This document shows, piece by piece, positions 1 to 64,000 of a stretch of DNA of 64,000 nucleotides (within the stretch, counting starts at the first letter, position 1; each line of letters opens with the position of its first letter). The position numbers and the translations under genes were made by a program. Location of the stretch: the NCBI RefSeq assembly GCF_904846675.1, contig NZ_CAJHBT010000004.1, positions 62,001-126,000 on the forward strand, read 5' to 3'. The notes below the pieces were generated by a model, which was given only the letters and a program-made list of their open reading frames with translations, made no database searches and was not told the DNA's origin. The stretch comes from Psychrobacter urativorans. Its GTDB lineage: Bacteria; Pseudomonadota; Gammaproteobacteria; Pseudomonadales; Moraxellaceae.

Positions 1-516
1 GACGGCAATAGTGACTTTGTGCGCCTCTGCTTTGACAATTGGATCAGCGGCTATAACTGCTGCCGCACCGCAAATACTCGCACCTGAACCAATTAATAAA
101 GTGGTTTTTTTATCGACCTTTAGCCATTTAGTACCTAGCCAATAAGTTAATAAAAACGTTGAAGTTAATACCAAAGCATCACTCATAACCGCGGGTAGAC
201 CGACACTGGCAACTTGCGTCAAGGTCAATTTAAAGCCGTAGAACATAATGGCTAACCGTAAAATCTGACCCTTGGCAAAGCCGACCCCTGCCTCTAAACG
301 CTCAGCGACACTCGGATAGATAGTATTGCCTAGTACTATGCCGATTAAAATGGCTAACGTTAATGAAGACAGGCCAACAATACGCCCATTGGTCCAAGTA
401 TTTAAACTGGTATTTAGCCATAAGCAAAATAAGCTGCCGATAAATACGACGATAAGCCCTGCAAGGTGGCGACCGCGTGGGATATAACTGGCGACTGACT
501 GGGTAAAGGCATTCAT
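1..516 (-). CDS. yeiH: YeiH/UPF0324 family membrane protein (C-terminus cut by window edge)
   Basis: This reading frame starts at an ATG at 516 and runs off the left edge after 172 codons without a stop. The translation begins MNAFTQSVASYIPRGRHLAG and contains several hydrophobic membrane segments plus the family signature GSGASICGAAAV near residue 145. UPF0324/YeiH proteins are inner-membrane proteins of about 330-350 residues, often annotated as putative sulfate exporters, so roughly half of the protein is present. Its job is not firmly established. It lies divergently from a YeiE-type LysR regulator, the classical yeiE-yeiH arrangement, which supports both assignments and suggests that YeiE controls it. 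Confidence 0.85.
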   Translation of the reverse strand, partial: MNAFTQSVASYIPRGRHLAGLIVVFIGSLFCLWLNTSLNTWTNGRIVGLSSLTLAILIGIVLGNTIYPSVAERLEAGVGFAKGQILRLAIMFYGFKLTLTQVASVGLPAVMSDALVLTSTFLLTYWLGTKWLKVDKKTTLLIGSGASICGAAAVIAADPIVKAEAHKVTIAV

Positions 517-610
517 GACTCACGATCCTATTAACGCATCTATTTATTATTGATTGCTTAAGTTTAATGTTTCAGCGCTAAACAAAGTAATTGCTGACAA
601 CGCTGAGAAG

Positions 611-648
611 TTATGCTTTTTGGATAATCCAAATGAGCATAAGCTTAT
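611..648. promoter_or_regulatory. Inverted repeat in the yeiH-yeiE divergent promoter region (possible operator)
   Basis: The arms TTATGCT (611-617) and AGCATAA (635-641) form an inverted repeat. The right arm overlaps a 12-bp palindrome CATAAGCTTATG (637-648). The dyads lie between the two divergent start codons (516 and 771), where an autoregulating LysR protein normally binds. Assignment as the YeiE operator is inference from position and symmetry only. Confidence 0.3.
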
Positions 649-770
649 GAATGGACATTATAAAGTAGGCTGTTCTATAATAAAAACAGATTAATAAGAT
701 AGAAACTATCGGTTTTTTAGGTCAACTAGCTAAGGTAAATGCTCCAATATATAGGGTGTAATAAAAAATA

Positions 771-1718
771 ATGAAAAAACCACTGCAGACCTTACCAAAA
801 ATTACTCTTAAGCAACTGGCAGTGTTCGTTAGTATTTATCAAACGGGCAGTACCAGTCGCGCCAGTGAAGAGCTGCATTTATCACAGTCAGCGGTCAGTA
901 GTGCTTTGGCCGAATTGGAGGCACGGTTACAGATGCCCTTGTTTGAGCGAGTTGGGCGCAGGCTCAATCAACATGCCAATGCCCATCCCATTTATGTGCA
1001 AGCGCAAGCAATTCTAGGGCAAGCGTTAACTTTAGAACACTACCATAAGCACCAAGCTGGACAGATTCATATTGGTGCGAGTACTACTATTGGCAATTAT
1101 GTCTTGCCCCCATTACTCGCTAAACTATACGGTGCACTTCCCGATGGTATTATCGGGGTTAATGTCGATATGTATATTGCCAATACCCAAGAGGTGGTGG
1201 CGGAGGTTGAGCAATTAAATATTGATATTGCGCTAGTGGAAGGCAAGCCGCGTCCGACGGATATGAAAGTTATTGAGCAACGTGCATGGCGCACGGATAC
1301 TTTGATGGTATTTGCTAAGCGTGATAGTAAATGGCTGGCGGGTTTAGCAGATTATGATGAGGATGAGAACTGCTATCGGCTAACTACTGCGCAATTGGCA
1401 AAGTTGCCGTTGTTAGTACGTGAGGCCGGTTCGGGTACGCGGCAGATTATTGATGAACAACTATTGCAACATATGCCCGATTCCGAGATTATTATGGCGA
1501 TTCAGCAGTCAGAGGCGATTAAGCATATGGTTAGTGCTGATATTGGCCTCGGCTGTTTGTCGCAGTATGTGATTAGCACAGAATTAGCAGCGGGTAATTT
1601 GGTGCAGGTAAAAGTAGCGGGGATTGATTTGTCTCGAACATGGTGGCTAGTCTGGCATAAAGCGCGGCATCAAAGCCCAATTTGGCAGACCTTTATTGAT
1701 ATTATTCAAGAGGGTTGA
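771..1718 (+). CDS. yeiE: LysR-family transcriptional regulator, YeiE type
   Basis: This is a 315-residue LysR-type regulator. The N-terminal winged helix-turn-helix (about residues 12-70) contains TGSTSRASEELHLSQSAVSS, followed by a periplasmic-binding-protein-like effector domain with IGASTTIGNYVLPP near residue 105 and REAGSGTRQIID near 220. These segments closely resemble E. coli YeiE ([43 protein letters not shown]). The length equals that of a full LysR regulator. It is divergent from yeiH, the standard arrangement for a LysR protein and its target. A hairpin terminator follows the stop. It is expected to act as a cytoplasmic tetrameric DNA-binding protein; the inducer is not evident. 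Confidence 0.88.
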   Translation: MKKPLQTLPKITLKQLAVFVSIYQTGSTSRASEELHLSQSAVSSALAELEARLQMPLFERVGRRLNQHANAHPIYVQAQAILGQALTLEHYHKHQAGQIHIGASTTIGNYVLPPLLAKLYGALPDGIIGVNVDMYIANTQEVVAEVEQLNIDIALVEGKPRPTDMKVIEQRAWRTDTLMVFAKRDSKWLAGLADYDEDENCYRLTTAQLAKLPLLVREAGSGTRQIIDEQLLQHMPDSEIIMAIQQSEAIKHMVSADIGLGCLSQYVISTELAAGNLVQVKVAGIDLSRTWWLVWHKARHQSPIWQTFIDIIQEG

Positions 1719-1760
1719 GTTTGAAAGTGGTTTTAAAAACAGCTTACGCTACCTGCGTTA

Positions 1761-1800
1761 AAAAAGCGCACCGTAAAGAAAACTCTACGCTGCGCTTTTT
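1761..1800. terminator. Bidirectional rho-independent terminator between yeiE and usp
   Basis: The arms AAAAAGCGCA (1761-1770) and TGCGCTTTTT (1791-1800) pair perfectly, and an inner CGTA/TACG stem extends the hairpin. A/T runs flank both sides, so it can serve yeiE on the plus strand and the convergent stress-protein gene on the minus strand. Confidence 0.85.
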
Positions 1801-1880
1801 ATTAGTCATTATTTTTTTTCGTTATCTTTACTAATTATTGTTACTAACTGTCTTTAAGCATTTTTAAATGAGCAAAGAGA

Positions 1881-2348
1881 TTAACTGCGTTTTGAGACTG
1901 GTTTATCAAGTCTGACCACTAAGCTATCACAGGGTACGTTGGGTAAGATATTATCCGCAGTAGCTCCGCTCAGCCAGGCTGTAATGCCGTGGCGCTCATG
2001 ACGTCCAATCACTAGCAAGTCGACATCATGCTTTTCACAATAATTGACGATACCTTCGCTGTTAGAGATAGCCGTAGTTACTTCAGAATTAACAGCATTT
2101 AATTCATTACGTTCAAGGAACTTAGCGAGCTTGACCCGCGCAACTTGGCAGCGTTCATCATCAATCTCGTCATATAGGCTGGAGGCTGGTACCAATTCAT
2201 AGCCAAAGCCGACCATCGTGTCTTTAACGATATGCAATACCGATAATTTAGCTTCAGGGCGATTAGAGACGATATGTTTGGCACTTTGGGCGACTATATC
2301 GGCATCAGATAATAAATCCGTAACTAATAAAATATGTTGGTAAATCAT
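1881..2348 (-). CDS. Universal stress protein, UspA family (copy 1)
   Basis: This 155-residue single-domain Usp begins MIYQHILLVTDLLSDAD, the usual beta1 strand with the aspartate (D11) of Usp proteins, and ends with GATADNILPNVPCDSLVV, the conserved C-terminal strand. The nucleotide-loop region reads GRHERHG, so the second glycine of the G-x2-G-x9-G-S/T ATP-binding motif is Glu; this resembles the non-ATP-binding UspA class. Such proteins are small cytoplasmic dimers induced by starvation or stress. It has its own promoter (2378-2406) and a GAGGA ribosome-binding site. The neighbour at 2475-2936 is a close paralogue, so this is a tandem duplication. Confidence 0.9.
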   Translation of the reverse strand: MIYQHILLVTDLLSDADIVAQSAKHIVSNRPEAKLSVLHIVKDTMVGFGYELVPASSLYDEIDDERCQVARVKLAKFLERNELNAVNSEVTTAISNSEGIVNYCEKHDVDLLVIGRHERHGITAWLSGATADNILPNVPCDSLVVRLDKPVSKRS

Positions 2349-2377
2349 GAGCGTAGTCCTCGTAGCAGATAGCTTTA

Positions 2378-2406
2378 ACTATAGCACTACTAATGGCTGC
2401 TGTTAA
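2378..2406 (-). promoter_or_regulatory. Sigma-70-like promoter of usp copy 1
   Basis: Read on the minus strand, a -35 box TTAACA (2401-2406), a 17-bp spacer and a -10 box TATAGT (2378-2383) lie upstream of the start codon at 2348. The same layout with the same boxes precedes copy 2, which strengthens the call. Confidence 0.65.
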
Positions 2407-2474
2407 GTAGTGGCACATTATCTTTGGTAGCTGCTATTAATGTCAGCTAGTGCTTCCGGTTCGTGACGACAGTC

Positions 2475-2936
2475 TTATTTTGTCATCGGCGTATCGAGCT
2501 TGACGACGAGGCTATCACAAGGCACATTAGGTAAGATATTGTCCGCTGTTGCACCGACCAACCAGGCTGCAATACCACGACGCTCATGGCGGCCAATGAT
2601 GAGTAGATCAACCTCTTTTTCACGGCAATAATTGACGATGCCTTTATCGTTGGAGATGGCGGCCGTAACCGCTGAGTTGACAGCCTGTAGCTCATTACGC
2701 TCGATAAATTGTGCCAGCTTGGCTCGTGCATCTATCCAGTGCTCACCATCGGTCTCACCAGAAAGACTAGAGGCGGGTACCAGCTCATAGCCAAAGCGCA
2801 CCATATCGTCTTCAACGATGTGCAATACTGATAGCTTGGATTCAGGACGATTGGCGACGATATATCGGGCTTTTTGCGCGACCACATCAGCATCGGGTAA
2901 TAAGTCCGTGACTAATAAAACATGTTGGTAAGTCAT
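2475..2936 (-). CDS. Universal stress protein, UspA family (copy 2)
   Basis: This 153-residue Usp is a close paralogue of the downstream gene; both share LLVTDLL, FGYELVPASSL, NYC, IGRHER, and GATADNILPNVPCDSLVV. It keeps D11 in beta1 and also has Glu in place of the second glycine of the ATP-binding loop (GRHERRG), so it probably does not bind ATP in the canonical way. The 126-bp gap to copy 1 contains copy 1's own promoter, so the genes are likely transcribed separately. The sequences upstream of both genes are recognisably duplicated, so the duplication unit included the regulatory region. Confidence 0.9.
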   Translation of the reverse strand: MTYQHVLLVTDLLPDADVVAQKARYIVANRPESKLSVLHIVEDDMVRFGYELVPASSLSGETDGEHWIDARAKLAQFIERNELQAVNSAVTAAISNDKGIVNYCREKEVDLLIIGRHERRGIAAWLVGATADNILPNVPCDSLVVKLDTPMTK

Positions 2937-2970
2937 GATAGTAATCCTTATAGCAGATAGCTTTAACTTA

Positions 2971-2999
2971 ACTATAGCACTACTAACGGCCCCTGTTAA
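2971..2999 (-). promoter_or_regulatory. Sigma-70-like promoter of usp copy 2
   Basis: Read on the minus strand: TTAACA (2994-2999), a 17-bp spacer, then TATAGT (2971-2976). The spacer differs from copy 1's at only a few positions, while the flanking DNA has diverged more. Confidence 0.65.
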
Positions 3000-3310
3000 G
3001 TAACTGCCTGCTTATCCTTAGCGCTGGTTATCTTTAATCCGCTACCTTGACTTCTCAACATAAAACCCCCATCTATTCTCGTTAGGCAAATTCTTCTTAA
3101 GTGTTGTTTTTAATGAATCGAACCTGCCATTAAATATGAAGACTACCCATAAGTATAAAGATTAATCATAAGTACAAAAACTAGCCATAAACACTTTCAT
3201 ATAAAAGCTATTTATGTAAAAGCTATATAAAAACGATTTAATAGCCATTTTAATTTTCACTATTTAACTGTTGTTCACTCTGATATTAAGGGTGGATTAT
3301 AAGGATAACT
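3000..3310. other. AT-rich intergenic region with degenerate short repeats
   Basis: No gene is apparent between the usp promoter and the peptidase start. Several imperfect copies of a CATAAGTA-like word (about 3149-3190) and two copies of TAAAAGCTAT (about 3202-3226) are visible. The promoter of the downstream peptidase must lie here, and its ribosome-binding site AAGGA is just before 3311. I could not assign a function to the short repeats. Confidence 0.5.
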
Positions 3311-6300
3311 ATGACTGACACCCCGTTTACCGCTGATTTAACCCTGCATCCAGCATTTGAGCTGCTTGAACATCGCTTTATTGAAGCGCTATCAATGGAT
3401 GTGCTCATCAGTCAGCATGTCAAAACCGGTGCGATGCATTATCATTTGGCGCATCCTAGTGACGAAAATGCCTTTTTGGTGGGTTTTCGCACTCAGCCTA
3501 TGGATTCAAAAGGAGAAGCGCATATTTTAGAGCACGTAGCATTATGCGGCTCTGAGAAGTTTCCTGTACGTGATCCGTTCTTTTCAATGATTAAGCGCTC
3601 ACTGAATACCTTTATGAATGCGATGACCGCTGCTGATTGGACAGCGTTTCCGTATGCGACTCAAAATAAAAATGACTACTTTAACTTATTAGCGGTTTAT
3701 CTCGACGCATCGTTCTTTCCTAATATTGATCCGCTTGATTTTGCTCAAGAAGGCATTCGAGTTGAATTGGACGCTGATGATAAGCCGCATTTTAAAGGTA
3801 TCGTCTTTAATGAAATGAAAGGTGCGATGAGTGGTGAGATTGATCAGCTGTATCATGCGGTCGCCTATCATTTATTTCCGACCACGACTTATCATTACAA
3901 TTCTGGCGGTGATCCCGCTGACATTCCAGATTTAACTCATACTGAGCTAGTCGCTTTTCATCAAAGTCATTATCATCCCTCAAACAGTGTGATTATGAGC
4001 TTTGGTAATATTCCGGTAGCTGAGACTCAAGCAAAAATTCATAATGATGCGCTCATACAGTTTGAGACTGGCAAAAAACACGTCTCACGCCCTGAGGTTC
4101 GCCTTGCCGCGCCAATTAGCGCCACCGATACATATACCGCTGATGAAGCCGGTCCAGACCAAACTCACCATGTGATTGCGTGGTTATTACCGACGATTAC
4201 TGATCCGAAGCAGCGTTTGGCGCTGCGCCTGTTAGAGGGCGTATTGATTGAGCATGCGGGCTCGCCATTGCGTGCCTATCTCGATAGCCATCCACTGGGT
4301 AAAGCGCCAAGTCCATTATTAGGATTGGATGACAGTCATTATGAGATGGTGTTTTATACCGGTCTACGTGGCTCAGAGCCTGAGCATGCTGAAGCGGTAG
4401 AACAAGGCATTATGGATTTGCTCGCTAAAGTTGCCAGCCAACCAATTGCTGAAGAAACTATTGAGACAATTCTGCATCAAATTGAAATCGACCAACGCCA
4501 TATCGGTGGCGATAGTATTCCTTACGGTCTCAATTTAATGTTAGAGGGCTTTAGCACTGCGATTCATGACGGCAACCCCATTGATATCTGGGAAGTTGAT
4601 GAGCACTTAGCTTGGCTGCGCGAACAGGTGAAAGACGAGCAATGGTTGCCCAGTTTAATCAAACATCATCTGCTAGATAATAACCACCGTGTACGCGTGA
4701 CCCTAACGCCTGATAGCGAAAAATCAGCGCGTATTGCAGCGGCTGAACAAGTACGTCTCGATACTATCGCGATGGATCTAACCGCTGATGATAAAGATAT
4801 TTTGCATAAGCAAGCGCTAGATTTGGCAGCGCGCCAAGCCGCTCCTGATGACTTGAGTTTATTACCAAAAGTTGGCTTAGAAGATATCCCTACTGATATC
4901 AGCTTTAAACAAGGCACGCAAAAACAGGTTACATTAAGCGGCAAAGAAAGCACGCTATTTGAATATGAAACGGGCACCAACGGCTTATATTATTACCAAG
5001 TAATCGTGCCTTTGACGGATGCAATTGGTCAGGTAAACAGCGATCAGCTACCAGCGAATGAAGTGATTAATCATCCATTACTACCTATCTATTTAAGCTT
5101 ATTGTCAGAACTAGGTACGGATACAGCAGATGCCTATGAGATGCAAGCCAAGCAAGCGGCGCATTCATCAGGGGTAACAGCCCGTATTAGTCAACGTACT
5201 AATATTGATAATAGCCAAGCGATTAGCAGCTACTTTGTAGTGGCAACGCGAGCGCTTAACCGTAAGGTAGAGGCCATTGACTTGGTCAAAGAAGTGATGG
5301 AGCATAGCGCCTTTACTGAGCATGCACGTATCAAAGAAATCTTGCAGCAGCGTCAGTCAGGATGGCAGTCGAATCTTGCGAGTGCAGGGCATGCTTATGC
5401 GATGCAAACCGCCAGTCGCGGTATGAGTCGCCAGTCGCAGTTAGAATATGTACGTAGTGGTCTGCCAGCTCTCAATGCGCTCAAAGACTTCTTAACGCAT
5501 GCCAGCACCGATGATGCGCTTTGGGATCAATTGGCAACCAGTTTGATGGACTTACATCAACGCTTAATTAGCTTACCTAAGCACGCGGTCATTATCTGTG
5601 AAGCGGAACAAACCGAGCGCTTGAGTGATTTGATTGTTAATAGCTGGCAAGATAGCCGTGCGCCAGAATTGGCCGCCAAAAATATTGATATCGACGGCAG
5701 TATTCCTAATGAATTTGCAGATTTAACGTTAAACCCAGCATTAAATGGTGAAGAAAATACTGCTAAAGCCATAGAAAGTGGTGCGACGGTTGAGGTAGAA
5801 GACTTAGCATGGTTGGTTGCGACCAATGTTTATCATAATGCTAGTGCTTATACGGTGCCAGCAGCTGACCATCCTGACACTGCACCATTAATGGTATTAG
5901 CGCCTTATCTACGTAATGGCTATTTACATAGTGCGATTCGTGAGCGCGGTGGTGCATATGGCGGCGGTGCGGGCTATGATGCCAATGCTTGTGCCTTTAA
6001 GTTCTTTAGTTACCGTGATCCGTACTGCGCAGAGACGTTTGCACACTTTGATGCCAGTATTGAATGGCTATTAAATAAGCCGCAAACGGATGAGCAGTTA
6101 GAAGAAGCTATCTTAGGTATTATTTCAGGTATGGATAAACCTGGCTCTCCAGCTGGTGAGGCTATCAAGGCTTGCTTTGCTAACTTGCATCATCGCGGTG
6201 CAGCATGGCAACGTAAAATGCGCGCGGCAATCTTAGCGGTCACTATTGCGGACTTACAGCGAGTTGCTAAGCAGTACTTGCAAGGTCAGTCACATGTGCG

Positions 6301-6376
6301 CGCGGTACTGGCTCCTTATGACAAGGAAGATGCGGTTAAAAATCTAGGCTTTACGGTGTGTAAAGTGAAAAGTTAA
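3311..6376 (+). CDS. M16C (pitrilysin/insulinase) zinc metallopeptidase, PreP-like
   Basis: At 1021 residues this matches the presequence-protease (PreP) branch of the M16C family (about 970-1050 residues). The inverted zinc motif HxxEH is intact at H71-I-L-E74-H75 within HILEHVALCGSEKFPVRDPF, the PreP signature. The N-terminal half carries the M16 catalytic domain, followed by the linker and two inactive M16-like domains; the glycine-rich GGAYGGGAGYD near residue 880 belongs to the C-terminal substrate-contacting half. Bacterial PreP-like enzymes degrade short unfolded peptides. No signal peptide is seen, so the enzyme is probably cytoplasmic. It is monocistronic, with its own AAGGA ribosome-binding site and a strong terminator downstream. 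Confidence 0.9.
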   Translation: MTDTPFTADLTLHPAFELLEHRFIEALSMDVLISQHVKTGAMHYHLAHPSDENAFLVGFRTQPMDSKGEAHILEHVALCGSEKFPVRDPFFSMIKRSLNTFMNAMTAADWTAFPYATQNKNDYFNLLAVYLDASFFPNIDPLDFAQEGIRVELDADDKPHFKGIVFNEMKGAMSGEIDQLYHAVAYHLFPTTTYHYNSGGDPADIPDLTHTELVAFHQSHYHPSNSVIMSFGNIPVAETQAKIHNDALIQFETGKKHVSRPEVRLAAPISATDTYTADEAGPDQTHHVIAWLLPTITDPKQRLALRLLEGVLIEHAGSPLRAYLDSHPLGKAPSPLLGLDDSHYEMVFYTGLRGSEPEHAEAVEQGIMDLLAKVASQPIAEETIETILHQIEIDQRHIGGDSIPYGLNLMLEGFSTAIHDGNPIDIWEVDEHLAWLREQVKDEQWLPSLIKHHLLDNNHRVRVTLTPDSEKSARIAAAEQVRLDTIAMDLTADDKDILHKQALDLAARQAAPDDLSLLPKVGLEDIPTDISFKQGTQKQVTLSGKESTLFEYETGTNGLYYYQVIVPLTDAIGQVNSDQLPANEVINHPLLPIYLSLLSELGTDTADAYEMQAKQAAHSSGVTARISQRTNIDNSQAISSYFVVATRALNRKVEAIDLVKEVMEHSAFTEHARIKEILQQRQSGWQSNLASAGHAYAMQTASRGMSRQSQLEYVRSGLPALNALKDFLTHASTDDALWDQLATSLMDLHQRLISLPKHAVIICEAEQTERLSDLIVNSWQDSRAPELAAKNIDIDGSIPNEFADLTLNPALNGEENTAKAIESGATVEVEDLAWLVATNVYHNASAYTVPAADHPDTAPLMVLAPYLRNGYLHSAIRERGGAYGGGAGYDANACAFKFFSYRDPYCAETFAHFDASIEWLLNKPQTDEQLEEAILGIISGMDKPGSPAGEAIKACFANLHHRGAAWQRKMRAAILAVTIADLQRVAKQYLQGQSHVRAVLAPYDKEDAVKNLGFTVCKVKS

Positions 6377-6410
6377 GAGTTCAAGCACAATTGATAATTG
6401 ATACTCATAA

Positions 6411-6440
6411 AAAAAGCCAAGCGTCATGCTTGGCTTTTTT
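6411..6440. terminator. Rho-independent terminator after the M16C peptidase
   Basis: The GCCAAGC stem (6416-6422) pairs with GCTTGGC (6428-6434) across a 5-nt loop. It is flanked by five A residues and six T residues, so it is usable in both directions. Confidence 0.9.
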
Positions 6441-6540
6441 ATATCTAATGCTTAGTCATTGATGCTCTTAATTAACGGCTATTACTTTTAATTAAGAGTT
6501 GTTTCTGAATACTCACTTCTGAATATTAGCTGTTGAACCC

Positions 6541-7863
6541 TCACTTTCGAATTAAATAATTTGCCACTGCGCTATAGGCAGGAAGTGAGGTTGGGTCAAT
6601 CTTAGGATTGGCGGATTCAGGATGCGAGGCAAAGCGGACAATGACCATATCGGCTACTGGATCAACATAGACAGTCTGACCATGGACGCCGCGCGCTGCA
6701 TAGACCGGCGTTGGGTTATCAAACAACCACCAGAAGCTTTTGTAATCGCCATTTTTCAGCTCGTCATAACCTGATTTTGCAAATATATCTTTAATGTCGC
6801 CTGCTTGAATATGATCAACGACGGTGGCTGGGAATAAGCGCTTGCCATTAATCTCGCCCTTATTAAGCATCAAATCACCAATACGCGCCATATCGTGCAA
6901 ACCAGCACTAACACCGCCACCAGCGAAAGGCGTACCCTTGCTATCGACCGTCATATACGCGCTTTGTTCTGCGCCCATTTTTTGCCAAATGCGCTCTGAG
7001 AGTAACTCATCAACCGATTTACCGGTGGTACGTGAGATAACCCAGCCGATGGCATCACTATTAATAGTGCGATAGTTAAATTCTGCACCGTGTGTACCTT
7101 TTTTCTTCACTGTTTGCAAATATTCAAAATAACCATCTGGCCCAGTATAATCATCCGCTTTTGGCAACGGATTAGAGGCTTTGGCATACTTCCAGATATC
7201 AGAATCTGGGTCGTCATACTCTTCGCTATAATCTAGCGCGGTAGTCATATCCATCACTTGGCGGACGGTTGCATCGCCAAAGCCGCTGTCTTTTAGCTCA
7301 GGAATAATTGTGCCAACCAGAGCACTATCGTCCAATTTGCCTTCAGTTACTAAAGTTTCAGCTAGCAGACCCGTTAATGATTTGGTCATAGACATCGCTG
7401 CGTGATTACCCAGCTCATTTAAACAACCGTTCTGGCGCTCATAGACAACTTTGCCATGATGCATGACCATAATACCGTCGGTATAATTGGCATCTAGCGA
7501 TTGCCGCCAGGTCATTTTTTGCTTACTATTGGTCGGTGTAAAGGTAATAGCATCGATGTTTTTATCGAGATTATAATCGAGGCTTGATGGCGCACCGATA
7601 CCACGACTGATCTCAGTGGTGGGCAGTAGCGCTCGCATATGGCATACCGACCAGCGCAGTTTTGGGAAGCTAAAAAAGTTAGATGACGGTTGAGATATCA
7701 GCTTATCATCGGGTGGCGGAAAGCCTTGCATCCAACCCATCACTTGTGGATCAGATTCTTTAACCGTTAAAGGGGCATTGTCAGCGTGAGCACTCATACC
7801 TGTCAGCCCAATAGCTAAGGTTAGCGGTAGTAAAATAAATGAGCGTTTGAGGGAATTAAGCAT
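6541..7863 (-). CDS. Serine beta-lactamase/esterase-like hydrolase (class C / 6-aminohexanoate-dimer hydrolase type), exported
   Basis: This 440-residue protein has an N-terminal signal peptide with a hydrophobic core LLPLTLAIGLTG and a likely cleavage site after SAHA (about residue 27). The beta-lactamase-fold nucleophile motif SxxK is present as S158-M-T-K161. A tyrosine in NYRTINSD (about residue 265) fits the second catalytic motif, and HGQTVYVDP near the C-terminus replaces the KTG box, as in the esterase and 6-aminohexanoate-dimer hydrolase (NylB-like) branch. The natural substrate cannot be deduced, and resistance to beta-lactams should not be assumed. It is expected in the periplasm and is monocistronic. 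Confidence 0.82.
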   Translation of the reverse strand: MLNSLKRSFILLPLTLAIGLTGMSAHADNAPLTVKESDPQVMGWMQGFPPPDDKLISQPSSNFFSFPKLRWSVCHMRALLPTTEISRGIGAPSSLDYNLDKNIDAITFTPTNSKQKMTWRQSLDANYTDGIMVMHHGKVVYERQNGCLNELGNHAAMSMTKSLTGLLAETLVTEGKLDDSALVGTIIPELKDSGFGDATVRQVMDMTTALDYSEEYDDPDSDIWKYAKASNPLPKADDYTGPDGYFEYLQTVKKKGTHGAEFNYRTINSDAIGWVISRTTGKSVDELLSERIWQKMGAEQSAYMTVDSKGTPFAGGGVSAGLHDMARIGDLMLNKGEINGKRLFPATVVDHIQAGDIKDIFAKSGYDELKNGDYKSFWWLFDNPTPVYAARGVHGQTVYVDPVADMVIVRFASHPESANPKIDPTSLPAYSAVANYLIRK

Positions 7864-8080
7864 TGAAAGTCTCTTAAAGTTACAAATAGATAAAATATTA
7901 TTGTGTTATTAGAAGTCTATCCAGCGCATCACATGCGTAATCAATTTACAGTAAAGCAAAAAGATATAGCCTATGTTAAAAAATTAACTGGATATCATTG
8001 AAAGCTAAAACTTTATCACAAGTACGATAATAAACCGCTTTAAGAGAATATAACTTCACTATTAATAACGTGGGATACCT

Positions 8081-8644
8081 TCAATAACGTTTAATACTCT
8101 GATCTTTACCGATATAGTCTTGATGGATTGGGAATTTATCATGACTATCAAACAGCTTGCGATCTGCAAAATAGCTTGTTAGTGTACGGCGTACTGCTTC
8201 AAAGGCAATATTATCCCAAGGAATATCTTCTTCAGCAAACAAGGCAGAATCTAAGCTCTCAGAGCCAATACCATAAGCACCGTCTTTGAGATCTGTCAGA
8301 TAAATCACATAAATTTGGCTGATATCTGGGATGTCATAGATGCAATATAGATGCGGATTGGTAACGACAGCTTCTGCTTCTTCAAAGCTTTCGCGTGCCG
8401 CGCCTTCAGCAATAGTCTCACCATTTTCCATAAAGCCTGCGGGCACAGTCCATAAGCCATACTGCGGCTCAATCGCTCGGCGGCACAAGAGCACTCTGCC
8501 TTTATGCACTACTAAAGAGCCGCAGATTACTTTTGGGTTTTCGTAATGGATATAATTGCAATTTGGGCACACCAATCGTGGCATATTATCAGTGGCGGGG
8601 ATTTTGCGTTCAGCTTCGTGACCGCATTGTAGACAATATTGCAT
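8081..8644 (-). CDS. Nudix hydrolase with N-terminal zinc ribbon
   Basis: The protein has 187 residues. A four-cysteine zinc ribbon (C4, C7, C26, C29 in CLQCG...CPNCN) precedes a Nudix domain whose box begins GFMENGETIAEGAARESFEE (about residues 70-90). The REx2EE metal-binding core is intact, but the usual Gly after EE is replaced (EEAEA). The family hydrolyses nucleoside diphosphates linked to other moieties, for example ADP-ribose or NADH. It is shorter than full NudC (about 257 residues), so assignment as NADH pyrophosphatase is not supported. It is cytoplasmic and transcribed alone. Confidence 0.87.
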   Translation of the reverse strand: MQYCLQCGHEAERKIPATDNMPRLVCPNCNYIHYENPKVICGSLVVHKGRVLLCRRAIEPQYGLWTVPAGFMENGETIAEGAARESFEEAEAVVTNPHLYCIYDIPDISQIYVIYLTDLKDGAYGIGSESLDSALFAEEDIPWDNIAFEAVRRTLTSYFADRKLFDSHDKFPIHQDYIGKDQSIKRY

Positions 8645-9114
8645 ATGAACTGCCTTATATTAATGAAAGGAAGGTATAAAGTAGTTATGAAGGTATTAGG
8701 GTGCTATTTATTGTTGTGTTATAACGATAAGCAAAATTTTATGACCATAAGCAAAAAAGCATTCTAATGGTTAGCCATTATCTTAAGATAGCACAAATTT
8801 ACCGAGCGCTGAGTGGTGATAACAGGAACCCATCATTTGCAGGTAACAAACTATCCATTATCAGCATTGAAAAATGCTAGCCTGAGCGTCATTTCAATAT
8901 AAAATCACTATGAAATAATAACCCTTAAGTAGTAATAATTGGTATTCAACAATAACCAGCAGTTACATAAAGAGCATACAGCTTAAAGCAGATTGCGCTA
9001 GGCTAAAGTGAAAGCTTGGTTTTTACTTAACTTTCAGTACCTATCTTTCTGTATTGAACCTTTAATATTTGATTATAAATGCCTAACTATAAGTACCTAA
9101 TGATTACTATCTAA
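8645..9114. other. 470-bp intergenic region, no feature recognised
   Basis: This AT-rich stretch lies between the start of the Nudix gene and the stop of the HPP gene, both on the minus strand. It must contain the Nudix promoter. I see no open frame of convincing composition, no RNA gene and no strong terminator. Confidence 0.5.
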
Positions 9115-9630
9115 TCACCAGTATCTAGGATAATGCCTACCTCTGCCGATGTTGTTGTAAATTAAGGCTACGACGACCAAGGCAACCGCACCTATTAGTG
9201 TCGGAGTGATTAAAAAACTCCATGGCACGCCGCCTAGCATAACGATTAATGGGTTAGAGCCTGCAGGCGGATGCGGTACCCGAAAAAGCAACATGAGCGC
9301 AATAGAGGTGCCGACGGCTAATGACATGCTCCACCATTCAATGCCGAATAGCGTCATGAATAATAAACCGATAAAAGTGGTAATGAGATGTCCGCCAACG
9401 ATGTTTCTCGGTTGCGCAAACGGACTTTCTGGATAGGCAAAAATAAGCAGGCAACTAGCCCCAAACGAGCCTAAAATCATCGCAACATTTTGCCAATTAC
9501 CGATTAGTGCTAGCCCAGCCGTGGCTAGCGTGCCGCCAACCCAAGCGATGGCAATAATTAATAGTGGGAGTCTTTCGGGGCAGACATCAATTTTGCCTTG
9601 CATTTTATTCAATGAAAAAATCTTATTCAC
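9115..9630 (-). CDS. HPP-family integral membrane protein
   Basis: This 171-residue protein has four or five hydrophobic segments and both family signatures: FAQPRNIVGGH (about residues 71-81) and HPPAGSNPLIV (about residues 119-129), the latter giving the family its name. HPP proteins are small inner-membrane proteins; some relatives in cyanobacteria and plants have been linked to nitrite transport, but the role in this lineage is unknown. It is divergent from the nudL gene at 9866. Confidence 0.88.
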   Translation of the reverse strand: MNKIFSLNKMQGKIDVCPERLPLLIIAIAWVGGTLATAGLALIGNWQNVAMILGSFGASCLLIFAYPESPFAQPRNIVGGHLITTFIGLLFMTLFGIEWWSMSLAVGTSIALMLLFRVPHPPAGSNPLIVMLGGVPWSFLITPTLIGAVALVVVALIYNNIGRGRHYPRYW

Positions 9631-9865
9631 TATTGATTCCTAAATATTGATTTTTAAATTATGGTTTTTTAAATAATATAATAATGACAGGACTGAATAT
9701 TCGATTCACGATAACTGTTTTTTTGTGTTGATAGTTTTTTGTACTAATAGTTTTTGCTATTGCTAGCTTTCTCTACCGATAGCTGGTTGTAGTAATGTCG
9801 AGTGCTGATTAAAATATATAATTGATTAAACATAGATCTGACGAAAATATAGGACGGACATTATA

Positions 9866-10633
9866 ATGGCAATACCGCAGCATTTTGCAGGTTTTGATGA
9901 ATTGGCAGTCGCCTTGCCGGCTTATATTCGTCAGCCCGTTCTCAGGCAGCTGGCAGAACGGATGCAGGGTGAGCTACTGGGCAGCGTTGCACAATCTCTA
10001 ACTCAGTTTGATGCTATCAATGCAGCCGATGTTATCGCCCAAAGTACGCGTATCTTAGATAAGCTCTATCAGACTCCGATTGCGGATGCTTCGGTATTGG
10101 TAGCGATTACTCATGAGCCGCGCCCTAAATTACTATTAACTCGCCGTTCCATACATTTAACCAGCCACGCGGGTGAAGTATCCTGTGCTGGCGGTAAATA
10201 TGAAAATAGCGATGGTAATAATGTGGTCACCGCTTTACGTGAAGCCTATGAGGAGATTGCACTACCCCCAAACAAGGTGCAGCTACTCGGCCAGTTGCCC
10301 AGCCAGACCTCAAAAAGTGGCATGAGTGTGCGCCCAATTGTGGCTTTGATTGCGCCAGATTTGATATTAGTACCTGAGCTAGGAGAAATATCACGTATTT
10401 TTTGGGCGGACTTTGAGACCCTTATTACGCAACCGACGGTAGAATATAAGGTGAATTATAGTATGCAAGCACAGACTGCGACTTTATTAACGCCCAGCTG
10501 GCAAATTGACGGCGAAACGGTTTGGGGTCTAACGGGAAAAGTGATTGCCAGCTTACTTGAGACCGGCTTTGATCGGCAGCTTGATTGGTACTATCATATC
10601 CAAAACGCGCAGGTGCAAAACTTGGAGCGTTGA
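9866..10633 (+). CDS. nudL: Nudix CoA pyrophosphatase-like hydrolase (NudL/YeaB family)
   Basis: This 255-residue protein has the NudL-specific block LTRRSIHLTSHAGEVSCAGG (about residues 93-112) that precedes the Nudix motif, then ALREAYEEIAL supplying the REx2EE metal site, and GQLPSQTSKSGMSVRPIVALI downstream. NudL enzymes cleave coenzyme A to 3',5'-ADP and phosphopantetheine. The family normally reads HAGxVxFPGG; here FPGG is CAGG, a modest deviation. The N-terminal 75 residues form a helical extension. The gene is monocistronic and convergent with the MpaB-type gene. Confidence 0.85.
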   Translation: MAIPQHFAGFDELAVALPAYIRQPVLRQLAERMQGELLGSVAQSLTQFDAINAADVIAQSTRILDKLYQTPIADASVLVAITHEPRPKLLLTRRSIHLTSHAGEVSCAGGKYENSDGNNVVTALREAYEEIALPPNKVQLLGQLPSQTSKSGMSVRPIVALIAPDLILVPELGEISRIFWADFETLITQPTVEYKVNYSMQAQTATLLTPSWQIDGETVWGLTGKVIASLLETGFDRQLDWYYHIQNAQVQNLER

Positions 10634-10746
10634 TAATAAATATAACAAACCATTTTTATGACTTTTATTATAAGGATTTCTAACTTTTTTTCATCCTCTA
10701 TAGTATTCCGTTTACTACTTATAATAGTCGCACATGTTAATAAGCA

Positions 10747-12138
10747 CTATTTATAATAGTCATCGTTTTTCTTCAGCCACCAGTTCATATTATCTTGGCG
10801 TTTGGCTCGAAATTGCTCCAGCTTATCAGCAACGTTGCTATTATGCTGGCGTGCGGTATCGAGGGCAAATAGAATCGGAACAGAGGACAATACTCCAAAG
10901 CGGATTTTAGACTTGGGTAGCTCTAAACCATCACTGATATCATCACCGACTAAGGTGCGGGTGACGCTGGCGTTGACCATCTCAACGAAGCGCCCACGGC
11001 GATTGTCTTCACCCATAAGCTGACGTGGTAAATCATGTAAGGCTTTAGCCAGCGGTCGTCCCATCTTAAAATCAAGCTGCTGAATGGATAAATAAGTATA
11101 GAGCCACTCCCAGCAGGCAGTCTCATCTTTTGGCAAACGCTGTAAATCGACGCCCATCCAATAGCTGGCAAGATTCCATAAATGCAGGATACCTTCGGCT
11201 TCCTCGCTACTGATACGTGCGCCTAGCAGTCGCAGCCCGCGCATAATGAGTAATGAAAACTGCAAATGGGTGGCGACCATATCGGTCTGATTAATCGGCA
11301 CGCCCCAATAGTCTGTATTCCAACTGCCATCGGCATGATGATGTTGCGCGCTATCTACTATCACCCCATCGGCTGCGGTCAACTTACCCTTAAGCAAGTT
11401 TTGGCGCACTAACGTATGGATTTGGCGTACCTTGATGGATTGCTTCCAACCCTCAGAGCCAATATCTAATACTTTGGAAATAGGAGTACGCTGATTGAGC
11501 GCGCTGGCCTCTAGTTGTGGATGCTCAGATACGGCTAAAATATAAGCATAAGTACGCATCAAGCGCGGTAGTGCATCGTGCATCAGCGCACCGGTTTGGA
11601 TCAGAGGTAATGATAGCGCTGGAATACTATAGCCGGCCATTAGCGCGACATTACGCAGTAGCCAAATGAGCATTAAGGGATAACGGCGATAAGCAACCGC
11701 GCCAATTTGTGCAAGCTTAGGATCGAACCAATCCGGATGACTGCTAAACTGAGCCTGCATGGCAATGAATGCTGGGTGGTTACTGGCTTCAGCGCTTATG
11801 CCCGTACTGATATCTGTGCTGTCTGTACCCAGTAAGCCATTATTCATTATTGACTGCTGCAAAGGGCGGCCAAAGCGCACATCATCAGCCGCTAGCTGGT
11901 CGGCAAGCGGATCACTAACATCATAACCGTTGACCATTTCAGTTAACAAGTCTTGCGAGATGGCGAAGTCTTTCGGCAATAGGTAACGCTTAATGCGCCT
12001 TAAAACTTGCAAATCACTATGGTCACTGATGTCAGTAGTGCGCCCGTGACGCTGATAAGCTGGTACTTGCTGTTGTTGGGCATGGGCGCGATGCGCTGCA
12101 ACATTAACATTAGCAGTATTGTTATTATCCATAGCCAT
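10747..12138 (-). CDS. MpaB/latex-clearing-protein-type oxygenase family protein (DUF2236)
   Basis: The start was set at the ATG at 12138, 7 bases downstream of a GAGGA ribosome-binding site, giving 463 residues; a TTG one codon upstream is possible. The central region shows the DUF2236 pattern: VRQIHTLVR (about residue 240), then WGVPINQTDMVATHLQFSLL and MRGLRLLGARISSEEAEGI, and HLWNLASYWMGVDL. Characterised relatives include latex-clearing protein, a haem b rubber oxygenase. The substrate here is unknown, and the family includes many uncharacterised members. The N-terminus is low-complexity (Asn/His/Gln-rich), with no signal peptide. It is downstream of nhaA in the same orientation, 59 bp away. 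Confidence 0.72.
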   Translation of the reverse strand: MAMDNNNTANVNVAAHRAHAQQQQVPAYQRHGRTTDISDHSDLQVLRRIKRYLLPKDFAISQDLLTEMVNGYDVSDPLADQLAADDVRFGRPLQQSIMNNGLLGTDSTDISTGISAEASNHPAFIAMQAQFSSHPDWFDPKLAQIGAVAYRRYPLMLIWLLRNVALMAGYSIPALSLPLIQTGALMHDALPRLMRTYAYILAVSEHPQLEASALNQRTPISKVLDIGSEGWKQSIKVRQIHTLVRQNLLKGKLTAADGVIVDSAQHHHADGSWNTDYWGVPINQTDMVATHLQFSLLIMRGLRLLGARISSEEAEGILHLWNLASYWMGVDLQRLPKDETACWEWLYTYLSIQQLDFKMGRPLAKALHDLPRQLMGEDNRRGRFVEMVNASVTRTLVGDDISDGLELPKSKIRFGVLSSVPILFALDTARQHNSNVADKLEQFRAKRQDNMNWWLKKNDDYYK

Positions 12139-12197
12139 CAAGCATCCTCATGGTTAGACATTATCATAGTGTTATTGTTCATCCGTTTGGCCAATTA

Positions 12198-13400
12198 TTA
12201 AGGCGCACGAGTTAAGTCGACTGACGTTCTATTAACGCTGTCTTTTAACGTCACTTTAAGCATGATATAACCAGCAATACCAGAAACGATTGAACCCATA
12301 ATGATACCTAAACGCTCATCAAACAGTGGAGTAGCGCCACCAAATGCGAGGCCGCCGATGAATAAGCTCATGGTAAAGCCCACACCGCATAACAAGGCAG
12401 CACCGTAGATTTGCTTAAAATTCATACCTTTGGGCATGGTTGAAATACCGAGTTTAAATATCAGCCAGCACATAAACATCACGCCTATTTGCTTACCAAG
12501 AAATAGACCCGCGGCAATGCCGAGTGGCACAGAATGGAACAGCTCAGCGACACCGGCACCTTTTAGTGAAATACCAGCGTTGGCAAAGGCAAACAGCGGT
12601 AAAATTCCATAGGAAACTGTATTTTGTAAGTCATGCTCAAGCTCTTCTAATGGCGAATGTTCTGGGTCTGTTTTGTCAAACAACGGGATAAATAAAGCCA
12701 ATACGACGCCCGCTAAAGTGGCATGAATGCCGGACTTGAGCACCGCAATCCACATAATGATGCCGATAAGCAAATACGGCGTGATGCTAGTAACGTTACG
12801 GCGGTTGAGTATATATAGAAATGGCAGACATAAACCAGCAATGGCGAGCGAACCCAAAGATAAATCACTGGTATAAAATAAGGCAATAATTAAAATTGCG
12901 CCAATATCATCAAAGATAGCAATGGATACCAAAAACACTTTTAACGAGTTCGGTACGCGGTTACCCAGTAAGCTTAAAATGCCCAGTGCAAAGGCAATGT
13001 CGGTCGCTGTGGGAATCGCCCAGCCTTTCCAAAAGTCAGGCTCGTGATAGTTAAAAGCCATATAAACGATAGCGGGCATAATCATGCCGCCCAATGCTGC
13101 CCCAGCTGGTAAGATAATCTGCTTGAGGTTAGACAACTCACCGATGAGCACTTCACGCTTGAGCTCAAGTCCGACTAAGAAAAAGAAAATCGCCATCAAA
13201 CCATCATTAATCCAATGATGGGCGTCTTTTGCAATCGCAAAACTACCCAACTGGATGGCGACTGGTGCATGGATAAACGATTCATACCAGGTGTTGAGGG
13301 GGGTATTAGCAATAATCATTGCCGCGATAGCTGCCATCGCTAGGACAATGCCGCCTGACGCCTCGAGGTCAAAAAATGCCTTTATTCTTCTTATTGCCAT
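12198..13400 (-). CDS. nhaA: Na+/H+ antiporter NhaA
   Basis: This 400-residue membrane protein has about 11-12 hydrophobic segments. The two adjacent aspartates essential for ion exchange are present in [17 protein letters not shown] (D164-D165), and the [10 protein letters not shown] stretch (T132, D134) of the unwound helix IV is intact. NhaA exchanges two protons for one Na+ or Li+ across the inner membrane and supports growth at alkaline pH and high salt. Length and motifs match functional NhaA. The GAGGAT ribosome-binding site precedes the ATG at 13400. The MpaB-type gene may share the transcript. Confidence 0.95.
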
Positions 13401-13818
13401 GTCATCCTCATTGGTTAAATATATCGTAAGCTCAAGTAAGTAACAGCTAGCGTTTGACCACGTTGCTGATAATTGGCCTCAGTCTCTCATGATTCCATCA
13501 TCATAAACAATAAAATGCGTTAAACAAGCGTAGGGTCGTGTGCCATGTCGCTATTTACAGTCTTTCTTTTATAGCCACCTCATAAATCTAGCAGACTTTG
13601 TGACGTTTTTGGCTTTTATTATAATTTTAACTTTATAATATGTCGCTCTTAGCCTAATCCAATGACATTCCTAATAGGTCTTACTACCTATAACGCTATT
13701 ATAACGGGGTAATCATATTACTAGCACGCCGTCATCCCTTTATCAAAAGCGCCATTCTTAGCTTTATTCTTTAAGGCTCGTGCCTTTTTTATCACAATTT
13801 TTTGACAAGGTCAGTTTC
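13401..13818. other. 418-bp divergent promoter region between nhaA and a TauE/SafE permease
   Basis: No gene is evident. The region is AT-rich and must contain the promoters of both flanking genes. The only hexamer pair I could align is listed separately (13598-13625). A GTG-initiated frame extension of the permease (from 13780) overlaps the end of this region but lacks a good ribosome-binding site. Confidence 0.5.
13598..13625 (+). promoter_or_regulatory. Candidate sigma-70 promoter for the TauE/SafE permease
   Basis: TTGTGA (13598-13603) and TATAAT (13620-13625) are separated by 16 bp. The match is good, but the site is about 190 bp upstream of the start codon, so the leader would be long. 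Confidence 0.35.
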
Positions 13819-14574
13819 ATGGACGTAACGCTCTCTTTAGAGATTATATTGATGCTCACTGCGGTGGCAGCGCTCGCCGGATTTATCGATGCTATTGCCG
13901 GTGGCGGTGGTTTATTGACCATTCCAGCGATGTTGCTGGCCAATATTCCACCGGTGTTGACTTTGGGTACTAATAAGCTACAGGCAGCATCAGGGGCGCT
14001 AGCCGCGTCTATTACGATGATCAGAAAGGGCGTTATCAAGCCTCAGCGAATTAAAGTGGCCATTATCGCTGCTTTTATCGGCTCAATTATCGGCTCGATC
14101 GCCGTGCAACTCTCGCCACCAGATATTTTAGAAAAACTGATTCCGTTTTTGATAGCCGCTATCGGTATTTATACTTTATTTGCGCCTAAACTTGGTGAAG
14201 TCGAAGCTGAGCCACGTATTAGTGAAGGCGTGTGGCAAAAGATTGCGGCGCCGTTAATTGGCTTTTACGATGGTTATATGGGTCCAGGAACAGGGATGTT
14301 TTTTGCGCTAGGTAATGTGGCGTTGCGCGGCCGACAAATCATTGAAGCGACTGGTGCAGCAAAGGTATTGAACTTGTCTACCAATATTGGCTCGCTAATA
14401 TTCTTTATATTAGGCGGTAATGTCTTGTGGAAAGTAGGTTTGGCCATGATGGTCGGGCAGACCATAGGAGCCTATTTTGGCTCACACATGGTGGTCAGAG
14501 GCGGTAGCAAGCTGATTCGTCCGATGATTGTATTGGTATGCCTAGCGATGGTGACTAAATACGTTTTTGGTTAA
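13819..14574 (+). CDS. TauE/SafE (TSUP) family permease, YfcA-like
   Basis: I chose the ATG at 13819 (251 residues) because AAGG lies eight bases upstream; a GTG at 13780 would add 13 residues. The protein has about eight membrane segments. AGFIDAIAGGGGLLTIPAML near the N-terminus, then TLGTNKLQAASGALAAS and FYDGYMGPGTGMFFAL closely match E. coli YfcA (GFIDSIAGGGGLLTIPAL, TNKLQA, GFYDGFFGPAAGSF). TSUP proteins transport sulfur-containing anions such as sulfite, sulfoacetate or taurine products, but this one's substrate is unknown. It is followed closely by a convergent truncated symporter gene. Confidence 0.87.
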   Translation: MDVTLSLEIILMLTAVAALAGFIDAIAGGGGLLTIPAMLLANIPPVLTLGTNKLQAASGALAASITMIRKGVIKPQRIKVAIIAAFIGSIIGSIAVQLSPPDILEKLIPFLIAAIGIYTLFAPKLGEVEAEPRISEGVWQKIAAPLIGFYDGYMGPGTGMFFALGNVALRGRQIIEATGAAKVLNLSTNIGSLIFFILGGNVLWKVGLAMMVGQTIGAYFGSHMVVRGGSKLIRPMIVLVCLAMVTKYVFG

Positions 14575-14640
14575 AATACTAAAAATAATATTTGAGATAA
14601 CTTTTTAATTGCTTAATAAGTACTCATTTAGCGTTAATGA

Positions 14641-15441
14641 TTAATGACGTTTAATGTCATCGTATTCACTCCCCACAATACCGTCACTAAAGACTTCAGA
14701 GAAGTCACGTTCGCTATTTTCATCAATATGACCGTCGAGTATGTCTTTTGAGCCAGCATTAGGATCGTTATAGATAGCCAAATCCATTTTACCTTCAGAT
14801 TTTGCCACAATAGCGGTAACCGCCACATCGACACTAACGTTCACTGCGGTACGCAACATATCTAAGATACGATCGACACCCAAGATAAGGCCAATACCTT
14901 CGATTGGTAAGCCTACTTGGGTAAACACCATCGCCAGCATAATCAAGCCGACACCTGGCACACCTGCCGTACCGATAGAGGCCAATACTGACATCAAAAT
15001 AACCGTTAGATATTCGGTGATGCTTAAGTCTACCCCATAAATATTGGCAATAAAAATAGTCGCCGTCCCTTGCAAGATAGCGCCACCATCCATATTGATG
15101 GTAGCGCCAAAAGGAATGGTAAATGAGGCTACTGAGTTATCGACCCCCATGCGCTTGGTTACCGTACGTAAAGTAATGGGAATAGTAGCGTTCGAGCTTG
15201 CAGTACTAAAGGCAAAGATTTGTACTTCGCGAATTTTGACCAAAGAGGTCTTGATGGACAATCCTGAGAACAGCTTGAGGACAATCATCATAGTAACAAA
15301 AAAGTGGAATGCGAGCGCGCCGACCAACACCGTCATATAACCAAGCAGCGACCAAATCAAGTCTAATCCCAATTCAGCCATGGCGTTGGTTAATAGCGCA
15401 AATACGCCGTATGGTGCCAGGTTCATAATGATGGTCACCAT
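14641..15441 (-). pseudogene. N-terminally truncated dicarboxylate/amino acid:cation (DAACS) symporter
   Basis: The 266-residue frame contains only the C-terminal portion of a DAACS transporter: NLAPYGVFALL, the serine-rich re-entrant loop FSTASSNATIP, TIPFGATINMDGGAILQG, GVPGVGLIML and DRILDMLRTAVNVSVDVAV. Full members have about 400-450 residues, so about 170 N-terminal residues (roughly the first five membrane helices) are missing. The frame is family-like back to the codons just before ATG 15441 (L-K-M-V-T), and an in-frame TAA lies five codons upstream of that ATG. The break is therefore close to 15450-15456. Without the N-terminal helices, transport activity is unlikely. The residual C-terminal tail is long and acidic. 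Confidence 0.82.
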
Positions 15442-15515
15442 TTTTAATATGAATTAAAAAAATAGGTGATAAATAAGACTAAATAAGCGCTAAAAATCAA
15501 GAAAAAATAGTCTAC

Positions 15516-15556
15516 AAAAAAAGCAGGATTGCCCATATTGGACAATCCTGCTTTTT
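15516..15556. terminator. Rho-independent terminator after fadE
   Basis: The AAAAAAAGCAGGATTG arm (15516-15531) pairs with CAATCCTGCTTTTT (15543-15556) around an 11-nt loop. It follows the fadE stop on the minus strand. It lies immediately before the broken symporter and may mark one side of the deletion. Confidence 0.88.
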
Positions 15557-15618
15557 ATTTTTAAGCTAGTTTACTGTTAGATAGTGATTTTAACTATTAA
15601 TTCCTACATTATTAGTTT

Positions 15619-18507
15619 CTACACTTTATCATCTTCTTCGCGGCGTAGACCGTCTTGGAATTTGGCTTTATTGATAGCATTCTTTTTTATTCGATTAGTT
15701 TCAGCGCCTGCTTTTGCCGCTTGTGATTCGGCATCGGCCTTGTTTTGGCCATGATTGTAGCTCATACGATCACCTAGGGTAGTTTCAGCATCACGGCTGC
15801 GATGATTAATAGCCTCTGCTCTGGGATGCGCCTCATTAAACTTGGTTTGCGACTTAACTTCTTGAGCGGTGTTTTGCTCATTGACCATTTCGACATCGCC
15901 ATCGGATTCGTAACCATGATCTGGATTGGCATCGCCACTAGCATCATCATTCGCCTGGTCATTAATCTGCGTACTATTTCTGACTTGGGCCTCGTTTTTT
16001 AGTTGCGCATAGTCAGTCAGTTTATGCACAGCGTTTTCTAAGCTATGAGGATTAAAACGCTCTTGCGCTTGCTGCAAGTGCTCATCGAACACATCCGTCA
16101 ATAACGAATCAAAACGTAGCGCGTTATAGTTGATAAGTGCTTCTGCCTCTTCTTCAGTAACGTCACCATTTTGACTGGCATAGACCACATGATCTTCGAA
16201 GGTTAAGCCCTCAAAGCTGTCTTTATGCTCGGCCTTTTTGAACTTCTGCCACAGCGGCTCAATCTCAAGCAAGGATTGATAAGCGTGTTCCATGCGTCCG
16301 GTAACATCGTCCGCTTCCGTGTTGTAATACACCATGGTTTTAAGATAGTCGCGGAACGGGTTGGCTTCAAAGTCATCCATAAAGGTGTCACCCAATTTGC
16401 GTTTGAGCTCATCACTGGCAGGCGTAAAGATACGACCACTAGGGAAAGTCACAAAACTGACCACACTGGCGGCCATACGATTGGGGAAGTTGGCAAAGAA
16501 GGATACAAATGCTTCTTGAATCGTATATAGGCTGTGCTGTAGCGCGACTTCGGCATGCAGGCGCTCAGCTTTTGATTTACTACCATTCTGGTAAAACTGC
16601 AAAATGGCACTGGCAATAAATAAGTGGCTGTGAATATCCGCTAAGCGCCCAGAAAGCATCTCTTTTCGCTTCAAATCACCAGCAAGTAAGCCCAAAGCCA
16701 TATCTGCTGTGAGCGCAAAGCTGGCACTTAAGCGGTTGATATGTTTGTAATAAGGTCGGGTAAAGCTATCGGCAAAGAGTGGCGCGTTGTTACTGCCGCC
16801 CATGTAACCGGCGACAAAAGCTTTGGCACCGCGATTAAAGGTATAACCTAGATGCTTGAAGAATAATTTATCAAACTGTTTAAGCGCGCCTTTTTTATCG
16901 TCACTTTGCAGGAGTTGTAGCTCATCGAAGAGATAAGGGTGACAGCGCATCGCACCTTGACCGAATATCATTAGTGAGCGCGTTAAAATGTTAGCGCCTT
17001 CAACTGTGATAGAGACTGGAATCGCTTGGTAAGGAATAGCTAAAAAGTTACGCGGGCCCGTTTGAATCGCTCGGCCGCCGACCACATCCATCCCGTCGTT
17101 GACGATTTCACGCATGGTTTCGGTGGCATAATATTTTGCCATGGCAGTCATGACCGAGGGTGTACCCCCTTCGTTAAGTCCGCAAGTGACTAGATGACGA
17201 AAGGCTTCTAACATATAAGTTTGGCTAGCAATACGGCTGGTAGCATCTTGTACGCCTTCGAACTTGCCAACTGAGATTTTAAATTGTTCACGTACCTTGG
17301 CAAATGCGCCAACTGATAAATAGCTCATACCACCGGCTGAGGTTGATAATGCGGGTAATGAGATACCGCGACCAACACCCAGACATTCCATCAGCATGCG
17401 CCAACCGCGTCCAGCGTTCTCAACGCCGCCGATAATATAATCTAACGGGATAAAGACATCGGTACCATCTACCGTGCCATTCATAAATGGCGAGCCGCTA
17501 GGGTAGTGGCGCGGGCCTATAATAACGCCTTCGTGACTAGCCGGTACTAAAGCACAAGTAATACCATAATCGGTTTTATTAACATCGCCCAATAGCGCTT
17601 CAGGGTCATGCATCTTAAAGGCTAGACCGACGACAGTAGCGATGGGCGCTAGCGTAATCCAGCGTTTAGAGAAATTCATACGCAGACCGAGCATCTCTTT
17701 ACCGTCATGGATACCGTAACAAACCACGCCAGTATCAGGAATCGCGCCTGCATCAGAGCCAGCTTCAGGACCCGTTAGACCAAAGCAAGGAATCTCTTTA
17801 CCAATGGCTAAACCTGGTAGCCAGCGCTTTTTTTGCGCCTCTGTACCGTAATGCATCAACAACTCACCAGGGCCTAGCGAGTTGGGAACCATACAGCTGA
17901 CGGCTGCTGTAGGCGAGCGGGAAGCAATTTTACTCATCACACGGCTTTGGGCATAAGAGGTGAATGCCAGACCGCCATATTCTTTGGGGATAATCAGACC
18001 CAAAAAGCCATTGTCTTTAATAAACTGCCATGCTTTTGGTGACAATTCTTTATCTTCGTGTTGAATTTGCCATTCATCAAGCATCGTGCAAAGCTCTTCT
18101 ACTTCATTATCAATAAAGCTTTGTTCCTCATCGGATAATTGCGGATAAGGGTAACTGGCAAACATTTTCCAGTCTGGATTTCCCATGAACAGCTCTTTTT
18201 CCCACCAGCTGGTACCGGCATCAAGCGCTTCACGTTCGGTGTCGCTCATACTTGGCATCGCACCGCCCAAAGCTTTATATACCGGCTTGGTAATGAGTAC
18301 TTTGCGAATGGGAGCTATAAGTAGCACTAAACATAGCAGTGCTATCGGGGCGCCTAAAATCAACGACCATGGACTGATAAAAGCGGTCACTAACACTGTG
18401 ATGATAGCAACAATACTGCCGGTGATACGCGAAAATGACTGTAAAAAGATGGCCAAAACGACGGCTAACTGAATGAGTACTGCCAAAATAAATAAGCCAA
18501 TCGCCAT
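15619..18507 (-). CDS. fadE: Acyl-CoA dehydrogenase FadE with C-terminal extension
   Basis: This 962-residue protein catalyses the first step of fatty-acid beta-oxidation, FAD-dependent alpha,beta-dehydrogenation of acyl-CoA. The first 65 residues contain two or three hydrophobic segments, as in E. coli FadE, suggesting membrane association. The core holds GFLGLIIPKEYGGL, CFGLTGPEAGSDAG (acyl-CoA and FAD contacts), GVGRGISLPALS, DVVGGRAIQTGPRNFLA and ISVTVEGANILTRSL-type motifs (here VSITVEGANILTRSLMIFGQ). E. coli FadE has 814 residues; the surplus is mainly a charged, low-complexity tail from about residue 830, rich in Asp, Asn, Gln and Ala. It is monocistronic and ends at a strong terminator. 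Confidence 0.93.
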   Translation of the reverse strand: MAIGLFILAVLIQLAVVLAIFLQSFSRITGSIVAIITVLVTAFISPWSLILGAPIALLCLVLLIAPIRKVLITKPVYKALGGAMPSMSDTEREALDAGTSWWEKELFMGNPDWKMFASYPYPQLSDEEQSFIDNEVEELCTMLDEWQIQHEDKELSPKAWQFIKDNGFLGLIIPKEYGGLAFTSYAQSRVMSKIASRSPTAAVSCMVPNSLGPGELLMHYGTEAQKKRWLPGLAIGKEIPCFGLTGPEAGSDAGAIPDTGVVCYGIHDGKEMLGLRMNFSKRWITLAPIATVVGLAFKMHDPEALLGDVNKTDYGITCALVPASHEGVIIGPRHYPSGSPFMNGTVDGTDVFIPLDYIIGGVENAGRGWRMLMECLGVGRGISLPALSTSAGGMSYLSVGAFAKVREQFKISVGKFEGVQDATSRIASQTYMLEAFRHLVTCGLNEGGTPSVMTAMAKYYATETMREIVNDGMDVVGGRAIQTGPRNFLAIPYQAIPVSITVEGANILTRSLMIFGQGAMRCHPYLFDELQLLQSDDKKGALKQFDKLFFKHLGYTFNRGAKAFVAGYMGGSNNAPLFADSFTRPYYKHINRLSASFALTADMALGLLAGDLKRKEMLSGRLADIHSHLFIASAILQFYQNGSKSKAERLHAEVALQHSLYTIQEAFVSFFANFPNRMAASVVSFVTFPSGRIFTPASDELKRKLGDTFMDDFEANPFRDYLKTMVYYNTEADDVTGRMEHAYQSLLEIEPLWQKFKKAEHKDSFEGLTFEDHVVYASQNGDVTEEEAEALINYNALRFDSLLTDVFDEHLQQAQERFNPHSLENAVHKLTDYAQLKNEAQVRNSTQINDQANDDASGDANPDHGYESDGDVEMVNEQNTAQEVKSQTKFNEAHPRAEAINHRSRDAETTLGDRMSYNHGQNKADAESQAAKAGAETNRIKKNAINKAKFQDGLRREEDDKV

Positions 18508-18908
18508 GACTGTCTCCTTAACAAAGCATGAATGAGGAATATAAAATTATTCAAATAATACAGTTTGATTAATAAATCTTAACTAATAACAGGTTTTAAG
18601 TAGATATATAATGCAGTTAATAGTAAGAGTCTACTAACAATAAGAATCAACTAGTAATAAGTGCCAATGATAACGCTTAATAAAGCATAAAAAATACTAT
18701 TCAATTAATAAACAGTAAGAAAAAGTAAATACAATTTAACTAAGGCTACAGATTACGGACGTAAATAGTACTACCAATATGAAATATCTATCGACAATTA
18801 TCAATAACAAAAATGCTACGCTATGTCGATGATCTGTATCAGCCGTTCTGGCATACGTTCTGATTAAAATTAGCCCCTAATTAAGAGGATCATCTGGTTA
18901 AAATAAAA
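18508..18908. other. 401-bp AT-rich intergenic region between radC and fadE
   Basis: No gene is recognised. The region is strongly AT-rich with many TAATAA- and CTAGTAATAA-like words, and must hold the fadE promoter. I could not identify a fatty-acid-responsive operator or an RNA gene. Confidence 0.5.
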
Positions 18909-19592
18909 CTAGCCAAAAGGTGCTAAGCAGTTTTCGGCGTAGGATAGGGTATCGTTACGTCCAACAATGATATGATCCACAAGAGATAAATCTAACAAGT
19001 CACAGGCTTTTTTGAGCTCATAAGTTAATATATTATCTGCCGTGGAAGGCTGAGCATTAGTATGGGGGTGGTTATGGGCGACGATTAGCTGGCTGGCCGC
19101 GTGATTGAGCGCATGCCGGAGCACGTGTTTGATACAGACCGAGCAAGAAGAAAGGCCGCCAGTAAATAGTATCTCAAAATTGAGTAGGTTCAGCGCATTA
19201 TCCAAACACAGCACGGCAAAAACCTCACGGTGCTCCCCGCGCAATTGGGTGCTGATATAGTCTTTGACCACTTGTGAGCGTCCAAGAGCTTGACCGGTTT
19301 TAAGCTTGCTGTCTAGATAGCGCGTTCCCATCTCAAGGGAGGCGAGCATCTGCGCGTATTTAGCAGGACCAATACCATGGCAGGCGAGGACGCTCTCTTT
19401 GGGTGCGGCCAATAATTCAGCAAGACTACCAAATTGCTCAATCAAATGCCGTGCAAGCTCAATGGCTGACTGTGACTGGGAGCCCGTACGCAAAAATATG
19501 GCTAGGATTTCGGCATCATTAAGGTGTGCTGCGCCAAATTTTAGTAGTTTTTCGCGTGGTCTATCATCTTCGTGCCAGTCTTTAATGGCCAT
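18909..19592 (-). CDS. radC: RadC family JAB/JAMM domain protein
   Basis: The start is ATG 19592 (227 residues), supported by AAGGA eight bases upstream; an upstream TTG gives five more residues but would destroy that spacing. The N-terminus MAIKDWHEDDRPREKLLKFG is typical of RadC, followed by a helix-hairpin-helix (CHGIGPAKYAQMLASLEMG) and the JAMM metal-binding motif HNHPHTNAQPSTAD (H173, H175, D186). RadC proteins were once linked to DNA repair; their enzymatic function remains uncertain. It lies divergently from coaBC, a common arrangement in proteobacteria. Confidence 0.93.
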   Translation of the reverse strand: MAIKDWHEDDRPREKLLKFGAAHLNDAEILAIFLRTGSQSQSAIELARHLIEQFGSLAELLAAPKESVLACHGIGPAKYAQMLASLEMGTRYLDSKLKTGQALGRSQVVKDYISTQLRGEHREVFAVLCLDNALNLLNFEILFTGGLSSCSVCIKHVLRHALNHAASQLIVAHNHPHTNAQPSTADNILTYELKKACDLLDLSLVDHIIVGRNDTLSYAENCLAPFG

Positions 19593-19732
19593 TATTATTC
19601 CTTGCAAGTGGATACGTTATGGGCCAATTATAGATAAGTTCGGAAAAGCTTACCCAACTTATCTCATAATTGTTACTATAAGTGCAATTTTTATCTATTA
19701 ATTTTTTTATTACTAATATTAGTGCCCTGCTT

Positions 19733-21097
19733 ATGACAAATATTCTGCTCGCTATTACTGGTGGTATTGCCGCCTATAAATCTGCTGTATTCGCTCGTTT
19801 ATTGATCAAAGCGGGGTTTGATGTGCGCGTCATTATGACCTCAGGCGCGCAAGCCTTTATCACGCCGCTGACTTTGCAAGCCTTGACCGGTAATGAGGTT
19901 CATACCTCACTACTTGATGAGCATGCCGAGGCGGGGATGGGTCATATCGAGCTGGCCAAATGGGCAGACTTAGTCATCATTGCCCCAGCTTCAGCCAATA
20001 CCTTGGCGCGGCTGGCGATGGGAATGGCCGATGACTTATTGACCACAGTATGTTTAGCAACCACGGCTCCGGTCATCGTGGCCCCTGCCATGAATCAGCA
20101 GATGTGGGCGCATCCGGCGGTCACGCTCAATGTTATGACCTTACGCGATATGAATTATCATATCATCATGCCGGCAAGTGGTGAGCAGGCGTGCGGTGAT
20201 GTGGGGGCTGGGCGCTTACCTGAACCTGAGCAGCTGTTGGATGAAGTACGTTTATTCAGCGCCCAGCAAATTATTCCACAACATTTAATAGGTAGAACCG
20301 TTGTCATTACCGCAGGACCGACGGTTGAAGCGATTGATCCAGTACGTTATTTATCCAATCATTCTTCAGGAAAAATGGGCTTTGCATTGGCACGCGCTTG
20401 CGTTGAGGCTGGAGCAAAAGTTATCTTAATTGCTGGTGGTAAAGTCGCGCTGCCAACCCCGCTTGGGGTTACGCGTATTGATGTCTTATCTGCACAAGAT
20501 ATGCTGGTTGTCACCCAGCAATGTGTGGCCGGTACGCATATTATGCTGCAATCTACGGCCAATAATGAGACTAAGCATTCTCAAGAACAGCATCATGAAC
20601 ACGGCGACTGCGATTGTGGTTATGATAATGAGTCGCATACTCACGCTGAGCTACCTACTGAAAATCAAAGTTTAGCTGCGGATATTTTTATTGCTACCGC
20701 CGCTGTCGCCGATTATCGTACTGAAGAGGCCGCCCCGCAAAAAATAAAAAAGACCCAAGATGTAATGACTCTGAATTTGGTTAAAAACCCTGATATCTTG
20801 GCGACGATTTCTCTTGCGCATCCAGAACTGTTTGTTGTAGGCTTTGCCGCAGAAACCCAAGATGTCGAGCGTTATGCCCGTGGCAAATTAATGGCTAAAG
20901 ACTTAGATTTGATTGCCTGCAATGATGTCTCACGCGTAGATATTGGTTTTGCTAGTGATGATAATGCCATGCAAGTATTCTTCGCTCAGCATTACGAGCA
21001 GGATGCGGTGACCTTAGATAAAGCCAGTAAAGATAAAATTGCAGCGCAATTAGCGACCATTATTGGTGAAACCTTATTGCAGCGTAAAAATGGTTAA
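19733..21097 (+). CDS. coaBC: Bifunctional phosphopantothenoylcysteine decarboxylase / phosphopantothenate-cysteine ligase with a His/Cys-rich insert
   Basis: I chose ATG 19733 (MTNILLAITGGIAAYK, 454 residues) because it matches the family N-terminus; the GTG at 19682 adds an unlikely leader. The CoaC flavoprotein domain (about residues 1-180) has APAMNQQMW and the active-site PASGEQACGDVGAGRLPEP. The CoaB domain (about 188-454) has TAGPTVEAIDPVRYLSNHSSG, the AAVADYR motif, KIKKTQD, KNPDIL, VGFAAET and CNDVS. Together they convert phosphopantothenate to phosphopantetheine in CoA synthesis. Residues of about 277-312 form an insert with six His and two Cys (KHSQEQHHEHGDCDCGYD and SHTH), absent from E. 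coli CoaBC, which could bind metal. Confidence 0.93.
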   Translation: MTNILLAITGGIAAYKSAVFARLLIKAGFDVRVIMTSGAQAFITPLTLQALTGNEVHTSLLDEHAEAGMGHIELAKWADLVIIAPASANTLARLAMGMADDLLTTVCLATTAPVIVAPAMNQQMWAHPAVTLNVMTLRDMNYHIIMPASGEQACGDVGAGRLPEPEQLLDEVRLFSAQQIIPQHLIGRTVVITAGPTVEAIDPVRYLSNHSSGKMGFALARACVEAGAKVILIAGGKVALPTPLGVTRIDVLSAQDMLVVTQQCVAGTHIMLQSTANNETKHSQEQHHEHGDCDCGYDNESHTHAELPTENQSLAADIFIATAAVADYRTEEAAPQKIKKTQDVMTLNLVKNPDILATISLAHPELFVVGFAAETQDVERYARGKLMAKDLDLIACNDVSRVDIGFASDDNAMQVFFAQHYEQDAVTLDKASKDKIAAQLATIIGETLLQRKNG

Positions 21098-21173
21098 TGA
21101 TAGCTGTCATTGTAACGGTAAAAAAACAGTCGAGTATATAATATGCAATATTCAGTATTAAGCTGCAGATATT

Positions 21174-21947
21174 ATGACCGATAGCGACAGTACCCAAACG
21201 CTGTTGCTAATGGCAGTCTTCGCGGTCGCCTCCTTGCTCCATGGTATCAGCGGGCTGGGTGTCACACTAGTGACCACCACAGCCTTAGCGAGTATGTATC
21301 CATTACCGCACGCCATTGTGCTAGTCATTTTTCCATCATTATTATTAAATGCGATGACGTGGTTAAGTGGCGGCGGACGTAGTATTTGGCAAAACTTTAC
21401 CTACTATGGTAGGCGCTATTGGTTGTTAGCATTAACCAGTTTGCTAGGCAGTATCCTAGGTGCAAAGTTATTACTATGGATAGATAGTACTTATATCTTA
21501 CTGGTGCTCGCGACAGTGATTGGCTTTTATGTTATCAGCGCCTTACTTGGCAAACAAATTCGATTGCCAGACACTAAGCCTGTACTCATTATTGTTGGAT
21601 TCAGTGCCGGTATAATTGGTGGGGCAACCAATGCCATGTCGACGATTTTGATGATGTATTTATTGTCTGCCAGTAGCGATAAAAACACTATCGCTAAAGT
21701 CGGTAATATGTGTTATTTTTTAGGAAAAGTGGCGCAAATTATCGTGCTGCGCGAACCGATTATGGCACTTAGTAATAACGAATGGCAGCTGATTGGATTA
21801 CTTAGTATAATGTCTATCGTAGCACTATTAATAGGGATTCGCTTGCGTCGCTTCCTGCCGCAAGCGCGTTTTCGTCAGCTTATTTTATTAATTTTATCAG
21901 TGCTTGGAATACGTGTCGGTTGGCAGGGAATTACGGCATTGCTATAA
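21174..21947 (+). CDS. TauE/SafE (TSUP) family permease
   Basis: This 257-residue protein has about seven or eight hydrophobic segments. The N-terminal repeat includes SLLHGISGLGVTLVTT followed by FPSLLLNAMTW, and the second repeat GFSAGIIGGATNAMSTILMM, the two-fold glycine-rich pattern of the TSUP family. It is a divergent member, clearly not a recent duplicate of the YfcA-like gene at 13819. A sulfur-compound anion substrate is possible by family only. It is 76 bp downstream of coaBC in the same direction and may be cotranscribed. Confidence 0.78.
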   Translation: MTDSDSTQTLLLMAVFAVASLLHGISGLGVTLVTTTALASMYPLPHAIVLVIFPSLLLNAMTWLSGGGRSIWQNFTYYGRRYWLLALTSLLGSILGAKLLLWIDSTYILLVLATVIGFYVISALLGKQIRLPDTKPVLIIVGFSAGIIGGATNAMSTILMMYLLSASSDKNTIAKVGNMCYFLGKVAQIIVLREPIMALSNNEWQLIGLLSIMSIVALLIGIRLRRFLPQARFRQLILLILSVLGIRVGWQGITALL

Positions 21948-22017
21948 TTAGAAACTGCTATAAACGGTTATGAACCGCCATAAACTTCTATCAGAAAAAT
22001 TCACATAGACTTAAAGT

Positions 22018-22944
22018 TTAAGAACTACTGGCATTCCTTTCTGCAAAAAATATCTGCTGAACAAGGCGAAAAGTATTACAGTGCGCCTCAACCACATCTT
22101 CAATATCTTCTGAATACCCGCCGCCCATTACGATAGCTACTGGAATATTAGCGGCTTTTGCTTGCCGTAATACGTATTCATCACGCGCTTTGCAACCTTC
22201 TTGTGACAAGGCCAACTTGCCCAGTTTATCCGTAGCCAGCACATCCACTGCCGACTGATAAAAAATCATATCGGGCCCAAATTCAGTAATTAAGCGCGGC
22301 AAGGTGTCTGCTAAAATCTGTAAATATTCGGCATCTCCGGTATCAGTCGCCAACTCGATATCGAGGTCGGAGACTTGCTTACGAAATGGATAATTCTTAG
22401 CGCCATGCATACTAAATATAAAGACGCGCGGCTCATCCGCCATAATACTGGCATTACCATTACCTTGATGTACATCCAGATCGACGACCAAAATCTTCTT
22501 CGCTTGTCCACGTGCCAACAGTAAGTTGCTGGCGATACAGACATCGTTAAACACACAAAATCCCTCGCCGTGATCGGCAAAAGCATGATGCGTGCCGCCA
22601 GCGATATTCATGGCAACCCCATATTGCTGCGCATATAACGCACACTCATAAGTCGCATGGGCAATATGCCGACCCCGATCTACCAAGGTTGGCGTCATCT
22701 CAAAACCGATCGGTCGCGCCTCTTTAGCCGTCAAGGTTTGGGTTTTGAGCTTATGCCAATACTCGCTGGTATGGGTGGTTAAAATTTCATCTTCCGTTAA
22801 TTTTGATGGCGCAAAAAAGTTGGCGGCACTAATGGTTCCTTCAGCTAATAGCCGCTCAGGAATCATGGTATATTTTTGCATCGGAAAGCGATGCTTTTCA
22901 GGAACTGAGTAACGAAAGACTTCAGAATAGGCAATTTTTAGCAT
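22018..22944 (-). CDS. Histone deacetylase-superfamily hydrolase
   Basis: This 308-residue single-domain member of the HDAC/AcuC/acetylpolyamine amidohydrolase superfamily shows the catalytic pair GGTHHAF (H119, H120), the zinc ligands VVDLDVHQGNGNA (D155, D157, H159) and the distal GGGYSED near residue 278. The usual third zinc ligand segment reads YQSAVDVLATDKLG near residue 236. Bacterial members deacetylate proteins, polyamines or small acetylated metabolites; the substrate cannot be predicted here. It is cytoplasmic, with no signal peptide. It is convergent with the TSUP gene. Confidence 0.9.
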   Translation of the reverse strand: MLKIAYSEVFRYSVPEKHRFPMQKYTMIPERLLAEGTISAANFFAPSKLTEDEILTTHTSEYWHKLKTQTLTAKEARPIGFEMTPTLVDRGRHIAHATYECALYAQQYGVAMNIAGGTHHAFADHGEGFCVFNDVCIASNLLLARGQAKKILVVDLDVHQGNGNASIMADEPRVFIFSMHGAKNYPFRKQVSDLDIELATDTGDAEYLQILADTLPRLITEFGPDMIFYQSAVDVLATDKLGKLALSQEGCKARDEYVLRQAKAANIPVAIVMGGGYSEDIEDVVEAHCNTFRLVQQIFFAERNASSS

Positions 22945-23061
22945 AGTTTTTAGTGGCCTTCAGAAGGTTGTTTATTGGGAAGTTAGTAGTTCTTGGACAA
23001 TTGCTATTAGGTGACGGCTATTAATTTTTTAGTTCTAATTGTTTGTATTTCGATAGGATAT

Positions 23062-23883
23062 TTACTGAACAAATTGCGTCGGTAAAAAGAATGTCCTTGC
23101 ATCAGCCTGCTGACGTAATTCACCCAGCAAGGTTGGCATATCTTCGGTAGGGTCTTGGGTATTTATTAAATCGCTAAATACCTCATAGGCAACGGTAGTC
23201 ATTGCAATCACACTTTGTAGTAAATGCTCGATAATATACTCATCAATACCAACTGCATCGACATCGATGGCGTTTTTATAGCGTATCTCACCGTCATTGA
23301 CATCCATCTCTAGATTACCAATAAGCATGTCATAATTGACTTGGGTAATGAGTAGCATCGCCGCGCTCTGATGACTTTCCGGTATTAAAAATGGCAAAAT
23401 ACCGTAGACCGCGAGCAAGCTATTGCCTTCTTGAACTCGAAATAGATAACCACAATCTATTTGCTTATTTTTCATTCGTAAAGACAAGTGGTGCGATTGC
23501 TGACTGTCAGATGATTTTGGACGATAATAAGTATAGTGCCATTGTTTGTCCTGCAAATATTCTTTAAGGTAATTGACAATAGGCGTATCGTCATTGTTTT
23601 TAGAGGCATTGCTGTCAGCGGCAATGCTTTGAGCGTTCGTACTCTCCAAGTTATCGTCCTGAGTATCATTAGAATCCGCTAATTTAGCATCGTCAGCGCT
23701 AGCGCTATTAGCATGGTTTTTATTATCAGTATCAAGATGGCTATCTATATTATTTTCATCATAAATATTTACTTGCGGCGAACTTTTATACACATCTGTC
23801 CTATCAGCAACAGACTGCGGATCGGAAACAGACAATAGCCGTTTTATTTTTTGCCATAAGCTGCGTTTCTTGGTAAGACTCAT
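23062..23883 (-). CDS. YbjN-domain protein with acidic low-complexity N-terminus
   Basis: This is a 273-residue cytoplasmic protein. Residues of about 35-100 are low-complexity, rich in Asp, Asn, Ser and Ala. The C-terminal 160 residues fit the YbjN fold: LPFLIPESHQSAAMLLITQV, then NYDMLIGNLEMDVNDGEIRYKNAID, where the Gly-Asn/Glu-Met-Asp and GEIRY pattern is the family's hallmark. YbjN proteins resemble secretion chaperones in fold and affect motility and stress phenotypes in enterobacteria, but have no defined biochemical role. It lies 64 bp downstream of an unknown gene in the same direction, and is probably cotranscribed with it. Confidence 0.65.
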   Translation of the reverse strand: MSLTKKRSLWQKIKRLLSVSDPQSVADRTDVYKSSPQVNIYDENNIDSHLDTDNKNHANSASADDAKLADSNDTQDDNLESTNAQSIAADSNASKNNDDTPIVNYLKEYLQDKQWHYTYYRPKSSDSQQSHHLSLRMKNKQIDCGYLFRVQEGNSLLAVYGILPFLIPESHQSAAMLLITQVNYDMLIGNLEMDVNDGEIRYKNAIDVDAVGIDEYIIEHLLQSVIAMTTVAYEVFSDLINTQDPTEDMPTLLGELRQQADARTFFLPTQFVQ

Positions 23884-23947
23884 AAATATTGCTTTTATTA
23901 ATAAATGAATACGGTTGAATAGCTGTTAGCTAAATAGTAATTAACAG

Positions 23948-25012
23948 TTAAGTAATGCTGTTTGCTAAGCCTTTCTTAATCTCAGGCTGCGAATAAAATG
24001 CTTGTAGCATCTCGCGGATATGGGCGCTGAGCCATTCGCTATCGATGGCATCATGGGCAATCGGTAGTAAGGCTGTGCTCAAATTTGCCATAGCCTCACT
24101 ATCAATATTTAGACCTAAGGCCATAGTAGCGATCGTATCGGTCTGATGATTGGCATACCAAGTTTCTACGGCGGCAGCAACTAAACTATGCAAATATGGT
24201 GACGTGCGCAACCGATTATAGCTTTGCTGTACGCTGGCCTCAATAAGGTCAATGCTGCTGTTATCAGGGTCATTGTTTAAATAGTTTTGTAGCTGACTGA
24301 CCGGTTGATTTTTAATACGTGACCAACCAGTAATGAGCAGGCGTGTGACCTCCTCATTCGATAAGTGCTCTTGCGCATTGGCTTCGGCGCGGCGGGTCAA
24401 ATCTTTAATATTACGATGTAGATAAGCTTGCAGTTTTTCATCAAGGTTGCGGTTGGTAGCTTTTTCAAATGAGCTACGTCCCATCTTCATCAATTTACCT
24501 ACGCCGCCGGCTTTATCAAGGGTGGTTTCCATAAAGTCATTGATAGCGTGATAAAGGGTTTGAGTCAATAAATCCGCAAAGGTCTCATTACCCACTAAGG
24601 TATGAATCAGGATGTTACGCTGCTGCGTATGGCTGCCGATATAAGTGGCGAGAGTGTCGACTTGGGTATCATCAACCAGCTCAGATAAAGGTACGTTATC
24701 ATTAACCGGATGATAAATTATGGTGTCTAAGATGTCGCGAATATCTTTACGCATAATGTCACTCATCGGCTGACTGAGTAACCAGTCGTTAAGAAGATGC
24801 TGCAAGTCCTCGCAGCTCACATAATTACCTATCGGCTGCTCGCCAAGCCATTGCCACGCGTCCATCGCTAATGGCTGCGCTTGCTGACGTAACCATTGCT
24901 GCATAAAGGCAACTTGCGCCTCAATTAAGCTGTCTACGGTTGAAGCTGGGGCTTTATTATCAACCGTATCTGACTGAGTATCTGGACTCTGGGTGTCTTT
25001 TGAAATCTGCAT
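23948..25012 (-). CDS. Hypothetical predominantly helical protein
   Basis: I do not recognise this 354-residue protein. It lacks a signal peptide and membrane segments. The first 25 residues are polar and low-complexity (Asp/Ser/Thr). The rest has an alpha-helical, amphipathic pattern with many Leu, Gln and Ala residues, including GKLMKMGRSSFEKATNRN and LDEKLQAYLHRNIKDLTRR near the middle. It lies immediately upstream of the YbjN-domain gene with 64 bp between them, and the pair looks like a two-gene operon. It is divergent from ccmA. Codon usage is like the neighbours, so it looks like a real resident gene. Confidence 0.7.
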   Translation of the reverse strand: MQISKDTQSPDTQSDTVDNKAPASTVDSLIEAQVAFMQQWLRQQAQPLAMDAWQWLGEQPIGNYVSCEDLQHLLNDWLLSQPMSDIMRKDIRDILDTIIYHPVNDNVPLSELVDDTQVDTLATYIGSHTQQRNILIHTLVGNETFADLLTQTLYHAINDFMETTLDKAGGVGKLMKMGRSSFEKATNRNLDEKLQAYLHRNIKDLTRRAEANAQEHLSNEEVTRLLITGWSRIKNQPVSQLQNYLNNDPDNSSIDLIEASVQQSYNRLRTSPYLHSLVAAAVETWYANHQTDTIATMALGLNIDSEAMANLSTALLPIAHDAIDSEWLSAHIREMLQAFYSQPEIKKGLANSIT

Positions 25013-25234
25013 ATGTTTTAAAGTCTACTTCTGTTTTAAGGTCTGTTTATATTTTGAGATCTACTTGAGTTTTGAAATAATAGTAATCGACAATTTGTTA
25101 TACTGTAGCGTGGTAATGAGCATAGCGTATTATGCCATGAACGCAATAGTTATTTTTGGTGAATATTTGACGTTCACCTAGTAGATAACTCGCCTAAAAT
25201 TAGACATATATTAGCCAAATAATAAGAGGTTTTG

Positions 25235-25864
25235 ATGACCAATTTGCAGGTACCCCTTCTTGCCTTCGACGAGCTGACCGTTCAGCGCGGTGAAACTTCA
25301 TTGTGTGAAGGGGTAATGCTTGATTTGACAGAGGGTAGTATTTGTCATTTGATTGGTGCTAACGGTACCGGCAAGACCACTTTACTAATGCAGCTGGCTG
25401 GTCTAATACCAGTGTTGACTGGCGATGTTTATTATAAAGGCTCAGCGGGCGTTCCGCTACAGCCGTTATATGTGTCGCATCAACTCGGTATTAATTCCAG
25501 TTTAACCGTAGCGCAAAACCTAACATTTTTGCTTAATTTATATGGTATTAAGCCAACTTCTGCTGATATTGATGAAGCGCTGGCTTGGGTAGGGCTGCAA
25601 GGTTTTGAGACGATTAGCTCAAGCCATCTATCTGCTGGGCAAACCCGCCGTATTACGCTTGCTCGGCTTTATCTATTGACCCCGCAAGTGACGCCACTAT
25701 GGCTACTTGATGAGCCATTTACTGCGCTTGATGTGGATATGGTAGCGCGGATACAAGCTAGATTGCGCGAGTTTGCAGATATGGGCGGCGCAATAGTGAT
25801 GACCAGTCATCAGCCGGTTGTTGTCGCCAATCAAGTGCTCGATTTGTCAGATTATATGGTATAA
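25235..25864 (+). CDS. ccmA: Haem exporter ATP-binding subunit CcmA
   Basis: The start was set at ATG 25235, with AAGAGG upstream (a TTG one codon earlier is possible), giving 209 residues, typical for CcmA. The Walker A motif is GANGTGKTT (about residues 41-49), the ABC signature is LSAGQTRRITLARL, and the Walker B is LWLLDEPFTALD followed by the switch histidine in TSHQP. CcmAB, with CcmC and CcmD, drives release of haem-loaded CcmE in system I cytochrome c maturation. It is the first gene of ccmABCD; ccmB begins 16 bp after its stop. Confidence 0.93.
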   Translation: MTNLQVPLLAFDELTVQRGETSLCEGVMLDLTEGSICHLIGANGTGKTTLLMQLAGLIPVLTGDVYYKGSAGVPLQPLYVSHQLGINSSLTVAQNLTFLLNLYGIKPTSADIDEALAWVGLQGFETISSSHLSAGQTRRITLARLYLLTPQVTPLWLLDEPFTALDVDMVARIQARLREFADMGGAIVMTSHQPVVVANQVLDLSDYMV

Positions 25865-25880
25865 GTGGTATAGAGGACGA

Positions 25881-26585
25881 ATGATGACAGAACATAGTGA
25901 CAATATCGCTCCGCGTAGCATCAGCTTCATGCAATTGTGGCGGCGTGAATGGCAAGTCAAGCAGCAAGGTGCGGTGCAATGGCTGTATCCGCTGGTATTG
26001 TTCTTAGTTATTATCACCCTGTTTCCGCTAGCCGTTGGTAGTGAGCCGCAATTACTCCAACGTTTGGGGGTGTCAGCAGTATGGATTGCCGCTTTATTAT
26101 CATTAGTAATGGGTGTCGATGGCTTGTTTAAGCCCGCGCTTGATAATGGAACTTTAGCGCAACTAGTCGTCGCAAAAGCCTCGCTACCGCTATGGGTGCT
26201 GATTCGTTTGGTCATTCACTGGATTTTTAGTAGCGGTATTGTTGCGCTGCTCAGTCTACTTGCTGTACCTTTATTCCAGCTCAGTTGGTTTGAAACCGGA
26301 ATTTTGATGGCGTCTATTATCACCGGCAGTCCGATGCTATTAATGCTATCGGCCATCGCCAGTAGCTTGACGTTGTCACTTAAAAATGGTGCTGTATTAG
26401 TGCCGCTCATTGCGTTACCGATGCAGCTACCAGTATTGATTTTTGCGACGGGCGCGGTTGACTTATTTGCCAGTGGTCTTAATGGTCTACCTATTTTAGC
26501 GTTATTGTTAGCCGGCAGTATCGTTTCGGTATTGGTGATGCCGTGGGTGATTTCTGTGACCTTGAAAATGGCGTGGTTAAATTAA
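25881..26585 (+). CDS. ccmB: Haem exporter permease subunit CcmB
   Basis: The start is ATG 25881, preceded by AGAGGACGA, giving 234 residues; the family range is about 220-230. The protein has six hydrophobic segments; the early RREWQVKQQ and YPLVLFLVIITLFPLAVG, then IAALLSLVMGVDGLFKPALDNGTLAQL are characteristic of CcmB. It is the membrane partner of CcmA in the inner-membrane complex that handles holo-CcmE. It overlaps no neighbour; a 211-bp gap with a possible promoter precedes ccmC. Confidence 0.93.
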   Translation: MMTEHSDNIAPRSISFMQLWRREWQVKQQGAVQWLYPLVLFLVIITLFPLAVGSEPQLLQRLGVSAVWIAALLSLVMGVDGLFKPALDNGTLAQLVVAKASLPLWVLIRLVIHWIFSSGIVALLSLLAVPLFQLSWFETGILMASIITGSPMLLMLSAIASSLTLSLKNGAVLVPLIALPMQLPVLIFATGAVDLFASGLNGLPILALLLAGSIVSVLVMPWVISVTLKMAWLN

Positions 26586-26676
26586 ATTAAAATATAATTA
26601 TCTATTAACTTTATCCACCAAGTTATTATGCTGTTTAAACTCTTCGTATTAACAGCGTGGTGAAAACTGGCAATTT

Positions 26677-26685
26677 TGCTATAAT
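26677..26685 (+). promoter_or_regulatory. Candidate extended -10 promoter upstream of ccmC
   Basis: The sequence TGCTATAAT fits an extended -10 element, with no clear -35. It lies in the unusually long 211-bp ccmB-ccmC gap and could provide internal transcription of ccmCD. Confidence 0.3.
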
Positions 26686-26796
26686 GATGACTTACAGATT
26701 CTGTCCAGTGTTTAACGCCGGCAGGTTCGCCGGTAGCAATGTCAATAACGCACACTATCAGCCACAACCGCAATGCTGTGCAATAGGTTTATTCCC

Positions 26797-27585
26797 ATGT
26801 CCAACCTAAATAATATCCCAACTCCTAGCCTATGGCAGCGCATCTGGCAAGGCTTCTTGACCACTGTTGGTACCAAGCAGTTCTTTCGACTCTTTGCGCC
26901 ATGGGTCAAGTGGCTTGCGGTTTTAGCTGGTATTTGCCTGCTGATCGGTAGTGTCTGGGGTCTTGCCTTTGCGCCGCCCGATTATCTTCAAGGTAATAGC
27001 TATCGCATCATATTTATTCATGTACCAGCGGCGAGCCTTGCCATCTCTATTTATTTTGCCCTTGCCGTACTGGGGGTGATTTATTTGGTATGGAAAATTA
27101 AGACTGCCAATCTGGTGGCGCAAGCGCTGGCCCCGTTGGGGTTTTTATTGTGCGTGATTAGTCTGTTAACCGGTTCCATTTGGGCAAAACCAACCTGGGG
27201 CACTTACTGGGTTTGGGATGCGCGTTTAACGTCGATGCTGATTTTAGCATTTTTATATGCGGGCGTTATGGCGCTATTTGTGGCCTTTGAACATACCGCC
27301 AATCGCGGAAAAGCAGCGGCTATTCTATGTATCGTTGGTGCAGTGAACTTGCCTATTATTAAGTATTCCGTCCAGTGGTGGAATACTTTACACCAAGGTT
27401 CGACCTTTACTTTGACCGAAGCGCCAAAAATGTCTGCCGATATGTGGATGCCGTTGCTACTTATGATTATTGGTGGCTATTTATTGGTGGCGACTTTAGC
27501 GATTTATCGTACTAATACGCTCATTTTGTATCGCGATCAAGGTAAAGCTTGGGTAAAAGAATATATCCGTGGTCAAAATAAATAA
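26797..27585 (+). CDS. ccmC: Haem transporter/handling protein CcmC
   Basis: I chose ATG 26797 (262 residues); an in-frame ATG at 26773 would add eight residues and has no better ribosome-binding site. Six membrane helices are evident. The tryptophan-rich haem-handling motif WGTYWVWDARLTS (about residues 130-142) and flanking periplasmic histidines (FIHVPAA; YSVQWWNTLHQG) are present. CcmC transfers haem to CcmE in the periplasmic face of the inner membrane. ccmD follows after 51 bp. Confidence 0.93.
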   Translation: MSNLNNIPTPSLWQRIWQGFLTTVGTKQFFRLFAPWVKWLAVLAGICLLIGSVWGLAFAPPDYLQGNSYRIIFIHVPAASLAISIYFALAVLGVIYLVWKIKTANLVAQALAPLGFLLCVISLLTGSIWAKPTWGTYWVWDARLTSMLILAFLYAGVMALFVAFEHTANRGKAAAILCIVGAVNLPIIKYSVQWWNTLHQGSTFTLTEAPKMSADMWMPLLLMIIGGYLLVATLAIYRTNTLILYRDQGKAWVKEYIRGQNK

Positions 27586-27636
27586 CTTTTGTCGAACCTT
27601 GTAGTATTTGGTAGAACACCATCCTGGGAGCACACT

Positions 27637-27849
27637 ATGCAGCCTTATTTTTATAGCCTATCTGAATTTATCGCCATGGGTGATCATGGCGTTTTTGTGT
27701 GGTCATGCTGGGCGATTACGGTAGGCATGATATTTATTTTTATCTGGTATAGCCGCTACCAAAGACAAGCTCTTATTAGGCAGCTGACCATCCAACAAGC
27801 GCGGCAAGCACAGCGCGGCTCCAACATTAAAAAACCATCCGCGTCATAA
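27637..27849 (+). CDS. ccmD: Haem exporter protein CcmD
   Basis: The start at ATG 27637 (70 residues) is supported by GGGAG eight or nine bases upstream and removes a non-family leader. The protein has the expected single membrane segment (VWSCWAITVGMIFIFIWYS) preceded by the conserved FIAMGDHG and followed by a basic, Arg/Gln-rich cytoplasmic tail. CcmD stabilises the CcmABC-CcmE complex. It is the last gene before a terminator-like hairpin. Confidence 0.88.
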   Translation: MQPYFYSLSEFIAMGDHGVFVWSCWAITVGMIFIFIWYSRYQRQALIRQLTIQQARQAQRGSNIKKPSAS

Positions 27850-28020
27850 AACTATTATAAAATCATAACCTTAGCCATCAATACATTTTTTAGTCTCTAT
27901 TCAAAATTTGTACTCATCAGTACGCTCAATGTGCAAAGAGCCTATTGAGGTGGATAAAAAATGCTACCATATAGCTATTAATAAGTAGTTATTAAAAGGA
28001 CAACCTGTCTAATTTAGTAT

Positions 28021-28045
28021 AAAAAGGCCATCCTTAGCCTTTTTC
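28021..28045. terminator. Terminator-like hairpin between ccmD and ccmE
   Basis: AAAAAGGC (28021-28028) pairs with GCCTTTTT (28037-28044) around an 8-nt loop, followed by C and T residues. It sits 41 bases before the ccmE start and would limit read-through from ccmABCD, or it may act as an attenuator. Confidence 0.6.
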
Positions 28046-28085
28046 TCTATTTTGTATAGCAATCACTCATTAATGAGGTAGTGGT

Positions 28086-28586
28086 ATGAACGCAGTTCGA
28101 CGCAAAAAACTTATGTGGGTCTTTTTTACGCTTGCGGGGGCAGCGGTAGCGGTAGTGCTGGTTATTTATGCCATCGGGCAACAAACCGACTACTATTTTG
28201 ATCCGACTGCTATTTCTCAGGGCGAAGCCCCACAAGATAAACGTATTCGTGCCGGTGGTATGGTCGTTGCAGGCAGTGTTCAGCGCGCACCCGACAATCC
28301 GTTAAATGTCGAGTTTGCCATCACTGATTTTAAATCGACAGTGCCGGTCACTTATCAGGGCATTCTGCCAGACTTATTTGCCGAAAACTCAGGCATTGTC
28401 GCTACTGGTAAAATGCAAGGCGAAACCTTTGTAGCCGGTGAAGTATTGGCCAAACATGATGAAAATTATATGCCACCGGAAGTTGCCAAATCATTAAAAG
28501 AAAACAACCGCCGCGGTTTAACCCCAGCATCTGAGCAATATAACCCTGCTGAACCGATTCAAGAAACTCAAACGCTACAGCAGTAA
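28086..28586 (+). CDS. ccmE: Cytochrome c-type biogenesis haem chaperone CcmE
   Basis: This 166-residue protein has an N-terminal signal anchor ([22 protein letters not shown]) and a beta-barrel OB-fold domain containing [13 protein letters not shown], then [21 protein letters not shown]. The covalent haem-binding histidine lies in [12 protein letters not shown] (about H121). CcmE takes haem from CcmC and delivers it to the CcmFH ligase. It has a 236-bp gap from ccmD with a hairpin, and is followed by a strong terminator, so it is probably transcribed separately. ccmF, ccmG and ccmH are not in this window. Confidence 0.94.
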
Positions 28587-28632
28587 TGCATTGATCATAA
28601 GATTTCAGTAATTAGCAGTTAACTGTAAACAT

Positions 28633-28669
28633 AAAAAAGCCACCGATATGAATATCAGTGGCTTTTTTT
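28633..28669. terminator. Bidirectional terminator between ccmE and an aldo/keto reductase
   Basis: AAAAAAGCCAC pairs with GTGGCTTTTTT, with an inner GATAT/ATATC stem. A and T runs flank both sides, and the converging genes share it. Confidence 0.92.
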
Positions 28670-28702
28670 ATACTTAAAAATTGCTATCTGGCTTAAATAA
28701 TA

Positions 28703-29551
28703 TTAGTCATCCCATTCAGGTGAATAGTCTGGATGCTCAATTTTACGGCCATCACTGCGAGCGAGTTTGCCAATTTTTTGTAGCTCATCAGCCGTTAGCT
28801 TGACGTCAATAGCGTCTAAATTCCCTTGCAGATGCTTAGGATTAGAAGTTTTTGGGATAGCAACACGATTCTTATCCGACAAAATCCATGCGAGTGACAC
28901 TTGTGCTGGGGTAATGCCATGCTTCTCAGCAATTTCCTTAATAAGCTCATTCTCAAACACATCACCACGCGCTAATGGCGAGTAGGCTTCCAATAAAATA
29001 TGATGGTTGTTTAAAAAGGTCTGCAAAGTCTGTTGCTTAATAAACGGATGGAACTCAACTTGGTTGACCACAATTGGTACATCGGCATATTTTTCTGCTT
29101 CAACCAGGTGGGCGATATTAAAGTTAGACACCCCAATATGACGCGCCAGTCCTTGTTTTTGTAATTCACATAGCGCAGGAATAGTTTCAGATAATGGCAC
29201 TTGATCGTCAGGCCAATGCAATAGCAGCAAGTCCACATAATCAGTATCAAGGTCTTTTAACGATTGCTTAGCAGCTTCATGCAGTTTTTCAGGCTGAAAT
29301 TTTAAATCATCAGGAAAAATCTTAGTGGTCAAAAAGAATTTATCACGGGCGACACCAGATTGCTTAATACCTTCACCAACTTCTTTTTCATTACCATAGG
29401 CTTGAGCGGTGTCGATATGTTCATAGCCCATCTTTAAGCCTTGACTGACCACCTCAATACAATCTTGACCGGTTGATTGCCAAGTACCGAGGCCCAGCAC
29501 AGGAATATTGGCTTGTCCGGCGGTACGAATATTATAAGTCTTGGTGCTCAT
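28703..29551 (-). CDS. Aldo/keto reductase (2,5-diketo-D-gluconate reductase-like)
   Basis: This 282-residue TIM-barrel protein has the catalytic tetrad D47, Y52 (HIDTAQAYGNEKEVG), K77 (LTTKIF) and H112 (LLLLHWP). AKR signature 2 (HIGVSNFNIAHL) and the NADPH-binding IPKTSNPKHLQGNL near the C-terminus are also present. Enzymes of this type reduce aldehydes and ketones with NADPH; the sequence resembles the DkgB/YafB-like clade, but the exact substrate is not deducible. It is monocistronic and cytoplasmic. Confidence 0.9.
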   Translation of the reverse strand: MSTKTYNIRTAGQANIPVLGLGTWQSTGQDCIEVVSQGLKMGYEHIDTAQAYGNEKEVGEGIKQSGVARDKFFLTTKIFPDDLKFQPEKLHEAAKQSLKDLDTDYVDLLLLHWPDDQVPLSETIPALCELQKQGLARHIGVSNFNIAHLVEAEKYADVPIVVNQVEFHPFIKQQTLQTFLNNHHILLEAYSPLARGDVFENELIKEIAEKHGITPAQVSLAWILSDKNRVAIPKTSNPKHLQGNLDAIDVKLTADELQKIGKLARSDGRKIEHPDYSPEWDD

Positions 29552-29777
29552 ATGATTGTCCTTATTATTGGTATTTTAATTTGAATAGTCTATTTATCGG
29601 TTAGCTTATAGATAAAACCGATGTCGCATATAATGCTAAGACTTGATTCGATCCATCCACTATAGAAAAAATTAGGACGAAGTGAAAGAGCAAGTGACGC
29701 TTTTCTACAAAGGGCACACAGGCTGTAACGTCATTTTCAGTAAGTGCGGGGTGTATTAATCGTTAAATCTAGCTCAT

Positions 29778-29814
29778 AAAAAACGCCCATCACTCGTTGG
29801 CAATGGACGTTTTA
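29778..29814 (-). terminator. Terminator after metQ
   Basis: On the minus strand AAAACGTCCAT pairs with ATGGGCGTTTT (one G-T wobble) around a 14-nt loop, followed by further T residues. It is placed about 50 bases after the metQ stop. The remaining bases up to the aldo/keto reductase start at 29551 hold no recognisable gene. Confidence 0.75.
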
Positions 29815-29865
29815 ATACTCATTCTATCTCGATATTGTGATAGTTATTTGAGCATCCTGATTTAG

Positions 29866-30852
29866 CTACTGAGCAGCAGCCTCTACAGCAGGTGTAGTAC
29901 TCGCGTTAGCATCGGTATCAGCAACAACGGTATTAGAGTGAGCACCAAGCTCAGTATCAGCACTCCAGATTTTTGGAAATTTATAACCAGGGAAACTATC
30001 ATGCGCATACTTTTTAAAGGCGTCTGAATTATAAGCTTCAGTCACGTCTTTCACCCATTTTTTGCCAGTATCAGCAGGTTTGACTGCTGACCAGTTCACA
30101 TAAGCAAAGCTTGGTTCTTGGAACAGTGCTTCGGTGAGCTTAATGCCAGCATCAGTTGCATAGTTGCCATTAATAATAGCAAAGTCAACTTCATCACGAG
30201 CGCGTGGTAGCTGCGCCGCCTCTAACTCAACGATTTTGATATCGTATTTGCTGTTATCAGCAATGTCGGATTTTGAAGCGGTTAATGGGTCGATATTATC
30301 TTTGAGAGTAATCCAGCCAAGCTCATTCATCATTACTAAGGCACGCGCAAAGTTACTTGGATCATTAGGGGCAGAAACACTCATGCCTTTATACACTTCT
30401 GAAATCTTAGTCTTTTTGCCAGAATAGACGCCAAGAGGGGCAGTCGGCACTTGAAAAAGCTCTACCAAATCAAGATTATTTTCTTTTTTAAAGGTATCTA
30501 AATAAGGCTTATGCTGAAAGATATTAATGTCTAAATCGCCATCGGCCAATGCTAAGTTAGGGCGGACGTAGTCAGTAAAAGTCACCAGTTCAACCTCATA
30601 ACCTTGGGCTTCGAGCGAGCTTTTGACTTGGTTACGTACCATATCAGCAAAATCACCTTCGGTAGTACCGATAACAATTTTGCTATGATCAGGATCGATA
30701 TCATTAGTTGCTGTTGTTTCAGTCCCTTCAGTAACCGCCTCTTTGGTGGCTTCTGGCGCTGATGAGTTGCTACAGCCGACTAAGACTAAGCTTGATACGC
30801 CAACAGCGGCAAATGCGGTCGCCAACTGACGGCTGATATCTGTTAATTTCAT
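29866..30852 (-). CDS. metQ: Methionine ABC transporter substrate-binding lipoprotein MetQ
   Basis: This 328-residue protein has a lipoprotein signal peptide with lipobox LVGC (Cys27) and then a low-complexity Thr/Glu/Ala linker. The NlpA/MetQ core includes IVIGTTEGDFADMV, the YVRPNLALADGDLDINIFQHKPYLD block, VSAPNDPSNFARAL, and AIINGNYATDAG. The C-terminal 25 residues are an Ala/Thr/Asp-rich tail. MetQ captures D- and L-methionine at the outer face of the inner membrane and feeds MetI. The three genes are ordered metN-metI-metQ. The 215-bp gap between metI and metQ contains a hairpin and is unusually long. Confidence 0.9.
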   Translation of the reverse strand: MKLTDISRQLATAFAAVGVSSLVLVGCSNSSAPEATKEAVTEGTETTATNDIDPDHSKIVIGTTEGDFADMVRNQVKSSLEAQGYEVELVTFTDYVRPNLALADGDLDINIFQHKPYLDTFKKENNLDLVELFQVPTAPLGVYSGKKTKISEVYKGMSVSAPNDPSNFARALVMMNELGWITLKDNIDPLTASKSDIADNSKYDIKIVELEAAQLPRARDEVDFAIINGNYATDAGIKLTEALFQEPSFAYVNWSAVKPADTGKKWVKDVTEAYNSDAFKKYAHDSFPGYKFPKIWSADTELGAHSNTVVADTDANASTTPAVEAAAQ

Positions 30853-30995
30853 GGAATGTCCTCAATAGTAAATAAGTTAGGTGCAAATAGGGTTAGCGTC
30901 GCCATTAAAAAAGCAACATGAGTCATGCTGCTATATAAATTAGTGCTAAGTTAGTATTAAAAATAAACGTAGTCAGTTACAAAGTCAAGTTTTAT

Positions 30996-31026
30996 ACTCA
31001 GGATTAATAGGTGCCAAATCCTGAGT
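30996..31026 (-). promoter_or_regulatory. Hairpin between metI and metQ (possible attenuator or mRNA stabiliser)
   Basis: Perfect 10-bp arms ACTCAGGATT (30996-31005) and AATCCTGAGT (31017-31026) enclose 11 nt. There is no good T-tract on the minus strand, so it is not an obvious terminator. It could adjust the ratio of MetQ to MetNI. Confidence 0.4.
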
Positions 31027-31067
31027 TTGATTCATTAATAAAAATTAGCATTTAATTAAAAAGCCGT

Positions 31068-31754
31068 TTAGCGTTTATCTAAGCGCGTCGCTAATAAATT
31101 ACCCCAGGCTTGAATAGCGATTACCATTATTGATAGCATAATAACGATGAAAACCATGACCTCAGTTTGATAACGATAATAGCCGTAACGTATGGCCAAA
31201 TCACCAAGACCACCGCCACCAATCATGCCAGCGGCGGCTGAAAAAGACAGCAAACTGATACATAAAATGGTTACCGAGGCTACCAGCCCAGAGCGCGCCT
31301 CGTTAAGTAGCACCTTAATAATAGTAAATGGGCGTGCACCCATAGACTCGGTCGCCTCAATGATACCGCGTGGTACTTCACGTAGATTTTGTTCTACCAA
31401 GCGGGCAAAATAAAACGACCCCGCAATCGCTAGTACCAAGGAGGCCGCTATAGGGCCGATGCCAGTACCAACGATAGCTTTCGTAAAGGGGCTCATCGCA
31501 ATCATCAGAATCACAAACGGGAAGGCGCGCATAAAGTTGGTAATACCACCAAGCACCCCGTAGAGGGTTTTATTTTGTAAAAACTGCCGATCACTGGATA
31601 AGAATAAGAATATCCCAAACATGCCACCGATGACAATGGCTACCGTGGTAGAAATACCTAACATCAAAAAAGTATCCACGAACGCTTGCCAAATCTCTTT
31701 GCGCAGCACCCACAACTTATCTATCGAGGCGGATAATTCAGCGCCAGTTAACAT
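31068..31754 (-). CDS. metI: Methionine ABC transporter permease MetI
   Basis: This 228-residue protein has five membrane helices. The ABC-permease EAA loop lies around residues 135-160 (EATESMGARPFTIIKVLL) and GIIEATESMG is typical of MetI. The first segment contains LSTTVAIVIGGMFG-type residues (here ISTTVAIVIGGMFG). It forms the dimeric membrane pore with MetN. The gene begins 19 bp after metN, so the two are translated from one transcript. Confidence 0.93.
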   Translation of the reverse strand: MLTGAELSASIDKLWVLRKEIWQAFVDTFLMLGISTTVAIVIGGMFGIFLFLSSDRQFLQNKTLYGVLGGITNFMRAFPFVILMIAMSPFTKAIVGTGIGPIAASLVLAIAGSFYFARLVEQNLREVPRGIIEATESMGARPFTIIKVLLNEARSGLVASVTILCISLLSFSAAAGMIGGGGLGDLAIRYGYYRYQTEVMVFIVIMLSIMVIAIQAWGNLLATRLDKR

Positions 31755-31773
31755 GTGTATTTCTCCTGGCTGA

Positions 31774-32544
31774 TTAGTCTTCGTATACCAAACCTTGGCC
31801 GATAGGGGTGGTGGCTTGAATCAGACCATCGCGAATACCTGCGACCTCTAATAAATGCCCTTGGTGTAATAAGGCGGCGCGGTGACAGAGCCTGCGAATG
31901 ACACTCATCTCATGGGTTACAATCACAATAGTAACGCCCAGCTGTTCGTTGATATCACGCAGACAAGTCAGTAAACTGCGGGTGGTTGCAGGGTCAAGCG
32001 CACTGGTTGGCTCATCAGCCAGTAATACTTTAGGACTGGGTGCAATGGCGCGAGCAATGCCGACACGCTGCTTTTGCCCGCCTGACAGCTGTGCAGGATA
32101 ATGGCCGGCGCGATCGATTAAATCAACAATCTCAAGACAGGCCATCACGCGCTTATGAATATCGCGATTAGGGTGACCAGAAACGGTCAAATTAAAAGCC
32201 ACATTATCGAATACTGTACGATTGGACATCAGATTAAATTGCTGAAAAATCATACCGATATTATGGCGGGCGATACGTAAGTCACGAGCAGAGAGTTTGG
32301 TTAAATCAACCCCATCAATGATGACCTGACCGCTATCAGGACGCTCAAGTAAATTAATCAGCCGGAGTAAGGTAGATTTTCCTGCGCCTGAATAGCCCAT
32401 TAAGCCAAAAATTTCACCTTGCTGCACAGACAGCGACGTCGGCTCAACAGCAGTGAACCAATGCGGTTTGCCGTCTTTGCCTTTTATCGATCTATCGCTT
32501 AAAAAGCTTTTGGTCACATCATTTAGAACGATCATGTCACTCAT
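31774..32544 (-). CDS. metN: Methionine ABC transporter ATP-binding protein MetN (without NIL domain)
   Basis: This 256-residue protein has Walker A GYSGAGKST (about residues 49-57), the signature LSGGQKQRVGIARAI and Walker B KVLLADEPTSALD. QFNLMSNRTVFDNVAFNL is typical of the methionine-importer ATPase. E. coli MetN has 343 residues, with a C-terminal NIL/C2 domain that senses methionine and inhibits transport. That domain is missing here, so feedback by trans-inhibition should differ. It is the first gene of the metNIQ operon. Confidence 0.9.
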   Translation of the reverse strand: MSDMIVLNDVTKSFLSDRSIKGKDGKPHWFTAVEPTSLSVQQGEIFGLMGYSGAGKSTLLRLINLLERPDSGQVIIDGVDLTKLSARDLRIARHNIGMIFQQFNLMSNRTVFDNVAFNLTVSGHPNRDIHKRVMACLEIVDLIDRAGHYPAQLSGGQKQRVGIARAIAPSPKVLLADEPTSALDPATTRSLLTCLRDINEQLGVTIVIVTHEMSVIRRLCHRAALLHQGHLLEVAGIRDGLIQATTPIGQGLVYED

Positions 32545-32920
32545 GGAATGCTCAAAATTTAATAAATGTTTTAGCGGTTATAAAAGTGCCGTAAGGTCAG
32601 CGCTGTTATTCACAGCGATCGACCGATAACACTATAATAAGGGGCGGTAATATAGCATATTATGCAGCGTTTTGGATATGCGAATCCATGACTGGCTAAT
32701 GCCGTTTAGTTGCATAAAAAGGGTGATTTTATTTGTGTGATGGCAAGTGAATTTTGTAAAAGTGCCAAAAAGGAGACCTTAAAAGAAGCCGCTAAAAGAC
32801 ATACTAAAAATAGGCTAAAAACAGTAGGCCATATAGGAAGAGTAAGATAGGAGCGTAAGCCGTAAGAAAAATAAATACCGTTAAAAATATCAGTGTCCGC
32901 TATATGCGTTCAGCAGCAGC
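32545..32920. other. 376-bp intergenic region between a histidine kinase gene and metN
   Basis: No gene is seen. The region contains the metN promoter and leader; a small hairpin CGCTG-ttattca-CAGCG lies near 32599. I found neither a recognisable SAM-riboswitch core nor a clear MetJ box. No strong terminator follows the kinase gene. Confidence 0.45.
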
Positions 32921-35062
32921 TTAGCTGCGTCTGTTATGGTCACGATAATTATAATGAGGGTCGTGTTTTACAGGCAGCACGATTAAGAATCGGGTATGGC
33001 CGTTGATAGTGTCAGTAGTAATATGACCTTGGTGGGCGTTAACTATCTGTGTTACTAAAGATAAGCCCAGTCCCGAGCCTTTTTTCTTTTGTTGTAGACG
33101 CACAAACGGACTAAAAATCTCTTCACGTTTATCTTCTGGAATACCAGACCCTTCATCGATCACTGCTAAAACTGCATAGTTGGGTAGCAGACGCACAGGG
33201 TCGGGTTTAGATTTTTTTAAATGCTTTTTAAATAAGCTCTCTTTACGCTGGGTAGTCGGTGCGTCATTATTATCAACGTCACTGCTATTTTTATTATTGG
33301 TATTAGTTTTGGTGTCAGCAGTTTTGCTCTTATCTTCCGTATCTATCTCTTGTGTTTGTAATGTGACTTCAACTCGTTCCTGAGAATCAGGTACTGCTCG
33401 CCAGCTGACCTTTTTGATTTTGTCAGTTAAATCAGAGGTAAGTTTATTATAATTAGAAAATAGTGAATCAGCATTGAGAGCAGGAGTTCTAAATGAGAGT
33501 GACTCATCGTTCTCATTGTTTAATGGCGGGTGTTGGGCATTCAACAAATCTTTATCTTCAGCATCAGCAATTAAATCCATTGCTGATATATCAATAGTCA
33601 TGCGACTATCAGCGTCACTGCTGTCATTAACCTCATCACTGTCATCAACAACAAGCGTCTCACCATTTCTATAAAGGGGCGGAGCCGGCAAGGTTATTGC
33701 CTGTTCTGTAGTGTTTGATTTGGGTTTACTGGTATTTTGAGCGTTATTGTTAGACGGTATAGTGATGCGCTGACCTTGTTCATCAACCTCATAATGCTCG
33801 CTATCAACAAGCGACTCATCATAATGGTTATAATCTGCACTATTATAATCCGCAAAACTGCGACAAACGACCGACTGTAATAGATAGTCCGGTACCGTAT
33901 CGGCTTCCTCTTTAGTTTGCACGCCATAAAGTAGGACGGTAACCGGAGGCTCACCATGCAACATCGCATTATTCAGTAAATTGCGAATTAGATGGGTCAA
34001 CATCAGCGGCTGACCTTCGATCGCGATATGCTCACCGATTAAGGTCACCTCGGAGTAATGTTGACGCTCTTGATTGACCAAGTCATATATATCCATACGC
34101 TCAATTTGCTGCAGCACATGGCCGGCATCCAAGCGGCTGACCAGCAAAATACTTTCAACCAAATCATTCAGACCGGATAAATCGCGATTGATGGCTTCAG
34201 CACGTTTGTCGAATTTAGCCTTGGTATTTGTTGGCATGCTACCTGCCAGCATGTCCATCATCTCAATCTGCAGGCGAATGCGAGTAATGGGGGTACGCAG
34301 CTCGTGTGAGGCATGGGCTAACAGTAAGTTATTGGCCTCAATAAGATGTTCGATTTTTTGGGCGGCTTGGTTAAATCCGCGCGCCAGTAATGCAATCTCG
34401 TCATTACCCTGTGCATTAACCCTTACTGTAAAGTCACCGTCACCGAGCTGAGTCATTTGGTGGCTCATCTGATTGATACGCCAAGTCATTGAGCGCGCAA
34501 TCCACCACAGTACGCCCGCCATAATAAGGAGGAGGAGTAGCGTACCGGTAAATAAGTTTAGGGCCGCAGATAGTACAGGCTTTTTTGGGGGTAGGCGTGA
34601 CTCATACAGTAGTGTGTAGCCAGTACTGCTATAGACCTGTGCTTGTTGGGTAGGAGGAGTATCAGAGAAAGAAGGAAAAACCCGTGTTAATAAAGACGGC
34701 ACTGCGGGCAGCACAGGCGACAAATCACTATTGTCCGTCTGCATCAGCAGTTGACCCTTACTATCATACAGACCCATTTTTGCTTGCAGTGATTCATCAA
34801 AAATATCGAAGCTTTTTTTGACTACTGCCAGCATGAAGCGTGACTGTAGACGGTTACTCTTACTGACAGAAACATTTAGCTCATGTAAAAATGGATCGAT
34901 TTGCCCCAAAATTTGGGTTGCAACCACCTCTGAGCGTATGCCGGCATCTTTATCATGGACAAGCTGAGTCAAGAGTACCATGGCTACCGCAAATAAGATA
35001 AGTGCCAGCATGACGCTGGCAAATAATCTAGCAAAGACGGAGTGAAAACCGAGCTGCTGCAT
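32921..35062 (-). CDS. Sensor histidine kinase with a ~250-residue insert splitting the ATPase domain
   Basis: This 713-residue kinase has an N-terminal membrane helix (about 10-33), a periplasmic sensor region (34-165), a second helix (168-188), HAMP (about 185-240) and the HisKA phosphoacceptor H253 in ASHELRTPITRIRLQ. The ATPase N-box is RNLLNNAMLHG (N361-N365). About 250 residues of low-complexity, acidic Asn/Asp/Ser/Thr-rich sequence (roughly 381-628) then precede the G1 box VIDEGSGIPEDKREEIF (D636) and the G2 box KGSGLGLSLV. In typical kinases only about 30-40 residues separate N and G1. The catalytic motifs are all intact, so the enzyme may be active. It lies 122 bp after its response regulator gene. 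Confidence 0.9.
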   Translation of the reverse strand: MQQLGFHSVFARLFASVMLALILFAVAMVLLTQLVHDKDAGIRSEVVATQILGQIDPFLHELNVSVSKSNRLQSRFMLAVVKKSFDIFDESLQAKMGLYDSKGQLLMQTDNSDLSPVLPAVPSLLTRVFPSFSDTPPTQQAQVYSSTGYTLLYESRLPPKKPVLSAALNLFTGTLLLLLIMAGVLWWIARSMTWRINQMSHQMTQLGDGDFTVRVNAQGNDEIALLARGFNQAAQKIEHLIEANNLLLAHASHELRTPITRIRLQIEMMDMLAGSMPTNTKAKFDKRAEAINRDLSGLNDLVESILLVSRLDAGHVLQQIERMDIYDLVNQERQHYSEVTLIGEHIAIEGQPLMLTHLIRNLLNNAMLHGEPPVTVLLYGVQTKEEADTVPDYLLQSVVCRSFADYNSADYNHYDESLVDSEHYEVDEQGQRITIPSNNNAQNTSKPKSNTTEQAITLPAPPLYRNGETLVVDDSDEVNDSSDADSRMTIDISAMDLIADAEDKDLLNAQHPPLNNENDESLSFRTPALNADSLFSNYNKLTSDLTDKIKKVSWRAVPDSQERVEVTLQTQEIDTEDKSKTADTKTNTNNKNSSDVDNNDAPTTQRKESLFKKHLKKSKPDPVRLLPNYAVLAVIDEGSGIPEDKREEIFSPFVRLQQKKKGSGLGLSLVTQIVNAHQGHITTDTINGHTRFLIVLPVKHDPHYNYRDHNRRS

Positions 35063-35184
35063 TACATGGTCTCAGGTATTAGATAATCAGTTATCATATG
35101 CTCAGAATGGATGATTCATAACCATTGGTATGCTTGCTATAACGACAGTTGCGTATCAATTTTATAGTTGATAGAAGTAGACTG

Positions 35185-35907
35185 CTAAACTTGGTCGGTC
35201 GCAAATTGATAACCCACACCACGCACAGTAATAATACGTTTTGGCTGACGCGGATTGTCTTCGATCAACGCACGCAAACGTGAGATATGGACATCGATAG
35301 CGCGATCAATATTGTCCGAGCTGTCATCATTTGGCATCGCTTGCCATAACTGCTCACGATTGAGAACTTTGCCAGAATGAGTGGCAAAGTAATGCAGCAA
35401 TTGGAACTGATGGGTGGTTAGGCGTACAGATTGTTCATCAATGGTTACTTCATGGCTGTCAGGGAACACGCTCAGACGACCAAAGGTCAAGCTGTCTGAC
35501 TGACTGTCAGCTTGGTTAGGCTGCTCATGGCGACGGATTACTGAGCGAATACGCGCGAGTAACTCGCGCGGCTCAAAAGGCTTAGAGATATAATCATCAG
35601 CGCCCATCTCTAATCCTAAAACGCGGTCTGTGGTGTCGCCCTTAGCCGTCAACATGATAATGGGGACTTTATTAGTAATATGGTTTTTATTGCCGCGAAT
35701 CTTTTGGCAAACTTGCATGCCATCCATATCTGGCAGCATTAAGTCAAGCACGACCAAATCGATATCGCGCTCTTTGGTGTCCAAAATGTCCAACCCTTCT
35801 TGACCAAGGCCAGCATGATGCACGTCATAATAGTTCATGGTCAGATAATCACTGATCAATTCAGCTAAATCTGGATCATCTTCAATCAATAGAATCTGCT
35901 TACTCAT
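35185..35907 (-). CDS. OmpR/PhoB-family response regulator
   Basis: I chose ATG 35907 (240 residues), placed after AAGGA; an upstream start would add seven residues. The receiver domain (about 1-118) contains IEDDPDLAE, the phosphoacceptor in LVVLDLMLPDMDG (about D55) and MLTAKGDTTD with a conserved K in ISKPFEPRELLARI. The C-terminal winged helix (about 140-240) contains LTTHQFQLLHYFATHSGKVLN-type residues and DVHISRLRALIEDNPRQPKRI, closing with VRGVGYQFA. It pairs with the downstream kinase. The upstream adaptor lipoprotein gene is the likeliest local target. Confidence 0.94.
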   Translation of the reverse strand: MSKQILLIEDDPDLAELISDYLTMNYYDVHHAGLGQEGLDILDTKERDIDLVVLDLMLPDMDGMQVCQKIRGNKNHITNKVPIIMLTAKGDTTDRVLGLEMGADDYISKPFEPRELLARIRSVIRRHEQPNQADSQSDSLTFGRLSVFPDSHEVTIDEQSVRLTTHQFQLLHYFATHSGKVLNREQLWQAMPNDDSSDNIDRAIDVHISRLRALIEDNPRQPKRIITVRGVGYQFATDQV

Positions 35908-36158
35908 GGGGTGTCCTTTAGTTATCATTATTACTCATTTAAGATTTTAATTGGCATTATTGTTTAATTGAGCGTTATAAGCTATTTGAGCATTATAAAA
36001 ACACTGCTAAAAGTACTATCAATTATAAGTCTTTTTAAGATATTTAATGCTTCAAGTTTTGATGGTTTAAGACAGTTCTTATTCTGCCTAACTATAGTAG
36101 TCGCAAACAAGACACCCTTTGTTAATATTTCTACACAATGTAACGCACGTCCTATAAA

Positions 36159-37439
36159 TTATGAAACAATCACTTTTTTGCCAGCAGATTCAAGAGGCAA
36201 ATCCGCCAAACAAATCAAGCTGTCATTAGTAATACCTGCAATTAGATATTGTTCAGTGCTAGGGTTATATTCAATAACTTCTACCGGCTGGCGGGTGAGG
36301 CGTTGGTTTTGTTTGATAATCCAAACGTTAGCCATAAGTTGCGATAAAGGCCGATATGGGGGTTTTTGCAGTTCAGTCAAGTCGACATCATGGATACTGC
36401 GTTTAGGTACGATGGTGCCCACTTTTATCTGTCCATAATTAACGCGGCCGATGACGGCCATTTTAGGTTGGAGGATGCCGCGACTGGCCTCGTTTTTGAT
36501 AACGTGGACGTAGACTAATAATTGCGCAGATTGACTATCTGCTAGCAACTTGCTGACCTGTCCGGTGAATTTTTCGGTCAAGCCTTCTGTAGTAAAGTTG
36601 ACCGTTTGCCCAACGGATAACTGTGGTTCAGCCTGAATAGGCAGCGTGGCAATAAAGCGTAAATCACTATCATCTTCTAAATGCAACAGTTTATCACCCG
36701 TATTTATCTGTTGCGCGGTCTCTATATAGAGGTCACTCACTTTTCCTGAAATGCTGGCGCGTATGGTTATCAATTGATCGGAATTTGCTGCTACAACAGC
36801 GCTATCGTCTGCCTGCACTTCTTCTGTTGTCGCTACTTCGCTAAGCTCTTTAGTTAGTTGGTCATTAGTACTTATAGTTGTATCTGCTTTATTACTCACT
36901 GGCGTGGCGACTGCTTGTTCGATAGGGACGCTATTTGTACTAATTTTTGATTGCTGATTGGTCGTATTTTTGGCTGCTTGATTGTTAATACCATTTTTTC
37001 GGGCCGTAGCCTCTTTTGTAGTAATGTCCGTAACAGCATTTTTAACTGTTTGGCGTTGAACAATGAGTAACGGTGAGCCTTTTTCTACCCACTGACCTTT
37101 AGTGACTAATATTTGTTTTATTTGCAAGTCCTGCGCGGCGGTTAGCCGAGCCTGCTTGATAGGTTCAATATCACCTTGTAGTCCAAGACTGGGCTGATAG
37201 CGTGACGGCTTGACGTCCAAAATATATTCTGGCGCCATGGTGACGCTGCCAGCACTGATGATAATGGGCGGGTCTTCAGCAGTGGTTGAGGTTGCAGTAG
37301 GCGCTGGCGGTTGACAGGCGGTCAGTAATCCTGTCATGGGTACAGTGGTTAGTAATAACGAACAGCGTAATAAAGTGCTTAATAAAACACATCGTGGAGC
37401 ATAATTTTTATTGCACACCGAAAATATTAGAGCCATCAT
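36159..37439 (-). CDS. Orphan periplasmic adaptor (HlyD/RND-type membrane fusion) lipoprotein
   Basis: This 426-residue protein has a signal peptide with a probable lipobox LLTAC (about Cys42). The first lipoyl/barrel strand region GLQGDIEPIKQARLTAAQDLQIKQI and VTKGQWVEKGSPLLIV is followed by a Thr/Asn/Lys-rich low-complexity stretch (about residues 130-225) where RND adaptors normally have a helical hairpin. A second lipoyl half follows: ITIRASISGKVSDLYIETAQQINTGDKLL, then a beta-barrel and membrane-proximal domain. No RND pump or outer-membrane channel is adjacent. It is upstream of a two-component system, 251 bp away, and may be its target. Confidence 0.75.
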   Translation of the reverse strand: MMALIFSVCNKNYAPRCVLLSTLLRCSLLLTTVPMTGLLTACQPPAPTATSTTAEDPPIIISAGSVTMAPEYILDVKPSRYQPSLGLQGDIEPIKQARLTAAQDLQIKQILVTKGQWVEKGSPLLIVQRQTVKNAVTDITTKEATARKNGINNQAAKNTTNQQSKISTNSVPIEQAVATPVSNKADTTISTNDQLTKELSEVATTEEVQADDSAVVAANSDQLITIRASISGKVSDLYIETAQQINTGDKLLHLEDDSDLRFIATLPIQAEPQLSVGQTVNFTTEGLTEKFTGQVSKLLADSQSAQLLVYVHVIKNEASRGILQPKMAVIGRVNYGQIKVGTIVPKRSIHDVDLTELQKPPYRPLSQLMANVWIIKQNQRLTRQPVEVIEYNPSTEQYLIAGITNDSLICLADLPLESAGKKVIVS

Positions 37440-37581
37440 TATTAACCACCATTATAAACCTAGGTTTTATTATATAGGTAAAGCGCACATGGTGCGACAG
37501 TAATGCGTGCGCTGTTAGGCGGTTAGATAGACCAATATCTCTGGTAAATAGAAGGATAATATTTTCATCTATAATTCAGCG

Positions 37582-37643
37582 TTAGTTGTCCTATAATTCA
37601 CCATATAAACCACAGTTTATATGGTGAATTATAGGACAACTAA
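37582..37643. repeat. Perfect 29-bp inverted repeat with a 4-nt loop
   Basis: The left arm (37582-37610, starting TTAGTTGTCC) and the right arm (37615-37643) are exact reverse complements, with loop CACA. There is no T-tract on either side, so it is not a standard terminator. It could be a miniature mobile element remnant, a regulatory hairpin or a small RNA. Confidence 0.9.
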
Positions 37644-37947
37644 TAGTTAACTATTAAACGAGACACAATTAAATGACTGGATAACCGCCATAGATTATGT
37701 TAAAACAAGCACAGAAGTTATCATTGATACATAAGCGATACAAAAATATAACTAACTCTGTAGCGCTCTAAAAAGTTAAAGTTAGAACCCTTTAAGTTTT
37801 CAGTCATTGAATTATTAGTCATCCCAGCATAAGTTGATTAACCAGATTGATAAGAAACCCGTTAGTAGTAAGAAGTTTGGGGAATAAATAGCGCTCATTT
37901 GAAGTGTTTTTTGCTATGATTAGCGGCGGTAAAATTCGCTATAGCAT

Positions 37948-37989
37948 TAAGGAGTTTTAAGTACGCACTAAGGAGTTTTAAGTACGCAC
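37948..37989. repeat. 21-bp perfect tandem duplication
   Basis: Two consecutive identical copies of TAAGGAGTTTTAAGTACGCA plus C occupy 37948-37968 and 37969-37989, about 225 bp upstream of pilG. They may represent slippage or a duplicated binding site. Confidence 0.9.
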
Positions 37990-38214
37990 TGATGATTCAT
38001 CGGTAAGATGTAGATAGTTATTGAGCAATGCTCAAGTCCATAAATGGCGCTAACAATATTGGTATCTGTTAATTTTCACATGCAATATCTAAAAAAATGC
38101 CTACTATAAAGGTACGAGCCGTCAGAAAATTGCGTATAGCAGCTAGGAAGTAGTGACTAATATACTAAACATAAATCATATTAAAGACAAATATTTGTTC
38201 AAGGGATTATGATA

Positions 38215-38592
38215 ATGAAAAATAATTTTGATGGGTTAAAGGTCATGGTCATTGATGATTCAAAGACCATTCGCCGTACTGCTGAGACCTTATTACAAAA
38301 AGCAGGCTGTGAAGTTGTGACTGCCATTGATGGCTTTGATGCGCTAGCAAAGATCGTTGATAACAATCCAGATATCATTTTTGTCGATATTATGATGCCG
38401 CGTTTAGACGGTTATCAGACCTGTGCTTTAATTAAAAATAACCCTGACTATGCCAATAAACCGGTAATTATGCTGTCCTCAAAAGATGGTTTGTTCGATA
38501 AAGCACGTGGACGCATTGTGGGCTCTGACGAGTACCTTACCAAGCCATTTAGTAAAGATGAGCTGTTCGATGCCATTAATCAATATCGCTAA
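38215..38592 (+). CDS. pilG: Twitching-motility response regulator PilG
   Basis: I chose ATG 38215 (125 residues) because AAGGGA lies eight bases upstream; the ATG at 38209 is too close to it. This single receiver domain matches Pseudomonas aeruginosa PilG nearly word for word in LKVMVIDDSKTIRRTAETLL, IIFVDIMMPRLDGYQTCALI (phosphoacceptor near D58) and VIMLSSKDGLFDKARGRIVG, with the conserved lysine in YLTKPFSKDEL. PilG receives phosphate from ChpA and promotes pilus extension and, in Pseudomonas, cAMP production. It is the first gene of the pilGHIJ-chpA cluster. Confidence 0.96.
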   Translation: MKNNFDGLKVMVIDDSKTIRRTAETLLQKAGCEVVTAIDGFDALAKIVDNNPDIIFVDIMMPRLDGYQTCALIKNNPDYANKPVIMLSSKDGLFDKARGRIVGSDEYLTKPFSKDELFDAINQYR

Positions 38593-38771
38593 TAGCGGCA
38601 GAGGGTTGATTGGTGTTGTTAGTAACAGCTCGTTTCTCCTTAATAGTTCATTTAAAGCTTCATTTGTCATTGCTAAGTTATATAACTTGATGCGTTGTCT
38701 CAGGTTTTACTAAATTAGCTATTACTAATTTTATATCTTGATCGATATAATCAAAAACAAAGGATATATCC

Positions 38772-39134
38772 ATGACAACTGTGTTAGTCATTGACGACTC
38801 GCCTTCTGAGATGGCAAAATTTCGTGACATGCTTGCGAAAAATAACTTTCGAGTATTAGAAGCGGCTAATGGTGAGGAAGGCTGCGCAATGGCAATTGAG
38901 CATCTGCCAGATGTGGTATTGATGGATGTAGTCATGCCTGAAATGAACGGTTTTCAAGCTACTCGAAAAATTACACGGGGCAAAACGACTTCTCATATTC
39001 CGGTGGTGATTATCAGCACTAAAAACCAAGAGACGGATCGGGTTTGGGGTAAGCGTCAAGGTGCGAAAGAATACTTAACTAAGCCGGTAGATGAAGCTGA
39101 ATTGATTCGCATTATTCGTAACGTTACGGAGTAA
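38772..39134 (+). CDS. pilH: Twitching-motility response regulator PilH
   Basis: This 120-residue single receiver domain begins MTTVLVIDDSPSEMAKF and has the phosphoacceptor D52 in VVLMDVVMPEMNGFQATR. The KNQETDRVWGKRQGAKEYLT stretch and the lysine in TKPVDE match P. aeruginosa PilH (KDQETDKVWGKRQGARDYLT). PilH counterbalances PilG signalling by acting on ChpA phosphotransfer and pilus retraction. AAGGA precedes the ATG. pilI starts four bases after its stop. Confidence 0.96.
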   Translation: MTTVLVIDDSPSEMAKFRDMLAKNNFRVLEAANGEEGCAMAIEHLPDVVLMDVVMPEMNGFQATRKITRGKTTSHIPVVIISTKNQETDRVWGKRQGAKEYLTKPVDEAELIRIIRNVTE

Positions 39135-39137
39135 CTT

Positions 39138-39668
39138 GTGGCTTCAAGAGGCTTCATAGAACTGCTGCGCTTGGCTGATTTAGCTAAAGCTCGTAAAACC
39201 GGTCGGCAGAGTGGTAGAGAGGCGGACTGGCGCGGCGTAGTGTTCGAAATTGGTGGTCAGCGATTGGTGGCTCCGCTGGGTGAGGTATCTGAGGTGCTAA
39301 CAATGCCTGAATACACCGGCATGCCATTAGTACAGCCCTGGTTGCTCGGTATTGCCAATGTCCGTGGCCGCCTGTTACCGCTGACTGATTTGGCGAAATT
39401 TTTGCATATTCCCAGCCGGTCGCGGCAGATGAGCCAGCGTAAAGTCATTGTGATTGACCATCAGTCTATATTCATAGGGCTGCTAGTCGATCAAGTGCTG
39501 GGTATCGAGCAATTTACGCGCAGCCAATACCGCGCTGAAGCCATCAATATTGATTCACCGTTTGCTCCTTATAATCATGGTAAGTTTTTGAAAAATGAGC
39601 AAGATTGGTTTATTTTTATGCCCAGCTTATTAGTACAAGACCCACGCTATATTGACGCTGCTATATAA
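39138..39668 (+). CDS. pilI: CheW-like adaptor PilI
   Basis: This 176-residue single CheW domain starts at a GTG four bases after the pilH stop, with GGAG upstream. It contains FEIGGQRLVAPLGEVSEVL, then VQPWLLGIANVRGRLLPLTD (the CheW-fold core with NVRG) and GLLVDQVLGIEQF. PilI couples the chemoreceptor PilJ to the kinase ChpA. The tight spacing indicates translational coupling with pilH. A 253-bp gap with a large hairpin separates it from pilJ. Confidence 0.93.
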   Translation: MASRGFIELLRLADLAKARKTGRQSGREADWRGVVFEIGGQRLVAPLGEVSEVLTMPEYTGMPLVQPWLLGIANVRGRLLPLTDLAKFLHIPSRSRQMSQRKVIVIDHQSIFIGLLVDQVLGIEQFTRSQYRAEAINIDSPFAPYNHGKFLKNEQDWFIFMPSLLVQDPRYIDAAI

Positions 39669-39819
39669 TGATTTGTGATTAAAAAATTGCCTTGCTCATT
39701 GAATGCAAAGTAGCTAGTTATGAAGCTATTTAGCAAAAAGTAACTATGAATGATAATGCATAAATAACAATACGTAATGAATAACGACTGGCATGCCATG
39801 ATGATATGTCGGCAATCAT

Positions 39820-39880
39820 ACTGACTTTAACTCAAGCTATTTATCAATTATTGCTAAAAATAGCCCGAGTTAAAGTCAGT
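39820..39880. repeat. Long two-part hairpin between pilI and pilJ
   Basis: ACTGACTTTAACTC (39820-39833) pairs with GAGTTAAAGTCAGT (39867-39880), and inside it GCTATTT (39836-39842) pairs with AAATAGC (39858-39864); the two stems are separated by an aa/cc internal loop. The apical loop is 15 nt. No T-tract follows, so termination is unlikely. It may protect the pilGHI message or be a remnant of a mobile repeat. Confidence 0.85.
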
Positions 39881-39921
39881 CACGATACGACTTAGAAGAC
39901 TGTTTGGAAGGAATAAGTACG

Positions 39922-42015
39922 ATGAGTGATGTTATAAAAAATCCTGTCACTGGCGCTCAAAGAAGAACCCCAACCATTAAGGACTCTAGTAATCAGAGTA
40001 AAATATTGTTAGGTTTTTTTGCCTTAATGAGTGTGATAAGTCTTATTTGGTTGATTAACTCGTTATCGACGATAAGTACCTATTTAAACAACATCAATCA
40101 GCTGGAAGTCAGCTCCGCTAATATTGTAAAAAATGTCAACGATGCGACATTCTCGCGTGATACAGCGCTAAATGTTAGCGCTTATGATGCATTACAAACA
40201 GACGTCCAGAATTATGAATCAGCGCTAGAATCAGCGCAGCAAAACGGCACCGACGATCAAGCTGTCTTTGCAACACTTGCAGAAAAATGGCAAGTCAACA
40301 AAGAAAGAATCGACTATGTTTTGAACCATCGTAGCGATGTCAATGCGCTACAAGAATTAAAAGACAATGTCGCGAATGCCACTAAGCAGCTGCAAACCGA
40401 TTACGGTAGGGGAGTTGAGCAAGCTGTCAGGGCTAATTTGCCAACTGCTGCTATCAGTAATATGCAGACGCAAACCTTGCGTGCTGAGCGTCTGTCTACT
40501 GAAATGGATAATTTGACACGCAGTATTGATGGCACGCCTGCAGATTTTAAAGAACAAGCAGATGCCTTTGCCCAAACGCTAAGTACACAGCAGCAAAGTT
40601 ATGGCACAGTCGTACCTGCCCTAAAAAATATCGCTGAAACTTATAATCAAGATATTGCACCGGTGGTAGAGCAGCTATTAACGTTGAATAATCCTGCCAT
40701 CGAGTCGCGCGAAAATGCCCGCGCTTTAGGTAATCTGGCTACTGAGACTCAAGCCCAGTTAGTTGATGTCGATCGCAATATTTTAAAACGCGGAAGCGTA
40801 ATTTGGCCGGCTTTGTTGTTCTTGTTAGGATTGTTGGGGCTGGTATATGCCTTATCACAGCTATTAGGGCAGCGCGGCAGCTCTGAGCGCTCAATGATTG
40901 AAAAAGAAACCCTACGTCGCCGTCAAGAGGCAGAAACGGAGTCAGAACGCGCGCGCCAAATTCAAGAGGAGAATGAGCGTAATCAGATGGCGATTTTGCG
41001 CCTACTTGATGAGCTTGGTGACTTAGCAGAAGGGGATCTGACAGTCAATGCGACCGTATCAGAAGATTTTACTGGGGCGATTGCTGACTCAGTGAACTTC
41101 GCTATTGACCAATTACGTCAGCTGGTATTGGTAATTAACAGTACGGCGGATCGTGTCTCGCAGTCCTCTGAACAAACACAGATGAATGCCGTTGAGCTTG
41201 CTGAAGCGTCCGAACACCAAGCGCAAGAAATCGCTGGAGTATCCGCAGCAATCAACGAGATGGCAGTGTCCATCGACCAAGTATCAACCAACGCTACTGA
41301 ATCTGCGACGGTTGCTCAGCGTTCTGTTGCCATCGCTTATAACGGTGCCGATGTGGTACAGCGCTCCATTGAGGGTATGAACGTTATTCGTGACCAGATT
41401 CAAGACACCTCAAAACGTATCAAGCGTTTGGGTGAGTCGTCACAGGAGATTGGTGATATTGTTGGCTTGATTAATGACATTGCTGACCAAACCAACGTCT
41501 TGGCATTGAACGCCGCTATTCAGGCCTCAATGGCTGGGGAAGCGGGTCGCGGTTTTGCAGTCGTAGCCGACGAAGTTCAACGTTTGGCTGAGCGTTCAGC
41601 CAATGCGACCAAACAGATCGAAACCTTGGTAAAAACCATTCAGGCCGATACTAACGAAGCGGTTATGTCGATGGAATCAACCACTTCTGAAGTAGTACGC
41701 GGAGCGCGCTTAGCAAAAGATGCGGGTGAAGCATTGGAAGAAGTACAAAGTGTTTCTAATACACTGGCTGATTTGATTCAAAATATCTCTAACGCTGCCC
41801 AGCAACAGGCTGATTCTGCTGGTCACATCTCCAACACCATGAATGTTATTCAAGATATTACTTCGCAAACGTCGTCTGGTACGATGGCGACCGCGCGTTC
41901 GGTTGGTGAGCTGAGTGAGATGGCAGTTGCGTTACAAGAGTCGGTTACTGGTTTCAAATTGTCTGATAGTGACGAGCTCTTACATGACGAACATGACAAT
42001 TTTCAAATCGTGTAA
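39922..42015 (+). CDS. pilJ: Methyl-accepting chemotaxis protein PilJ
   Basis: The start is ATG 39922 (697 residues), after GGAAGGA; a TTG at 39904 is less likely. Two membrane segments (about residues 27-50 and 292-315) flank a periplasmic helical sensor domain. A HAMP-like segment and a signalling domain follow, with the highly conserved hairpin [20 protein letters not shown], then [18 protein letters not shown]. PilJ senses type IV pilus attachment or subunits and signals to ChpA through PilI. Length and topology match Pseudomonas PilJ. Codon use is like the rest of the cluster. Confidence 0.95.
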
Positions 42016-42120
42016 TGAACGTCATAGCTGGCCTGGCTTAAGGTGTCATTGGAATGTTAGTACCCAAGTAAACTATGTGCAGCGCCGTAGAAGTGTATAG
42101 CCGATAAGGCCGATTAATTA

Positions 42121-42462
42121 TTGAAGACGCTTAAACAATCGCCGCTGAAGTCCAGCAATTTTAATACGCGACAGGGGCGGCGTTATGTTGAAAAAGAGAC
42201 TGGCTTTATATTGCCCGCTAAACAATGGCAATGGTTGGTTAATGCGGTTGACAATACTGCTAGCGCCAATGGGCTGCTCGTCGGAGCAGGAGGCGTGGTG
42301 ATTGGTAATGAGCTTAGCACCAGGGGAGGGGCTAGGATAGCGTCCTGCCAATATGCGCCGCATTAGTCATCCCCAAGTTGACGCATGGCAAAAGATAAGT
42401 GGATGAACTCAGTTAATGAGTTTAAGAATAGTCAGACTTTTTTTGGAAAAATGAAATCTTAT
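42121..42462 (+). pseudogene. Possible decayed CheR-like methyltransferase (pilK) remnant
   Basis: In Pseudomonas the CheR-type methyltransferase gene pilK lies between pilJ and chpA. Here the 662-bp pilJ-chpA gap contains a short frame (42121-42366, TTG start) whose YVEKETGFILPAKQWQWLVN resembles the N-terminal helices of CheR enzymes. A second frame, with one stop codon, runs from about 42355 and reads DAWQKISG, then VNEFKNSQTFFGKM, comparable to the CheR stretch ending in ETxFFR. Frames are broken and no SAM-binding domain is present. The resemblance is weak and the assignment rests partly on synteny. Confidence 0.35.
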
Positions 42463-42677
42463 TAGGGAAGAGACATTGCTAATTAAATAGTGTTACTAGA
42501 GCAAAATTTACTAAATAAAGTGTGACTGTAACAACTAGTAGGACAAGCTGATAACAAACCAGCACGCTAGTATACTAAATACAGTAGCTTTCTAATTACT
42601 GACACTGACAACCACTAATCACGATAGCAAGTTGATATGGCCGCATGGATTAACGATAAACGAATTAGGATAATCCT

Positions 42678-45600
42678 ATGAAGAACCAGCCTAATGAAAT
42701 GGTGACGCTTGAGTGGCTGTTGCCACTATTCAATCAGCAATTATCGCAGTTGTCTGATGGCTGGCAAGTAGACGCTGATACTGTCGATCCAGAAGACGCT
42801 ACTAATTTTAAAAATACTACTAATCTTAAAAACCCTATTAGTTTTGAAGTTATGGAGCACGATTACCATCAGCTTAGCGGCGCTTTGATCATGGCCAATC
42901 TGCCACGCTTAGCAGAGTTAGCAGCTAAATTGAGCTTGTTAGCAGAAATCGGTTATCAGGACGTTCTTAATGATGAACAGTATAAAAAAGCCCGATTTGC
43001 GCATCAATTATTGCAATATGAGCTGACTCAATATGTGCAAATAGGCAGCTATCGTGGTTCTTTAATCATCAAAACTATTGAGGTTCTCGCGCGGATAATA
43101 ACCAAAACTACAACAACGTCTGAACAAATGGAGGATTTGCAAACTCAGGCTTTACTCTCTAATGACTCTCCCACTCATACTGTTACTCATTATCCTGCTA
43201 TCCCCTACCAAGAAGTGACCGTAGCCACTCCTACAGTATTAACGGTCATCCCTCTACAAGCTCCGCAATACCAGCAACTACTAACCGTTTGGCGTCATCA
43301 AGCACAAAGGCTACTGGCTGAAAATAACAATCAGCCGTCAATATTAGTATTACTTGAAAAGGTCAGTCATTATTTATGGCAGAGTACCAAGAGTAGCCTG
43401 CAGCAGCGACTGTGGTGTATGACTGAACTGTGGTTAAATAATTTGGCGCAAAACAAGCGACCGTTACCTATACATTACACCGCGTTATTAGCAAGTTTAG
43501 AGCGAGTTATCGATGCCTATAGCTTACAAGCTGGGCAAGATATTAGCTCACTAACCGTCCAAGATACGGCTCAGTCGGATTCTAGCGCTGACTTACAAGA
43601 CTCTAATTCTTTGTCTCACGATTTTTTAGCCCCGCATTTACTTGAAAGTCTGATCGCCGATATTTACATTCAGTTGAGCGGGTTGACGCACATCAGTGCT
43701 CACGCGCAGACCTTACTAAGCCACTTACCAGAATCTACTGATGCAAACTTACGTTTTTTGCCGCGTATTTTAAGTGAGATTGAGACGGTCATTTTTGCTT
43801 TAGATCAACCGCAAACATTGTTAGAGCCGCTACAAAAGATAAAAAAACAGCTAAGCATGCGTGGCTGGACATTCTACGAGTCACAAGTTAGTCGAATTAT
43901 AGTTGATTTGATCGATAGTGCTGAATCGGAGTCTGTTTTTGCTCAAATGCAGTGGCAGATTGAGCATCAACTACAAGAGCTCTATAGCGCGATATATGAT
44001 ATCGAGCAATCTATACGTAACAAGATTGGTGATGGCATGTCTGTTGCATCCACCAACAGCGCGGCTGTTTCTGAACAAGAAATAACAACTCAGCAGTCTG
44101 GGCCCATAGCGCCAGATGATGGTGCGTTGCGCCAGTTGCGTATCGCCGTTGAAGATGTCAAACATCACTTTAATGATTATGTCCAGCGTCAACAGCCATA
44201 TTTACTGCCTCGAGCTGAAACATTCGCTGAGATTGGTGATGCTTTTGATGATATGGGACTAACTGCTGCACGGGAAGTTACCAATAAGATCAGCTTGCTA
44301 TTCGCTCAAATCGAGGCATGTGATATTAGCGCACTAGGTTGGGGTTTGACTCAAGCTTTGGCTGATGGACTGTCCTCAATTGAGCTGCTGTTAGATTATT
44401 TAGCACAGCAAGTATTCGACCAACCATTATTGACGCATTCTGCTGCCTATATTGATAAGGCTGAACAGTTATTAACAGAACTTATTTATAACCCTATTGA
44501 TGACGCGGCAGCTACGGATAGCCAACCTACTGATGTGTCTTCTAAAGCGTCCGCTCATGATGTGGTGCGTTACGATGATGACGGTGAAATTGGCGTTGAT
44601 CTTAATGTTACGGCTGTCGTTTCTGCTGATACAAATAATGATGCCTATTATGGTAACGCCAACAATGTAGACAACGCGACCGATGCTAAATATTTTCATA
44701 GTGCCAGTAATAGTAATAATGAAGCGCTAGATAGCACGATTGTAGAAAGTGCAGCGCTACAAGTGGCGCGAACCCAATTGCAGCCTGATAGCGTTGAGGT
44801 GGATGAGGAAATACGAGACATCTTTATCGAAGAGGCTAATGAGATTATTAGCGATTTAGAAGACTTTTTGCCTATATGGGCGCAAGACTCACAAGACTTA
44901 ACGCCTTTAACAGAAGTATGTCGTGGTTTTCATGTGCTTAAGGGTGCAGGGCGCACGGTTGGTGCCTTTAGCATTAGCGAGATGGCCTGGGCGATTGAAA
45001 GCCTACTGAACCGTATTCTGGATAAAACTTTATCCGTTACCGATCAAGTAGTCGATTTAGTATTACAGACTACCCAACACCTACCAATTTTAGTAGCGGA
45101 TTTTACTGCACAGCGGCCACCAAGTACTGATCCGGCTCTTACTATTCTACAAAGTAGTAATACAGTGGCAGGCCAACCACTCGATTACGGTATGAGCCCG
45201 CCTGCCGACCCAGATATTGAGCAACAGTCAGATAGTATAGATATAGACGCCACAAGTGCCGATATTAACACTGATGACAATGTTAGTAATGATGCTAATG
45301 GTAGTATTACCGATAGCGCTGACAATACGAATAGCGTTGCAGATGACGATGAAGTGGATGGTTATCATAATAATAACCTCGATACGCGACCAATTACAGA
45401 TGCGCAGTTACCGGCTATACTGACGCCATTTATAGCAGTGGCTGAACAACTGCCATCGGATACACAAGATGCTGACCCTGATATCAAAAAGATATTTATT
45501 GAAGAAGCAGAAGAGGTCTTAGCAGAAATTACACCGTTATGTCGACTTTGGAAGCAAGCGCCAGAAACCTTAACAGTGCTACCTGACATTCGCCGCGGCT

Positions 45601-48600
45601 TTCATACCCTAAAAGGTTCAGGGCGCATGGTTGGCGCTAATTATACCGGTGAGCTGGCATGGGCAATAGAAGATATGCTCAACCGTATTTTAGAGCAAGC
45701 TATCAAGGTCACTCCAGATATTGTCCAGTTGACTGATGATGTTTTAGCCGCCTATCCAGAATTAATGAATACCTTTGCAGAAGAAGAGGATGAAGCTAAT
45801 AATCCAAAAATTTATTCTGCCATGGTACCGTTATGGGTAGCTTGTGCACAGGTCTATAGTAAACAATATGGCGATGCGTTCAGTTATCCTGACGTACGCT
45901 CACAGTGGTTGTTACAGTCGCCCCCCAAACAGACAGATGGCCCTTCTACAAAAGCCATAACAATGGCCGCTGAAATGGCTAATGATGCCAAAGCTAGTAT
46001 AGAGAACATGTTACAGACCTTTCATACTGTGAATGAAATTATGGCAGATGCTCCTGCAGTAATGCCTAATCAAAGTAGAGAGGAACAAGAATTTTGTAAA
46101 ATTTTCGTTGAAGAGGCACAGACGTTATTAAAAAAAATTAATGACTTCGTCAGCGATAATGAATACCAATCCCAAATTGAGGTGAGTGATGAAGTCGTTC
46201 GCGCGTTTCATACTTTACGCGCCGCCTCTGGCTCAAGCGCCCTTGCAGCTATTAGTGAGGTCAGCGCTGCGATAGAACAAAGTTTAGAGCAATTTCAACA
46301 ACAAGATATCATGATGAATGCTCAGCATCTACAAGCACTCACTAAGTCAACGGCCCTAATAGAAGATTATTTAGTTGCTTATAAAGAAAGTGTACAACAG
46401 CAAAGTCAGCCTGTGGAGACGGACGCAAAAAGTCAGCAGGACTTGGCATCATTACAAGCGATGCTGGGTGAAATAGAAGTCACATCTGTCGGTCGTGATA
46501 GTAAGCTTAGTGTGGCACAGCTCCTTGACTGCGATATCGATGGACTACTAGATGCCGATTGCCAATTACGCACAGCATTTAGCAGATCTGACCTTGAGCA
46601 AATACAAGTTTATGTACGACAACAGTGCGCACAAATTGCACGCTTGGCGTCAAAAACGGCTGACTCTTCCAAGTTTACCTTGATACTCGGTGCCCTAAAC
46701 GAGGCTTATAGTTATATTACTGAGCATCCTAAAAGTGCACATAGCGAGCTTATACAAGCGCGCCTACTTGCTGGTCATGCGCAATTGGTCGACTTATTTG
46801 ATGCCTTGGCTGGCAGCATGTCTTTGAAAGTTGATAAGCAAGTGGTTGCAGATTTGCAGGCGCTGTCTACTTCCGATACTGATATTGAAACCAATATCAA
46901 GAATACTTTGTCCAATGACTTGATAAACGAGAAAGTAGATACAGCTAATAAAAATAGCGTTGAAGTCCTGCAATCTATCTTAACGCACCCTGTCGAGAGT
47001 ATACAAGCGGACGAGCTCCAGCTTGAAGCAATTGATACCGATATTGAGCTGCTAGAAATTTTTTTAGAAGAGGCGCAAGAGTTGGATAGCGCCATTGCGC
47101 AAACGTTCAGCAAATGGCGCGCTGATATTGATAGTATAGTGACATTGAAGATATTGCAGCGGTATTTGCACACCATTAAAGGTGGCGCGCGCATGGCAGG
47201 TATTCATAGTATTGGCGATTTGACCCATGAAGCCGAAAGCATCTACGAAGCTTTCGTTGAAGCGCGATTACAACCAACCCCGCAGTGGTTGACCATTATG
47301 CAAATGGTTCAAGACAGCTTGTCTTTACAGATTGACTATGTGGTGCGTTACCAAGAGTCATTTTTTGCACATGAATTAATCGCTCAGCTACAACAATTCG
47401 AAAAAACGGACCAGTTACCAGTAACGGTCACATTGGTATTACCAGCGCTACAAAATCATATGAGCGGTGATGATAGCGAGACCGTAATAGATGGTGGTAT
47501 CGCTATCGATAAGGCTTCTAAGATTGTGAGTCTTGACAGTCTTATTGCCCTGTCATGGGTTGATGGTTTGCCTGACCCTGATATTTTAGAGGTGTTCTTA
47601 GAAGAGGCTGATGAGCTGATTGCCAGCAGTACTAAGTACTTGCAGTTATTCTTGAGCAACATCAGCGATATTGTGGCTCTACAAGCGTTACAGCGTGATT
47701 TGCATACCATCAAAGGTGGCGCACGTATGGTGGCTGCCAATGGTATTGCAGATTTGGCGCATGAAATGGAAACTGTCTATGAAGAGTTGGCTATTCGCCG
47801 CCGCCCTGCGACCAAAATGGTTGCGCAATTACTGGTCACTTGTCATGATTGGTTGGCCGATGCCGTATTTATCCTTAAACATCACCTTAACCCCCCGATA
47901 CCTTCTGCATTAGTAGCTGCCTTACAGCAGTTTAGCAAAAACCCTGATAGTCTAAAAAGTGTTCCTGTTGAGTCCCTACAATTGCAGCTTAATGCTATTT
48001 TTGCGGCGAAGACCAAGCGTGAGTCAGTGCGCGGCGTTGATGATATCAGTGTAATGCCATCGATGGCGGGTAGCTTTGTTGAGCAAGAGCAAAGCAGCAG
48101 CAGTAACGAGATGATTCGTATCTCAGGCAACTTGATTGAGCACATGATTAACCTATCAGGTGAGTCGGCGATTAACCGTGCGCGTATTGATATGGGTATG
48201 AGCAGTCTGACCAATAGTATTGAAGAGATGGGTACGACGGTACAGCGTCTAGCAGACCAATTGCGCCGGATGGAGAGTGAACTTGAGCAGCAGATTTTAT
48301 CGCAAATCTATGATGAAGAGTTGCTAAAAAATGAAAGCTTTGATCCACTGGAGATGGATCAATATTCCTCTCTAAATCAGTTATCGAAATCTTTAACAGA
48401 GTCGGCTTCCGACTTAATTGATATTAATGGAACTTTGTTAGAGAAAACCCGTGATAGCGAAAGCTTGTTATTACAATTATCACGGACGCAAACGGAACTG
48501 CAAGATGGGTTGATGAACTCACGGATGGTGCCTTTCGAGCGTTTGACACCGCGTCTGGAGCGCATTGTACGGCAGACAGCCAATGAGCTTAATAAGATTG

Positions 48601-49970
48601 TAGAGCTTACGATTGTCAATGCGGATGATGAGATGGACAGAACCATTCTTGAGCGCATTACGTCACCACTTGAGCACATGCTACGAAATGCGGTGGATCA
48701 CGGTATTGAAAGCCCGCAGGTCCGTCTTAATGCTGGCAAGAGTCGCAGTGGTCACATCACGTTAGAGGTTTTGCGTGAAGGTAGTGAAGTGGTCATTAAT
48801 TTGACTGATGATGGTCGCGGTATTAATGTTGATGCCGTACGCCGAAAGGCGGTCTCTCAAGGTCTTATTGATGCTCATGATAATAGATTGTCTGAGCTTG
48901 ATGTCATGCAATATATCTTTAATGCCGGTTTGACTACCAGCCAGAAAGTCACGCAAATCTCAGGGCGCGGAGTAGGGATGGATGTGGTCATCAGCGAGGT
49001 CCGTCAGTTAGGCGGCGTGGTGACAGTAACTTCTGAGCCTGGGCAAGGGTCGCGCTTTACCATGCGCTTACCGCTCACTGTGGCGGTGTCCGATGCTTTA
49101 GTAGTACGAGCAGCGGATAGTTATTATGCCATTCCTTTAGTGCAGATTGAGCGGGTGGTGCGCGTCAACCCTGAGAAACTCTACGATTACTATCAGTCGG
49201 GTCAGGCCACTATGCGTATCGAAGAGGCGGATTACCGTGTTCGTTATTTAAATGATATTTTAACGGGCAATAAGCTCAATGAGCTGATTGTTAGTACCAA
49301 TACTAGCTTGCCCGTTATCATTGTCAAAAACCGCGCAGGACAAAGTTTGGCGCTACAAGTCGATCAAATCGCCGGCTCACGTATCGAGGTGGTGGTAAAA
49401 CCGCTTGGCAAGCAGCTGTCGCATTTAGCAGGTATCTCAGCGGCAACTATTATGGGTGATGGTTCAGTAATGCTGATTTTAGATTTAATAGCGTTATTAC
49501 GTAATGTTCCAGCACACAAAGATAACGCGCAAATGGTAGCTTCGCAAGCTCGTATTAATGATGTGCCCCAAGTAGGCCATCAGCCAACGGTACTAGTGGT
49601 TGATGACTCAGTGACGGTTCGAAAGGTCACCTCGCGCTTCTTAGAGCGCCAAGGAATCACAGCAGTGGTGGCAAAAGATGGCATAGATGCCATTGAAATA
49701 TTGCAAGAGTTGACGCCTGACTTGATTCTATTGGATATCGAGATGCCGCGAATGGATGGCTTCGAGGTAGCAACCCAAGTCCGATTTGATAAGCGTCTAC
49801 ACCACATACCTATTATTATGATTACTTCAAGAACGGGTGAGAAGCATCGTGAGCGTGCCTTTGAGATTGGCGTCAACGACTATATGGGTAAACCTTTCCA
49901 AGAGAAGGAGTTGTTACGTAAAATCCAGGATCTATTGGACTCAAAAATGAGTATCACTCATAATGAATAA
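42678..49970 (+). CDS. chpA: Hybrid chemosensory histidine kinase ChpA with multiple Hpt domains
   Basis: This 2430-residue protein is the kinase of the Pil-Chp twitching pathway. The Hpt-like domains carry phosphoacceptor histidines at about H752 (FHVLKGAGR), H976 (FHTLKGSGR), H1178 (FHTLRAASG, degenerate), H1498 (LHTIKGGAR) and H1676 (LHTIKGGAR). A CheA-type dimerisation region follows, then the ATPase with the N-box HMLRNAVDHGIESP (about 2003) and G boxes NLTDDGRGIN and GRGVGMDVV, a CheW domain (from about 2137), and a receiver domain with LVVDDSVTV (about 2307) and LLDIEMPRMDG (phosphoacceptor about D2352). P. aeruginosa ChpA has the same overall order. The gene follows pilJ and the ATG is preceded by AGGATAATC. 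Confidence 0.96.
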   Translation: MKNQPNEMVTLEWLLPLFNQQLSQLSDGWQVDADTVDPEDATNFKNTTNLKNPISFEVMEHDYHQLSGALIMANLPRLAELAAKLSLLAEIGYQDVLNDEQYKKARFAHQLLQYELTQYVQIGSYRGSLIIKTIEVLARIITKTTTTSEQMEDLQTQALLSNDSPTHTVTHYPAIPYQEVTVATPTVLTVIPLQAPQYQQLLTVWRHQAQRLLAENNNQPSILVLLEKVSHYLWQSTKSSLQQRLWCMTELWLNNLAQNKRPLPIHYTALLASLERVIDAYSLQAGQDISSLTVQDTAQSDSSADLQDSNSLSHDFLAPHLLESLIADIYIQLSGLTHISAHAQTLLSHLPESTDANLRFLPRILSEIETVIFALDQPQTLLEPLQKIKKQLSMRGWTFYESQVSRIIVDLIDSAESESVFAQMQWQIEHQLQELYSAIYDIEQSIRNKIGDGMSVASTNSAAVSEQEITTQQSGPIAPDDGALRQLRIAVEDVKHHFNDYVQRQQPYLLPRAETFAEIGDAFDDMGLTAAREVTNKISLLFAQIEACDISALGWGLTQALADGLSSIELLLDYLAQQVFDQPLLTHSAAYIDKAEQLLTELIYNPIDDAAATDSQPTDVSSKASAHDVVRYDDDGEIGVDLNVTAVVSADTNNDAYYGNANNVDNATDAKYFHSASNSNNEALDSTIVESAALQVARTQLQPDSVEVDEEIRDIFIEEANEIISDLEDFLPIWAQDSQDLTPLTEVCRGFHVLKGAGRTVGAFSISEMAWAIESLLNRILDKTLSVTDQVVDLVLQTTQHLPILVADFTAQRPPSTDPALTILQSSNTVAGQPLDYGMSPPADPDIEQQSDSIDIDATSADINTDDNVSNDANGSITDSADNTNSVADDDEVDGYHNNNLDTRPITDAQLPAILTPFIAVAEQLPSDTQDADPDIKKIFIEEAEEVLAEITPLCRLWKQAPETLTVLPDIRRGFHTLKGSGRMVGANYTGELAWAIEDMLNRILEQAIKVTPDIVQLTDDVLAAYPELMNTFAEEEDEANNPKIYSAMVPLWVACAQVYSKQYGDAFSYPDVRSQWLLQSPPKQTDGPSTKAITMAAEMANDAKASIENMLQTFHTVNEIMADAPAVMPNQSREEQEFCKIFVEEAQTLLKKINDFVSDNEYQSQIEVSDEVVRAFHTLRAASGSSALAAISEVSAAIEQSLEQFQQQDIMMNAQHLQALTKSTALIEDYLVAYKESVQQQSQPVETDAKSQQDLASLQAMLGEIEVTSVGRDSKLSVAQLLDCDIDGLLDADCQLRTAFSRSDLEQIQVYVRQQCAQIARLASKTADSSKFTLILGALNEAYSYITEHPKSAHSELIQARLLAGHAQLVDLFDALAGSMSLKVDKQVVADLQALSTSDTDIETNIKNTLSNDLINEKVDTANKNSVEVLQSILTHPVESIQADELQLEAIDTDIELLEIFLEEAQELDSAIAQTFSKWRADIDSIVTLKILQRYLHTIKGGARMAGIHSIGDLTHEAESIYEAFVEARLQPTPQWLTIMQMVQDSLSLQIDYVVRYQESFFAHELIAQLQQFEKTDQLPVTVTLVLPALQNHMSGDDSETVIDGGIAIDKASKIVSLDSLIALSWVDGLPDPDILEVFLEEADELIASSTKYLQLFLSNISDIVALQALQRDLHTIKGGARMVAANGIADLAHEMETVYEELAIRRRPATKMVAQLLVTCHDWLADAVFILKHHLNPPIPSALVAALQQFSKNPDSLKSVPVESLQLQLNAIFAAKTKRESVRGVDDISVMPSMAGSFVEQEQSSSSNEMIRISGNLIEHMINLSGESAINRARIDMGMSSLTNSIEEMGTTVQRLADQLRRMESELEQQILSQIYDEELLKNESFDPLEMDQYSSLNQLSKSLTESASDLIDINGTLLEKTRDSESLLLQLSRTQTELQDGLMNSRMVPFERLTPRLERIVRQTANELNKIVELTIVNADDEMDRTILERITSPLEHMLRNAVDHGIESPQVRLNAGKSRSGHITLEVLREGSEVVINLTDDGRGINVDAVRRKAVSQGLIDAHDNRLSELDVMQYIFNAGLTTSQKVTQISGRGVGMDVVISEVRQLGGVVTVTSEPGQGSRFTMRLPLTVAVSDALVVRAADSYYAIPLVQIERVVRVNPEKLYDYYQSGQATMRIEEADYRVRYLNDILTGNKLNELIVSTNTSLPVIIVKNRAGQSLALQVDQIAGSRIEVVVKPLGKQLSHLAGISAATIMGDGSVMLILDLIALLRNVPAHKDNAQMVASQARINDVPQVGHQPTVLVVDDSVTVRKVTSRFLERQGITAVVAKDGIDAIEILQELTPDLILLDIEMPRMDGFEVATQVRFDKRLHHIPIIMITSRTGEKHRERAFEIGVNDYMGKPFQEKELLRKIQDLLDSKMSITHNE

Positions 49971-50181
49971 CACTTGGGTAGCCCTATTACGCCGATTTAT
50001 ATTTTATTGCCGCATCACTTTAATAAAAGTATGGTTAAAACCTTACCGCGTATACTCAACTGGCATAACGATTGGCGTTGTTAGGTCCTCAATACTATCC
50101 AGCGGCTACGCTCTGGGCACTGCCTTTTACGTTAATGAGATGAGTACTGATTTTTCTGAACCCCAACCTTCTCAACCTTAA
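49963..50181 (+). CDS. Small hypothetical ORF overlapping the chpA stop
   Basis: A 72-codon frame starts at an ATG that overlaps the chpA stop (ATGAATAA), a geometry compatible with translational coupling. The predicted peptide is hydrophobic and basic in its first half (RRFIFYCRITLIKVWLKPYR) and ends in a polar Glu/Pro/Ser tail. I recognise no family, and no dedicated ribosome-binding site is evident apart from chpA translation. It may be spurious; the region would otherwise be a 280-bp gap. Confidence 0.25.
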   Translation: MNNTWVALLRRFIFYCRITLIKVWLKPYRVYSTGITIGVVRSSILSSGYALGTAFYVNEMSTDFSEPQPSQP

Positions 50182-50250
50182 TATTCTTCACTTTAACGTC
50201 TTAGCCCTTAGTCTTTAATATTTTTTATTTTAATCTATGATGAGCGATCC

Positions 50251-50838
50251 ATGAACCAAGTAAGAAAACATACGTTTGAAGCAGTAAGTCTGCTGACAGC
50301 GGACAATGGCATGCTTGATGTGACCCTTGTTCCTGCTATTAATCAGCCTGACTGGATTATCCCTAGTAGCTTAATCCTTAGCGTTGATAATTATGACGAT
50401 CGCATTTGGACTTATCTGTGGCAGCAGCAAGAAGTGATGGTATTTCATCTACTACCATGCGATCAAACCCCAGATAAACTCATTGTGTTAGAGGGAAATA
50501 CGACGGTGCATCGATTGGCGTTGCAGACCGCAGGCGAGCTGCGTGAGCTAAAGGTCAGAATCTCCGATGTTAAAGACGCAGAATTGCCTGAACGTTATGT
50601 TGATGTTGCCATTAGCAATATTGACTATAATAAAGCCAAAGACGATGGATTCAATATCTATAAGCAGATCAGTAGTGAAGATGAGGGCGAAAACAACAGA
50701 CAAGATATAGTCGAAGAACACTTCAGAGAAAATGTGGTGTTATCCTACTTATTCCAAACGGTTGTTATTGATGACATCCCTTATATCGTACCCGATTTGG
50801 ATAAAATTTCTCACCAGTTAGTTGATTTAGACAGTTAG
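50251..50838 (+). CDS. CheW-fold-like protein of the pil-chp cluster, possibly ChpC
   Basis: This 195-residue protein is not recognised with confidence. Its layout is like a divergent CheW domain: LVPAINQPDWIIPSSLILSV near the start, a W-x-x-Q-Q-E-V-MVFHLLP strand, and a closing strand pair FQTVVIDDIPYIVPDLDKIS. In Pseudomonas a CheW-like gene, chpC, lies downstream of chpA. Position and pattern suggest the same role, an alternative scaffold linking receptors to ChpA, but the central NVRG-type CheW motif is missing. An acidic insert (SSEDEGENNRQD) lies in the middle. Confidence 0.55.
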   Translation: MNQVRKHTFEAVSLLTADNGMLDVTLVPAINQPDWIIPSSLILSVDNYDDRIWTYLWQQQEVMVFHLLPCDQTPDKLIVLEGNTTVHRLALQTAGELRELKVRISDVKDAELPERYVDVAISNIDYNKAKDDGFNIYKQISSEDEGENNRQDIVEEHFRENVVLSYLFQTVVIDDIPYIVPDLDKISHQLVDLDS

Positions 50839-50971
50839 AATAAAGTGCTTTATCAATGATAAATAATAGTAAAATATTTCCGGAAACAATTTGTTTATAA
50901 GTATTTTATTAAAGCATATTGTATCAAGATACAATAGGGCGTTTAGATCAGCATCGCTAAAAAGGGTATTT

Positions 50972-51496
50972 ATGAATAAGGGTAATGTCAGCGTGCAAAA
51001 GTGGCCAGCTAGTAGCCGAGTGTTTCACTGGATCAGCGCATTATTATTGCTAGGGACGTGGCTGCTCATGTTGCTATACAGCTATACCGATAGTAAGGTA
51101 TATATCGGTTTGCATAAAGCCTTTGGTATCAGTGTATTGTTTTGGATGATTGCGCGGGTGATTAATCGTGTGTTTATGAAAGCACCACCCTCGGTGCCGA
51201 TGCCTAAATGGCAAGCCATAATAGCCCACTTAACCCATTTTGCTTTGTATGCCTTGCTGATTGCTATGCCAATAACCGGACTGTTGATGTCAGTTTATGG
51301 GGGACGTCCGGTTGATATGTTTGGTCTGTTCCAAATTCCGGTATTTGTGACCCCAGATCGAGGTATGGCACGTTTCTATAATGATGTACATGCTGATATC
51401 ATTTGGCCGATGATTATCGCGTTTACCTTAGCGCATATTGGCGCGGCGTTATACCATCAGTTTATCAAAAAAGATGGTTTAATGGATCGTATGTAA
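50972..51496 (+). CDS. Cytochrome b561
   Basis: I used ATG 50972 (174 residues), eight bases after AAGGG; the upstream ATG at 50891 gives a non-family leader. Four membrane helices are present with paired histidines that ligate two haems b: WPASSRVFHWISALLLLG, then YIGLHKAFGI, HLTHFALYALLIAMPITGLLM and HADIIWPMIIAFTLAHIGAALYHQF. These small b561 proteins of the bacterial (CybB-like) type transfer electrons from quinol to acceptors such as superoxide. The gene is monocistronic with a strong downstream terminator shared with minE. Confidence 0.92.
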   Translation: MNKGNVSVQKWPASSRVFHWISALLLLGTWLLMLLYSYTDSKVYIGLHKAFGISVLFWMIARVINRVFMKAPPSVPMPKWQAIIAHLTHFALYALLIAMPITGLLMSVYGGRPVDMFGLFQIPVFVTPDRGMARFYNDVHADIIWPMIIAFTLAHIGAALYHQFIKKDGLMDRM

Positions 51497-51578
51497 TAGT
51501 GGTTCATTGATATTAAGCTGCCGAAAAAAAGGTATTACTGATAAAAAAGCACAACTAACAACGAAGAATATGAGCCAT

Positions 51579-51615
51579 AAAAAATGCCCTAAGTATCAAG
51601 CTTAGGGCATTTTTT
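51579..51615. terminator. Bidirectional terminator between cytochrome b561 and minE
   Basis: A 15-bp arm AAAAAATGCCCTAAG (51579-51593) pairs with CTTAGGGCATTTTTT (51601-51615) around a 7-nt loop. Both A and T runs make it usable in both directions. Confidence 0.93.
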
Positions 51616-51658
51616 CGAACACTTAAAATGTTTGTTGATTTACTGAATATTGCTATAC

Positions 51659-51949
51659 TTATTTTTTATGCTCAGGCAAGCTAATGTTCATCTCAAGCAC
51701 ATCAAGGGTATCTTCATGACGATGGTTGATATTCACATCATCAATCTGTACACCATTGACATATTTATTCACCACTTCAAGTATTTCACGTTTCATTTTT
51801 TCGATACGATCAGTAGTTAAGCGATTATTTAAACGGTTTTCACTGGCAACGATAACTTTTAGGCGCTCAGTTGCCATATTGGCACTACCCGCATCGCCAG
51901 CATCATCTGTACCGAATAAGTTACTCCAAAATCCTTTTTTCTTGCTCAT
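51659..51949 (-). CDS. minE: Cell division topological specificity factor MinE
   Basis: This 96-residue protein is longer at the N-terminus than E. coli MinE (88). The anti-MinCD segment (about residues 24-42) reads [18 protein letters not shown], followed by the dimerisation region with [13 protein letters not shown] and ending in [12 protein letters not shown]. MinE drives MinD off the membrane and makes the Min system oscillate. It starts two bases after the minD stop, implying translational coupling. Confidence 0.94.
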
Positions 51950-51951
51950 TA

Positions 51952-52764
51952 TTAACCTCCAAACCAGCGCTGTAAGAAACTCTTTTTCTTCACGTCAATA
52001 TGACGTAGGGGTCGCTCTTCACCTAAGAAGCGGGCGACGATATCGTCATAGCATTGACCAGCAACTGAGTCAGTATAATGAATGACTGGCTCGCCATGGT
52101 TAGAGGCTTCAAGCACAGAGTGACTCTCGGGAATAACACCTAATAATGGCACTTTCAAGATGTCGTTAGAGATGGTTTCAATACTCATCATCTCATTGAC
52201 CGCTGCGCGTTCCGCATTATAGCGCGTGATGATCAAATGCTCACGTATTGAACCTTTGTCTTCTTCAACTTTTTTGGTGCGGCTTTGCAGAATACCAATA
52301 ATACGATCAGAGTCACGTACTGAAGAAATCTCAGGGTTAGTAACGATAATGGCCTCGTCGGCATGATACATGGCCAGCTGAGCGCCGCGTTCAATACCTG
52401 CTGGCGAATCACAGATTATATAGTCAAATTGCTTAGACAGCTCCTCCATGACTTCCGCTACGCCCTCGTTAGTCAACGCATCTTTATCACGCGTTTGGCT
52501 GGCAGGCAGGATATATAAATTTTCCAGCTGCTTGTCCTTAACCAAGGCTTGTGACAGGCGGGCATTGCCTTTAATGACATCAACAAAGTCATAAACAATA
52601 CGATTTTCACAGCCCATAATCAAATCTAGATTACGCAAGCCCACATCAAAATCGATAACCACTGTCTTATAGCCACGTAATGCTAAACCGGCGGCAAAAG
52701 AAGCACTGGTCGTGGTTTTGCCCACACCGCCTTTACCTGAAGTGATTACAACAATCTTTGCCAC
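51952..52764 (-). CDS. minD: Septum site-determining ATPase MinD
   Basis: The start is GTG at 52764, with AGGAG nine bases upstream. The 270-residue protein begins [20 protein letters not shown] with the deviant Walker A (K11, K16), then [26 protein letters not shown], a hallmark of MinD, and [15 protein letters not shown]. The C-terminus ends [12 protein letters not shown], the amphipathic membrane-targeting helix. MinD recruits MinC to the membrane and is stimulated by MinE. It lies downstream of minC by 225 bp. Confidence 0.97.
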
Positions 52765-52989
52765 AATGGCACACTCCTATCAATCAATGGGATGTCTGTT
52801 AAATAAAACAGCGCGTTCGCTTATGAGATAACTATACTCTGCGTGTGTAAGACTAGCATAAATAATCAAAAATTTATAGCAAGTCTGCATGAAACGACAA
52901 AATACGACTAAAATAAATAGGACGTCATTACGCAGATTATAAATCTTCTCGCTTTTACTATCTTGTTATATAAACATAACAAAATGATT

Positions 52990-53817
52990 TTATACAGTAT
53001 CGATTACTTTAAACACCAAGCCTTGACCTTCAACAAAGCGCACTTCTACTGCTTTATCAATGACCTCTTCTGGTAAGTTATCACGCAAGCAGTAGGTGCC
53101 GGCGACTGATACTAGGCTGGGGTTAAAAATTTGGCAAAAGATACGAACGTCTTTATCACCGGTGGCACCTGCAACCAAACGTCCTTGCGCGCGTCCGTAG
53201 ACATGCAAGTTATTATCAGTGATGGCTTCAGCGCCACTATTAACGCTATTGGTTAATATTAAATCACCGCCAACATGGTTCAAGCTTTGGCCTGAGCGCA
53301 GCATTTGGTCATAGATTAAACTGGTAATGTGTTCTGCACTAAGGAAAGTTTCTGTAGGCGCGGATGTTGCGTCAGGAGAATCTTCGACGGTCGAGGGAAT
53401 GACCGCATTATCAAGTGGTGCTTCAGAGGCCGTACTAACCGCTGCTTGACTGATCTGAGTCGTTGGTTTTTTACTGGGTAAAATGCGTTCAATACGCTTG
53501 CCATCTGCTGGGAATATCGCCAGTCGTTGCGCACGCGCTTGTTCTTCAAGCACTCCTGTGACCACGCCAATCGGTTGTAGTCCCCACGACCATAGCAGCT
53601 CTACTAATGCGGATAAATCTTGCACAATATCGCTGTCGATAATGACCGGAATATTGCTGGTTTTATTACTGAGCATTCCTGTAAGCTGCGTATCAATTGC
53701 CACTAGGTCGTCAGTATTTATTTGCAAGCGTGAAAAAGTTAGCATTTTCCCATAGAAGGTCATAGCAGACGCGGTTGTTGGGGTCAGTATGTGGTTGTCT
53801 GTATCCGAAATCGTCAT
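52990..53817 (-). CDS. minC: Septum site-determining protein MinC
   Basis: This 275-residue protein has an N-terminal domain of about 115 residues, then a Ser/Thr/Ala-rich linker, then the C-terminal right-handed beta-helix (about 170-275) with the conserved GGDLILTNSVNSGAEAITDNN, HVYGRAQGRLVAGATGDKD and RIFCQIFNPSLVSVAGTY. MinC inhibits FtsZ ring formation away from mid-cell. The linker is longer than in E. coli (231 residues), accounting for the extra length. The upstream region has a 20-bp tandem repeat. Confidence 0.94.
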   Translation of the reverse strand: MTISDTDNHILTPTTASAMTFYGKMLTFSRLQINTDDLVAIDTQLTGMLSNKTSNIPVIIDSDIVQDLSALVELLWSWGLQPIGVVTGVLEEQARAQRLAIFPADGKRIERILPSKKPTTQISQAAVSTASEAPLDNAVIPSTVEDSPDATSAPTETFLSAEHITSLIYDQMLRSGQSLNHVGGDLILTNSVNSGAEAITDNNLHVYGRAQGRLVAGATGDKDVRIFCQIFNPSLVSVAGTYCLRDNLPEEVIDKAVEVRFVEGQGLVFKVIDTV

Positions 53818-53956
53818 AATGTCAGTCCTTAAAAGTCAGTCACAGTCGTTATTATTATTAGTTATGTGAATACTAGTTATCTAAGCAATGAGTCAGTTAA
53901 GCAATTATTAAATGAATATTTCTTAGGCGATTGAGGTTTACGCAACAGCTTAAACC

Positions 53957-53996
53957 TATCCATGAGCAGTGTACTATATCCATGAGCCGTGTACTA
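53957..53996. repeat. 20-bp tandem repeat upstream of minC
   Basis: Two adjacent 20-bp copies of TATCCATGAGCAGTGTACTA (53957-53976 and 53977-53996) differ at one position (A/C at position 12). They lie about 140-180 bp upstream of the minC start, in the presumed min promoter region. Confidence 0.85.
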
Positions 53997-54078
53997 CCAA
54001 GTGTAATCCTACTCGTTATAAAATGCACTGAATGTTGGTATGCTAGCTATTTTCCATAAACCTCAATTATTATGTCTA

Positions 54079-55185
54079 TTAGAATTTCAGCATATCTTGG
54101 TATTTCCATTGTTGAACTTTTATTTGCACCTCAAACTCGGTTAGGCTGTCGGCAATGATACTGGCTATTAACGATTCCAGCGCCGTATTATTGGTATCAA
54201 TATGGGTGACACCGTGGGCAATCGCCACCATTAAGCCATCAACACGCTCAGGGTCGAGCAAGCGCTCATTAATCGAGTACACGACATTTTCGCCAACACT
54301 GTGCCCGATATCTAATAATTGTGATTCAATCAGTTTGCCCGCTATCGGAATCAGGCGCAGATAACGACGCAGCTCTGGGGTATTGGCCAGCCCCTCTTGA
54401 ATGGCATTACCGACCTCACTGGCCAGCAAATTACCGCCTACTGAGTCATTGGTCAGCTTGTGCAATTGTGGCGCGAGCTCTTGGCGCAGTAATGATAGCA
54501 AAGTGGACTCGATCTCATCACGGTTGCGCGCGATGGTGGATTCAATCAAAGACTGTTGCATTTTAGGGTCGGTAAGCTGCTGGCGATAATTATGAATGGT
54601 GGTCAAAATAACGCGATCGGACAGCTCTTCTAACAGCAGGTTAATATAAAACTTAATGCGATCGAGCCACGGCTGCGGCAAGACTTGATAGCCGAGTTGG
54701 TACAAGCGCCGGCCAATGACCACCGCTCGAAATAAGCGCAAGGCACGCAGCTGCGGAAAACAGCCCAGCACTTCATACCAATGGATAAAGGGAAAGAAAA
54801 ACCAACGATAATAAACCTGCTGCTTGATGGCAACCGCCCAGCGGACTAGTAGCTCAACAATTAACAGTATGGTAAAAAATCCGCCGGCAGTACGTAGCGG
54901 GTCATGTATGACCGCTTGATACCAACTCAGACCCTCGCTAAGTGCCAACCAGCCTGCCACATTACTACTAAAATTACTCATCAAAACCGCATCGATACTG
55001 ATTAATAGCAAGTCAATACTAATAGCTATCATCATGACAATGTCATAGGTCAGCTTTAAGCGATTGGGTTTCGGATGATCAGGTTTGGGGCGCTTGGGGT
55101 ATGGTGGTTCTGGCGGCTGTGCATTGGTTTGATTTGGTAATGATTTTGGGTCTAAAGGTGGATTGGCAGCAGAAGAGGCGGACAC
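54079..55185 (-). CDS. Membrane protein with voltage-sensor-like N-terminus and no pore domain
   Basis: The start is GTG 55185, after AAGG. The 368-residue protein has a proline-rich cytoplasmic leader (1-45), a hydrophobic helix (about 46-68), a second (about 100-120, ILLIVELLVRWAVAI with the E-x3-R pattern of S2 helices), and a basic segment FPQLRALRLFRAVVIGRRLY (about 144-162) with R147, R150, R153, R159 and R160 at S4-like spacing. The remaining 200 residues are soluble and helical. No P-loop filter sequence is present. It resembles proteins sometimes annotated as ion transporters, but conduction is not supported by sequence. Confidence 0.55.
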   Translation of the reverse strand: MSASSAANPPLDPKSLPNQTNAQPPEPPYPKRPKPDHPKPNRLKLTYDIVMMIAISIDLLLISIDAVLMSNFSSNVAGWLALSEGLSWYQAVIHDPLRTAGGFFTILLIVELLVRWAVAIKQQVYYRWFFFPFIHWYEVLGCFPQLRALRLFRAVVIGRRLYQLGYQVLPQPWLDRIKFYINLLLEELSDRVILTTIHNYRQQLTDPKMQQSLIESTIARNRDEIESTLLSLLRQELAPQLHKLTNDSVGGNLLASEVGNAIQEGLANTPELRRYLRLIPIAGKLIESQLLDIGHSVGENVVYSINERLLDPERVDGLMVAIAHGVTHIDTNNTALESLIASIIADSLTEFEVQIKVQQWKYQDMLKF

Positions 55186-55372
55186 AGTCGTACCTTATGT
55201 TGAGTAATGATATTAGGTATTGAGTGAAATAAAGAACAAGGCTTTAGATTCAGGATAAGCGCTGCCAATTATTATAAATGAAAACCACAAAAGGCGATAT
55301 TAGCGCTATTTTACTCTAACATCGCATTTGTTATCCATGCTGTTTAATGAACCAGTATTTCTTACCTGCCAG

Positions 55373-56335
55373 TTAAGCATCTTCGTCTGCGGGGTTAGCT
55401 TCAAACTCAGCGAGCATCTCATCGATACGCTTATCCTTTTGCTGCCAAGCTTGGTCCAGCCAGTCAAACGTCTGCGCTTTGATATCTTCATCATCTTCAT
55501 AGCGGCCACTTTCTATAGCCGTAAATAGTGCTTTAGGCATCTCGATATAACGTACATCGACGCCCAAACGCTTGATATTACCTTTCCATAAGTCGCTATA
55601 AGTCGGTATGCCGTCTGGATAGACAATCGTCATGTCCAAAATGCCATCGATATCAGCCCCTAAAGCGTTAATAGCCAGCGATAAGCCGCCTGCTCGTGGT
55701 TTGAGTAAATGCTGATACGGTGATTTTTGCTTGTCGTGTTTGGATTGGGTAAAGCGCGTGCCTTCTAGATAATTCAGTAGAGTAAAAGGTTTGTTTTTAA
55801 GCAGAGAACAGGCACGTTTGGCTTCTTCGATATCTTTGCCCTTCAGCGCCGGATTTTTGGCAACCGCTTCTTTAGAATGGCGGCGCATCATGGGAAAATC
55901 TAGAAAATAAAAGGCTTGGCCAATGACAGGAATATAAATCAGCTCAAACTTGGTAAAAAATCGTGTCAGTGGCAAACGATTTTCACTGATATATTGCACC
56001 ACACTGGTATCGACCCACGATTGATGATTGCTAATGAGCAAGTATTTACCATTGGGATGCACATCATCGGGCAGACTAATCCGCCAATCCTTGCGCGGCA
56101 AAATATTATCAATCAACGCGTTATTACTGCTAATCCAACGGTTGGTGACTCTAATTACGGTGTCATCTGCAACTTGTGAGCCGGTGATGATTTTGGCCGC
56201 GCCCATTAACCATACGGGAACACTAGCGGCAACACTATTGGCCGCAATGACACCGGTAGCCGTAGCTAGGGAGACGGCTTTGCCAAGTTTAGGCGCGCGT
56301 TTATGTAAGTCTTGAATGGCAGCAGTCAGTCGCAT
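55373..56335 (-). CDS. yihG: PlsC-type 1-acyl-glycerol-3-phosphate acyltransferase family protein (YihG-like)
   Basis: This 320-residue membrane-associated protein has an N-terminal hydrophobic segment (about residues 20-50) and the acyltransferase motif I NHQSWVD (H104-x4-D109). Motif II lies around FFTKFELIYIPVIGQAFYFL, motif III is YLEGTR (about residues 190-195), and motif IV is in PRAGGLSLAINAL. YihG (LptD-region PlsC family) makes phosphatidic acid with preference for particular acyl chains in E. coli and related bacteria. The C-terminus is acidic. It is divergent from the OmpA-like lipoprotein gene. Confidence 0.85.
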   Translation of the reverse strand: MRLTAAIQDLHKRAPKLGKAVSLATATGVIAANSVAASVPVWLMGAAKIITGSQVADDTVIRVTNRWISSNNALIDNILPRKDWRISLPDDVHPNGKYLLISNHQSWVDTSVVQYISENRLPLTRFFTKFELIYIPVIGQAFYFLDFPMMRRHSKEAVAKNPALKGKDIEEAKRACSLLKNKPFTLLNYLEGTRFTQSKHDKQKSPYQHLLKPRAGGLSLAINALGADIDGILDMTIVYPDGIPTYSDLWKGNIKRLGVDVRYIEMPKALFTAIESGRYEDDEDIKAQTFDWLDQAWQQKDKRIDEMLAEFEANPADEDA

Positions 56336-56738
56336 GTTAAATCCTCTTATCTATTCTTGATCGGGCTATATATCTATGTCGTTGGTTCTACATTGGTAAC
56401 TACTAATCATACGCTGCCTGATTCTAGCAGAAATCAGTGATAGTGTACGAGTGTTAACGTGACTGATAATAATAAGATATAAAAAGGCATAAAGGCTTGT
56501 TTATTCTAATGATTTATTAGCTAAGAATAACATAGAGACATCAAGATATCCTAGTGGCTTAAAAGAGTAAGCCACTAGGATATCATGCACATCTTGTACA
56601 TAGATATGACAAAATATTACACATAGATAGGTTGTGCTTGCGATAATAATAACGAGTATGAACAACACCTAATAAGCTATTTAAATAGCATACCTTATAA
56701 TGTTAATTTTTATAATACTAATTTAAGAGGAATATATT
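56336..56738. other. 403-bp divergent intergenic region with a 40-nt hairpin
   Basis: No gene is seen. The region must carry promoters for yihG and the OmpA-like lipoprotein, and includes the 17-bp hairpin at 56545-56584. The remaining DNA is AT-rich. AGAGG lies just before the lipoprotein ATG. Confidence 0.5.
56545..56584. repeat. Perfect 17-bp hairpin without T-tract
   Basis: GATATCCTAGTGGCTTA (56545-56561) pairs exactly with TAAGCCACTAGGATATC (56568-56584) around a 6-nt loop. The arms end in EcoRV-type GATATC. It is followed by ATGCAC, not T residues, so it is an unlikely terminator. Confidence 0.88.
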
Positions 56739-57392
56739 ATGCGTAATCAACTTATGGTCTTGGCAGTGGCATCAGGTTTAGCACTTACTGGTTGTGCCAC
56801 TGATCCAAATACTGGAGAACAACGTCTCAATAAAGCCGCTATTGGCACTTTAGCGGGCGCAGCTGGCGGCGCAGTTATTTCTAAAGCAACTGGTGGTGGC
56901 AGTACTGGTCGTGATGCCGCTATTGGTGCAGCACTGGGTACTGGTGTTGGGTATTATATGGAGCGTCAAGCCAAGCAGCTTGAACAACAAATGGCGGGTA
57001 CAGGCGTGGTTGTTACGCCAAATGCTAATGGTAATATTGATCTAGTAATGCCAGGTAATATCACATTCTCATTCGACAATGCGACCTTGAGCTCGAGTTT
57101 TAAGCCAACGCTTGATAAGCTTGCGTCTACCATGAATCAGTACAATCAAAACTCTATTACTATCGCTGGCCATACCGATAGCAAAGGTTCAGCGTCTTAT
57201 AACCAAGGTCTATCACGCGACCGTGCTTATTCAGTAGCTGACTATTTAACCGCACGTGGCGTAGCCTCTAGCCGTATCAACGTTGTTGCTTATGGCCAAT
57301 CTCGTCCAATCGCTGATAATAACACTGAATACGGACGTCAGCAAAACCGTCGTGTCGAGTTAACGGTTAATGCACCAAATAGCGTTCGTTAA
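56739..57392 (+). CDS. OmpA-family outer-membrane lipoprotein (YiaD-like) with glycine zipper
   Basis: This 217-residue protein has a lipoprotein signal peptide ending LTGC (Cys19), then a glycine-zipper domain (ALGTGV and IGTLAGAAGGAVISKATGGG, about residues 36-75) and a C-terminal OmpA-like peptidoglycan-binding domain (about 105-217) with ITFSFDNATLSSSFKPTLDK, IAGHTDSKGSASYNQGLS and RINVVAYGQSRPIADN followed by GRQQNRRVEL. The protein should anchor in the outer membrane and bind peptidoglycan. A terminator follows the stop. Confidence 0.93.
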   Translation: MRNQLMVLAVASGLALTGCATDPNTGEQRLNKAAIGTLAGAAGGAVISKATGGGSTGRDAAIGAALGTGVGYYMERQAKQLEQQMAGTGVVVTPNANGNIDLVMPGNITFSFDNATLSSSFKPTLDKLASTMNQYNQNSITIAGHTDSKGSASYNQGLSRDRAYSVADYLTARGVASSRINVVAYGQSRPIADNNTEYGRQQNRRVELTVNAPNSVR

Positions 57393-57421
57393 TTAACGAA
57401 CAAACATTTAGGTTCATTAAG

Positions 57422-57448
57422 AAGGTCAGCACTGAGCTGGCCTTTTTT
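57422..57448 (+). terminator. Rho-independent terminator after the OmpA-like lipoprotein
   Basis: GGTCAGC (57424-57430) pairs with GCTGGCC (57436-57442, one G-T wobble) around ACTGA, followed by six T residues. Confidence 0.88.
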
Positions 57449-57546
57449 CATGGCAAATTTTAACAAGTTATTTATATAAATTATAGTTTGTACTTTTTCT
57501 AGTTTTAAAGCGGGTGAATAAGCTGGCAATTGTTACTTGAAATTTG

Positions 57547-57565
57547 ATGATAGTTATCAATAATA
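57547..57565 (+). promoter_or_regulatory. Weak Fur-box-like sequence upstream of imelysin
   Basis: GATGATAGTTATCAATAAT matches 12 of 19 positions of the classical Fur box. It lies about 105 bp upstream of an imelysin gene, a family often controlled by iron, but the match is weak and AT-rich DNA gives many such chance hits. Confidence 0.3.
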
Positions 57566-57669
57566 TTATAATTTGCACGACTCGGAATATTACCTCAAAC
57601 TCTGAGTGTTATCTTAAGTGTCACCAATTTTTTGTCTTTTTACTTCAATGAATCCCATCGAGTACATGT

Positions 57670-59139
57670 ATGACTATCCCCACAGTGACGAGCCGTAAAA
57701 TTTTACCAACCACCTTAGCTGCTGCATTGGCAGCCGTGTTGATGGTAACCGGTTGCAGTAAGCAGACCGATGAAGTTGCCGCCGCTACCGATACGCAAAC
57801 AGAAGTACAAGCCACCTCGACCGTCGATATTAAGCAAGTATCCGCTGCTGAACAAGCCAATATTGACCGCTTACTTATCAGTTATTCAGATATGGCGCAT
57901 GCCGCTTATAAGGATTCGTTAGAGACAGCCAAATTGCTGCAAACGGCAGTGAATACTTATGTGGATACGCCAACAGCAGCCAATCTTAATGCGGCAAAAG
58001 CGGCTTATAAAGTGGCACGCCAACCCTATACCCAAACGGAGGTTTTCCGTTTTGATGAAGGTTTCGTTACTACCAATGACCAGCGTGCTATTGGCAGTGT
58101 CGATGGCTGGGAAGGTCAGGTCAATGCATGGCCACTCGATGAGGCGCTAATTGATTACGTCAGTGACAGCTATATCGGTGAGTACAATAGTAAAGACAAT
58201 ATCATCAATAGTGATAGCATCTCGGTCGGTAGCCTAAAACAGGACACTAGCACCATCACGCCTGAGCTACTAGCAGAGATGAACGAAATCGGTGGTAGTG
58301 AAGCCAATGTCACTACCGGTTATCATGCCATCGAATTTTTATTATGGGGTCAGGATACTAATGGCGTGGGCGGGGGCGCAGGTAATCGTCCAGTTAGCGA
58401 TTTTGTGACTGACTCTACGAATGAGGCGGGTCAATGTACTAGCGGTGAGACAGTCAATACAGATGCGAGCATTTGTACGCGCCGTGGCCAGTATCTAAAA
58501 GCGGTTACTCAATTATTGGTAGATGACTTAACAACGATGGAAGTTGAGTGGCAGCCTGAAAGTGAAAACACACTCCGTAGCGATATGATGGCGCGTAAAG
58601 ATAACAATGGTCTACGTCAAATTCTGTACCAAATGAGCAGCTTAGCCCTTGGCGAGTTGGCCTCTAAGCGTATGCAAGTTGCTTTTGTGACTGGTTCTAC
58701 CGAAGGTGAGTATGAGTACTTTAGTGATTTGACCCATCTAAGCTATGCTAATAATGCGCGCGGTATTCAAAACGTCTTTAATGGTAATTATAAAACGGTC
58801 GACGGTAAATCAGTTGGCGGCTATGGTATCAAAAACTATTTGATAGATACGAATCATAAAGACGCTGCCGATAAACTAGCTGCTGACTTTAAGAAGGTAG
58901 AGGATGCCTTTAACGTTATTGTTGCTAAAGGCGAAAAAGAAGGCATCAAAGTTGACCAAATGATTGCGACCGTCAAACAAGCAAGCAAGCATGGTATTTC
59001 TGCTGAAGAGCAAAATAAGCGTCGCGGCTGGATTGAGAGTGGTATTAATAGCTTACAAGAGCTGGCCGCTGGTATTGAAAATGCCGCCAATGCCGTCGGT
59101 ATTGATAGTTTAGATGCGGATGCCGGTTCACAATTTTAG
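57670..59139 (+). CDS. Imelysin-family (insulin-cleaving membrane peptidase) lipoprotein, putative iron-uptake component
   Basis: This 489-residue protein has a signal peptide with lipobox MVTGC (Cys29). The core has the imelysin hallmark GxHxxE as TGYHAIEFLLWGQD (about residues 217-230), preceded by QPYTQTEVFRFD and VDGWEGQVNAWPLDE. The second half includes RRGQYLKAVTQLLVDDL and RMQVAFVTGSTEGEYEYFSD. Imelysin proteins are periplasmic or outer-membrane-associated and cluster with iron-uptake genes (EfeO, DUF1513, thiol oxidoreductase-like DhoT). Here the remainder of the cluster is lost: the adjacent DNA carries only a decayed DUF1513 end. Confidence 0.92.
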   Translation: MTIPTVTSRKILPTTLAAALAAVLMVTGCSKQTDEVAAATDTQTEVQATSTVDIKQVSAAEQANIDRLLISYSDMAHAAYKDSLETAKLLQTAVNTYVDTPTAANLNAAKAAYKVARQPYTQTEVFRFDEGFVTTNDQRAIGSVDGWEGQVNAWPLDEALIDYVSDSYIGEYNSKDNIINSDSISVGSLKQDTSTITPELLAEMNEIGGSEANVTTGYHAIEFLLWGQDTNGVGGGAGNRPVSDFVTDSTNEAGQCTSGETVNTDASICTRRGQYLKAVTQLLVDDLTTMEVEWQPESENTLRSDMMARKDNNGLRQILYQMSSLALGELASKRMQVAFVTGSTEGEYEYFSDLTHLSYANNARGIQNVFNGNYKTVDGKSVGGYGIKNYLIDTNHKDAADKLAADFKKVEDAFNVIVAKGEKEGIKVDQMIATVKQASKHGISAEEQNKRRGWIESGINSLQELAAGIENAANAVGIDSLDADAGSQF

Positions 59140-59470
59140 GATAAGCGTTTTCATCAGTATATTGCTAGTGTCGCAGTTGATAGCCAGGATAATCTGTTAT
59201 GCGTGACCACACCGATTGGCGGCTGCGCGGCACTCTAAGATTTAACGATACGTGAACTGTGCGACTGCATGATTGTGCCGGGGCGTCGGTGCTAGCAGCA
59301 ACAACGTCAATGCTATGCATGCAGGATTTATTGTCAGTGATGGTCAAGGACAATTGACCACGTTAAGTCCAGTAGCATTAGAACAAAAAAGTGACAAGCT
59401 AACCGAAGGTATTGTTAAAGACAGCTATCTGCATATGATGTCTTTTGACAATCATTTGCAAGCCCTCTGA
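59140..59470 (+). pseudogene. Decayed C-terminal fragment of a DUF1513 protein
   Basis: Immediately after the imelysin stop the first frame reads YIASVAVDSQDNLLCVTTP with GGCAAL, ending in TAA, a match to the DUF1513 stretch YxGSIAxD...SPRGG. After the stop and a frameshift, a second frame reads GVGASSNNV, then HAGFIVSDGQGQL and finally SFDNHLQAL, corresponding to the family's DVCGVA, FLVSDGxG and terminal WDNHL. DUF1513 genes usually sit near imelysin genes. Only about the last 110 codons remain, with one stop and at least one frameshift; the upstream part is absent. Confidence 0.75.
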
Positions 59471-59557
59471 TTATAGCCGCTTTGATTATATGCATTCTGA
59501 TTACAGGTACCATGAGTGTTAAGCGGCATAATTGTTAAGCTTTATAAGGTAGAGTTG

Positions 59558-60235
59558 ATGATGCTACAGGATTTTACCACGCCTTTATTAGAGTCTGTAA
59601 TCCAGCGTTTAGCAACGGTAGGTATTGAGCTGCAAGTGACTAAAAAGCGCGTTAAGAATATTAACTTTCGCCTCAAGCCGTATGTATTAATGGTCTCCGT
59701 ACCCATGACTATTAGTGCTGTGCAAACGGCGCAGGCTATTGATAAGCGAGTAGCTTGGTCGCTAGATAATCACCCGCAAGTGTTAGCATAGTATAAGCGT
59801 AGACAGGAATATGGACAGCTAGCAGCAACTAATTCGTCCACAACACCTGCTCCTGTTATGTTATGGAGTAAGGCGCAATCCTTTACACTTAACAATGATG
59901 AAAAGATCGCCTATTATCGGCAACAGCTCTCAGATGTCACGCCTGCTTTATTCGACAAATGGCAACCTATCGTTGGCGCTTATGCTCATGACGTACGTAT
60001 CAAAAAAATGCATACGCGATGGGGCAGTTGTAATACAGGCGCGCGCCGAATTTGGCTCTCAGTCTACCTTCCTGCCTATCCCATTGAATGCACAGAATAT
60101 GTGATCGTCCATGAGCTGTGTCATTTGCATCATGCCAATCATAGCCGCGCCTTTTGGCAAACCGTTGCTACGGCAATGCCAGATTATCAGCAGTGGCATG
60201 ATAGGCTGGCTGGCAAGTCTGGGCAGCTAGATTAG
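59558..60235 (+). pseudogene. YgjP/DUF45-type (M48-like) zinc metallopeptidase gene interrupted by one amber codon
   Basis: ATG 59558 follows AAGGTAGAG. The frame runs 77 codons to TAG at 59789-59791, then continues in the same frame, without further stops, to 60235. The N-terminal part (VTKKRVKNINFRLKPYVLMV, then VPMTISAVQTAQAIDKRVAW) fits the first strands of the YgjP fold. The C-terminal part holds MHTRWGSCNT and the metal site HELCHLHHANHSRAFW (HExxH plus a third ligand histidine), with MPDYQQWHDRL. Only one base change is needed to restore the gene. A separate start at 59858 could make the C-terminal domain alone. Confidence 0.8.
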
Positions 60236-60337
60236 AATAAATACATGATCAATGTACTCCATAAGCCTGATATGATAAGCCCTAATGCTACAAGGCTAAC
60301 TGCTTAAACAACATGGCAGTATATAGGGATATATCGT

Positions 60338-60949
60338 ATGAATATTGTCGATCAAGCCGGTTTTTGGCAGCAGCGTTATGAGAAAAATAGTACTGGCTGG
60401 GATATGGGTGAAGTATCATTGCCACTTAAGGCTTATGTTGACCAGTTACCCGCATCGGCTAAAGATCAGGCAATTTTGGTTGCTGGCGCTGGCAATGCCT
60501 ATGAGGTCGGTTACTTGCATAAGCAAGGCTTTACCAATGTGACTTTGGTTGATTTTGCCCCAGCAGCTATTGAAGCCTTTGCTGAGCGCTATCCAAGCTT
60601 TCCAACCGAGCATCTTATCTGTGCCGACTTTTTTGCCTTGTCGCCTAACGATTATCAGTTCGATTGGGTGTTTGAGCAAACTTTTTTTTGTGCGATAAAT
60701 CCTGCACGCCGTGATGATTACGTTCAGCAAATGGCAAGACTACTCAAACCTAACGGCAAACTGGTTGGGTTGTTATTTGAGAAAGATTTTGGCAAGCCAC
60801 ATCCGCCCTTTGGTGGTGACGCAGATGAATATCGTCAGCGTTTTGCGCCATACTTTGATATTAAGGTGATGGAGCCTTGCTACAACTCACATCCTGCACG
60901 TCAAGGTAGCGAGTTGTTTGTCAAGATGCAAAATAAACGTCAGCATTAA
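60338..60949 (+). CDS. Thiopurine S-methyltransferase-like SAM-dependent methyltransferase
   Basis: This 203-residue protein has FWQQRYEKNSTGWDMGEVSL at its N-terminus, the TPMT-family WxxRYExxxTGWDxG pattern, then the SAM-binding ILVAGAGNAYEVGYLHKQGF and TLVDFAPAAIEAF. The motif DWVFEQTFFCAINPARRDDY and KPNGKLVGLLF are also typical. Members methylate thiols, selenium or tellurium compounds, and halides; the acceptor is unknown. It is cytoplasmic. It is convergent with oxyR and possibly monocistronic. Confidence 0.88.
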   Translation: MNIVDQAGFWQQRYEKNSTGWDMGEVSLPLKAYVDQLPASAKDQAILVAGAGNAYEVGYLHKQGFTNVTLVDFAPAAIEAFAERYPSFPTEHLICADFFALSPNDYQFDWVFEQTFFCAINPARRDDYVQQMARLLKPNGKLVGLLFEKDFGKPHPPFGGDADEYRQRFAPYFDIKVMEPCYNSHPARQGSELFVKMQNKRQH

Positions 60950-60986
60950 ATAGATAATGTTTAGTTAGGTTCGTTATGCTAAATAG

Positions 60987-61898
60987 CTAATCATTCGTTT
61001 TGGCAGCATCTTCTAAAGCCTGCTTAAAAAGGTCACCCAGCAAATTCACATCATCAACGCGCGCATAATTTAAGCGAGTGACAAAGGCAATATGACGATG
61101 CGGGCCGGTCTCTGCCAATGGCACTGCAACCGCATCTTGGTTCTGTAGGTGTAATTGATTTAGCGCCATTTCTGGCACTAGTGTTGTACCCATATTAGCC
61201 AGTGCCATTTGGATTAAAGTATTTAAGCTGGCATCAGAAAAGCTTGATTTCATCTGTTCCCGATCAAAATGACAGACTGATAATGTCTGGTCAGTCAGGC
61301 AGTGACCTTCACCGAGGAGCATAAGATTAGCAGTCGCAAGCTCATCAGAATTGATGGTGTCTAGTTTGGCATGCACATCGTCTTGTGGGAATACCGCAAA
61401 GAAATCCTCGCTCCAAAACTCAAAGCTATGCAGACCCTCTATTGCATAGGGGAGCGCAATAATAGCCGTATCAATATGACCATAGCGTACCTGTTCGAGT
61501 AGGCGCTCAGTTTGTTGTTCCACGATGGTCATACGAAATTCTGGATAATGTTGTCGTAGTGCTGGTAGTACCTTGGGAAGTAGATAAGGGGCGATAGTTG
61601 GGATAATACCCACTGTCATCGGGTAGGCAAGCGGCGTTTGGTGGCTCTGCGCGCGGGTGGTCAAATCATTAATTTCAGAAAATACCCGCTGTGCTCGGGT
61701 CAGAATGTCTTGTCCAATCGGGGTGATGAGTACTTGCTTATTATTACGCTCAAAAATCTGGGTGTCGAGCTGTTTCTCAAGCTCAGCGATACCCAAACTA
61801 AGGGCAGACTGGGAGATATTGCAGTCTTCAGCAGCGCGTTTAAAATGGCGATGTTTAGCAACGGCTAAAGCAAATTCGAGTTGACGCAAGGTAATCAT
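60987..61898 (-). CDS. oxyR: Hydrogen peroxide-responsive LysR regulator OxyR
   Basis: This 303-residue LysR protein has a helix-turn-helix with HFKRAAEDCNISQSALSLGI (about residues 18-37). The redox-active pair is C200 and C209 in LGEGHCLTDQTLSVCHFD, spaced like OxyR C199 and C208 of E. coli (GHCLRDQ...C). The divergent position relative to ahpC confirms the role. Peroxide forms the C200-C209 disulfide and converts OxyR into an activator of ahpC and other defence genes. It is expected to repress its own promoter. Confidence 0.95.
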   Translation of the reverse strand: MITLRQLEFALAVAKHRHFKRAAEDCNISQSALSLGIAELEKQLDTQIFERNNKQVLITPIGQDILTRAQRVFSEINDLTTRAQSHQTPLAYPMTVGIIPTIAPYLLPKVLPALRQHYPEFRMTIVEQQTERLLEQVRYGHIDTAIIALPYAIEGLHSFEFWSEDFFAVFPQDDVHAKLDTINSDELATANLMLLGEGHCLTDQTLSVCHFDREQMKSSFSDASLNTLIQMALANMGTTLVPEMALNQLHLQNQDAVAVPLAETGPHRHIAFVTRLNYARVDDVNLLGDLFKQALEDAAKTND

Positions 61899-62210
61899 AA
61901 GGGTTCCCTTTTAACGGAAAATTAACAAGTATGGCTGAGATAACTAATATAGTTTTTTAGTGATTTTTCATCTTACTAAGATTAAATAGCAAGGCGGTTT
62001 ACGTATTGTTATCTATTGATTGGGAGCGGTTAGAATAGTTTAACAAGATTAATAAAACAAAACATCACATTAAAATCTTTTAACTGGATTAACCATAGAA
62101 TTCACGTATAGTTTGTCAGGTAGCCTAGTTTAGATAAAGCGATAAGCACTGCACTAAGTAAATCGGTTAGATAAATAACCACTAATTAATTAACAATAAA
62201 GGAGCCAATC
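61899..62210. promoter_or_regulatory. oxyR-ahpC divergent control region
   Basis: This 312-bp AT-rich region must hold both promoters and OxyR sites. A TATAGT hexamer (about 62107-62112) lacks a good -35, consistent with an activator-dependent promoter for ahpC, and ATAG tetramers flank it (62095 and 62108). I could not align a complete ATAG-N7-CTAT OxyR motif with certainty. ahpC has a strong AAAGGAG ribosome-binding site. Confidence 0.5.
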
Positions 62211-62777
62211 ATGGCAGCTATTATTAATCAAGAAATCCCAGAATTCTCAACTGAAGCGTTTGTAAATGGTGAATTCAAAACCATTACTTCAGACGACGTA
62301 AAAGGCAACTGGGCAATCTTCATGTTTTACCCACATGACTTCACGTTTGTGTGCCCAACAGAACTAGAAGACATGGCCAATCATTATGACGAGCTTAAAG
62401 GCTTAGGTGTTGAAGTATATGCAGTATCAACAGATACTCATTTTGTTCATAAAGCATGGCATGATTCTTCAGAAGCGATTGGTAAAGTAACCTATCCAAT
62501 GCTTGGCGACGGTACTGGTAAAATCACCCGTGGCTTCAACATCATGATTGAAGAAGACAACGCAGCTCTACGCGGTACTTTCCTAGTAGATCCAGACGGC
62601 TTAATTAAAGTTGCTGAGATTCATGACTTAGGTATTGGCCGTAGTGCAAAAGACATACTTCGCAAAGTGAAAGCAGCACAATATGTACGTGAAAATGACG
62701 GCGAAGTTTGCCCAGCAGCTTGGGAAGCCGGTCAAGCAACTCTAAAACCAAGTCTTGATTTGGTTGGTAAAATCTAA
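62211..62777 (+). CDS. ahpC: Alkyl hydroperoxide reductase subunit C (2-Cys peroxiredoxin)
   Basis: This 188-residue peroxiredoxin has the peroxidatic Cys48 in FYPHDFTFVCPTELEDM and the resolving Cys167 in GEVCPAAW. It has the AhpC-specific DTHFVHKAWHD and GLGVEVYAVS patterns. It reduces hydrogen peroxide, organic hydroperoxides and peroxynitrite, with electrons from AhpF or a thioredoxin-type partner. The gene is followed directly by a strong terminator, so ahpF, if present, lies elsewhere. It is divergent from oxyR, which almost certainly controls it. Confidence 0.97.
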   Translation: MAAIINQEIPEFSTEAFVNGEFKTITSDDVKGNWAIFMFYPHDFTFVCPTELEDMANHYDELKGLGVEVYAVSTDTHFVHKAWHDSSEAIGKVTYPMLGDGTGKITRGFNIMIEEDNAALRGTFLVDPDGLIKVAEIHDLGIGRSAKDILRKVKAAQYVRENDGEVCPAAWEAGQATLKPSLDLVGKI

Positions 62778-62851
62778 GGTTAGTAAAATATAAGATTGTA
62801 AAATCTGATCTATCGCCTTTAAGGGTTATTCTCTGATTTTTAAGGTGATCT

Positions 62852-62888
62852 AAAAGGTCCCCAACATTTATATGTTGGGGACCTTTTT
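62852..62888 (+). terminator. Rho-independent terminator after ahpC
   Basis: AAAAGGTCCCCAACA (62852-62866) pairs with TGTTGGGGACCTTTT (62873-62887) around TTTATA, followed by additional T residues. It is one of the strongest terminators in the window. Confidence 0.95.
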
Positions 62889-63044
62889 TTATATCTTATC
62901 TACACGCTATCACCAAATTCTATCTGATTTTTATTACAAATTAGCCATGCTAATTATTGATTTTTAACCAAATAATACTCATAGAAATAAGGATTTAGTA
63001 CATAGCGTAATCGTTGTTTTACTATATTAAAAAAGAGAAATTGA

Positions 63045-63768
63045 ATGATCAATCAATCATTGGATAAAAACTTCCAAAGCAACAGCAATCCTTACCAGGC
63101 TCGCAGCAAGAGCAGCATCCAAGTAAGCCCTGAGGTATTATCAAAGGAGTACCCAAACGGTAAGCTCGCGCGCAAAACGGCCATCATTACTGACGCTGAC
63201 AGTGGTATCGGACAGGCGGTAGCAATATTATTTGCCAAAGAAGGCGCGGATGTGGTGGTCAGCTACTTATGTGAAGATGAAGACGCCAAAGTCACTCAGC
63301 AGCATGTAGAGTCTTACGGTTGCCGCTGTGTATTGGTGGCCTCCGACTTATCTTCCGAGGACAACTGCTAACAGCTTATTGATAAAGCAGTTTCTGAATT
63401 TGGCAAAATTGATATCTTAGTTAACAACGCCGGACGGCAGGTTGAACAGCAGTGTCTTACCGATATCAGCACCGAGCAGCTGAATAACACCGTTCATACC
63501 AACTTTTATCCGCACTTTTAGTTAAGTAAGTTTGCGCTGCCTTATATGCAGTCCGGTAGCATCATCATTAATACCACCTCGATCACTGCTTATCGTCGCT
63601 TCATTTAGCTCTGATGAGATCAAAGCGTTCGGACAAAATATGCCGATGGGACGTGCCGGTCAGCGCAATGAGGTTGCGCCAGCTTACTTGCATCTGGTTA
63701 GTGACGACGCCAGCTTCGTCACCGGTCAAGTGATTCATGTCAATGGTGGTGAGATTGTTGGTGGCTAG
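63045..63768 (+). pseudogene. Decayed short-chain dehydrogenase/reductase (YhxC/YghA-like SDR)
   Basis: The first frame starts at ATG 63045 and encodes the N-terminal extension and Rossmann motif: ARKTAIITDADSGIGQAVAI, where the usual TGGxSGIG is altered to TDADSGIG. It stops at TAA 63369-63371 but continues in frame with DKAVSEFGKIDILVNNAGRQ, then another stop (TAG near 63522) and IIINTTSITAY. The following frame, shifted, resumes with SFSSDEIKAFGQNMPMGRAG and ends DASFVTGQVIHVNGGEIV. The segment with the catalytic YxxxK is deleted. Two stops, a frame shift and a deletion make activity impossible. Confidence 0.88.
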
Positions 63769-63781
63769 TGATATTGTAAAA

Positions 63782-63895
63782 TTAGTTATTTTTACCATTT
63801 TTGCACGACATAAAACCTATCGCCACAAAGCCTAGGATTAGAGCGACAATCAAGCTTGGTTGCAATGCCAGTTGGGAGCGAAGTTGAGGTAACAT
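63782..63895 (-). CDS. Small putative single-pass membrane peptide
   Basis: This 37-residue frame starts at ATG 63895 and has a hydrophobic segment PSLIVALILGFVAIGFMSC followed by a short basic tail KNGKN. No strong ribosome-binding site is seen (only AAAAAG directly before the ATG), and no family is recognised. It lies between the SDR remnant and the DUF465 gene. It could be a genuine small membrane protein or chance. Confidence 0.3.
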   Translation of the reverse strand: MLPQLRSQLALQPSLIVALILGFVAIGFMSCKNGKNN

Positions 63896-63916
63896 CTTTT
63901 TAACATGTCCTAAAAA

Positions 63917-64000
63917 TTAGGAAGTTTTTAATTTGTTTTTATCAATTATTTTATAAATCTCATATTTAAGCTGTAGTTTTCGGCGCTTCATTTGCTCAAT
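63917..64000 (-). CDS. DUF465/YdcH-family protein, C-terminal end only (cut by window edge)
   Basis: The last 27 codons and stop of a minus-strand gene enter from the right edge. The translation includes IEQMKRRKLQLKYEIYKIID, which matches the conserved C-terminal helix of DUF465 (YdcH) proteins, typically LKxRKLxLKDEI. The family consists of small helical coiled-coil proteins of about 70 residues with unknown function. The remainder is outside the window. Confidence 0.6.
   Translation of the reverse strand: MEQMKRRKLQLKYEIYKIIDKNKLKTS

Follow-up and report, generated by a model that had tools for sequence, protein, structure and literature searches.

A long, mostly disordered insert within the ATPase domain of a sensor histidine kinase of Psychrobacter and its relatives

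Results

A sensor kinase with a split ATPase domain

The window, i.e., the whole stretch of 64,000 nucleotides of Psychrobacter urativorans DNA that was analysed, contains at 32921..35062 on the (-) strand a gene for a sensor histidine kinase of 713 aa, with an ATG start and a frame that is open throughout. The order of its parts is a TM helix, an extracytoplasmic sensor region, a second TM helix, HAMP, HisKA and HATPase_c; the sensor region and the TM helices were assigned from our own reading of the sequence together with the long helices of the predicted model (residues 9-67 and 164-203). Pfam matched HAMP at residues 187-238 and HisKA at 244-314. The HATPase_c match was confined to the second part of a split domain (residues 627-699, profile positions 35-110 of 111); this case shows how a profile search can overlook part of such a domain. 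The catalytic motifs and the phospho-acceptor H253, described as intact in the preliminary description, were all located: the H-box HELRTP at 253, the N-box at 361, G1 (DEGSGI) at 636, the F box at 650 and G2 (GSGLGL) at 662. The sequence carries what characterises a HisKA-type sensor kinase, i.e., HAMP, HisKA with a phospho-acceptor His, and HATPase_c with N, G1, F and G2 boxes.

Upstream of the kinase, at 35185..35928 on the (-) strand, lies a response regulator of the OmpR/PhoB type (247 aa; Response_reg and Trans_reg_C), and the two adjoining genes form an OmpR-type two-component pair. The regulator stood directly before the kinase in 10 of the 10 neighbourhoods that we read, with identities of 87-98% in eight from Psychrobacter and Moraxella and 76-78% in two from the genus g7, which may be the Faucicola / Moraxella osloensis group. 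It scored 215.3 bits against the OmpR equivalog NF007005, below the cut-off of 331 bits.

Next to the regulator is a gene for an HlyD/RND-type adaptor (36159-37439, (-) strand), so that the kinase lies after the regulator and the adaptor. Residues 133-216 of the adaptor form a biased stretch rich in S, T, N and D between its two lipoyl-like parts, a region that usually holds a helical hairpin. No pump gene stands beside the adaptor in the window; the kinase has MetNIQ-like genes downstream and, on its opposite flank, a pilG-like chemosensory cluster (these names are our own reading of the sequence). An adaptor relative was present in 6/10 neighbourhoods; in P. pasteurii (L231) and P. lutiphocae (L228), none was found in the interval from the pilG-like gene to the regulator. 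In one g7 locus (L079), an RND-type pump ORF lies directly upstream of the regulator and covers 913 aa before the stretch ends; a piece of a large RND-type ORF is likewise upstream in a second (L097). Both of these ORFs reach the end of the stretch examined, and an adaptor may lie farther out. Because adaptor relatives or an RND-type ORF neighbour the regulator, there are hints that the regulator-kinase pair may descend from an efflux operon.

Position and composition of the insert

The ATPase domain had been described as split by an insert at residues 381-628, with about 265 residues between the N-box and G1. We confirmed an insert of 248 aa there (33179..33922, (-) strand), located in the beta-turn that links the G1 strand to the strand following the N-box, and mostly disordered by pLDDT; the gap measured 275 residues, close to the earlier figure. 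Among other kinases of the family, this spacing was 28-34 in 19/22 and 50-70 in 3/22, as surveyed in 32 scanned loci (L002-L008, L053-L077) that yielded 22 distinct spacings, the rest being repeats or lacking a motif match. The wider spacings were 70 (L077), 54 (L002, (-) strand) and 50 (L065, (+) strand). The beta-turn that holds the insert seems to be an insertion hot spot in kinases of the family. The genome of the window has 14 HATPase_c matches, and that of the present kinase alone starts past profile position 10; five other genomes of the phylum gave 133 matches, none of which did so.

The insert had also been called low-complexity. Its composition is indeed biased, but it is not repetitive: Tandem Repeats Finder reported none, and a tandem-repeat expansion was rejected. 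Residue entropy was 3.95 bits for Psychrobacter inserts versus 4.07 bits for the core (93 of 94 Psychrobacter rows). GC3 was 0.339 in the insert, 0.349 in the C-terminal part that follows and 0.489 in the N-terminal part. A biased polar stretch occurs in 5 of the 49 long ORFs of the window, including the kinase and the adjoining adaptor; the others are at 23062-23883 (-) (residues 27-130), 42678-49970 (+) (residues 812-910) and 15619-18507 (-) (residues 829-896).

The basic patch FKKHLKKSKP, noted earlier near the end of the insert, corresponds to residues 611-620. The last 30 residues of the insert were net basic in 120/120 orthologues, and the insert without them was net acidic in 117/120 (Psychrobacter 93/94, Moraxella 19/21, g7 5/5). 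A pattern of a hydrophobic and two basic residues was found within the last 35 insert residues in 120/120 orthologues, versus 123/495 windows farther upstream in the insert.

Predicted structure

We examined two AlphaFold models, both weak overall, and used their pLDDT and secondary structure as evidence. The full-length model had a mean pLDDT of 60.8 and a pTM of 0.38. In it, strands 374-381 and 629-636 flank the insert, which is mostly below 50 pLDDT past its first 20 residues; residues 461-470 form a hairpin (mean pLDDT 77), and a weak helix spans 531-554. Part of the ATP lid (651-665) was also below 50. The model of residues 312-713 (mean pLDDT 65.6, pTM 0.54) showed the same flanking strands, with pLDDT 88 for the hairpin block 462-471 and 38-63 for most other blocks of the insert.

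Foldseek matched the whole model to histidine kinases, and the whole chain superposed poorly; the comparison was made domain by domain instead. Against the CA domain of ThkA (3a0t), the full model gave Z 16.0 and rmsd 2.0 with 139 of 152 residues aligned, and the 312-713 model gave Z 15.4 and rmsd 2.6 with 139 aligned. The ATPase core, whose ability to fold around the insert had been raised as a question, is thus predicted to form the Bergerat fold in both models. The placement of the insert at the ATP-lid side was not supported. The lid is the segment between G1 and G2 (about 642-661); in both models, the insert bridges strands 374-381 and 629-636 and so emerges where the G1 strand begins, the length of one strand away from G1. 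It would thus lie at the far end of that strand from G1 and the lid, a siting that we infer from the order of the strands rather than from coordinates.

Occurrence and length across relatives

The kinase gene was found in 100/100 Psychrobacter genomes searched, with best E values of 1.1e-108 or lower. Among 80 relatives listed, 79 were named Psychrobacter, with 52-79% identity over the best segment, and one was Moraxella oblonga. In the family search, the kinase matched at E<=1e-30 in 92/199 genomes and 3/16 genera, namely Psychrobacter, Moraxella (g10; 21 genomes) and g7 (5 genomes); in at least one g7 genome (G120), neither the kinase nor the regulator had a close relative. A scan of the order at E<=1e-24 yielded 9/293 genomes and 2/118 genera, all Psychrobacter or Moraxella; g7 was unmatched there, either because no g7 genome was drawn or because the one drawn does not have the gene, as in G120. 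In 12 other Moraxellaceae genera, the nearest kinases had 28-34% identity in the part of the first 380 residues that could be matched; each of them shares a contig with a close-by regulator that is 41-45% identical to the present one. We take these kinases to be probable paralogues, and where their motif spacing is readable, it is mostly normal. A thirteenth genus, represented by a 68% complete genome (G114), gave no kinase match at E<=1e-12.

We measured the insert in 120 distinct orthologues; three Psychrobacter genomes in which the kinase frame is broken (G057, G059 and G076; loci L146, L132 and L152), through decay or sequencing error, were excluded. The preliminary description had suggested asking whether the insert is conserved in position and length. 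Position was the same in 120/120 orthologues of three genera; length was not conserved and spanned a more than six-fold range, from 47 to 302 residues. It was 112-302 in Psychrobacter (n=94, median 247), 47-106 in Moraxella (n=21, median 61) and 91-116 in g7 (n=5, median 107). No orthologue without the insert was present among the 120. In a tree built on the insert-free core (78 rows), basal Psychrobacter (11 rows) had inserts of 112-207 residues, Moraxella (21 rows) 47-106, and the larger Psychrobacter clade (41 rows) 149-302, with at least 200 in 35/41. Psychrobacter was not one clade in this tree (2 changes), and the basal group joined Moraxella with support of 94/84. Insert length is a trait inherited clade by clade, following descent on the core tree. 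We looked for close relatives that lack the insert together with a recent expansion in one strain, and found no such combination: the insert is old and lengthening, not an expansion in one strain. A single-strain artefact was likewise ruled out by the presence of the insert across Psychrobacter, Moraxella and g7 genomes.

Selection on the insert

The claim that selection keeps the frame open was borne out, the selection being purifying. Over 130 Psychrobacter pairs (core pS 0.02-0.45), the insert had a median dN/dS of 0.345 against 0.013 for the core, and its value was below 1 in 130/130 pairs. Core pN/pS was 0.03. Indels were far more frequent in the insert: of the gap columns among the 34 nearest pairs, 254 fell there and 1 fell in the core.

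Purifying selection in the insert is concentrated in four islands. Island 1 (residues 381-414; 33821..33922, (-) strand; pN/pS 0.154) continues the strand and then forms short helices, and its A387 and P391 were invariant in a 30-sequence alignment. Island 2 (residues 458-468, LPAPPLYRNGE; 33659..33691, (-) strand; pN/pS 0.069) coincides with the predicted beta-hairpin 463-470. Island 3 (residues 533-558; 33389..33466, (-) strand; pN/pS 0.147) has a weakly predicted helix and ends in IKKVSWRAVP, with Trp554. Island 4 (residues 606-628; 33179..33247, (-) strand; pN/pS 0.066) is a hydrophobic-basic foot, RKESLFKKHLKKSKPDPVRLLPN, that adjoins the G1 strand, and the hydrophobic-plus-basic pattern was found there in all three genera. 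The stretches between the islands had pN/pS of 0.42-0.48. The islands were first chosen from the same alignment as their rates; therefore, we used a half-split test as an independent check, in which 78 long-insert sequences were divided, one half serving to set the islands and the remaining half to test them. Over four random splits, the held-out half gave 0.077-0.141 in the islands versus 0.412-0.461 elsewhere in the insert.

When the alignments were inspected by eye, islands 1 and 4 could be matched in each of the three genera. Islands 2 and 3 are a feature of most of the larger Psychrobacter clade and were not seen in the rows of Moraxella, g7, basal Psychrobacter or the P. pygoscelis-like sequences. 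Since they are absent outside most of the larger Psychrobacter clade, any function of islands 2 and 3 would be clade-specific.

Discussion

A possible docking or regulatory arm

We give about an even chance to the reading that the protein is a working, lineage-specific EnvZ/RstB-like sensor kinase of the ordinary class that carries a tethered docking or regulatory arm. One beta-turn of the Bergerat-fold ATPase would have been turned into a tethered disordered arm. The arm would take no part in catalysis, because it appears to exit the ATPase sheet at the end lying opposite G1 and the lid; instead, it may act as a docking or regulatory element. Its contact sites would be the conserved hydrophobic-basic foot and, specific to Psychrobacter, the hairpin and the Trp-containing islands, and the stretches between islands would serve as spacer, drifting in length and sequence. 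The most likely partner would be the cognate response regulator or, with the acidic arm set against the basic foot, a different region of the kinase itself. The hairpin at 463-470, predicted in two separate models with fair to high confidence, favours this reading. So do the constant position of the insert in 120/120 orthologues, its clade-wise length, the purifying selection on it, the islands upheld on held-out halves, the basic foot with its hydrophobic-plus-basic pattern beside an acidic remainder, and the match of the predicted core to ThkA; the WalK tail described below sets a precedent for a disordered kinase segment that binds its own regulator. Weighing against it are the overall weakness of the models, the lack of a clear amphipathic helix in the foot and the restriction of islands 2 and 3 to one clade.

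It is quite possible, if somewhat doubtful, that the insert is instead tolerated filler. In that case, insertions would be accepted by a beta-turn that lies on the outer edge of the domain, and the loop would have drifted longer in Psychrobacter; the residual constraint would go no further than keeping the loop soluble, preventing its charges from doing harm and letting its two feet fit the fold. Indels far commoner than in the core (254 versus 1 gap columns in the 34 nearest pairs) are what such drift would leave, as are pN/pS of 0.42-0.48 between islands, smaller insertions at the same turn in 3/22 other kinases of the family (N-box-to-G1 spacing 50-70) and similar biased stretches in four others of the 49 long ORFs of the window, the adjoining adaptor included. 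However, filler does not readily account for islands with pN/pS of 0.07-0.15 that were reproduced on held-out halves, or for a basic foot in 120/120 orthologues of three genera. Nor would it lead us to expect a hairpin predicted far from both feet in two models, or the lack of any insert-free orthologue among the 120 measured.

Starting again from the docking or regulatory arm, a bolder version, which we regard as unlikely, is an electrostatic latch that would provide a second, cytoplasmic input: the acidic disordered arm and a partner would compete with each other for the basic foot next to the G1 strand. If so, ionic strength, temperature or a cytoplasmic binder would influence kinase output without the periplasmic sensor, and the growth of the arm in Psychrobacter would serve to tune the latch for cold or salty habitats.

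The basic foot might also touch the acidic inner membrane and fix the position of the ATPase domain, and we think this quite improbable. The hydrophobic-plus-basic pattern of the foot in 120/120 orthologues and the two long N-terminal hydrophobic helices of the kinase (our own reading of the model) would suit membrane contact. However, amphipathicity did not exceed that of shuffled sequences at p<0.05 in 93/94 Psychrobacter and 5/5 g7 inserts, with 4/21 Moraxella passing, and the foot would sit on the ATPase domain, beyond HAMP and the helix bundle. An amphipathic membrane helix at the foot was rejected; the median z against shuffles was 0.02 in Psychrobacter, -0.57 in g7 and 1.27 in Moraxella. 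A mobile or selfish element (intein or intron) or a grafted folded domain, which the length of the insert and its location within a conserved domain might bring to mind, deserves very little credence, as Pfam gave no family at E up to 5 for 247 of the 248 insert residues, Rfam none above the gathering score in 32500-36200 and the genome no second copy at E up to 10, and as the insert is predicted to be mostly disordered, resembles the following C-terminal part in GC3 (0.339 and 0.349) and varies in length with its feet in common.

The usual view is that histidine kinases are tuned in their sensor, HAMP and linker regions and that the ATPase domain is near-invariant. In the lineage studied here, a disordered arm within the ATPase domain has been retained and extended, and the remaining protein hardly changes (core pN/pS 0.03). 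With lengths of 47-302 residues, this single gene family provides a natural series that offers a test bed for disordered insertions in a signalling enzyme. The openings of the abstracts in the literature that we consulted describe no such insert, and a description may exist in print.

Comparison with known systems

The kinase resembles the EnvZ/RstB class in its domain order, its H, N, G1, F and G2 motifs and its OmpR-like partner. The best NCBIfam models were EnvZ (132.7 bits) and RstB (129.4 bits), both scores lying far below the cut-offs of the respective equivalogs (415 bits for NF007004 and 478 bits for NF007898), and the best PDB sequence match was the EnvZ chimera 4cti. It differs from the class in its 248-residue insert, other kinases of the family mostly having 28-34 residues between the N-box and G1. 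The Moraxellaceae kinases at L077, L002 (-) and L065 (+) share an insertion at the same beta-turn; however, they have about 20-40 extra residues compared with about 245 in the present kinase and, by our own reading, are non-orthologues.

MesR of Moraxella catarrhalis (Joslin et al. 2015) is named as a near system, and its sameness with the present one is putative. The M. catarrhalis systems named in the part of PMC3699543 available to us are PhoBR and NarXL, not the present pair. The disordered segment treated in the accessible part of PMC11043171 belongs to a regulator, not a kinase, and what was available of PMC12733681 concerns the GHKL lid in general.

The C-terminal tail of WalK of Streptococcus mutans is disordered and conserved, binds its own regulator and tunes phosphotransfer, as far as the portion of PMC9087282 at hand describes it. 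That tail has 18 residues and is C-terminal, whereas the present insert is internal and 47-302 residues long. A C-terminal tail with a Trp amid acidic residues, as in WalK, was not found in the present kinase; W554 lies in the internal insert, within IKKVSWRAVP, after basic residues. On the same portion of PMC9087282, the WalK tail and the present insert are nevertheless alike in being disordered, acidic and partly conserved, in being carried on the ATPase domain and in having a conserved Trp.
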